Of a stretch of DNA of 23,050 bases, positions 1-23,050 are shown one piece after another; positions within the stretch are counted from its first letter, which is position 1, and every line of letters begins with the position of its first letter. Where the stretch lies: the IMG/VR virus record IMGVR_UViG_3300025913_000494, positions 1 through 23,050 of that record. One strand, given 5' to 3'. The DNA is from a virus. The translations under genes were made by a program, and so were the position numbers. A model generated the notes under the pieces. It was not told the origin of the DNA, made no database searches, and saw only the letters and a list, made by a program, of their open reading frames with translations.

Positions 1-2
1 TT

Positions 3-53
3 ACCTGCTACACGCTGATTATCAATCCCGTTTTGAAAGAGGGGGACAAGTAA
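3..53 (+). CDS. 3' end of an upstream virion gene (partial)
   Basis: The frame beginning at base 3 reads TCYTLIINPVLKEGDK and stops at a TAA directly abutting the ATG of the next gene. This zero-spacing junction matches the spacing between later genes in the structural block. The purine run GAGGGGGACAAG at its end doubles as the ribosome binding site of the next gene. Too little is present to assign a function. Confidence 0.5.
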   Translation, partial: TCYTLIINPVLKEGDK

Positions 54-1058
54 ATGGACGTGTACAACATGGGCGGAACTCCGGCAATGGGCAGAGAGGA
101 CAAGAGCAACCTTGAGGCCCGACTCGACAGAATTGAAAAGGTCGTTCCCTACCGCACAGGCGGCGGTCAGTATGCGCCGATGACGTTCGCGCCGATCATA
201 TCCAGCGGATTGATTGGCGGAAAGATCAATCTTTCCAGCGGGAACAGTATCGACTTTAAGGGCATCATGTCGCCCAATGTGGTTGATGGTCAGTTTGCAG
301 TGGCGTGTCCGTCTGATTCTTCTGCGGTTATTTATTGGGATGGCACAAACACCAGCAGAGTGATTCTTATTCGTCGTCCTGATTCGCAAGGGCAAGGATT
401 GAACGGTACGAGCACAACCGTACCAGGAAACAACATCACAATCACCGGACTGACTCCCGCAGTTAAGTATCAGGCACTTGCTTATTGGGTGCCGTTTAAT
501 GCTTGTGGAATAGGGTTTGCTCCGGGAACGGTGGGGACACCGCAGATTGCCTTCGCTTCAACCGATTCAGATACAACGGTTTTACAAGGGCAGGCCGCTC
601 AATCATTAGCAGGCAGAGAGCCTTTAGGAAACATTAGCTGGACTCAACCCACGGCAGGGGGAACAAGCGCAGCAGGCCCGCCAACTACTCCTCCCACTCG
701 CTCGCCGGGAACATGCGTGAGGCTTGGAACGCATATTGAACCCTTGGGAAGTTACAGGCCAAGTGAGATTAAAGAGTGCATTCATCCGCAAAGGGAGTGG
801 ATACACATTGAATCCAAACGTGGCTTAGTGCTTGAAGGAACTCCAGATCACATTCTGTATCACGCGGAAAAATGGAAGCTGCGCATGGATCAGTTTGCCA
901 AGGGCGATTATGCGATTACGAGATTCGGTGAAGACCAAATTACCGAGTGGTATCCATTCATCCGCGATTGCAGCAAAGTGCAGGTAAAGATGAAATTCGG
1001 CCATCTCTTCTGGGCCAATGGTTACTTGAGCCACAACATAAAACTTCCTTCCGACTAA
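54..1058 (+). CDS. Virion protein with FN3-like domain and C-terminal Hint (intein-like) domain
   Basis: A 334-residue protein in three parts. Residues 1-75 are a Gly-rich start with a short helix (about 18-30). Residues about 76-170 are a beta-rich fibronectin-III-like module, with SSAVIYWDG and ITGLTPAVKYQALAYW resembling strands C-F. After a Thr/Pro/Ser-rich linker (about 195-219), residues 221-328 look like a complete mini-Hint domain: Cys221 as the block A nucleophile, T263-P-D-H266 as the block B TxxH motif, GDYAI near 284, and a C-terminal GYLSHN ending in His327-Asn328. Only six residues (IKLPSD) follow the Asn, and the +1 residue is Ile rather than Cys/Ser/Thr. Autocleavage is therefore likelier than standard splicing. 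A GAGGGGG ribosome site sits about 8 bases upstream. The exact virion role (tail or decoration protein) is inferred from position and FN3 content. Confidence 0.75.
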   Translation: MDVYNMGGTPAMGREDKSNLEARLDRIEKVVPYRTGGGQYAPMTFAPIISSGLIGGKINLSSGNSIDFKGIMSPNVVDGQFAVACPSDSSAVIYWDGTNTSRVILIRRPDSQGQGLNGTSTTVPGNNITITGLTPAVKYQALAYWVPFNACGIGFAPGTVGTPQIAFASTDSDTTVLQGQAAQSLAGREPLGNISWTQPTAGGTSAAGPPTTPPTRSPGTCVRLGTHIEPLGSYRPSEIKECIHPQREWIHIESKRGLVLEGTPDHILYHAEKWKLRMDQFAKGDYAITRFGEDQITEWYPFIRDCSKVQVKMKFGHLFWANGYLSHNIKLPSD

Positions 1059-1060
1059 AA

Positions 1061-1468
1061 ATGAGAGTCCACATTATTCCCTTCGATTCTGCTGACTTTG
1101 ATCTTAAAAAGGCAGCGCATGATTTCTGTAAACGAGAACTGACCCTGCCAGAAGGCGAGACGGAATGGAACCTGCATGCCTTCGCGAAAGCATGGATAGC
1201 GATTGATGACGGGCAGGTTGTAGGAGTCTCAGCGTTTATGTTCCGCGCTGACATTGCGGTATTCCGTTCGACAAACGACAAAGCCACAACGCGGATGAAT
1301 CAGAGACTCCATTCCTACTTTGCCGATCAAGGGCTTTTGGGGCAGGACATATTTATTCAGTTTGCTCCTGAGGACCAGGCAAAGCTATGTGCGGGATGGA
1401 AAGAAGAGTTTGAAAGAGCACGACTCAGGCCAGCAGACAGATTTCTAGTAAAGGTGAAACCCATCTAA
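1061..1468 (+). CDS. Hypothetical protein in the structural block (possibly GNAT-like)
   Basis: A 135-residue protein starting MRVHIIPFDSADFDLKKAAH. I chose the ATG at 1061, two bases after the previous stop, over a longer start at 947 that would lie inside the Hint-protein gene. The ribosome site is weak. The order of elements (a DDGQVVGVSAFM strand pair, a helical RMNQRLHSYFADQGLLG segment, then DIFIQF) vaguely resembles small GNAT-fold acyltransferases encoded among phage structural genes. No acetyl-CoA binding loop is clear, so that assignment is a guess. The stop directly abuts the next ATG. Confidence 0.65.
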   Translation: MRVHIIPFDSADFDLKKAAHDFCKRELTLPEGETEWNLHAFAKAWIAIDDGQVVGVSAFMFRADIAVFRSTNDKATTRMNQRLHSYFADQGLLGQDIFIQFAPEDQAKLCAGWKEEFERARLRPADRFLVKVKPI

Positions 1469-1921
1469 ATGGAACAACAAGTAATAGAGAGATTTTTGGA
1501 CAAGATTTCTCCAGAGCCAAATACGGGATGTTGGCTTTGGAATGCAGTGTTAACCGGAACAGGCTATGGAAACTTTATGGTTAACAGGTCTGTATATACA
1601 GCCCATCGCGCCTCGTTTCTGATTCACAAAGGCCCTATCCCTGACGGTATGCAGGTATGCCACAAGTGCGACGTTAGATGTTGCGTTAATCCCGATCACT
1701 TATTTTTGGGAACCTCTCAAGATAACGCGATTGACAAGTGCAACAAGGGGAGGCATCCCAATCAAACAAAAACTCATTGCAGGAATGGCCATGAGTTGCC
1801 TTCACAGCCAAATGTTACATGGGGCAAAAGAAGTTTTAGGTTGTGCCTTGTGTGTCGCCGCGAATCGCACAATCGAGCGAATCTCAACTACAGAATCAAG
1901 CAACGTGGAGGTGTGGCATGA
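1469..1921 (+). CDS. Freestanding HNH endonuclease (HNH_3-like)
   Basis: A 150-residue protein with the core AHRASFLIHKGPIPDGMQVCHKC followed by CCVNPDHLFLGTSQDN. This is the typical HNH_3 layout: an AHR helix, a C-H-x-C zinc turn near 64-67, the CCVNPDHL catalytic loop at 71-78, and a C-terminal Asn helix. A second cysteine cluster (HCRNGHEL near 103-110 and CLVC at 126-129) looks like the small zinc finger often attached to phage homing endonucleases. The start directly abuts the previous stop, and the stop overlaps the next ATG. It is a probable homing element inserted among virion genes; whether it still cleaves cannot be told. Confidence 0.88.
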   Translation: MEQQVIERFLDKISPEPNTGCWLWNAVLTGTGYGNFMVNRSVYTAHRASFLIHKGPIPDGMQVCHKCDVRCCVNPDHLFLGTSQDNAIDKCNKGRHPNQTKTHCRNGHELPSQPNVTWGKRSFRLCLVCRRESHNRANLNYRIKQRGGVA

Positions 1922-2604
1922 GCGGAGGTGGAACGGGGACAAGCAAGGATCAGTTACGCCGTCAAAACGACTTACAGCAGCAGGCGATTGACCAGCAGAA
2001 AGCTATCCGCGATCAGATCATGGGATCAGTCGGAAAGTATCTGTCTGGGAACATCGGGTTTGATCCTCAGCAGTTGGCCATTATGCAGAGTCAGTTTCTA
2101 AACCAGAACTCCGCCAACTTCAACCAGGCAGGCTCAAGCGTTCTGGCTTCTCTGCGCTCACGAGGCGTTGCAGGCGGAGATTCACCGGGCGGCGGCGATC
2201 TAACCAGAGGACTTGAGGCGCTGCAAGGTGCAAGGGCTTCCAGTCAGTCGCAGGGGATTCTTGGCACCAACCTTGCCGATCTTCAGCAGGCATTAACCAA
2301 TAAGTTCAATGCGGCTTCTGTGGCGGCGGGGCAGAGTGCTCAGCTTGGTTCAAACATTGGAGTGTTTGGGCAAGGAGCAAACAATGCGCTAAATCAGTAC
2401 GTGCAGGCATCGCAGAATGGATTCCTAAATCAATTCACAAAGAGCCTTGGTTCTGGGCTGGGCAGTGGAGTTGCGTCTATCGCTACAGGCGGGATCGGGG
2501 CATCTCTCGGCGGGCTAAGCAAGATGATGGGCAGTGGAAACAAAAACCCTAACTCTCCCTCTGGCATTGGTGTAGGCGGTGACAGCACAGGATGGTACGA
2601 CTAA
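1918..2604 (+). CDS. Gly/Gln/Ala-rich virion protein, possible internal or ejection protein
   Basis: A 228-residue protein starting MSGGGTGTSKDQ at an ATG that overlaps the stop of the HNH gene (ATGA). An N-terminal Gln-rich helix (about 10-35) is followed by a helical FDPQQLAIMQSQFLNQNSANF segment. Then come long Gly/Ser/Ala-rich stretches and a hydrophobic glycine-rich part (about 175-205, SGLGSGVASIATGGIGASLG). Composition and position resemble the small internal core or ejection proteins of podoviruses (analogues of T7 gp14 or P22 gp7). That similarity is one of style, not a recognised domain. A longer in-frame start at 1843 lies inside the HNH gene and is not preferred. Confidence 0.72.
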   Translation: MSGGGTGTSKDQLRRQNDLQQQAIDQQKAIRDQIMGSVGKYLSGNIGFDPQQLAIMQSQFLNQNSANFNQAGSSVLASLRSRGVAGGDSPGGGDLTRGLEALQGARASSQSQGILGTNLADLQQALTNKFNAASVAAGQSAQLGSNIGVFGQGANNALNQYVQASQNGFLNQFTKSLGSGLGSGVASIATGGIGASLGGLSKMMGSGNKNPNSPSGIGVGGDSTGWYD

Positions 2605-4200
2605 ATGGGAATCCTCGACAATCTTTCAGATGCCCTGAGCGGTTCAAATCGGTTTAATACCGGGCCAAGCTCAAACAATTCTACGCCTGATGCGCCAGAC
2701 CAAACCTCTGCGCAACCCCAGCCTTCTCCCGCGTCACAGCTACAAACCCCGCCACAGTCACAACCTCAGCAGATGGGTTCACAACTCACAGGCGTAAAAG
2801 GCTATCTCTCAAACATCTTTTACCAGATGGGCGAAGCGGCCAAGGCTCATCTGGGGATGCCTACCGATGTGCAGGTACAGCAGAACCAACAGAAATTAAA
2901 TATTGAGAAACAGAGGGCAGATCAAGAGAACAGTATTGCGCAACAGAAATTGCAACAGCAGATGCAGCTTGTAACTTTGCCGAATGGTATGCAGGTTCCA
3001 TTCGCACTGGCAAAACCATATCTCGATTCCCAGACAAAAACTCAAGTTGCGACTATCGGAGCCAACGCCAAGATTACTGGCCAGATGATCGGGAAACGCT
3101 ATATACCCGTGGCCGGGGTAGGCATGTTCGATACGCAGCCTGCTAATGGGGGCGACCCTCAATTGGTTCCTGGTAGCAATCCGGTAAGCGTAACAGTCAC
3201 TGATGAGATCGCCAAAGAGTACGGGGTGCCTCAGCAGTTGGTTGGAAAAAATATTCCAATTCAGCAATTCAGTTCTCTGCTAAGAGGTCAGGCCGCATTT
3301 ACTCCGACTGTAACTAACAGCACGAAAACGATGGAAGCCACCATTAACGGCCAACCAACTGTTGTACAGGTTCCACAAACGAGCACAACCAGAAAGGCGG
3401 TTCAGGGTGCAGCGCCATCCAATCAATCGCCAAAATCGCCAGTTAACCTAACCACAAACCCGAGCGGAATAAAAGTTTTAACGGGGCCAGATGGACAGCC
3501 ACTAATGGGCAAAGGTGGCTCCGAAACTGGCTTTGCATTTGACCCTGCCACTAAAGAGAACTATTTGACAACTCGCTCTGATGCGGCTACGAAAGGCTAC
3601 CAGAATTTCACGAAAGCTAGCGCAGCCCAAATTGAGAGCACAAGGCAGTTGAATAATCGGCTCGCAGACGTGCAGCAGAAAATAGAACGCTATCAGGGAG
3701 CGGCCAATCAGCCACTCAGCGCGGGAGACAAGTACGCCATTTCCAAATTGATGAGCGATCAGCACTTTGAAGCAGCATTCAAACCCTTTGGCGTGGGAGT
3801 GACAATCCCTACAGGATTCATTACGGAACTCGACCGGGCTGCACAGGCTAACGGTCTTTCCGATGCAGGACGGAACAAACTCATTTCCTACATGAATGCG
3901 CGTGAGGCAATGGTTGGCTATCAGCGGGTCTTATCAGGATCAGGACGAGGCAATGAAAAGCAGATGGAAATGCTTCTGCAAACACTCCCCAGCCCGATCA
4001 CCGATTCTTCCTTTGCCAATGAAGGATTCAAGCAGTTCCGAGAGAACCTCCGCATAGCAGGGCAAGGGCTTCCAAAGATTCCCGGCGTACAGAGTGCAAG
4101 CGATATTGAAAACAAAAACGCTCAATCGGAAACGAAGTATTACCAGGGCATCCCCTACACCAAAGGCCCAGACGGACAATGGCACAAAGCCAAACAGTAA
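2605..4200 (+). CDS. Large Gln/Pro-rich virion protein, function unknown
   Basis: A 531-residue protein whose ATG directly abuts the previous stop. Residues about 20-60 are a low-complexity Ser/Pro/Gln segment. Residues about 90-120 form a strongly charged Gln-rich helix (QQKLNIEKQRADQENSIAQQ). The middle is beta-rich with many Thr/Pro. Residues about 325-480 are mostly helical and may form a globular domain. It ends YYQGIPYTKGPDGQWHKAKQ, a short compact tail seen in some phage internal proteins. With the genes on either side it probably forms a set of internal or ejection proteins; no enzymatic motif was seen. The last 22 bases overlap the next gene. Confidence 0.72.
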   Translation: MGILDNLSDALSGSNRFNTGPSSNNSTPDAPDQTSAQPQPSPASQLQTPPQSQPQQMGSQLTGVKGYLSNIFYQMGEAAKAHLGMPTDVQVQQNQQKLNIEKQRADQENSIAQQKLQQQMQLVTLPNGMQVPFALAKPYLDSQTKTQVATIGANAKITGQMIGKRYIPVAGVGMFDTQPANGGDPQLVPGSNPVSVTVTDEIAKEYGVPQQLVGKNIPIQQFSSLLRGQAAFTPTVTNSTKTMEATINGQPTVVQVPQTSTTRKAVQGAAPSNQSPKSPVNLTTNPSGIKVLTGPDGQPLMGKGGSETGFAFDPATKENYLTTRSDAATKGYQNFTKASAAQIESTRQLNNRLADVQQKIERYQGAANQPLSAGDKYAISKLMSDQHFEAAFKPFGVGVTIPTGFITELDRAAQANGLSDAGRNKLISYMNAREAMVGYQRVLSGSGRGNEKQMEMLLQTLPSPITDSSFANEGFKQFRENLRIAGQGLPKIPGVQSASDIENKNAQSETKYYQGIPYTKGPDGQWHKAKQ

Positions 4201-5408
4201 CCCCAGATACCCTACCAGCAAACTTTGGGCAGTGGGATTCGTCGCCCGATACTTTGCCAGAGAACTTCAACGGGTTCGATTCTCCGAAGTCTGCTCCGGC
4301 TCAACCTGAAACTCAGAGCAGCGCAGTAATGCGCTTTCTGAAAGCGGCAGGGAGTAAATATCTGGGCGCAACTTTGAATGCAGGGCCAACGACCAGCACG
4401 CCCGGAATGTATGGCACTCCTGAATGGCAGCAAGCAGAACAGGCCATGTACGACCGCTATAAATCAGGCCAGAAGCAACCAGGGCTGCTCGACTACCTGA
4501 AATCGGCATCGCTGGCCAATGTTCCCGATAACGCGCTGAAAGAAGTCAAAAACCTGAACCCGATTGACATGCAGAAGTTTGATTCCGGCGATGTTGCCGG
4601 GGGCTTGGGTTCCACGGCCATGAATCTTCTGATGTTGCGGCAGGCATGGAAAGGATTGAAAGGCAGTCCGACTCCAGAGTTTAACGCGCCAAACACATCA
4701 GAGATAGTTCAACCTCTAAGCGGATATTCAAAGGCCACACCGCAGCCGCCAAGTCCGGCGACTTCCGCGCCTGCTCAAGCACCGCCATCGAATTCGATTC
4801 TTCCGAACGCTACTTATCTTCAGCCTGAAATGCGCGCCTTGACCAGCGCAAAAACCAGACTGCCCGATGAGATAAACAAAAACACAAACACTCTGGCACA
4901 AGAATATTTCATTCAGAAGATGCGCGAGCAGATGAATCGGCAGACCGTAACAGGATCAGCCGAACAAGATGCTGTCATGCAGAGAATGGCGGACTATGCC
5001 AAGACTCCAGTAGACAAGATGCAAGGCAAGGCATCAGGGCCTGTATCTTCTCCGCAGTATGCCTATCGCACGCGGGATGCTGGAGAAACGGGCATCATGC
5101 CGAACGCAGGCAAGACGGCACAGGCAAGCCTTGATCCCGCCAAAGTCCAAAGCTACATGCCAGGGAGAGCGCAAGCCCAGAACGCAGCGCAGGAATTGGT
5201 CAGGGTTGATCTTTCAAGGCTCGATCCCAGCGAGTACGAAATACAGCCGAATGGCTATGTGAAATTCAAAGGCGCTGTGCCTGAATCGTTCATTGAAAAA
5301 GTTAATCCAGATGCACCCCGCGTTCCAACCTCAGATGCAGACCTGATGAATCTTTTAATGCAGTCGATCCAAAAGGTAAAAGGCAAAGCACGGGCAGCAG
5401 GCAAGTAA
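4179..5408 (+). CDS. Virion or ejection-type protein with N-terminal PDTLPxNF repeats
   Basis: A 409-residue protein starting MAQSQTVTPDTLPANFGQW. The PDTLPANFGQWD unit is followed at once by a second copy (PDTLPENFNGFD). Such short Thr-Leu-Pro-x-Asp/Asn-Phe motifs are common near the N-termini of phage internal proteins and may be docking motifs (inference). A hydrophobic or amphipathic stretch near 80-150 (LLDYLKSASL, AGGLGSTAMNLLMLRQAW) could contact membrane. The C-terminal third is polar and ends with a Lys-rich helix. It overlaps the upstream gene by 22 bases. It is the last gene before the lysis cassette. Confidence 0.7.
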   Translation: MAQSQTVTPDTLPANFGQWDSSPDTLPENFNGFDSPKSAPAQPETQSSAVMRFLKAAGSKYLGATLNAGPTTSTPGMYGTPEWQQAEQAMYDRYKSGQKQPGLLDYLKSASLANVPDNALKEVKNLNPIDMQKFDSGDVAGGLGSTAMNLLMLRQAWKGLKGSPTPEFNAPNTSEIVQPLSGYSKATPQPPSPATSAPAQAPPSNSILPNATYLQPEMRALTSAKTRLPDEINKNTNTLAQEYFIQKMREQMNRQTVTGSAEQDAVMQRMADYAKTPVDKMQGKASGPVSSPQYAYRTRDAGETGIMPNAGKTAQASLDPAKVQSYMPGRAQAQNAAQELVRVDLSRLDPSEYEIQPNGYVKFKGAVPESFIEKVNPDAPRVPTSDADLMNLLMQSIQKVKGKARAAGK

Positions 5409-5456
5409 TCATAATTCTCATTCATTTCATCCGGCCTTTTAATCCCGCGCCCGGAA

Positions 5457-5477
5457 CGGAGCGTTTCTCCCGCTCCG
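5457..5477 (+). other. Hairpin in the gap between structural and lysis genes
   Basis: The 160-base gap 5409-5568 holds a 7-bp GC-rich stem, CGGAGCG with CGCTCCG around loop TTTCTCC, partly flanked by CCGG and CCCGG. A second short stem follows (AGCGT/ACGCT at about 5493-5508). Neither is followed by a T-run, so a classical intrinsic terminator is not supported. It may be a processing or attenuation structure separating the two modules. Confidence 0.4.
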
Positions 5478-5568
5478 CCCGGACTAACCCCCAGCGTACA
5501 TGGACGCTAAAGGCTGCGGGGCATGGTACAGGCATCAGCGTGACTCTTGCAACTTAAAGGAATCACAC

Positions 5569-5814
5569 TTGGAACCCACTGAAAACACCCCGCTCGGCAG
5601 AGTGCTTACCATCATGACGATTGCCACCATCATTATTGGGGCAATTTTCTGGATAGCAAACGTATCCGCCACGGCCTCACAAGCTAATTCCCTGTCTCAG
5701 CAGAATGCCAATGAGATACAGAAAAAGGCAGACCGCGAAGATTTGAAGGAAATCAAAAGCGACATAAAAGACATCCGCGATTTCCTGATGAATAAAAGGA
5801 ATGGTGGCCGATGA
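5569..5814 (+). CDS. Small membrane protein with coiled-coil tail, lysis cassette (holin or spanin-like)
   Basis: An 81-residue protein starting LEPTENTPLGRVL, read from a TTG preceded by AAAGGA nine bases upstream. An in-frame ATG at 5500 would add 23 unlikely residues rich in Cys and His. One hydrophobic segment (about 15-35, IMTIATIIIGAIFWIANVSA) is followed by a charged heptad-like helix (KKADREDLKEIKSDIKDIRD). This layout fits an inner-membrane lysis helper (XhlA-like holin or i-spanin type). Its ATGA overlap with the endolysin gene supports a lysis role. The precise class is unresolved. Confidence 0.68.
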   Translation: MEPTENTPLGRVLTIMTIATIIIGAIFWIANVSATASQANSLSQQNANEIQKKADREDLKEIKSDIKDIRDFLMNKRNGGR

Positions 5815-6302
5815 CTGCTTTTGCGCCTGCTTTTCAATTCCTGATGAAGCATGAAGATCCCGGCCTAACAGGGAAAGTCACGCGAGATTCAGGCGGACTC
5901 ACGCGCTGGGGAATATCCCAGAACGCCTATCCTGATCTTGATATTGCCAACCTGCCACTTGAGGAAGCCGGGAACATTTACCGGAACGATTACTTCAAGC
6001 CAATGCGCGGGTATGACTACCTCTCTCAGGATGTCGCAAACAAGCTGCTCGATGCAGCGGTAAACATGGGCGTTCACATGGCCTCAAAGCTGGCACAGGA
6101 ATGTGCGAACCTCTGCGGACAACAAGTGAATGAGGATGGAGTGATTGGAACATTCACGGTGAACGCTATCAATTCCATAAACCCGATTCTGTTTCTGGAG
6201 AAATACCGGGAACTGTTAACGGCACATTACAAGGACATAGCAGCAGCACGCCCGGATGAAGCGAAATATCTAAAGGTCTGGCTAAGGAGGGCAAGCGCAT
6301 GA
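5811..6302 (+). CDS. Endolysin, GH108-type N-acetylmuramidase
   Basis: A 163-residue soluble muramidase that would cut the glycan backbone of peptidoglycan during lysis. The N-terminus carries the family signature: FLMKHEDPG with Glu15 as the likely catalytic acid, then RDSGGLTRWGIS (25-36), matching the usual E-x...D-x-G-G-x-T-x-x-G-I-S pattern. Residues about 45-90 (YRNDYFKPMRGYDYL, LLDAAVNMG) fit the rest of the GH108 fold. The C-terminus (about 95-160, NEDGVIGTFTVNAINSI) resembles the peptidoglycan-binding_3 domain. There is no signal peptide, so it needs a holin. It overlaps both neighbours by ATGA junctions. Confidence 0.92.
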   Translation: MTAFAPAFQFLMKHEDPGLTGKVTRDSGGLTRWGISQNAYPDLDIANLPLEEAGNIYRNDYFKPMRGYDYLSQDVANKLLDAAVNMGVHMASKLAQECANLCGQQVNEDGVIGTFTVNAINSINPILFLEKYRELLTAHYKDIAAARPDEAKYLKVWLRRASA

Positions 6303-6496
6303 ACACAACCGAAGCATTCAAGCACAAGGCTGTAGTGGCAGGCGATGAGGATTTTTTGCAGTCATTGACCGATTACCTCTCGCAAGGTAGCGGTATTCAA
6401 GCAACTGCCCCGGTGTTTTACAAAGCAGACGGCTCGATTGACCGCGCAAAGACTCTTGAGCTGCACTGCTATGGAGATTTCCAAAATGGACTTTGA
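6299..6496 (+). CDS. Small hypothetical protein in the lysis cassette
   Basis: A 65-residue acidic protein starting MNTTEAFKHKAVVAGDEDFL at an ATG overlapping the endolysin stop. It has no TM segment and no recognised motif. The alternation of polar helix and short strand (APVFYKADGSIDRAKTLELH) looks like a small folded protein. The C-terminus overlaps the start of the next gene by about 10 bases. Confidence 0.65.
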   Translation: MNTTEAFKHKAVVAGDEDFLQSLTDYLSQGSGIQATAPVFYKADGSIDRAKTLELHCYGDFQNGL

Positions 6497-6644
6497 CGAT
6501 GCCACGGTAAAGAGCGAAGAAGCGATTGACAAAACACTTTCTCCGCTAGCTTTGAGATTATCGGATGAGATTAACGCTCTGCCGAAATTCCGCACTCGCG
6601 CCGATGTTGCCAAGATCATCAACCCCTATCTGGTGGACAAATGA
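6486..6644 (+). CDS. Small hypothetical helical protein
   Basis: A 52-residue protein starting MDFDDATVKSEEAIDKTLS. I chose the ATG at 6486 because GGAG lies nine bases upstream (6473-6476). Earlier in-frame starts at 6471 and 6438 lie inside the previous gene and lack this site. The sequence is two predicted amphipathic helices (SPLALRLSDEINALPKF, RADVAKIINPYLVDK). Function is unknown. The stop overlaps the next ATG. Confidence 0.55.
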   Translation: MDFDDATVKSEEAIDKTLSPLALRLSDEINALPKFRTRADVAKIINPYLVDK

Positions 6645-6895
6645 ACTGGTGGCAGAGCATCACTCACACCTTCCCAAGAACCTCTGACATTTACTGGACG
6701 GTAGTGCTTGCTCTGGGCGCTCTAGTTTTGTTGCTGATCGCCTTTGGCGAAATCATGTGGCTGTGCGGAGCAAAGAACTGGACGGCGCTTACATGGTATG
6801 TCCGCTTCACTGTTCCGTTTAAGTGGCTTGTGGTCTGGGCCGTGGTTAACGGGTTTAACGACAGCGTGGTTGATCTGGCATTTTATCTGGGGTAG
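6641..6895 (+). CDS. Small two-TM membrane protein, possible holin
   Basis: An 84-residue Trp-rich protein with a strong TM segment at about 18-42 (YWTVVLALGALVLLLIAFGEIMWLC) and a second hydrophobic helix at about 55-75 (FTVPFKWLVVWAVVNGF). The ATGA overlap upstream and the position between an endolysin and a second holin candidate suggest a lysis-timing role. It ends with TAG. No family was recognised. Confidence 0.65.
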   Translation: MNWWQSITHTFPRTSDIYWTVVLALGALVLLLIAFGEIMWLCGAKNWTALTWYVRFTVPFKWLVVWAVVNGFNDSVVDLAFYLG

Positions 6896-6923
6896 CGGCT
6901 GGAAAGTCGGCCCTAACGTATGA

Positions 6924-6951
6924 AAGGCTGCCCATTCGCGTGAGCAGCCTT
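6924..6951 (+). other. Hairpin in a possibly structured 150-base leader (6896-7047)
   Basis: AAGGCTGC at 6924-6931 pairs perfectly with GCAGCCTT at 6944-6951 around a 12-base loop. The 3' arm also enters the palindrome GCCTTAAGGC at 6947-6956. The rest of the gap to 7047 is rich in short GC blocks (GGGTGTCCCTGGAGG, CAACCCCGCATGAGG) and codes for nothing obvious. No T-run follows. It could be an mRNA processing or control element for the second half of the lysis cassette, or a small phage RNA. Confidence 0.35.
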
Positions 6952-7047
6952 AAGGCGACAGGCGTATTAGTCGGGTGTCCCTGGAGGCGCAACCCCGCAT
7001 GAGGCTCAAAGTTAACACTCTGAAATCTTGAAATCAAGGAGAAATAT

Positions 7048-7218
7048 ATGATCTGGTTAGGAATCGTAATCGGTTTGATTCTTGGAGCAGGCGGCTATTA
7101 CCTGTATGACCGCTATGCTGGCACAGTGGTTTCACGTCTACAGAAGCTCGAATCCCGCGCCGAAGCCCTGAAAGCAAAGGTTCTGGCCAAAGGGCAGGAA
7201 ATCAAGAGGGTATTCTAA
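7048..7218 (+). CDS. Small single-TM protein upstream of holin
   Basis: A 56-residue protein starting MIWLGIVIGLILGAGGYYLY. It has a strong AAGGAGA ribosome site six bases upstream (7036-7042). An N-terminal glycine-rich TM helix is followed by a charged helical tail (SRLQKLESRAEALKAKVLAK). It ends in TAA, whose last base is the A of the next ATG (TAATG), so translation is probably coupled to the holin. The layout fits an i-spanin or antiholin-like accessory protein. Confidence 0.72.
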   Translation: MIWLGIVIGLILGAGGYYLYDRYAGTVVSRLQKLESRAEALKAKVLAKGQEIKRVF

Positions 7219-7751
7219 TGGGCTTTCTCCGCAAAATAGCGCCGTTCCTTGGCACAGCTCTTTCTCTTGGCGGGCCTATTGGCACAATGGCGGGTGCTGC
7301 GCTCACAGCAGCCATAGGAGCCAAGCCAGGATCAAAGGTGGATGATGTACTGGCTTCTCTGACGAAAACTCCAATGACAGCGGAGCAGATGGCAGCAGTC
7401 CAAAAAGCCGATCAAGACTTTCAGCTTCAAATGAAGAAATTGAATATCGAGAGCGTGGAAGAACTTGCGAAACTAGAAGATGATGACCGCGCCAATGCCA
7501 GAGCCATGCGGACAGCGAATCCGAAAGATTACACCACGGAAGTTTTGGCCTTTGTCATCACGGTCGGTTTTTTCTTTACACTCTGGTATGTGTTCTGCCA
7601 CGGCGTAAAGCCTGAAACCCATGACATTGCTATTTCAATGGTGAGCGTTCTGGGAACGGCATGGGTGAGTGTTGTGGCGTTCTACTTCGGCAGCTCAAAA
7701 GGAAGCGCCAACAAGGATCAGATTTTGGGGGACTTAGCCAAGCAGCCCTAG
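7218..7751 (+). CDS. Holin of the 3TM / gene-transfer-agent type
   Basis: A 177-residue protein. It has an N-terminal hydrophobic helix (about 8-35, FLGTALSLGGPIGTMAGAALTAAIG), a central charged helix (about 55-105) ending in EDDDRANARAMRT, then two TM helices (about 107-127 and 137-158). It closes with VAFYFGSSKGSANKDQIL. The D-R-x-N-A-R-x-M turn and the YFGSSxGSxxK ending are characteristic of the GTA_holin_3TM group. It would permeabilise the inner membrane to release the endolysin. Its stop overlaps the stop of the leftward gene by 4 bases (7748-7751). Confidence 0.82.
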   Translation: MGFLRKIAPFLGTALSLGGPIGTMAGAALTAAIGAKPGSKVDDVLASLTKTPMTAEQMAAVQKADQDFQLQMKKLNIESVEELAKLEDDDRANARAMRTANPKDYTTEVLAFVITVGFFFTLWYVFCHGVKPETHDIAISMVSVLGTAWVSVVAFYFGSSKGSANKDQILGDLAKQP

Positions 7752-7963
7752 CCCATACCTCGCGCTCTGAATGTAAGCACTCCGGCCAATGCACCCCAAA
7801 AAGATGAGGAATGATTGCATTGGCACTGGCAGCATCCACCATACTGCTGCATGAGTGATGTCTGTAATTTCTGTGATGCCATGGCCTCAGGCGAGAAACC
7901 TACCAAACGTGAAACAAGCTGCCACCAATTAGCGGTTTCAGCATCAAACTCTTTCGCTGCCAT
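7748..7963 (-). CDS. Small hypothetical protein, last gene of the leftward operon
   Basis: The minus-strand frame reads MAAKEFDAETANWWQLVSRL from an ATG at 7963 and ends GVLTFRARGMG (71 residues). It has a Cys-rich turn (GGCCQCQC) and a short hydrophobic end. The frame stays protein-like upstream (EWTHQEWKDWATV) back to a TAG near 8011 but offers no good start there, so the true N-terminus is uncertain. A short upstream frame ends in a TGATG junction at this ATG and could provide coupling. It is convergent with the holin gene. Confidence 0.5.
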   Translation of the reverse strand: MAAKEFDAETANWWQLVSRLVGFSPEAMASQKLQTSLMQQYGGCCQCQCNHSSSFWGALAGVLTFRARGMG

Positions 7964-8046
7964 CACAGTAGCCCAATCTTTCCATTCTTGATGTGTCCAT
8001 TCCCCCCTCTATGCGTCCCCCTGAGCCCCACCATGGAACCAAAAAG

Positions 8047-8707
8047 TTACCAAATTCCTTTCACGTAATCCGCGTATCGCCACTTTCTACCCATGATGTG
8101 ATCTGTCACAATTCCATCCTGAGTGCGGATCGTTCGTCGCTTGTCTCCGCGCTGGCCACTGCCCACCTGATTACGCCTGTCAGCCGCTTCGATTGCTTGC
8201 CTCTGTGATTTGTCACGCTCATATAGTCTGGCCGATAGGATGGCGAGAGCTGTATCCTTGTTCCGCTTCTGTGATCGCTCCGTTTCACAGCGCACGGTTA
8301 ATCCGGTTGGCCGATGCTTGAGAATGACAGCCGTTTCAACTTTGTTGACGTTCTGACCGCCTTTGCCTCCGCTACAAGTGGTTTTCCATTCCAGATCGTT
8401 TGGCGAGATGGAAAATTCAGAGGCTACAGGTTCCTCAAAAACTGCCACTGTCACGGTTGACGTGTGTACTCTGCCGCTGCGCTCCGTTGGCGGTACTCTC
8501 TGCCAGCGATGCCCACCAGATTCATTGCAGAACGTCTGCCATGCTCCCGCGCCAGAGATATGCACAACGGCAATCCCCGGTCGCTTATCGGCAATCTCGA
8601 AGCTAAAGACCCCTCCGCGCTGCCACTCGTGCGTAAATGGTTAATTGGTCAGACACCAGCAGTTTGGCATCATCGCCACCTTCAGCCGCTCTTATTTCGA
8701 TAATCAT
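8047..8707 (-). CDS. Phage class I peptide chain release factor (RF1-like), split by an apparent programmed +1 frameshift
   Basis: Frame 0 starts at the ATG at 8707 (MIIEIRAAEGGDDAKLLVSD...) and runs 34 codons to an in-frame TAG at 8605-8603. Reading +1 from there continues the protein exactly (SFEIADKRPGIAVVHISG) for 185 residues to 8047, giving 219 residues. Release-factor hallmarks: the EIRAxEGGDDA start of domain 2; SGGHRWQRVPPTERSGRVHT with the PxT tripeptide (72-74) typical of RF1 (UAA/UAG) and not the SPF of RF2; GGKGGQNVNKVETAV with the catalytic GGQ at 116-118; and the ERSQKRNK loop. Domain 1 is absent, so an RF3-type interaction is unlikely. It would hydrolyse peptidyl-tRNA on terminating or stalled ribosomes. 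The alternative is a pseudogene or a one-base assembly error. The position of the shift at a prfB-like signal argues against both. Confidence 0.85.
8603..8616 (-). promoter_or_regulatory. prfB-like +1 recoding signal with UAG
   Basis: On the minus strand the order is GGAGG (8616-8612), GGT (8611-8609), CTT (8608-8606), TAG (8605-8603), C. The bacterial prfB signal is an internal Shine-Dalgarno-like sequence, a 3-base spacer, CUU, then UGA followed by C. Here the anti-SD match is the full GGAGG, the spacer is 3 bases, CUU can slip to UUU, and the stop is UAG instead of UGA. The new frame begins with AGC (Ser), giving uninterrupted release-factor homology. Confidence 0.75.
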
Positions 8708-8727
8708 TGGTTTGTTCTTCTCTCTTA

Positions 8728-8744
8728 TCTGGGGGACGAGTCCC
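8728..8744 (-). repeat. Leader hairpin repeat, copy 1 (upstream of the release factor)
   Basis: Minus strand GGGACTCGTCCCCCAGA contains a GGGA/TCCC stem with loop CTCG. It lies between the stop of the 51-residue gene (8762) and the purine-rich ribosome site of the release factor. It shares 13 identical bases (CTCGTCCCCCAGA) with copy 2 at 8938-8955, in the same relative position before another gene of the operon. Confidence 0.6.
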
Positions 8745-8761
8745 GCAAAGATTACTTAAAA

Positions 8762-8917
8762 TCACCCTACCATCGGCGAGTCGGGATGAACTGGGCATGG
8801 ATTATCCTCGTGCTGATGCCAATGCCCCGAATGTGAATCTTCGCCGCAACTGTAGTAGCAAGTGCAATCTGTCGAAGTCATAGTATTTTGCGTTACGTGT
8901 AAATCTTGAGTTGCCAT
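8762..8917 (-). CDS. Small Cys/His-rich, probably zinc-binding protein
   Basis: A 51-residue protein starting MATQDLHVTQNTMTSTDCTC from an ATG at 8917 with a strong ribosome site (GAGGAGAGGA) just upstream. It carries DCTCYYSCGEDSHSGHWHQH and then NPCPVHPD. The four cysteines and several histidines suggest a zinc-binding turn. I recall similar small CGEDxHSGxWHQH proteins in phage genomes but no function for them. It lies between the 7-TM protein and the release factor in the leftward operon. Confidence 0.75.
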   Translation of the reverse strand: MATQDLHVTQNTMTSTDCTCYYSCGEDSHSGHWHQHEDNPCPVHPDSPMVG

Positions 8918-8937
8918 AAATTCCTCTCCTCTTCTGT

Positions 8938-8955
8938 TCTGGGGGACGAGCCCCC
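8938..8955 (-). repeat. Leader hairpin repeat, copy 2 (upstream of the 51-residue gene)
   Basis: Minus strand GGGGGCTCGTCCCCCAGA forms a 5-bp GGGGG/CCCCC stem with loop CTCGT. It lies between the stop of the membrane protein (8965) and the GAGGAGAGGA ribosome site of the next gene. Both copies are followed by purine-rich AGA-containing sequence. A role in transcript processing, pausing or protein binding is possible. Confidence 0.6.
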
Positions 8956-8964
8956 GGTCACGCG

Positions 8965-9723
8965 CTAGTCAATTCTCCGCAACTCTTCAATGATTCTCTG
9001 CCCCATGGCCCTCTGCGCTCTGCCATAACTGTTATTGGCAGTCGAATCTATTAGCCTCTGAACTTTGGCTGTGGCTTCGTTGATGTCGCGGCTGGCAACT
9101 ACCTTAGCCAGATAGACACGCATTTCATCGAAGGCAATCCTGCACGGTCCTGATACCCAAATCGCATACGTTGGAATCATCCCAAGAGGATAGAAGTGTC
9201 TCGCTGTGTGCCATCTCATCCAGAGCAGGGTAAACAGGATGTCGCTGGCGATCAGCACAATGAAGCCTAACGTGACGCTCTTTTGCTCTGCCGATAAAAC
9301 CGATCTCCGTCCCAGCCATGCCAGCCAGATAATCACGGCCATGACCACGTTTGCAGCGATCTCAGCCGCCAATAGAGAGTCTTTTAGCGAGTGCGCCATA
9401 CAGAAAACCACGGTCGCAAGTCCAAAGGTTCCAAGGGCGATGATGGCCGATGATCCAATTTTGGCCGCACGGTCATTCTCTGCAACAAACATTCCACAGA
9501 TCCAACAGGCCAGCAGAATCAGGATGAAGTATTTGCCGAAGCGTTGCGCCCAATAGAACTGCCAGTAAACGGTTTGCCGCGCCAAATGATAGACAGCCGT
9601 AAGGATGATGTCAGATGCAGCAAGGAAGGAAAAAAGGCTACAGAGAAGGCGGCTTCTGCGGAAGTAAAGCATGGCCCCGAGGACTTCAAGGGCCAACTCA
9701 ATGAACCAGGGGGAGTAAATCAT
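8965..9723 (-). CDS. Seven-TM integral membrane protein, unknown function
   Basis: A 252-residue protein with about seven hydrophobic helices (approximate residues 5-20, 26-48, 63-82, 88-112, 117-139, 148-170, 175-197). A cytoplasmic-looking charged tail follows (about 200-252, DEMRVYLAKVVASRDINEAT...RIIEELRRID). The ribosome site AGGGGGAGAG lies just before the ATG at 9723. No transport or catalytic motif was seen. It is a cargo gene in the leftward operon and may be expressed in the lysogen to modify the cell envelope (inference from position only). It ends in TAG. Confidence 0.75.
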   Translation of the reverse strand: MIYSPWFIELALEVLGAMLYFRRSRLLCSLFSFLAASDIILTAVYHLARQTVYWQFYWAQRFGKYFILILLACWICGMFVAENDRAAKIGSSAIIALGTFGLATVVFCMAHSLKDSLLAAEIAANVVMAVIIWLAWLGRRSVLSAEQKSVTLGFIVLIASDILFTLLWMRWHTARHFYPLGMIPTYAIWVSGPCRIAFDEMRVYLAKVVASRDINEATAKVQRLIDSTANNSYGRAQRAMGQRIIEELRRID

Positions 9724-9739
9724 GCTCTCCCCCTAGAGG

Positions 9740-9871
9740 TTATTTGCAGGGCATCCCTGGAAGGCAGGGCGGTCCGTCCTGCATCTTGACGGTGTTCGGT
9801 GAATTGCAGACTCCCACAGTAGCTATTGCGAGAGCAAAAATGATTGCGAGAATGAATTTGGGTTTGAACAT
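9740..9871 (-). CDS. Small secreted or membrane-anchored peptide
   Basis: A 43-residue protein: MFKPKFILAIIFALAIATVG, then VCNSPNTVKMQDGPPCLPGM and PCK. A basic start and hydrophobic core make a convincing signal peptide or anchor. Cys22 follows the hydrophobic run, but the residue before it is Val, so it is a poor lipobox. The mature part is short and has two more cysteines. The ribosome site is weak. A longer frame over the same bases (9720-9971) is not preferred because its composition is not protein-like. Confidence 0.6.
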   Translation of the reverse strand: MFKPKFILAIIFALAIATVGVCNSPNTVKMQDGPPCLPGMPCK

Positions 9872-9909
9872 GTGCCAAAATTAGCACAGAGCGAATATAA
9901 AGCATAGCG

Positions 9910-10008
9910 TTATTTTTCCTTCCTCTTTTGGGGAGCGGCCGGTTTCTGCCCGTCAACTTTTCGTGCCGCATTCGGTAATAACAACAGACCCGAGTCTTGT
10001 TTCGCCAT
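9910..10008 (-). CDS. Possible 32-residue overlapping peptide gene
   Basis: From an ATG at 10008 the frame reads MAKQDSGLLLLPNAARKVDG, then QKPAAPQKRKEK. AAGGCGGA lies about seven bases upstream. It starts inside the 53-residue gene in another frame and fills the gap to 9910. The basic Pro/Lys tail looks like a genuine C-terminus, but the peptide is short and unsupported by any family. Confidence 0.35.
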   Translation of the reverse strand: MAKQDSGLLLLPNAARKVDGQKPAAPQKRKEK

Positions 10009-10114
10009 CGCGGAATCCGCCTTGCACATGGTTCTGCATTGCATCCCGCAACTCATCGAATTGCACGAGAGATATTGTCATTTGCTGATTGCCAACCTGG
10101 ATGCGGTATGTCAC
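9953..10114 (-). CDS. Small hypothetical protein, GTG start
   Basis: A 53-residue protein (VTYRIQVGNQQMTISLVQFD..., ending SVVITECGTKS) starting at a GTG whose bases overlap the previous gene's TGA stop (GTGA). A GAGG ribosome site lies six bases before the start. Two beta strands, a helix and a strand suggest a small folded domain. It is translationally coupled to the zinc-ribbon gene upstream. Confidence 0.65.
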   Translation of the reverse strand: MTYRIQVGNQQMTISLVQFDELRDAMQNHVQGGFRDGETRLGSVVITECGTKS

Positions 10115-10383
10115 TTTTTACCTCGCTTGGGCTGCCCCTTGGTCTTACCCTTGGGCCGTCCCGCATCTTTACGTTTTGAATTTCCAGGCTGAGGGCCACG
10201 CTTTTGCTTTCGGGGCGTGTTCCACAGCATTGACTTACACCGTGGGCAGCGCTTTGGTTCTTCGTCACCTTCCGCTAACCACACGGTAGGCTTTGCAGGG
10301 GTTGAGCAGCGCTGGCATTTACAGGCGAGACGGCCAAAGACTTCCTTTGTAGGCATGTCGCCAATTATATGTGCGTCTGCCAT
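10111..10383 (-). CDS. Zinc-ribbon protein with basic C-terminal tail
   Basis: A 90-residue protein. Cys21, Cys23, Cys26 (CKCQRC) and Cys46-P-R-Cys49 form a zinc ribbon around residues 20-52, with RCPRCKSMLWNTPR in the common phage style. Residues 58-90 are a Lys/Arg/Pro/Gly tail with a GRPKGK AT-hook-like element, which suggests nucleic-acid binding. The start overlaps the previous stop as TAATG. It might be a regulator of the module, but nothing proves it. Confidence 0.78.
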   Translation of the reverse strand: MADAHIIGDMPTKEVFGRLACKCQRCSTPAKPTVWLAEGDEEPKRCPRCKSMLWNTPRKQKRGPQPGNSKRKDAGRPKGKTKGQPKRGKK

Positions 10384-10703
10384 TACGCAGCCTTTCCATG
10401 CTCACAGGGGCAATCAGGATCGCAAGGCTGAAGTGCTTTGCAGCGTTCGTTTTCTCTGATACCTTCTCTAAGCTCTGCAACGGTTGAATAAAGATCACTG
10501 TGCAGTTCAGGGCCAAAGCAATAGCCTTCCGGCGCGAATAGTTCGTAATTTGGTTCGCCCTGTCCTTCTCCAAGATAAGCAATAACGCACCGCTGGCCGC
10601 AGATTGTCACGTATCCATATAGCGGCGGCTCACACAGTAAATGCCTGCGAGCTTCCGCGTATGCTCTCTTCTGTTCCTCGGTAGCCTTGACTATCTTCGA
10701 CAT
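10383..10703 (-). CDS. First gene of the leftward operon, Cys-rich tail, unknown function
   Basis: A 106-residue protein starting MSKIVKATEEQKRAYAEARR at 10703, with GAGG 11 bases upstream. An in-frame start at 10745 is rejected because it lies upstream of the predicted transcription start. An N-terminal charged helix is followed by a beta-rich core (YGYVTICGQRCVIAYLGEG, NYELFAPEGYCFG) and a terminal CDPDCPCEHGKAA that could bind metal. No DNA-binding motif was seen, so it is not an obvious repressor although it sits directly beside the operators. Confidence 0.72.
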   Translation of the reverse strand: MSKIVKATEEQKRAYAEARRHLLCEPPLYGYVTICGQRCVIAYLGEGQGEPNYELFAPEGYCFGPELHSDLYSTVAELREGIRENERCKALQPCDPDCPCEHGKAA

Positions 10704-10717
10704 ACTGAAAAACCTCA

Positions 10718-10736
10718 ACTGTCCCAATAGTACAGT
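10718..10736. promoter_or_regulatory. Operator 1, dyad over the leftward -10 box
   Basis: ACTGTCCCAATAGTACAGT has inverted ends ACTGT/ACAGT. Its 15-base core TGTCCCAATAGTACA matches operator 2 at 12 of 15 positions. It covers the leftward -10 element. Confidence 0.65.
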
Positions 10737-10755
10737 TATTATCACAGCATGTCAA
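10727..10755 (-). promoter_or_regulatory. Leftward promoter of the cargo operon
   Basis: Minus strand TTGACA (10755-10750), a 17-base spacer, then TACTAT (10732-10727). This is a perfect -35 box at optimal spacing with a 4/6 -10 box. The -10 box lies inside operator 1, so binding there should block initiation. The expected start is about 20 bases upstream of the first gene's ATG. Confidence 0.72.
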
Positions 10756-10773
10756 GAGCGAAGAAAAATATAT

Positions 10774-10803
10774 TTGTCCTAATGGGACAGTTTCTGTTAC
10801 GAT
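10774..10803 (+). promoter_or_regulatory. Possible rightward promoter for integrase
   Basis: TTGTCC (10774-10779), an 18-base spacer and TACGAT (10798-10803) form a moderate promoter facing the integrase gene. The -35 element overlaps operator 2. It matches 4 of 6 bases at each box, so it is weaker than the leftward promoter. The remaining leader to 10911 holds no gene. Confidence 0.4.
10775..10789. promoter_or_regulatory. Operator 2, dyad over the rightward -35 box
   Basis: TGTCCTAATGGGACA is a near-perfect inverted repeat (TGTCC/GGACA around TAATG). Its centre is 55 bases from that of operator 1, about five helical turns, so the two sites face the same side of the DNA. Cooperative binding of one repressor at both is plausible. 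Confidence 0.65.
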
Positions 10804-10911
10804 TCTCCCCGGCTCAGGCAGCTCATACCATTCATACCCGCTGCCACGAGTCGCAAGCGCAAGAAAAGTTACAAAATTCATGGCTACTTTTTATAAAGGA
10901 AATCAACTACT

Positions 10912-12285
10912 ATGCAGCATTCATCAGCATTGGCATGCCATTCGGCCCTCGATATTAAGAAAAAATTTACAATTAAACCTGCATTAAATGAGCACACACA
11001 GCGTTATAGTTACGCACACAAGATCGTAGAACGACCAAACCAGGTATCCAGCAAGCAACCGCCCGTAACTGCTATCGCTTCCTCGCGGCCCGAAAGTAAA
11101 ACTGTATTAAAGAACGGATCGAGCGCGGTTGATTTGGGCGCTAGCTCCCATGTCTCCTCACTCGACAATGGGACGCTATTGTGCGTCCAGCAGTCAGCAC
11201 CCCAACATTTAGACGTAGCGAAACAAAAGCAAAGTGCGTTAGAATTTGGGGCATTCAGAAGCGATTTCGACCTCAGGGCCGAGCAAGCGAGGAACGCCAC
11301 TATGCAGACTCCACAGGAGTTGCAGGAAAAACTTTTTTCCGTTGCCGCGAAAGAATGGCTAGAAGAAGAGGAAACCTACCATCCCGACAAGCCCAAAACC
11401 CTGAAGTCCTACGGCGATTACGTGAAGCGGCTGGAAGTGCTGTTTACCATGCGGCTGAATGAAATTCACATAGGCCACATCAAGGAATATCAACGGGAAA
11501 TGAAAAAGAAGTACCATCCGCGCTCCGTCAATAACGATATAGGCGTTTTGTCCCGTGTGCTCCGTAAGGCCGAGCTGTGGGAGCCAATCAGACCACTTTA
11601 CCGTCCCCTGCCTGTGCCGAAATGGACACCGCCCCGCGTTTTGACCGAAAAAGAGGAGCAGCATCTATTTGAGGTCGCGGCCCTGAATCATTCGTACTCC
11701 CTTGCCTATTGGGTGGCCAGTTTGACGAACAACACAACCGCATCTGGCAGTGAGCTGCGCGGACTCAAGATCAAGAACATTGATATGGAATCCATACCGC
11801 CGATTATGTATGTGCCTTCGGACAAGGTAAAGAACGAATACCGTGCCAGGGTGATTCCGCTAAACGAGCGCGGAGTTAAGCAGATGGAGCGCATTCTTGA
11901 GAGGTCGCGGGAATGCGGTTCCGTCCTGCCTGAGCACTACGTTTTCCCACTCCGTACCCGTTCAGGGAAGCACCCTGTTTACGATCCAACCAAGCCAGCC
12001 AGCGAGTCTTTTCTGCGGAAGCAATGGGACAAGATGCGCAAGGAAGCGGGATTCCCATGGCTCAGACCGCATGACATGAGACACCAGATCATCACAAAGC
12101 TTTTGGAAAATGGCGTTCCTGAGCAAACCGTGATGTCGATTGCCGGACATGTCAGCCGAGAGATGTTGGAGCACTATTCGCATCAGCGGGTCGATGCCAA
12201 GTTTCGAGCACTAGACCTAATCAATCCGGACAAGAAAAAACCCGTAGCCACTGCCAAGGGTAAGGGTGTGAAAAATGCGGGATAA
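10912..12285 (+). CDS. int: Tyrosine-family integrase
   Basis: A 457-residue site-specific recombinase for integration at attB and, with a helper, excision. Residues about 135-225 resemble the SAM-like core-binding domain (AAKEWLEEEE, NEIHIGHIKEYQREM, SVNNDIGVLSRVLRKA). The catalytic domain holds Arg283 (SELRGLKIKN), a Lys near 305-307 in the beta hairpin, His387 and Arg390 (HDMRHQ), His413 (AGH) and the nucleophile Tyr422 (LEHYSHQR). Residues 1-130 are unusually long and low in recognisable features; an internal Met131 would give a more typical length. The ATG at 10912 has AAAGGA 11 bases upstream. The putative attP lies just downstream. Confidence 0.95.
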   Translation: MQHSSALACHSALDIKKKFTIKPALNEHTQRYSYAHKIVERPNQVSSKQPPVTAIASSRPESKTVLKNGSSAVDLGASSHVSSLDNGTLLCVQQSAPQHLDVAKQKQSALEFGAFRSDFDLRAEQARNATMQTPQELQEKLFSVAAKEWLEEEETYHPDKPKTLKSYGDYVKRLEVLFTMRLNEIHIGHIKEYQREMKKKYHPRSVNNDIGVLSRVLRKAELWEPIRPLYRPLPVPKWTPPRVLTEKEEQHLFEVAALNHSYSLAYWVASLTNNTTASGSELRGLKIKNIDMESIPPIMYVPSDKVKNEYRARVIPLNERGVKQMERILERSRECGSVLPEHYVFPLRTRSGKHPVYDPTKPASESFLRKQWDKMRKEAGFPWLRPHDMRHQIITKLLENGVPEQTVMSIAGHVSREMLEHYSHQRVDAKFRALDLINPDKKKPVATAKGKGVKNAG

Positions 12286-12340
12286 ATCCAGCAACTCTCA
12301 AGTTGATGAAACCAAAGCGAATAGAAATTCCATTTTTCTA

Positions 12341-12369
12341 TTGACACGCAAACCGCTTGGGTTTAATGT
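12341..12369 (+). promoter_or_regulatory. Promoter giving a nearly leaderless transcript
   Basis: TTGACA (12341-12346), a 17-base spacer, then TAATGT (12364-12369). The expected start site (about 12376) is one base before the ATG at 12377. This is the only strong rightward promoter found before the early operon, so transcription from it may also run through the attP region into the genes from 12678. Confidence 0.62.
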
Positions 12370-12376
12370 AGCTTGC

Positions 12377-12517
12377 ATGTCATCACCAACTGATCTTAGC
12401 CAAGCTGCTGCGGTTCTCGGAAGCAAGGGCGGCAAAGCGAAGACCAAAGCCAAGGTTAAAGCAGCTCGCGCCAATGGGCGTAAGGGCGGCAGACCTAGGA
12501 AACGCAAAGCAGCTTAA
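12377..12517 (+). CDS. Tiny basic KGG-type protein, probably DNA-binding
   Basis: A 46-residue protein starting MSSPTDLSQAAAVLGSKGGK, with repeated Lys-Gly-Gly blocks (SKGGKAK, RKGGRPRK) and a basic tail. Small SKGGxA...GRPRK proteins are common near phage and plasmid control regions and look like DNA-binding peptides. There is no ribosome site; the start fits the near-leaderless promoter just upstream. An in-frame start at 12275 would cover that promoter and is rejected. Its place between int and attP suggests an excisionase or control role, unproven. Confidence 0.72.
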   Translation: MSSPTDLSQAAAVLGSKGGKAKTKAKVKAARANGRKGGRPRKRKAA

Positions 12518-12521
12518 CCGA

Positions 12522-12662
12522 TAGTGGTAAGCGTTTATTTCTCAGGCCCATAGGTCGAACAGGCGGTAAGAAGGTTTTAGGTAAAGTCGAACAGTGACTT
12601 CCTAAACCGCAGGTCGCAGATTCGAGTTCTGCCAGGGCCACCAGATTAAACGCTTACCGCTA
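12522..12662. other. Putative attP region bracketed by a 16-bp inverted repeat
   Basis: TAGTGGTAAGCGTTTA at 12522-12537 and TAAACGCTTACCGCTA at 12647-12662 are inverted repeats, 15 of 16 matched with 12 perfect in a row. Between them lie the tRNA 3' half (12597-12643) and a short direct repeat GTCGAACAG (near 12554 and 12587). An imperfect dyad (GGTTTTAGG ... CCTAAACC) runs into the tRNA portion. Repeated arm-type sites around a tRNA-derived core just downstream of int is the usual attP architecture. Which repeat binds the integrase is not known. Confidence 0.68.
12597..12643 (+). other. 3' half of a tRNA-Arg(CCT) gene (attP core)
   Basis: The bases give anticodon loop TTCCTAA with anticodon CCT (12601-12603), 3' anticodon stem ACCGC, variable AGGTC, and a T arm GCAGA-TTCGAGT-TCTGC. 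They end with acceptor strand CAGGGCC, A and CCA. No matching 5' half is present: the GGCCC at 12545 pairs with part of the acceptor, but the D arm and anticodon stem cannot be completed. This is expected of an attP core that restores the host tRNA after integration. The exact left edge of the identity block is uncertain. Confidence 0.7.
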
Positions 12663-12676
12663 CCCCTTGAGGTAGC
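12659..12676 (+). promoter_or_regulatory. Hairpin overlapping the ribosome site of the first early gene
   Basis: GCTACC (12659-12664) pairs with GGTAGC (12671-12676) around CCTTGA. The GAGG ribosome site (12669-12672) of the GTG at 12678 lies partly in the loop and partly in the stem. Folding could lower translation of the gene, and the 5' arm also overlaps the attP inverted repeat. Confidence 0.4.
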
Positions 12677-12677
12677 A

Positions 12678-13325
12678 GTGAGCACCAGCCACAACATACT
12701 GCAAAATGATCTCGGGCAGAGCAGCGGTAAACAGCTTACCGTTATTCAATATAGCCAGCATCCGCAGGCCGTAAAATCGCGGTCGCGGCGTGATTATCTC
12801 CGCACATATCAGAAAACGTGGATCAGCCAGCGGCGGCGAGAATGGCTTGAGGCAAATGGACCATGCTGCAAATGTGGCTCATCGGACCGCCTCGAAGTTG
12901 ACCACATAGACCCCTCTCAAAAGCAAATCAATCCGCGTGCGCTGTGGAGCCTTTCTCCTCAAAATCCCCGCCGGATTGCAGAGCTGGCTAAGTGCCAAGT
13001 GCTCTGCCATGAGTGTCACAAAGAAAAAACCCGCCCACTACTGGCAGCAAAAGCCGAAAAAGAATCACTTGTCCGCCCGAGAAATAGCGCAGGACAGTGG
13101 ATTGCCAAAGAGGGGGGTCTGCCCGGTTACGCGGCGCAGTCTGGCTCTTGGAATCCTATGGAGGATTTCAATGAGCAAAGACAAAAAGAGAAAAAAGTTA
13201 ACCCTGACCGAAAAGCTGGGAATTATCGCTTTCCTACTGAAGTTGGCAGAGGACATTCACGCATGGCTCAAGTAGGCGGGCCGTCCAGTTTTCCCACATT
13301 GAGTTTCAAGAAAGGGCAGGCATGA
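12678..13325 (+). CDS. HNH endonuclease, first gene of the early operon
   Basis: A 215-residue protein read from GTG with GAGG five bases upstream. Residues about 55-118 are a standard HNH domain: C63-C64-K-C66 (zinc), RLEVDHID with D75-H76 (catalytic), LWSLSPQNPRRIAEL with the Asn, and VLCHECHKEK (C110, C113, H114). The N-terminus is basic (SRSRRDYLRTYQK). The tail (about 120-215) is low in recognisable features and, over its last third, another gene is read in a second frame (13171-13275). It may act as a nicking or packaging-associated nuclease or a homing element. The stop overlaps the next ATG. Confidence 0.85.
   Translation: MSTSHNILQNDLGQSSGKQLTVIQYSQHPQAVKSRSRRDYLRTYQKTWISQRRREWLEANGPCCKCGSSDRLEVDHIDPSQKQINPRALWSLSPQNPRRIAELAKCQVLCHECHKEKTRPLLAAKAEKESLVRPRNSAGQWIAKEGGLPGYAAQSGSWNPMEDFNEQRQKEKKVNPDRKAGNYRFPTEVGRGHSRMAQVGGPSSFPTLSFKKGQA
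13171..13275 (+). CDS. Nested 34-residue gene inside the HNH tail
   Basis: Frame +1 relative to the HNH gene reads MSKDKKRKKLTLTEKLGIIA, then FLLKLAEDIHAWLK, a basic start and an amphipathic helix. It has a perfect GGAGG (13160-13164) six bases before the ATG and ends TAG. Both this frame and the host frame are open across the whole stretch. The ribosome site and protein-like sequence make real expression likely. The role is unknown. Confidence 0.6.
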   Translation: MSKDKKRKKLTLTEKLGIIAFLLKLAEDIHAWLK

Positions 13326-13519
13326 ACGACCAAGAGACGCTTGAAGGATTGCGTGACATTCTCCGCTACGCCAAGCAGGACGTAATGGACTCACAAGAAC
13401 GGCTTGACACGCTTACCAGCATCCACAATTCCCGGCTGGAAACCTTACGCAAAGCACAGGAACGGTACATGGCCCATCTGGAAATGATGGCCGCAACAAG
13501 GGAGCACAGCCATGTCTAG
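13322..13519 (+). CDS. Small coiled-coil protein
   Basis: A 65-residue, almost wholly helical protein (LEGLRDILRYAKQDVMDSQE, then RLDTLTSIHNSRLETLRKAQ) with heptad-like leucines. The ATGA overlap upstream and the AAAGGG ribosome site support the start. It overlaps the next gene by 8 bases. No function can be assigned. Confidence 0.7.
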   Translation: MNDQETLEGLRDILRYAKQDVMDSQERLDTLTSIHNSRLETLRKAQERYMAHLEMMAATREHSHV

Positions 13520-13769
13520 CACAGCAAACATTTTAGACGTTGTCGACAAGGCTACTGGCAATACGCCAGTCATAGATAGCCCAATGGTCGGCATCGGCGG
13601 CGAGGCTCCCGCTAAAGCTTCGCCGCTCTACTTACTCGCCTCAGAGATTGTGGACTTCGTTGAATTTTCTGAGCAATACCGCCTTGAAGAATTAGCCGCT
13701 GCCGAAGAAGGCGCGGCCATAGAAGCAAGCGGGTATCCCGATCCTGCCAGCGATAGGAGTTTTGCATGA
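13512..13769 (+). CDS. Small acidic hypothetical protein
   Basis: An 85-residue protein starting MSSTANILDVVDKATGNTPV. The second half is strongly acidic and helical (LLASEIVDFVEFSEQYRLEELAAAEEGAA). GGGAG lies about 7 bases before the ATG. ATGA overlap at the 3' end. Its acidity contrasts with the basic next gene; the two could interact, but that is only a thought. Confidence 0.68.
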   Translation: MSSTANILDVVDKATGNTPVIDSPMVGIGGEAPAKASPLYLLASEIVDFVEFSEQYRLEELAAAEEGAAIEASGYPDPASDRSFA

Positions 13770-14077
13770 GTGTAGAACAGGCCAGAAAAAACAATGAATT
13801 TTTGAAGCGTTTTCGGCGTTCGCCGCGCATGACAATGCCCGATTACATTGCCCACCAAAAGAATGAGGGAAAGCCACTTGAGCATGAAGCAGCCAAGCCG
13901 CAAAAGGGTAGCGGTAAAACTGTTTCGCTTCGCGCTCAGATTGCTGGCCGCGTCCAATTCAGCCGCGAACTGAAATCGGTGAGCACTGACCGCCAGTTGC
14001 GCGCTTATGCCCTCATCAAAGCCGATCAAATCATTTCGCAAAGGCGTAAAGCCATTGCCAAAGGTGCGACCGCATGA
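13766..14077 (+). CDS. Small basic hypothetical protein
   Basis: A 103-residue protein, rich in Lys/Arg/Gln (NNEFLKRFRRSPRMTMPDYI, KPQKGSGKTVSLRAQIAGRV). The C-terminal helix (RQLRAYALIKADQIISQRRK) may bind nucleic acid. ATGA overlaps at both ends place it firmly in the operon. No recognised domain. Confidence 0.68.
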   Translation: MSVEQARKNNEFLKRFRRSPRMTMPDYIAHQKNEGKPLEHEAAKPQKGSGKTVSLRAQIAGRVQFSRELKSVSTDRQLRAYALIKADQIISQRRKAIAKGATA

Positions 14078-14331
14078 ATCGAGTACCGCCAAGACTTATC
14101 AGCATGGACAACGCTATGGAAGATTTTTGGGCAGAGTACCGAAAAAAAGGATTGAAAGCAGCCGAAGAATCAACCCTGAGAAAGCAGTGGATGGATGCCC
14201 ATATAACAGCTTTCCCAGAAGCGTATAAGCCTAAGCCGAAACCGTGGAAGCTCAAGTGTGCATTGGCTCTAGCAGCAATCTTTTGGTTCTGGTGGGAAGT
14301 TGGCGAGTACATCTTGCGGTGGGCAAGGTAA
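14074..14331 (+). CDS. Small C-terminally anchored membrane protein
   Basis: An 85-residue protein. A polar helical N-terminal part (MDNAMEDFWAEYRKKGLKAA) precedes a Lys/Pro stretch (YKPKPKPWKLK) and one Trp-rich TM helix (about 62-82, CALALAAIFWFWWEVGEYIL). This gives a tail-anchored topology. ATGA overlap upstream; the stop abuts the next ATG. Confidence 0.68.
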   Translation: MNRVPPRLISMDNAMEDFWAEYRKKGLKAAEESTLRKQWMDAHITAFPEAYKPKPKPWKLKCALALAAIFWFWWEVGEYILRWAR

Positions 14332-14532
14332 ATGTTTGGCTGCGCTCACAGGCAAGTTTCATGGCCGCAAAGTGGCTGGCAGAAATGTATGTCTTGCGGA
14401 GCACGGCGAAGGTACACACGTTTAGGGGTTAAGCCGGGGCCGTGGTTGAAGGAACCGGAAATTTTACAAGGAGATAAATCTCTTGAATATTCTGAAAACA
14501 TTAAAGAGTCGCTACCCGAAAGAGTTAATTAA
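14332..14532 (+). CDS. Small zinc-finger protein
   Basis: A 66-residue protein. C4-A-H6 and C19-M-S-C22 (FGCAHRQVSWPQ ... QKCMSCGARRRY) form a single zinc turn, followed by GVKPGPW. I recall small CxHRxxSWP...CxxCGxxRxY proteins in phage early regions but no known activity. Its last 50 bases overlap the next gene in a different frame. Confidence 0.7.
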   Translation: MFGCAHRQVSWPQSGWQKCMSCGARRRYTRLGVKPGPWLKEPEILQGDKSLEYSENIKESLPERVN

Positions 14533-15121
14533 GAAAATAGTAAACGCCTCCAACGACAAGCCAATACAGGTTACCGCTAGCGATCAAGCCAAGGCTGTAC
14601 CGGGAGACCACGAGCAGTGCGCATTTTATTGGGCCGGTAGAAGGCTTTTTCCCAATGCGAAAATTTTCGTTTCTCGCTCTCTGATGTATGTGATTGAAAA
14701 TGGGGTGGCAACTCGCTATCAGTTCGGCCATAGGGAAATGCAAAGCATTGAGAACAACGATTCTGGCAAGGTTGCCGCAAAAGGAAAATATTGGCTTAAA
14801 GCATACACCCCAAAAGGAAGAGACTCTCTTTCCCAAAAAGCGATCATACTCCAGCGCTTGAGAAAGGCTGCTGATGAAGGATGCTCAAAAATAGAACTAC
14901 AAAAAGAATTCAGCCAAACAGCCCCCAGGATAAGTGAGCTTCAGGATGAGGGATACAAGATCGTATCTAAGTATCTTCCGGGAAATAATACAGTTCATTA
15001 CTTCCTGCTTTCCGAGCCGCGCAAACCTGTAAAGAGCGTTCGCCATAAGCCTGCCCTCAAGAGAAGGTATCGCAAGACGGAAACCGATGAACTTAAGCGC
15101 ATACACCTATGGGCGGTGTGA
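14483..15121 (+). CDS. Winged-helix (HTH_39-like) protein
   Basis: A 212-residue protein read from TTG; the perfect AAGGAGAT seven bases upstream (14468-14475) decides this start. Residues about 115-175 form a winged helix: LSQKAIILQRLRKAADEG, IELQKEFSQTAPRISELQDE, GYKIVSKYLPGN, VHYFLL, in the style of HTH_39. Residues 28-85 (VTASDQAKAVPGDHEQCAFY ... RYQFG) recur in phage early proteins of unknown role. The tail is very basic (KSVRHKPALKRRYRK). A DNA-binding regulatory or replication role is likely; it is also a candidate regulator for the operators, unproven. Confidence 0.75.
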   Translation: MNILKTLKSRYPKELIKKIVNASNDKPIQVTASDQAKAVPGDHEQCAFYWAGRRLFPNAKIFVSRSLMYVIENGVATRYQFGHREMQSIENNDSGKVAAKGKYWLKAYTPKGRDSLSQKAIILQRLRKAADEGCSKIELQKEFSQTAPRISELQDEGYKIVSKYLPGNNTVHYFLLSEPRKPVKSVRHKPALKRRYRKTETDELKRIHLWAV

Positions 15122-15124
15122 ACT

Positions 15125-15520
15125 GTGATACGCCAGAGCAAGCGGATTCCGCCGAGACGCGCAAGGCCCAGAGTGGTTCATTCTGAGCGCACGGCCCACA
15201 TTACAGGCCACAAGCGCGTGAGGCTGTACGGAGCAGCAAGAGATAAGCGCAGAGCAGAAGTATTTGAGCGTGCCAGGGGAAGGTGTGAAGAGTGGATAGT
15301 TATTGGGCCTGACTATGTTGAGGGCTTCGGAGCATGTAACAAGATGAAACGCTGCCCGAATCGCGCAACGGAATGGAGCCACAAGAAACACGCGGCCAAT
15401 AAGTGCGACTGCTTTAGTCCTGATTGCAACATAGCAAGCTGTCACGATCACCATGCAAAACGCCACAACGCAGGCGGAAAACCATGCCCAAGAAAGGCAA
15501 TTTTTCACACTGAAGGATAA
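15125..15520 (+). CDS. HNH-like nuclease with zinc cluster
   Basis: A 131-residue protein read from GTG. A basic N-terminus leads into KRRAEVFERARGRCE, the usual entry to HNH domains. WSHKKHAANKCDCFSPDCN and CHDHHAKRHN follow, giving the W-x-H-H/K, loop and C-x-x-H-x-x-R-H pattern of phage HNH enzymes. The first catalytic His would be H86 or H89. Many extra cysteines suggest tight zinc binding. It differs from the other two HNH genes in the window. Start and exact class are less certain. Confidence 0.72.
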   Translation: MIRQSKRIPPRRARPRVVHSERTAHITGHKRVRLYGAARDKRRAEVFERARGRCEEWIVIGPDYVEGFGACNKMKRCPNRATEWSHKKHAANKCDCFSPDCNIASCHDHHAKRHNAGGKPCPRKAIFHTEG

Positions 15521-15529
15521 GAAACTTTT

Positions 15530-16303
15530 ATGGCCACAAACATAATTCAGCCGGAACTTATACCAGCAACAGATAAAAACTGGAAACCAAAAGAGGATGC
15601 GCTGGTAGCACCTACGCCCATGAGCCTAATGCAATATGCTCTGGAGCACGGCCAAGCCGATCAGCTTCAAATTCTGCAGGAGATGTACTTCAAGGATCAG
15701 GCACGTAAGGCTGAAATGGCCTTCAACCGTGCCATGAATGCGGCGCAGGCGGAAATAACACGCATCTCGCCTGATGCCTATAACCAGCAAACCAAAAGCA
15801 AGTGGGCCACTTACGCCAAACTGGACTACATCCTGAGGCCAATTTATACGCGGCACGGATTTGCTCTTTCATTCGACACTGAGCCAATGCCGCCAGAATT
15901 ACAAATTACCCGTATCAAATGCCACGTTTCACACATCGAAGGTCACACCCGTACCTACTACCAAGACGTGCCAGCGGATGGCAAGGGTGCCAAAGGCGGC
16001 GACGTGATGACTAAAACTCACGCCGTTGGAAGCTCTGACAGCTATGGTATGCGCTATTTGCTGAAGATGATCTTCAACATTGCCATTGGCGAAGATGACA
16101 ATGACGGCAACGGCCCTGTAGAAGTCAGGCCAATGAAGGGCTTAGACGATTGGGTTACCAAGATCGCCGATGCCCATGATTATCAAGAGATGCGCGAATC
16201 TTATGACCGCGCCTTTGCGATTGCCGTGGAAGAAAAGAACCAAGCAGCCAAGGATGCGCTTATCGCAGCGCGTGATGCATGGCGGAAACGGCGTGGCAAA
16301 TGA
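15530..16303 (+). CDS. erf: ERF-family single-strand annealing protein
   Basis: A 257-residue recombinase that would anneal complementary single strands made by the exonuclease two genes on. The ERF domain spans about 65-195: FNRAMNAAQAEITRI, KWATYAKLDYILRPIYTRHG, the beta segments LSFDTEP and ITRIKCHVSHIEGHTRTYYQ, then the signature THAVGSSDSYGMRYLLKMIF with NIAIGEDDNDG. The C-terminus is helical and charged. It is followed by a tiny membrane protein and the exonuclease with ATGA overlaps, a common recombination cassette. Confidence 0.93.
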   Translation: MATNIIQPELIPATDKNWKPKEDALVAPTPMSLMQYALEHGQADQLQILQEMYFKDQARKAEMAFNRAMNAAQAEITRISPDAYNQQTKSKWATYAKLDYILRPIYTRHGFALSFDTEPMPPELQITRIKCHVSHIEGHTRTYYQDVPADGKGAKGGDVMTKTHAVGSSDSYGMRYLLKMIFNIAIGEDDNDGNGPVEVRPMKGLDDWVTKIADAHDYQEMRESYDRAFAIAVEEKNQAAKDALIAARDAWRKRRGK

Positions 16304-16431
16304 GCGCATGGGCCTTACAGCATCCATGGATGGCATTTTTTCTGGCCATTCTCCTGATAATGACGCTGGATAGCCTTCAGGCGAACATATGTCGCGTAAT
16401 CGCCAAGGTACGGAAAGGTGACGGCAAATGA
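16300..16431 (+). CDS. 43-residue single-TM protein between ERF and exonuclease
   Basis: MSAWALQHPWMAFFLAILLI begins a single hydrophobic helix (about 9-25), followed by LDSLQANICRVIAKVRKGDG with a basic end. It is joined to both neighbours by ATGA overlaps, so the start and stop are well fixed. Similar tiny membrane proteins occur within phage recombination cassettes; their role is unknown. Confidence 0.72.
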   Translation: MSAWALQHPWMAFFLAILLIMTLDSLQANICRVIAKVRKGDGK

Positions 16432-17180
16432 ACGTCCTCGGAATCTACTATCCAGATCCGAGATGGTATCAGGCCCGTATCGGCATGGTCACCAGCTCCA
16501 AAGTCCATGATGCCATCACACCACGGCAAAAGGGCGGCACCCATGAATTAGGGGCCCGCAGAAACCTCAAGATGCAGATGATTTCCGAGATGCTTACAGG
16601 AAACACTACAGAGCATTACGTCTCTGCTGCAATGGATTGGGGTGTAGAAAACGAACCACGCGCAAGGGCTGAGTATGAATACCGGACACGCCGGAATGTT
16701 GAGCAGTTAGGGTTGGTTCTACATCCGACAAACCCAAGGGCTGCTGCCACGGCTGACGGCTGGGTTGCTCGGAACGGCATTCTGGAAATCAAATGCCCTG
16801 AAACCTATACGCACCTTGAATACCTGGCAGGCGGCGTTATCCCAAAAGAGTACCTGAATCAGATCAACTGGCAGATGGCGTGTTGCGGCCCTGAGATTGA
16901 ATGGTGTGACTTTGTTTCTTACGATCCGCGCATTACAGAGGCTGAAGAACTTCAGATGCTCATTATCCGGCATGAGCGTGATGAGAAGCGTATTGCCGAA
17001 ATGGAATCTGCTGTAAACGATTTTCTGAGCGAGTTGATTCAACTTTTTGAGCAGATCAAGCGCGGGGCCAAAAAGGAAACGCTTGAGGACAAACTACGCG
17101 CAAGTCTGAAAAACACAGGCAAGTATAGCGATGAGCAGTTAATGGAAATGCTCAGAGACGAAGGGATTTCAGTTCCGTAA
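16428..17180 (+). CDS. YqaJ / lambda-exonuclease family nuclease
   Basis: A 250-residue nuclease expected to resect double-stranded ends for ERF. Motifs in order: RIGMVTSSKVHDAITPR near 17-33; the GVENEPRARAEYE helix with Glu74 and Glu76; Asp110 (ATADGW) and Glu120-I-Lys122 (LEIKCP), the PD-(D/E)xK catalytic set; and NQINWQM near 144-150. Residues about 185-250 add a charged coiled-coil tail (RHERDEKRIAEMESAVNDFL), longer than a minimal YqaJ domain. Its TAA shares the A of the next ATG. Confidence 0.92.
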   Translation: MNVLGIYYPDPRWYQARIGMVTSSKVHDAITPRQKGGTHELGARRNLKMQMISEMLTGNTTEHYVSAAMDWGVENEPRARAEYEYRTRRNVEQLGLVLHPTNPRAAATADGWVARNGILEIKCPETYTHLEYLAGGVIPKEYLNQINWQMACCGPEIEWCDFVSYDPRITEAEELQMLIIRHERDEKRIAEMESAVNDFLSELIQLFEQIKRGAKKETLEDKLRASLKNTGKYSDEQLMEMLRDEGISVP

Positions 17181-17896
17181 TGGCCAGCGCAACTCCAATC
17201 CGAGAGCTTGATAGCGTGCTAGACAGCCGTACCTTGGCTGCTATGCGGCGTTTTAGCGACTCTCAGGTTGGATGGTTTTGGAACATCTTTTTGAAACTTA
17301 GAGTAGCACCGGATTTCAGATTGCCGTTTGACGATCAATTCTGGAGTCTCACTGGAGCACGAACAAAGGGCTATTGGCTAACACAATCGGCCCCTGTTTT
17401 GGCTTGCTTTGAGAGACAGAGTATTGCAGGGCAAACGTGGATTTGGCATTCGGGACTGGTACGGCTTGCAGAGGCCGGGAGTCAGTTTGGCAATCAACCT
17501 GCTAACGCCGAACCTGATTTAGTGGATTCGGTCAAAAAAGAACACCCCCCTATATATGAATTATTTTTAGTTGCTTATAAGAACTACCCAAAACACATTG
17601 AAAAGAAAGAATCAGAAAGAAAGTTCTATATAGCTACTAAAGAGCATTCAAAACAACAAAAAATCCCGCAAATTGATTCAGCAGAGTTCATTGCTCACAA
17701 GTGCTCAGAATATGCGGCGGCGACTTCACGCGCTGGACTAGAAAAGCAATTCATTCCCAGCATGGCGAAATGGTTACATCGCGGAAGGTTCCAAGACGAT
17801 CCGAGCGAATGGGTAGTGAGCTACAAACTGACCCGGAAAAAACCGGAAGGAAGATTACAGGACAGGTTGCATGGCATCGACACGTTGGACTTCTGA
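17180..17896 (+). CDS. Probable replication initiator / replisome organiser
   Basis: A 238-residue protein. Residues 15-110 (DSQVGWFWNIFLKLRVAPDF, FWSLTGARTKGYWLTQSAPV, WIWHSGLVRLAEAG) have the compact layout of a phage initiator N-terminal domain or winged helix. Residues about 125-215 carry the common replisome-organiser ending: a YPKHIEKKESERKFYIA helix and then FIPSMAKWLHRGRFQDDPSEW, like the usual YIPxPxxWLxxxRWxD motif. Position between recombination genes and a helicase-loader-like gene supports the call. The stretch 17530-17660 is AT-richer than its surroundings and could hold an internal origin (unproven). Confidence 0.7.
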   Translation: MASATPIRELDSVLDSRTLAAMRRFSDSQVGWFWNIFLKLRVAPDFRLPFDDQFWSLTGARTKGYWLTQSAPVLACFERQSIAGQTWIWHSGLVRLAEAGSQFGNQPANAEPDLVDSVKKEHPPIYELFLVAYKNYPKHIEKKESERKFYIATKEHSKQQKIPQIDSAEFIAHKCSEYAAATSRAGLEKQFIPSMAKWLHRGRFQDDPSEWVVSYKLTRKKPEGRLQDRLHGIDTLDF

Positions 17897-18401
17897 AATA
17901 AGGCAGCTTTTTAAAGAAACCGTAATCCGCTATCCGCACCAGAAGCTAGAGCCGGAAACGGAAAAGGCGTATTTGCAGGACTGGCGCGATGAATGCGACC
18001 GCGTAGGATTTGCCCGGTTCTCGGAAGGCGTGAAGAACGCAAGGGCGTTTTCTGAGTTCTTCCCGATGATTGCCAAGATCAGGAAGTTTATTCCAGAGCC
18101 CAAGCAGGACGGAGCCGCGATTCGACGGGAAATGGCTGCATTGCATAAGCGCAGAGAGGCCGGAGATAAATTTTACACGCTGGCAGATGTAGTTCTGGAA
18201 GTTGCGAAGCAGATCGAAGCTGGAAAAATTAAAGGCCGGGATGAGCACGGCCAAAAGAAATTACAGGAATGGGTAAAGAACCTTCGCGGGAGCGAGAAAC
18301 GATATGCGGCCAAGATGCTTGCCGAAGAAGCCGACCGCAAAAGGCCAAAGTCAGATTTTCAATCCGCGCATGAAAGTTTGTTGAAAGCAGGTAAGCCATG
18401 A
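17871..18401 (+). CDS. Possible helicase loader (G39P-like)
   Basis: A 176-residue protein overlapping the initiator gene by 26 bases. The N-terminus (FKETVIRYPHQKLEPETEKAYL, then DWRDECDRVGFARFSEGVKN, FFPMIAKIRKFIP) matches the general pattern of the helicase-loader/inhibitor N-terminal domain (a YP motif, W-x-x-x-L/C, and F-F-P-x-x-x-x-I-R). The C-terminal half is highly charged and helical. It would bring the host DnaB-type helicase to the initiator. The similarity is by motif order only. Confidence 0.6.
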   Translation: MASTRWTSEIRQLFKETVIRYPHQKLEPETEKAYLQDWRDECDRVGFARFSEGVKNARAFSEFFPMIAKIRKFIPEPKQDGAAIRREMAALHKRREAGDKFYTLADVVLEVAKQIEAGKIKGRDEHGQKKLQEWVKNLRGSEKRYAAKMLAEEADRKRPKSDFQSAHESLLKAGKP

Positions 18402-18496
18402 AGATCAGGCATTTAGGTAAAGGCTTTATAGCTGTATTGCAGCCCAGCAAGTTTCTCAAAGGCCGAATGGCTTGGGTGATTAAGAGGGCAGAATGA
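18398..18496 (+). CDS. 32-residue basic peptide
   Basis: MKIRHLGKGFIAVLQPSKFL, then KGRMAWVIKRAE: basic, with short strands. ATGA overlaps at both ends define it. No family was recognised. Confidence 0.58.
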   Translation: MKIRHLGKGFIAVLQPSKFLKGRMAWVIKRAE

Positions 18497-18693
18497 AAAG
18501 GCTGTCTTACGAAGCTAAGTATTGGGATTTCTCCATAGCGCGGCGAATGACTCAAAAAGAACGCGATAGGTGGCTGGAATCTCAGTGCTCTTGGCATGAA
18601 CTTTTAGAGCATGAAACGGGGCGGCAATCGAAGGCTTTTAAGGGAGTGAATTATGCGAGAGAGAAAGTGTTTTTGCAACAGGAAGGCTCCTAG
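18493..18693 (+). CDS. Small basic hypothetical protein
   Basis: A 66-residue protein starting MKRLSYEAKYWDFSIARRMT, Lys/Arg/Trp-rich and predicted helical in the middle (QKERDRWLESQCSWHELLEH). ATGA overlap upstream; its last 41 bases overlap the next gene. No recognised domain. Confidence 0.6.
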   Translation: MKRLSYEAKYWDFSIARRMTQKERDRWLESQCSWHELLEHETGRQSKAFKGVNYAREKVFLQQEGS

Positions 18694-18898
18694 GTGTGCG
18701 CATTGTTTGAGCACGGCAATGCAGGCCAGAAAGAAGAGACGCGAACGCGGAAACAGGGAGCGTGCTGCAAGCAAGATAGGCGCAAAAGTTATTTACGGAG
18801 AAATGGACATTGCTTACGCCAATCGAATATTGAGCCGCCCATGTCCTTCAACGCCGATCACTTGGGAGCATATCAGTGCAGGACGGAGTAATTCATAA
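18653..18898 (+). CDS. Small Cys-rich N-terminal zinc-type protein
   Basis: An 81-residue protein starting MRERKCFCNRKAPRCAHCLS. Four cysteines (C6, C8, C15, C18) can bind one zinc, followed by a very basic helix (MQARKKRRERGNRERAASK) suited to nucleic-acid contact. AAGGGAG lies about 8 bases before the ATG. Another frame from 18694 over the same bases lacks this support. Confidence 0.6.
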   Translation: MRERKCFCNRKAPRCAHCLSTAMQARKKRRERGNRERAASKIGAKVIYGEMDIAYANRILSRPCPSTPITWEHISAGRSNS

Positions 18899-18924
18899 AA
18901 GTTGTGGAGCGGGGGTGAGGGCCA

Positions 18925-19134
18925 ATGGCTGAGAACAGCAAAATTCCGGCGCTTCAGAAAAGCACGATGGAAGTAAGGATTCCGCAATACTGCATTTATC
19001 GGGCGCTGTCGATTATCGCGGTGCCTAATGGCAAGCGGCGTCTCAGTCCTGACCAGCGTAAGGCAATGAAGCACTTATGGCGGCTGTCCTTCAAGGAATA
19101 CAAATTCGGCGGTCATTACAAGGCGGTGATCTAG
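18925..19134 (+). CDS. Small basic hypothetical protein
   Basis: A 69-residue protein starting MAENSKIPALQKSTMEVRIP, with YCIYRALSIIAVPNGKRRLS and KEYKFGGHYKAVI. GAGGG lies just before the ATG. It ends TAG, three bases before the next start. No family recognised. Confidence 0.62.
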   Translation: MAENSKIPALQKSTMEVRIPQYCIYRALSIIAVPNGKRRLSPDQRKAMKHLWRLSFKEYKFGGHYKAVI

Positions 19135-19136
19135 TT

Positions 19137-19355
19137 ATGGAAAAACCAGAGTTTACCCAAGAACAGATTGAGCTTGCTCAGAAATTTCTGATTGAGCATT
19201 TTGGCGCGAAACCAGATGAAAAACTAGGTGGGCTGGCAGTTACATATCAGCGCGGCTGGTTACTGGATGGCAATGGCCAAGGATGGAAGCTCTCAGAAAT
19301 TCTTGCAGTTTACGTGAGCGCGGGCGCGGCGGCGGGCGGGGAGAGCAGAGCATGA
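19137..19355 (+). CDS. Small hypothetical protein
   Basis: A 72-residue protein starting MEKPEFTQEQIELAQKFLIE. I preferred the ATG at 19137, two bases after the previous stop, to one at 19077 inside the previous gene. A helix, a glycine turn and YQRGWLLDGNGQGWKLSEIL, then an Ala/Gly-rich end. ATGA overlap with the next gene. Confidence 0.65.
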   Translation: MEKPEFTQEQIELAQKFLIEHFGAKPDEKLGGLAVTYQRGWLLDGNGQGWKLSEILAVYVSAGAAAGGESRA

Positions 19356-19816
19356 CGGCAAAGCTAGTTAAAGCGCGTGGTTGGATCATTGGGGCGTTTG
19401 CTCTGGTATGGCCGATAGTGACCTTCGCGCCTTTCAACTTCTACCTTGTTGTGTTTTTTTGGATTGCATCGGTTGCGCGTGCGATTCTTGGCTCCTGCGA
19501 ACACAAGAATCCGTTTTACCGTGTTGCGTGGCGCGTGTGCTTGATTGGCTTTCTGTGCAACTCAAGCGTTGTTCTTGCCAACCACGGGAAAATGCCTGTT
19601 ACCTTGCAGCATTCTATACGCGAAATTTCTCGCGACGATACCCGTCATACGCTTGCAACGCAGGACAGTAGGCTGATGCCACTCAGCGACAAATACTGGA
19701 GCGGAATAGGAATTTGCAGCGTAGGCGACGGAATAATTTTGTTAGGTGGTCTAGTTTCGATTCCGGGCATGATTGTCAGGAAAAAATATCGTGCAGACGA
19801 GGGACCAACGGCATGA
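19352..19816 (+). CDS. Four-TM membrane protein, unknown function
   Basis: A 154-residue protein starting MTAKLVKARGWIIGAFALVW. Hydrophobic helices at about 9-27, 29-46, 54-75 and 116-142, with a polar loop (about 80-110, HSIREISRDDTRHTLATQDS). The start is fixed by the ATGA overlap; longer starts at 19283 lie in the previous gene. Its first 14 bases (GCATGACGGCAAAG) recur at the start of the next gene. Confidence 0.68.
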   Translation: MTAKLVKARGWIIGAFALVWPIVTFAPFNFYLVVFFWIASVARAILGSCEHKNPFYRVAWRVCLIGFLCNSSVVLANHGKMPVTLQHSIREISRDDTRHTLATQDSRLMPLSDKYWSGIGICSVGDGIILLGGLVSIPGMIVRKKYRADEGPTA

Positions 19817-20256
19817 CGGCAAAGAGCGCATTCAAGCTGACTGTTTATGGGAAGCCTCAGCCACAAGGTTCTTCGCGTGCCTTTATTCCTAAAGGCTGGA
19901 ATCGCGCTGTTATCACCAGCGACAACAAAGAGCTAAAGAGTTTCAGACAGGAAGCATCCAAGGCGGCCCTGGTAGCGCGGAATGAAGCCGGATTCAAGGA
20001 TGTGATTTTCGGCAAGCATGTTCCGGTAGAAGTCAGCTTCAAATTCTTCTTTCAGCGGCCAGCCTCAGTCTCAAAGAAGAGAGTTGAGCATGTAGTTAAG
20101 CCGGACTTGAGCAAGCTGGTTCGCGCTGCGGAAGATTCGCTTACCGGAATCATCTTCCATGACGATTCGCAGATTGTTAGCTACGGATCAACACGGAAAG
20201 AGTACGGATTGCCGGAGAGAGCGGAAATAACGGTTACGGAGTGTGAGGCCCAATGA
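19813..20256 (+). CDS. rusA: RusA-family Holliday junction resolvase
   Basis: A 147-residue endonuclease that resolves branched DNA made during replication and recombination. The N-terminal strand VYGKPQPQGSSRAF is typical, and the catalytic acids lie in VVKPDLSKLVRAAEDSLTGI (Asp98, Asp108) and FHDDSQIV (Asp117, Asp118), followed by Lys129 in TRKEYG. I chose the ATG at 19813, which overlaps the previous stop, over 19714 inside the membrane-protein gene. It forms a recombination set with ERF and the exonuclease. Confidence 0.92.
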   Translation: MTAKSAFKLTVYGKPQPQGSSRAFIPKGWNRAVITSDNKELKSFRQEASKAALVARNEAGFKDVIFGKHVPVEVSFKFFFQRPASVSKKRVEHVVKPDLSKLVRAAEDSLTGIIFHDDSQIVSYGSTRKEYGLPERAEITVTECEAQ

Positions 20257-20528
20257 GCGATAACAAAAATTGCAAACTGTGCGGAGCGAAACCAGAACAT
20301 CAGACAAAGATCCAAGCTCTGCAAAATATCGGAGAAATATATCCATCTGGTCGCGGTCTGCCTATGTCGGAAGGCCCATGGGTAGTTATTCCGAGCGACA
20401 AGCAGCCGCCCTACAAATTCGCGGTGATAGGCAAGGATGAAAAGCCAGTCGCTTTCACGCACGGCAAGGAAACCTCCGAAGCATACGCGGGACAAATGAA
20501 CACGCAGGGATACATCGAGGTTTATTGA
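20253..20528 (+). CDS. Small hypothetical protein with CxxC
   Basis: A 91-residue protein starting MSDNKNCKLCGAKPEHQTKI. One CKLC pair near the N-terminus, then a beta-rich part (PWVVIPSDKQPPYKFAVIGK). ATGA overlap upstream and TGATG junction downstream. Its first 15 bases are identical to those at the start of the methyltransferase gene. Confidence 0.65.
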   Translation: MSDNKNCKLCGAKPEHQTKIQALQNIGEIYPSGRGLPMSEGPWVVIPSDKQPPYKFAVIGKDEKPVAFTHGKETSEAYAGQMNTQGYIEVY

Positions 20529-21445
20529 TGAGCGATAACAAACCAAAGCGGCTCACGCTGGGAAGTTTATTCGCTGGCATAGGCGGCTTTGATCTGGGTT
20601 TTGAGCGGGCGGGATTTGAAACGGTTTGGCAGGTAGAGATTGACGAGTATTGCAGGAGGGTGCTTGAAAAACATTTCCCCAGAGCAGAACGGTTTGGCGA
20701 TATCCGAGAGTGCGGAGCGCACAACCTCAAGCGGGTTGACGTTATCTGCGGAGGGTTTCCCTGCCAGCCTTTCAGCTCCGCCGGCCAACGCTTGGGAACG
20801 GCGGATGATCGTCACCTCTGGCCGGAAATGCTCAGAGTTATTTCAGCACTCAGGCCCGACTTCGTTGTGGCAGAGAACGTTGCTGGATTTATTGCTCTGG
20901 AAGATGGACGGATTCTCGACCAGGTTTACTCCGATTTGGAGAGCGAAGATTACGAACTACTCCCGCCGCTTATGGTTCCGGCTGCAAGTTTCGGCGCTTG
21001 GCACCGAAGGGACAGAATTTGGATTTGTGCCCACTCCCTGCGCAGCACCAGAGGCACCGAACCTAAACAGCAACAAGAAGATCGGGCCGCGGTCACTCGT
21101 AGAGTTTGCGCGCATGGTGCCGACACCAAAAGCAACGGATGCGGATCACGGAGGGCCGAACCAGCGAGATTCATCGGGCGCTCCAAGCCTGACTATGCGG
21201 CTGCACATGCTGGCCACGCCTCAATCGCGGGACTACCGGACTGGGCAGGCGGAGAGATGGGACAACCCAGCCCGCTCACGGAATTTGAACGACCAGGCGG
21301 GCGGGAAATTGAGCGTGATTTTCGTGGAGTGGCTCATGGGGTATCCCGAAGGGTGGACCGCCTTAGAGGGCTCGGAAACGCCGTTGTTCCACAAATCGCG
21401 CAGTGGATCGCGGAAAGGATCAAAGAAAGTTTAAGCCAATGTTGA
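20528..21445 (+). CDS. DNA cytosine-C5 methyltransferase (Dcm-type)
   Basis: A 305-residue enzyme that would methylate cytosine at C5 of a short site, either to resist host restriction or for regulation. Motifs: I SLFAGIGGFDLGFERAGF (13-30); II VEIDEYC; IV CGGFPCQPFSSAG with catalytic Cys79; VI ENVAG (116-120); VIII HRRDRIWI (159-166); X RLRGLGNAVVPQIAQWI (278-294). The target-recognition part (about 170-270) is polar and Gly/Arg-rich. The start ATG at 20528 shares its A with the previous TGA. Oddly, the +1 frame is also open and protein-like from 20640 to 21434 (separate entry). No partner restriction enzyme was seen. Confidence 0.92.
   Translation: MSDNKPKRLTLGSLFAGIGGFDLGFERAGFETVWQVEIDEYCRRVLEKHFPRAERFGDIRECGAHNLKRVDVICGGFPCQPFSSAGQRLGTADDRHLWPEMLRVISALRPDFVVAENVAGFIALEDGRILDQVYSDLESEDYELLPPLMVPAASFGAWHRRDRIWICAHSLRSTRGTEPKQQQEDRAAVTRRVCAHGADTKSNGCGSRRAEPARFIGRSKPDYAAAHAGHASIAGLPDWAGGEMGQPSPLTEFERPGGREIERDFRGVAHGVSRRVDRLRGLGNAVVPQIAQWIAERIKESLSQC
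20640..21434 (+). CDS. Overlapping +1-frame ORF resembling phage methyltransferase C-terminal proteins
   Basis: A 264-residue frame, +1 to the methyltransferase and open from just after a TAG at 20634. From about residue 38 it reads GFPASLSAPPANAWERRMIV, then TSGRKCSELF, VPTPCAAPEAPN, VPTPKATDAD, ATPQSRDYRTGQAERWD, NLNDQAGG and FVEWLMGYPEGWTALEGSET. The repeated TP-x-A/T-x-D blocks and the FVEWLMGYPxGWT ending are what I associate with a group of phage cytosine-methyltransferase-related proteins. Both frames are thus credible over the same DNA. The start is unclear: TTG at 20640 has no ribosome site, and an ATG at 20805 is an alternative. It may be a separate protein, a frameshift product, or a non-expressed relic. 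Confidence 0.5.
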   Translation: MTSIAGGCLKNISPEQNGLAISESAERTTSSGLTLSAEGFPASLSAPPANAWERRMIVTSGRKCSELFQHSGPTSLWQRTLLDLLLWKMDGFSTRFTPIWRAKITNYSRRLWFRLQVSALGTEGTEFGFVPTPCAAPEAPNLNSNKKIGPRSLVEFARMVPTPKATDADHGGPNQRDSSGAPSLTMRLHMLATPQSRDYRTGQAERWDNPARSRNLNDQAGGKLSVIFVEWLMGYPEGWTALEGSETPLFHKSRSGSRKGSKKV

Positions 21446-21645
21446 AACCCAATCAGACATCAGGACCAGATTCAGGGGCGCAGCGCGCAAAACGGGAAGT
21501 AATTCTTAGAACGGAATGTGCATGGTGCGGCGAAGATATTCCGGCTTTGCAAATACAGGCTGGGCAAACTTGGTTTGACGAATACGAAAATGAATTTTGC
21601 TCTGAGATGTGTCTTGGGCAGTTTGAAGCAGGGAGGCAATTTTGA
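21439..21645 (+). CDS. Small zinc-binding protein
   Basis: A 68-residue protein starting MLKPNQTSGPDSGAQRAKRE. C32-A-W-C35 (ECAWCGEDIP) and CSEMCLGQF (C58, C62) make a zinc knuckle around residues 31-63. The ATG at 21439 overlaps the methyltransferase end; a longer start at 21403 is less likely. Its SGAQRAKRE segment echoes the SGAQRIARE of the short ORF that follows. Confidence 0.65.
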   Translation: MLKPNQTSGPDSGAQRAKREVILRTECAWCGEDIPALQIQAGQTWFDEYENEFCSEMCLGQFEAGRQF

Positions 21646-21689
21646 CTGACACTTCAGGGGCGCAGCGGATAGCGCGGGAGGGCAAGTAA
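21642..21689 (+). pseudogene. Truncated ORF starting like a DUF5664-type (dATP/dGTP pyrophosphohydrolase) gene
   Basis: A TTG overlapping the previous stop, with GGGAGG five bases upstream, begins MTDTSGAQRIAREGK and stops at TAA. The SGAQR...EGK start is typical of phage DUF5664 proteins, in which a G-R-[FY]-D-L segment follows. After a one-base shift the next codons read KRFLFEIAWRE before another stop. This looks like the start of a gene whose remainder was lost, or a very short coupled peptide. The rest of the gap to 21774 has no other gene. Confidence 0.35.
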
Positions 21690-21774
21690 GAGATTTTTAT
21701 TTGAAATCGCATGGCGTGAGTAGGCCCTTTCTGGATCCCTACCCACAATCTGAAACGAAGAAAAGAGGACACGG

Positions 21775-22194
21775 ATGTGTATTACTCGTAAGACGGTTCT
21801 AGTTCCAATACCAGATTTTATTAAGGCCGATCCGCTTTGTTCGGCTGCTGACAATCCAGAGGTTTTTGATGGTGGCGAATATGCCATTGATGACGAAGGT
21901 CGGCAATGTTTCGTTATTGATGCCTGCCTAGCGCCAGCCCTGCAAGCTCTCTGGGCGGCTGGTATCAAAACTAGCGGCTGCTGCTGTGGACATGGCAGCG
22001 GTTCTGGAATTATCGGTCTTATTACAGATTACAACCGCAACGGAGAGCATTTGATGGAAGCTCCGCCGTACAAGCTCATTGAAGTAGTTGAGCGCCGTCG
22101 CCATGAGAATGCAGCCTATGAGCGTGGTCGTCACGATGGCATGGTGCAGGCTGGCCGGGAAGATATGTGGCTCAGTGAACAAACGAAGAGTTAG
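21775..22194 (+). CDS. Hypothetical protein with CCGHG motif
   Basis: A 139-residue protein. FVIDACLAPALQALWAAGIK is followed by TSGCCCGHGSGSGIIGLITD, the Cys-Cys-Gly-His-Gly pattern of a group of small phage and bacterial proteins of unknown role, possibly metal-binding. The N-terminus has a short basic start (CITRKTVLVPIPDFI). The C-terminal part (about 105-139) is a charged helix. AAGAGGA lies about 7 bases before the ATG. It ends TAG. Confidence 0.72.
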   Translation: MCITRKTVLVPIPDFIKADPLCSAADNPEVFDGGEYAIDDEGRQCFVIDACLAPALQALWAAGIKTSGCCCGHGSGSGIIGLITDYNRNGEHLMEAPPYKLIEVVERRRHENAAYERGRHDGMVQAGREDMWLSEQTKS

Positions 22195-22309
22195 CCGTAT
22201 GCACCGCCGCCGTGCGCGAATGAAAATGCGAAACGCAGGCAAGAAAAACAAGGGAGTTAGGGATCATTCCCGGCCTCGGCCAAACGGACGGAAAATCCGG
22301 GTGCGATGA
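22175..22309 (+). CDS. Very basic, protamine-like peptide
   Basis: From a GTG at 22175 the frame reads VNKRRVSRMHRRRARMKMRN, then AGKKNKGVRDHSRPRPNGRK, IRVR (44 residues), nearly half Arg/Lys. It overlaps the end of the previous gene by 20 bases. The ribosome site is poor; an ATG at 22199 is an alternative start. The extreme charge suggests nucleic-acid binding if it is expressed. Confidence 0.42.
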   Translation: MNKRRVSRMHRRRARMKMRNAGKKNKGVRDHSRPRPNGRKIRVR

Positions 22310-22334
22310 AACGCCACCAGATTTCAAGTGATTG

Positions 22335-22350
22335 CTGGGTAAGGACCCAG
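22335..22350 (+). other. Hairpin in the gap before the DUF5662 gene
   Basis: CTGGGT pairs perfectly with ACCCAG around AAGG. The gap 22310-22449 otherwise holds an A-rich run (about 22381-22400) and a 14-codon ORF (22413-22457) that overlaps the next start and may couple its translation. No T-run follows the hairpin. Confidence 0.4.
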
Positions 22351-22449
22351 AAGATCGTTTCAGCGGAGCACGACTGTAACAAATAGAAAAAGAAAAGAAT
22401 TTGGGGCGACCTATGAGCTTAGCAGAGCGGGGAAAGACGGAGCGGAAGA

Positions 22450-22920
22450 ATGACTAAACATTTCAAGTATGCGGTTTATTTGGCGCGGCACAAGTGGTTT
22501 GTGTTCGTCGCTGGCCTGCGGATCGGCGCACCATTGTGGCGGCTGATTATCCACGATTGGAGCAAGTTTCTGCCGTGTGAGTGGTTGCCCTATGCGCGGT
22601 ACTTCTATGGCACGCCACACAAATATCAATTTCCATGCTGCGTAAAAGCCCAAACTGATTTTGACCGCGCATGGCTGCACCATCAACACGCTAACCCTCA
22701 CCACTGGCAGCATTGGGTATTACGTGAGGATTCCGGCGCAACAAAGGTACTGGAAATGCCGATTCGCTTCGCCCGTGAAATGGTAGCGGATTGGATGGGA
22801 GCAGGTCGGGCCATAACAGGCAAATGGGAAACAGCGCAGTGGTACGCAAAAAACAAACAGAACATTCAGCTTCACGAGGCCACGCGGGAAATAGTTGAAA
22901 ACATTTTGGCCGGGCGGTGA
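22450..22920 (+). CDS. DUF5662-family protein
   Basis: A 156-residue protein starting MTKHFKYAVYLARHKWFVFV. Family features in order: LIIHDWSKFLPCEWLPYARY with His35-Asp36; FDRAWLHHQHANPHHWQHWV with five clustered histidines (77-85); LEMP; and REMVADWMGAGRA with Glu110 and Asp114. The His/Asp/Glu pattern suggests a metal-dependent, HD-like helical fold, but no reaction is known to me. GGAG lies about 8 bases before the ATG. Such genes are common in phage early regions. Confidence 0.85.
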   Translation: MTKHFKYAVYLARHKWFVFVAGLRIGAPLWRLIIHDWSKFLPCEWLPYARYFYGTPHKYQFPCCVKAQTDFDRAWLHHQHANPHHWQHWVLREDSGATKVLEMPIRFAREMVADWMGAGRAITGKWETAQWYAKNKQNIQLHEATREIVENILAGR

Positions 22921-22924
22921 CCCG

Positions 22925-23050
22925 ATGACTGACTCAGGGCGGAAGCCGCGAAAAGTCGAAAAGCCGAGCGACAAAACCTATCGTTCGATTGCCAAAGAAG
23001 TTATTGGGCAGATTCTTGCGCCGAAACATGAGGTGGATCGAGTCGTAAGG
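22925..23050 (+). CDS. Hypothetical protein, cut by the window end
   Basis: From the ATG at 22925 the frame reads MTDSGRKPRKVEKPSDKTYR, SIAKEVIGQILAPKHEVDRV, VR and runs off the end. The N-terminus is basic and then helical. The start is five bases after the DUF5662 stop. Its opening bases resemble those of the short ORF at 21642 (TGACTGAC ... TCAGGG). Confidence 0.6.
   Translation, partial: MTDSGRKPRKVEKPSDKTYRSIAKEVIGQILAPKHEVDRVVR

Follow-up and report, generated by a model that had tools for sequence, protein, structure and literature searches.

Hint domains are known from the splicing of inteins, the release of hedgehog proteins and the processing of secreted bacterial proteins. In phages, the open literature that we searched describes them only as inteins within enzymes, among them terminase, helicase and reductase (PMC3556154, PMC5259590, PMC5526547, PMC8790156). 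Among bacterial intein-like (BIL) domains, the A-type is recognized by a C-terminal His-Asn, the lack of a nucleophile at position +1 and an activity that consists mostly of cleavage (PMC4031507; PMC7664689), while the BIL2 domain of Tetrahymena BUBL1 has been reported to splice through an isopeptide bond with the epsilon-amine of a Lys (PMC8616854). We found no C-terminal Hint domain on a phage tail protein in the open literature; subscription journals fell mostly outside this scope and may contain an earlier description. In public databases, automatic annotation already labels some phage proteins as Hint.

We analyzed a window of 23,050 bases, IMG/VR virus record IMGVR_UViG_3300025913_000494, from an uncultured phage. 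The product of its first complete gene is, in our judgment, quite probably a precursor belonging to the virion module, whose last 114 residues resemble an A-type BIL Hint and are predicted to free the N-terminal part through a thioester at Cys221.

The gene and its Hint domain

This gene (54-1058, plus strand, as are all its parts given below) starts directly after the stop codon of the upstream gene, of which the window holds the 3' end (1-53, plus strand; TCYTLIINPVLKEGDK*) and which, by homology and synteny, corresponds to a protein of about 600 aa preceding the Hint gene in relatives. Homologues and conserved synteny divide the 334-aa product into a probable virion part at the N-terminus, a linker rich in Gly and Pro, the Hint domain and a tail of six residues. 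The N-terminal part (residues 1-190; 54-623) probably contains a beta domain resembling fibronectin type III, as suggested by a weak fn3 match in one relative (L026, E 0.016). It gave no trusted model, and the structure prediction of the whole protein, made with five sequences, was poor (pLDDT 36.7). The linker (residues 199-220; 648-713) is of low complexity; across the family, Gly and Pro make up 54% of the 20 residues preceding the first Cys of the domain (Cys1) versus 16% of the remaining N-terminal part.

The Hint domain itself runs from Cys221 to Asn328 (714-1037), 108 residues lacking an endonuclease insert, and was recognized by profile, AlphaFold model and fold matches. Cys221 (714-716) belongs to block A and is the predicted nucleophile of the N-S acyl shift. 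Block B is TPDH (residues 263-266; 840-851), with a nearly invariant Thr263 and an invariant His266; the block F His is His317 (1002-1004) in GHLFWANG, and block G is His327-Asn328 (1032-1037), the predicted site of Asn cyclisation. The tail IKLPSD (1038-1055) places Ile at +1 and, in the family alignment, a near-invariant Lys330 at +2. A preliminary description made from the letters alone had already given the complete domain with these limits and no endonuclease insert, together with Cys221, TPDH with His266, a GDYAI motif, the HN at 327-328, Ile at +1 and six residues to the end, and all of it proved exact; the Lys at +2 was absent from it.

Taken alone, the window protein hit no Pfam or NCBIfam family in single-sequence searches and no notable PDB chain with phmmer, and its PHROG match (E 0.06-0.3) was discarded as spurious; the Hint call therefore rests on the family. 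We collected a set of 18 members, homologues from virus contigs found by search patterns that contained nothing past the Asn, with identities to the window protein of 25-63% across the 18 relatives. The whole protein has only 16 invariant columns in this set, and Cys221, His266, His317, His327 and Asn328 are among them, so that the motifs first read from a single sequence stand above chance.

When compared with PDB, the family profile of the domain matched the NrdJ-1 intein (3e-8), gp41-1 (4e-7), Tetrahymena BIL2 (2e-5) and the Clostridium thermocellum BIL domain (2.7e-5). The AlphaFold model of residues 216-334 (pLDDT 89.6, pTM 0.82) displays the all-beta horseshoe fold, which is characteristic of the Hint superfamily, as are the block A Cys and the block B TxxH. 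Its similarity to mini-inteins, BIL domains and hedgehog reached Z 13-15 across 105-117 residues (14.8 for mini-inteins, 14.1 for both gp41-1 and Tetrahymena BIL2, 13.3 for the C. thermocellum BIL and 13.1 for hedgehog). The first Foldseek match was BUBL1 BIL2, and among viral models the matches were chiefly intein-bearing terminases and phage proteins annotated as Hint. Thus, the profile search and structure prediction that had been proposed as checks recovered solved inteins and a Hint fold, and they back, together with conservation, the assignment to Hint, the comparison with BIL domains and Cys221 as the putative cut site. In Pfam, relatives match PT-HINT and Intein_splicing below the curated cut-off, which is a detection aid and no biological criterion, and the window protein matches neither.

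The N-terminal end of the domain is diverged. Most family members have 103-110 residues from Cys to Asn, and two have 126. A short segment of 45 residues separates the Cys from block B, and sequence similarity to solved inteins sets in past it: the alignment with other Hints is poor over the first ~24 residues, the HMM match starts at about position 25, and the confidence of the model is lowest (74-80) there and in the tail. We considered whether this might be the smallest Hint on record and make no such claim, having found no literature source on the point.

Comparison with BIL domains, hedgehog and inteins

In the 18 members as well as in 56 clusters of C-terminal Hint proteins described below, the +1 residue is I, L, F, V, M, N, K or Y. 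Judged from its sequence, the window domain is no splicing intein, because this position is never occupied by Cys, Ser or Thr. The terminal His-Asn is invariant in the 18 members, in which 4-10 residues follow the Asn. In every sequence feature compared, the domain agrees with the A-type BIL signature, and at the level of sequence it is best placed among the BIL-type Hint domains, as a C-terminal variant from phages.

The A-type BIL of C. thermocellum (PDB 2lwy) shares the Hint fold, the N-terminal Cys, the TxxH, the His-Asn and the lack of Cys, Ser or Thr at +1, and A-type BILs are likewise located in variable proteins. On the other hand, 2lwy has about 135 residues versus 108 for the window Hint, and the window-type domain differs in ending its protein, with 2-12 residues after it, in carrying Lys at +2 and in residing on virion-type proteins of phages. 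BUBL1 BIL2 (PDB 6y75, 6tmm), the closest in fold, is a Hint whose N-terminal partner is reportedly passed on to the side chain of a Lys; unlike the phage domain, it lies in a eukaryotic polyubiquitin-type gene and is followed by Met-Gln, whereas the phage family has a hydrophobic residue and Lys. The hedgehog Hog domain (PDB 1at0) is also a C-terminal Hint that releases the part before it through a Cys thioester, as is predicted for the phage protein. However, Hog performs the first acyl shift only and carries a sterol-recognition region after the Hint, for which the six residues past Asn328 leave no place, and the phage Hint has an invariant His-Asn and a short tail.

The class 1 phage mini-inteins (gp41-1, NrdJ-1, PhiW-14 TerL) have the same fold and catalytic motifs, but they splice between conserved exteins with Ser, Thr or Cys at +1; in the window, +1 is Ile and the protein ends six residues on, leaving neither a C-extein domain nor a +1 nucleophile. 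The polymorphic toxin family PT-HINT (PF07591) gave weak Pfam matches in ten relatives (best 1e-4), all of those shown missing the family cut-off, and it differs in that no toxin domain follows the window-type Hint, the ORF ending at 1058.

Gain, loss and distribution of the domain

In all tested related contigs except L035, the counterpart of the gene at 54-1058 is immediately preceded by the gene for the same protein of about 600 aa, and in L050 this neighbor matches the PHROG for head closure Hc3 (8e-6). In two relatives (L033 and L034) the neighbors and the N-terminal part are kept and the Hint is absent; all frames of the strand were free of a Hint signature further downstream. In L035, where the synteny was not seen, the N-terminal part is likewise Hint-free and terminates with a Gly-rich stretch followed by eight residues. 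Therefore, the N-terminal part can work alone. At the same locus in L016 and L018-L021, by contrast, the Hint is attached to an N-terminal part that is unrelated. The domain is thus modular, gained and lost between homologues.

In L033 and L034, whose downstream gene is Hint-free, the upstream protein of about 600 aa (L033:2341-4950 and L034:1705-4947) contains a large in-frame insertion. We considered an intein and rejected it, as the insert resembles Ig-type repeats.

A scan of IMG/VR with the pattern NG-x-L-S-H-N-x-K, in which a stop codon was not required, matched 59 stretches, some of them near-identical. The His-Asn lies 2-12 residues before a stop in 55 of the 59, nearly all of which have Hint features upstream. 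From all sources, we obtained 62 C-terminal Hint ORFs (56 clusters at 90% identity), whose N-terminal parts form 13 groups with no blast links between groups. About a dozen groups of phage protein, unrelated to one another, share the layout: Gly/Pro-rich linker, Cys1, Hint, His-Asn and a tail of 2-12 residues. Several N-terminal parts belong to the central tail fibre J (L128 8e-100, L111 5e-15, L064 2.5e-14) or to a tail protein family (L108 8e-32, L118 5e-30), and in a profile comparison the J-type domains are connected with those of the window type (E 1.6e-10 over 54 columns, blocks B to G).

The preliminary description had called the gene product a virion protein. From its neighbor of about 600 aa and from the presence of the same module on J-type tail proteins, its incorporation into the virion is likely. 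A PHROG match (15127, "head protein") was rejected as evidence on the host protein, since it covers the Hint part only. The same description had expected an uncommon maturation route for a phage tail or decoration protein; on the contrary, the C-terminal Hint architecture is widespread among uncultured phages.

Scans of bacterial and archaeal genomes found no relative of the window-type domain and a single weak match, on a pilin-like protein of an Omnitrophota bin. That protein (L068, JAKLEP010000001.1) has a methylation-type signal at its N-terminus and a C-terminal Hint ending in VVHN plus 16 residues. No relative was found on plasmids. Among cultured phages, the sole match of the window domain was the TerL intein of Delftia phage PhiW-14 (26% identity, E 0.1), and no J-type C-terminal Hint was found; one uncultured faecal phage record (MT835519) carries a C-terminal Hint of the J-type class. 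The domain in Klebsiella phage phiKp_30 turned out to be an ordinary intein. In PhiW-14, the TerL gene (L036, NC_013697, 41360-44671) contains the intein-like domain, unannotated, at the Walker A site, and in the record the reading frame is broken inside the domain.

Two contigs were seen to encode pairs of C-terminal Hint proteins. On IMGVR_UViG_3300037418_000482 (G002), two different ones, L161 (362 aa) and L129 (817 aa), end in SHN-V-K followed by three or four residues. On IMGVR_UViG_3300029787_000021 (G028), L159 and L105 both have a Hint closed by GILTHNIK and the stop, with only Ile-Lys past the Asn, and one of the two Hints is preceded by long Thr-Pro-Ser repeats.

Predicted release and the lysine at +2

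The release that we propose would start with the folding of the Hint, which would turn the Thr220-Cys221 peptide bond into a thioester. Normal extein transfer would then be impossible because +1 has no Cys, Ser or Thr. Water or an amine would resolve the thioester, freeing the N-terminal part with a flexible Gly/Pro-rich end, and cyclisation of Asn328 would separately free the short tail; the amine thereby exposed on the tail may re-ligate to the N-terminal part as in the known minor A-type reaction. This scheme builds on the Hint fold, the invariant catalytic residues, the missing +1 nucleophile and the modularity, which are observed, and from these we infer the cleavage, its timing in assembly and the resolution of the thioester. 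Considering that the N-terminal end is diverged (the 45-residue spacing, the late HMM match and the low model confidence), the window Hint could be slow or dependent on a trigger.

One candidate for an amine that would resolve the thioester is the lysine at +2. It is present in 16 of the 18 members, a family fetched by patterns that did not include this residue, while +1 and +3 vary; its presence in 54 of the 56 clusters is a biased count, as most were found by a pattern including the Lys. Lys at +2 was found again in second Hint copies retrieved with a profile cut at the Asn (L161 VISHNVK, L160 LVHNAK, L159 THNIK) and in L069 (LSHNIK). Asn cyclisation is not known to depend on a Lys at +2. 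We therefore hypothesize, as an attractive extension of thioester release, that Lys330 could serve as an isopeptide acceptor.

As an explanation of the locus in place of simple release, we consider it rather unlikely that Lys330, or a Lys of a neighboring subunit, attacks the Cys221 thioester and joins the virion part to its side chain, which would crosslink subunits of the virion or exchange one C-terminal tail for another. The conservation of Lys in the unbiased set against a variable +1 and +3, its recurrence in the distant Hints L161, L160, L159 and L069, and tails consisting of just Ile-Lys all point in this direction, as does the best Foldseek match, BIL2, reported to use Lys isopeptide chemistry (PMC8616854). 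However, the solved BIL2 chains read M-Q at +1/+2, so that the parallel is one of chemistry and not of position, and the Lys may do no more than hold the tail in place or adjust the active site. In its broadest form, tailed phages would share a widespread C-terminal module (linker, Cys, Hint, His-Asn, hydrophobic residue, Lys and short tail) that uses the +2 Lys for isopeptide bonds, crosslinking or covalently tailoring tail and decoration proteins with no other enzyme involved, and this we regard as improbable.

Binding can be a function of C-terminal domains that are exposed on tail tips. The window Hint, with its small size and diverged N-terminal end, might be inactive and retained at the tip in a structural or receptor-facing role. 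We find this quite improbable, since the residues that never vary are the catalytic ones at both junctions, kept even in distant phages, and a structural role is not expected to preserve both junctions together with a low-complexity Gly/Pro-rich linker. A further alternative, a selfish mini-intein in decay close to where a gene ends, might be suggested by the intein-type fold and motifs and by a free-standing HNH endonuclease gene 0.4 kb downstream (1469-1921). It is very hard to believe, because inteins interrupt active sites that are conserved and give back an intact host protein, whereas this domain sits at the extreme C-terminus, never has C, S or T at +1 and recurs in the same layout, catalytic residues conserved, on many unrelated proteins.

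A recurrent non-splicing C-terminal Hint on virion proteins would represent a self-contained step of virion maturation or conjugation. The +2 Lys makes such a step easy to test with point mutants, and a Hint of 103-110 residues that ends its protein is a potential compact tool for protein ligation.

Two other genes of the window are worth recording. A homing-type endonuclease gene (HNH_3, 1469-1921, plus strand) follows a small ORF (1061-1468) and precedes the next structural gene; it was not seen at the same place in the relatives L002, L003 and L005 and is therefore probably a free-standing insertion. On the minus strand, positions 8047-8565 encode a truncated peptide chain release factor, of which the C-terminal part is present with an RF-1 domain (4e-30) and the end of PCRF, near an integrase gene (10912-12285), and the phage perhaps integrates in the release-factor gene of its host, carrying the 3' end of that gene.

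Follow-up and report, generated by a model that had tools for sequence, protein, structure and literature searches.

We describe a locus that very probably encodes a naturally split cytosine-5 DNA methyltransferase, in which two overlapping genes, here called alpha and beta, together specify a single enzyme. The locus lies within a 23,050-base IMG/VR record, referred to below as the window; all features of the locus are on the plus strand. An ORF check of the window placed the main ORF at 20525–21445, with an ATG at 20528, and the initial annotation had given the positions and frames of both ORFs correctly. The alpha gene (20528–21445) encodes a predicted C5-methyltransferase catalytic subunit of 305 residues, with motifs I–VIII and X and without motif IX. 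The beta gene (20640–21434) occupies the +1 frame, open for 264 codons from a TTG at 20640, and is predicted to encode an overprinted subunit of the specificity type. Judged from sequence comparisons, beta is a real, widely conserved overprinted gene that almost certainly forms the second half of the methyltransferase.

Profile searches treat the two frames very differently. Alpha is matched by PF00145 over residues 11–173 only (3.6e-48) and by phrog_363 over residues 4–301 (1.6e-75). The window beta has no Pfam or NCBIfam match, and models from these two collections match 0 of 79 members of the beta family. PHROG 1008 covers the family (79/79 members) and matches the window beta over residues 28–247 (phrog_1008, 1.1e-22); its label, DNA methyltransferase, is silent on its being the +1 frame of another methyltransferase gene. 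When 50,697 phage records were searched by tblastn, beta matched 61; in 51 the match covers 80% or more of the beta length, and 48 are from Paenibacillus phages. Searched on its own, the +1 frame thus has homologs in PHROG 1008, in these 61 phage records and in viral and bacterial contigs, rather than spurious ORFs alone. Paenibacillus phage Tadhana carries two overlapping annotated coding sequences, one per frame, both called DNA-cytosine methyltransferase, and beta is without annotation in several of the records inspected. Two DNA-cytosine methyltransferases are listed in a study of 48 P. larvae phages, which used an annotation procedure that penalizes overlaps; its passages on annotation make no comment on the alpha/beta overlap. 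In the uncultured marine phage KT997847 (locus L004, 2270–3106), only a short methyltransferase N-terminal part and beta are annotated, the latter as ‘putative cytosine-specific methyltransferase’, and the alpha start and the remainder of alpha are in different frames.

Alpha retains most of the canonical motifs. Motif I, GSLFAGIGGFDLGFERAGF, which we take to bind AdoMet, has computed coordinates of 20561–20617. Motif IV, GGFPCQPFSSAG (20750–20785), presumably holds the catalytic cysteine, and its PCQ is invariant in 74 sequences. Invariant in the same 74 sequences are E116 and N117 of motif VI, VVAENVAGF (20864–20890), H159, R161 and R163 of motif VIII, GAWHRRDRIWICAH (20993–21034), and G283 and N284 of motif X (GNxVxP), present as GLGNAVVPQ. 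Motif X lies within GVAHGVSRRVDRLRGLGNAVVPQ (21326–21394), whose bases also encode the end of the beta motif IX block and continue beyond it. The consensus of the 74 sequences keeps motifs I–VIII and X, shows little conservation between motif VIII and the block W..EP.V.RVA.G.P.RVDRLK.LGNA, and lacks motif IX. The main frame had been credited with motifs I–X; this holds for I–VIII and X and fails for IX, which is missing from the consensus, the PF00145 match being confined to residues 11–173. Compared with the C5 cytosine methyltransferase family (PF00145), alpha therefore has motifs I, IV (PCQ), VI (ENV), VIII and X, and the recognition region and motif IX are located in beta rather than on the same chain.

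The window beta consists of a conserved N-terminal domain, three TPxAxD modules and a motif IX block. The N-domain (SGLTLSAEGFPASLS ... RKCSELF ... WRAKITNYSRRLWFRLQVSALGTEGTEFGF; 20724–21026) overlaps alpha motifs IV–VIII and has, over 79 sequences, the consensus LT....D..AS.S..PGS..AR.MT.TSG.KC ... LTWK ... RLLFQL.PS.P.T..TE.GLWPTP, followed by TP modules and then LNP.FVEWLMGYP.GWTDL. Module 1 is VPTPCAAPEAPNLNSNKKIGPRSLVEFARM (21027–21116); module 2, VPTPKATDADHGGPNQRDSSGAPSLTMRLHM (21117–21209), pairs with L201 and is 39% identical to an in-frame segment of the Gordonia phage Lton methyltransferase; module 3, LATPQSRDYRTGQAERWDNPARSRNLNDQAGGK (21210–21308), falls into a module family with 44 members, spread over 36 loci. 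The terminal block, LSVIFVEWLMGYPEGWT (21309–21359), has E230, M233 and T240 invariant and W231, L232, G234 and P236 in at least 90% of the 79 sequences. In the window, the counterpart of motif IX is EWLMGYPEGWT, read in the +1 frame; we assign LNP.FVEWLMGYP.GWTDL to motif IX because natural rearrangements, described below, place the equivalent block together with motif X. Searching PDB sequences with the beta profile gave two matches only, both to a chemotaxis protein at E 2.1 and taken as chance, and an AlphaFold model of beta alone (71 sequences) was of low confidence (pLDDT 59.8, pTM 0.26). One relative, the 504-codon beta of L156, carries an unrelated insert, KDFVEYLRTQTS...HWFRKDNKGFSHPSIQDWETIKPLL, between its TP modules.

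To define the extent of the overlap, relatives were gathered with beta (80 IMG/VR loci) and, separately, with alpha (80 loci). Using alpha and beta HMMs on independently found ORFs, we located beta at +1 to alpha in 251 of 251 loci from viral contigs, bacterial contigs, named phages and plasmids (80/80 beta-selected, 80/80 alpha-selected, 80/80 bacterial genome contigs, 6/6 and 5/5 named); since beta itself served as the query for two of the large sets, the alpha-selected set is the fair one, and it holds only the closest relatives of the window alpha. A beta HMM built from the beta-selected set matched the +1 ORF in 75 of the 75 alpha-selected loci with a usable alpha start (E<1e-5). Outside these 75 are L096, L119, L134, L138 and L141, in which the alpha start was mis-parsed and which scored as non-significant in the shuffle test below; L079 and L082, where a stop shortens alpha, and the mis-parsed L091 likewise fall outside the HMM test. 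A search with the Gordonia phage Lton protein added 39 loci: the +1 overlap is present in 33, one has both parts in one ORF and five are without one or both matches. From the motif region to the end of the beta motif IX block, the alpha frame is open in 80/80, 80/80, 77/80, 5/5 and 5/5 loci (beta-selected, alpha-selected, bacterial and named sets), and the beta frame in 75/77, 80/80, 80/80, 4/5 and 5/5, with three loci set aside as their beta pieces are in different frames. An initial test, which counted no stops in the alpha frame across the modules where 503 were expected, was biased, beta having been bounded by the alpha ORF, and was replaced by the independently found ORFs.

An open +1 frame of this length is not expected from alpha alone. 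We shuffled the synonymous codons of alpha, keeping its protein, and measured the longest +1 run. In the window this run is 265 codons against a shuffled mean of 107.4, and none of 300 shuffles was as long. At p<0.05 the run was significant in 78 of 87 loci (the window, six named phages and 80 beta-selected loci) and, for the alpha-selected set, in 73 of 80, with median runs of 250 and 228 codons compared with null medians of 114 and 99. Among 219 neighboring ORFs of at least 200 codons, used as a control, 17 reached p<0.05 and two had a +1 run of at least 170 codons. The longest +1 run in the 473-codon gene of the canonical E. coli enzyme Dcm is 88 codons.

Selection on the two frames was compared in 38 independent pairs, aligned as DNA over blocks of at least 65% identity, and expressed as changes per site at alpha positions 1/2/3. 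Upstream of beta, where only alpha is encoded, the values are 0.129/0.067/0.408; over motifs IV–VIII they are 0.142/0.084/0.232, in the module region between VIII and X 0.290/0.115/0.087, and over IX–X 0.208/0.082/0.114. Because the alpha third position is the beta second position, this pattern shows selection on alpha only upstream, dual coding over IV–VIII, beta-type coding in the modules and dual coding again at IX–X. Third positions are slower over IV–VIII than upstream in 33 pairs and faster in four, with first positions alike (19 vs 18), and position 1 exceeds position 3 in the module region in 23 pairs and falls below it in two. An earlier count on alpha-protein alignments agreed upstream and in the middle region and was blurred by misalignment in the module region, so the DNA alignment is preferred. 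Between the window and its nearest relative, L007, the 58 shared codons from module 3 onward differ 4/5/13 times at beta positions 1/2/3, with 51 beta and 42 alpha residues identical. The comparison of codon-position rates in both frames, proposed in the initial annotation, accordingly reveals constrained alpha third positions over IV–VIII (0.232 vs 0.408 upstream); together with the +1-frame homologs and the openness against the codon-shuffle null, it supports the conserved overprinted second protein suggested there.

The number of TP modules per beta ranges from 1 to 8 across 256 betas. A first count of module clusters included the N-domain TP block as the largest cluster; the later filter removes this block except in the window, where one N-domain TP is retained and the true count is three. 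Modules move between divergent backgrounds: 1516 pairs of modules from different loci are at least 60% identical, and in 371 of these the N-domains are less than 50% identical, with the module at a different index in 261 of the 371. In 165 pairs the N-domains are not alignable over 45 residues. The family of window module 3 occurs at indices 0–7. In a set of 147 pairs with divergent N-domains (modules 50–92% identical, each used at most twice), identity reaches 0.72 when the beta frame is read, compared with 0.34 for alpha and 0.36 for the third frame; counted by beta codon position (1/2/3), the differences number 1341/934/2899. Choosing pairs by beta similarity favors beta identity, and leaves unaffected both the codon-position pattern and the failure of alpha to exceed the third frame. 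We call the TP modules target-recognition modules because they are mobile between backgrounds, are conserved only in beta and are placed where other C5-methyltransferases recognize DNA, all of which suggests that they form the target-recognition region.

Natural rearrangements connect the two frames to single-chain enzymes. Residues 159–244 of the window beta are 39% identical to residues 255–340 of the Gordonia phage Lton methyltransferase, where the segment lies in frame between motifs VIII and X and the Pfam model spans 19–360. In actinophage-type relatives (16 sequences aligned), an EWMM block is followed by motif X in the same frame. The actinophage-type contigs L253–L273 and L285 carry motifs IX and X in the alpha frame, with part of the TP modules still at +1, and L253, L255, L271, L273 and L285 have additional modules in frame 0. 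The AlphaFold model of L253 aligns with M.HhaI at Z 22.7 and rmsd 3.3 over 233 residues, the first and last aligned residues, 1 and 445, falling on 11 and 325; its pLDDT is below 50 only at 117–137 and 189–346, and the module stretch is thus not confidently modeled. The opposite arrangement is found in L176 (a Bacillota MAG; 3768–5068), in which alpha stops just past motif VIII and beta carries TP modules, motif IX and motif X in one ORF. The old alpha frame is full of stops, a decay that a single sequencing indel would not give; with motif X outside alpha, the linker is therefore no longer kept open. The only other bacterial loci in which the alpha frame is interrupted, L197 and L225, each contain a single stop. 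The alternative raised initially, of two lineages related by an ancestral frameshift, thus has a real counterpart in the actinophage relatives and L176, whose parts have changed frame; the window pair itself is overprinted.

How beta begins is the least certain part of the locus. The probable start (20655–20666) combines GGAGG at 20655–20659 with a TTG at 20664–20666; all beta start candidates in the window are TTG codons, and it contains no ATG with a Shine–Dalgarno (SD) sequence. Of 154 loci, 124 have an open, in-frame ATG 5–30 codons upstream of the PCQ site, against 60.6 expected from alpha-preserving shuffles, and a beta ATG with an SD-like sequence is present in 74, against 15.0 expected. 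Independent initiation is accordingly favored by these sequence patterns over programmed ribosomal frameshifting, in which a ribosome would read I–VIII in frame 0, shift to +1 for the modules and motif IX and return for motif X, yielding a canonical single chain. That reading is very improbable. The order VIII–modules–IX–X across the frames is indeed the canonical one, and some relatives are single chains that have IX and X in the same frame; however, two shifts would be required, the beta frame is constrained over IV–VIII, which would be needless if the shift came after VIII, and alpha remains open across the module region in nearly all loci of the sets given above. The excess of beta ATG and SD sites also disfavors it. 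A +1 shift at CCC-U had been proposed from GGAGGGTTTCCCT, which is present in the window; among 155 loci we found no sign of a conserved slip site there. CCC occurs at the PCQ site in 62 of 155 loci (40%), just mildly above the 31% of other prolines, and the beta frame is open for at least 10 codons upstream of the proposed site in 155 of 155. The proposal is not supported by this comparison.

Two further explanations concern beta itself. If the +1 ORF were a by-product, the conserved alpha protein and base composition would keep the other frame open and similar. Conserved motifs IV–VIII alone would yield some apparent +1-frame conservation, and some GC-rich loci are non-significant against the shuffle null (e.g. 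L005, L013, L046, L057). Yet alpha-preserving shuffles break the +1 frame in most loci (78/87 and 73/80, compared with 17/219 in the control), and the module region is conserved in beta and not in alpha, which refutes this reading unless the alignments are wrong; we regard it as extremely improbable. It is improbable, if less strikingly so, that beta is no enzyme subunit and instead an independent overprinted protein serving some other function, such as anti-restriction or regulation. In favor of this reading, Pfam and NCBIfam models match none of the 79 members; against it, motif IX and a conserved recognition region are missing from alpha and present in beta, and L253, L005 and L176 have these blocks joined to motif X or to a whole methyltransferase. 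An alignment of alpha–beta chimeras (A4) was discarded, its consensus revealing that beta modules had been aligned against the alpha N-terminal part. The split enzyme, which we prefer, has points against it as well: the poor AlphaFold model of beta alone and the lack of a convincing PDB match, the very low confidence of the module stretch in the single-chain relative L253, the TTG-only start of the window beta, and the actinophage relatives that hold motif IX in the alpha frame, so that beta is not always its carrier. A last such point is that the target-recognition domain (TRD) of M.EcoHK31I is predicted (PMC3404938) to sit in the large subunit, the opposite of what is argued here.

In M.EcoHK31I, the smaller gene is embedded in the larger one in another frame. 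According to the subunit descriptions in PMC3404938, its larger subunit contains motifs I–VIII and X and a predicted TRD and its smaller subunit motif IX only, while M.AquI has the distal recognition region and motifs IX and X on the smaller subunit; M.EcoHK31I has been termed naturally split (PMC3439449). Compared by description, the two-polypeptide M.EcoHK31I (YGGCCR) is the closest known system: as there, I–VIII and X are on the large chain and IX on the small one, and the small gene overlaps in another frame (251/251 at +1). The two differ in that the described TRD lies in the large subunit, whereas here the conserved modules are in beta and the alpha segment is unconserved (0.34, against 0.36 for the third frame and 0.72 for beta). 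With the two-polypeptide M.AquI (CYCGRG), as described, the window shares the split and a distal recognition region with motif IX on the smaller subunit; it differs in having motif X in alpha, and the M.AquI-like division, with X on the small chain, is found only in L176.

Multispecific Bacillus phage enzymes are single-chain, with their recognition units in the main frame. The loci described here likewise have tandem, shuffled modules on a phage enzyme, but carry 1–8 of them in the overprinted frame, where each module may have its own target. Tandem TRDs of Bacillus phage C5-methyltransferases are described in PMC8936443. For overlapping C5-methyltransferase genes in phages, the passages available from the open-licence literature yielded only descriptions of M.EcoHK31I and M.AquI. 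What is new here is the breadth of the overlap, together with the shuffling of specificity-like modules between divergent backgrounds within an overprinted frame; of these, the modules are what a specialist would least expect.

The window looks like part of a temperate phage. Its genes include an integrase, an HNH endonuclease, an Erf-like annealing protein, a replication initiator, a RusA-like resolvase and a YqaJ-like recombinase, and no restriction enzyme was found among the subset of window proteins searched; an orphan, self-protecting methyltransferase would be the ordinary reading. Four ORFs of 253–531 residues (54–1058, 1843–2604, 2605–4200 and 4179–5408) have no PHROGs or Pfam match at the thresholds used, and a DUF5662 protein (1.2e-43) is encoded downstream of the methyltransferase region at 22450–22920.

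Distant DNA searches found no recognizable M.EcoHK31I in E. coli genomes; prophage copies of the alpha/beta pair were found instead, two in L293 and one in L294. In L293, a prophage of E. coli PT62, the pairs lie at 349–1423 and 3298–4154, with beta unannotated in both, and when 5,426 E. coli genomes were searched with a DNA query from L293, 15 matched, 12 of these across 80% or more of the query. In E. coli PCP07014 (L295, 3349–4151), both frames are interrupted at about the same place, and RefSeq flags alpha with an ‘internal stop’. In the prophage of E. coli ECCTRSRTH03 (L296, 1496–2665), RefSeq records two partial ‘DNA cytosine methyltransferase’ pseudogenes; despite this annotation, both frames are intact over long stretches, alpha for 389 codons and +1 for 343.

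We propose the following mechanism, in which both genes would be translated in vivo. Alpha would provide AdoMet binding and catalysis (motifs I–VIII) together with motif X, and its segment between VIII and X would be a linker with no conserved sequence, maintained free of stops to let the ribosome continue to X. Beta would start at its own ribosome-binding site within alpha; its N-domain would probably dock on alpha, and its tandem TPxAxD modules would form the target-recognition region, with beta also supplying motif IX. The two chains would join as a heterodimer into one active enzyme, which would most likely methylate the phage's own DNA against host restriction. We extend this tentatively, as something quite possible but less than probable: beta may be a string of 1–8 exchangeable cassettes, each with its own DNA target, recombining between phages, while the catalytic gene need only stay open. 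If so, a large phage and prophage methyltransferase class would be a modular modification system with multiple specificities, encoded in a frame other than that of the annotated gene.

If the split-enzyme reading is true, predicting specificity from the annotated alpha means reading a linker that is not conserved, and the specificity information sits in a frame that has no Pfam or NCBIfam model and is often missed by annotation. The locus would also represent a deeply conserved same-strand overlap, found beyond the classical small viruses and hosting module exchange, and the family may serve as a source of naturally split methyltransferases.
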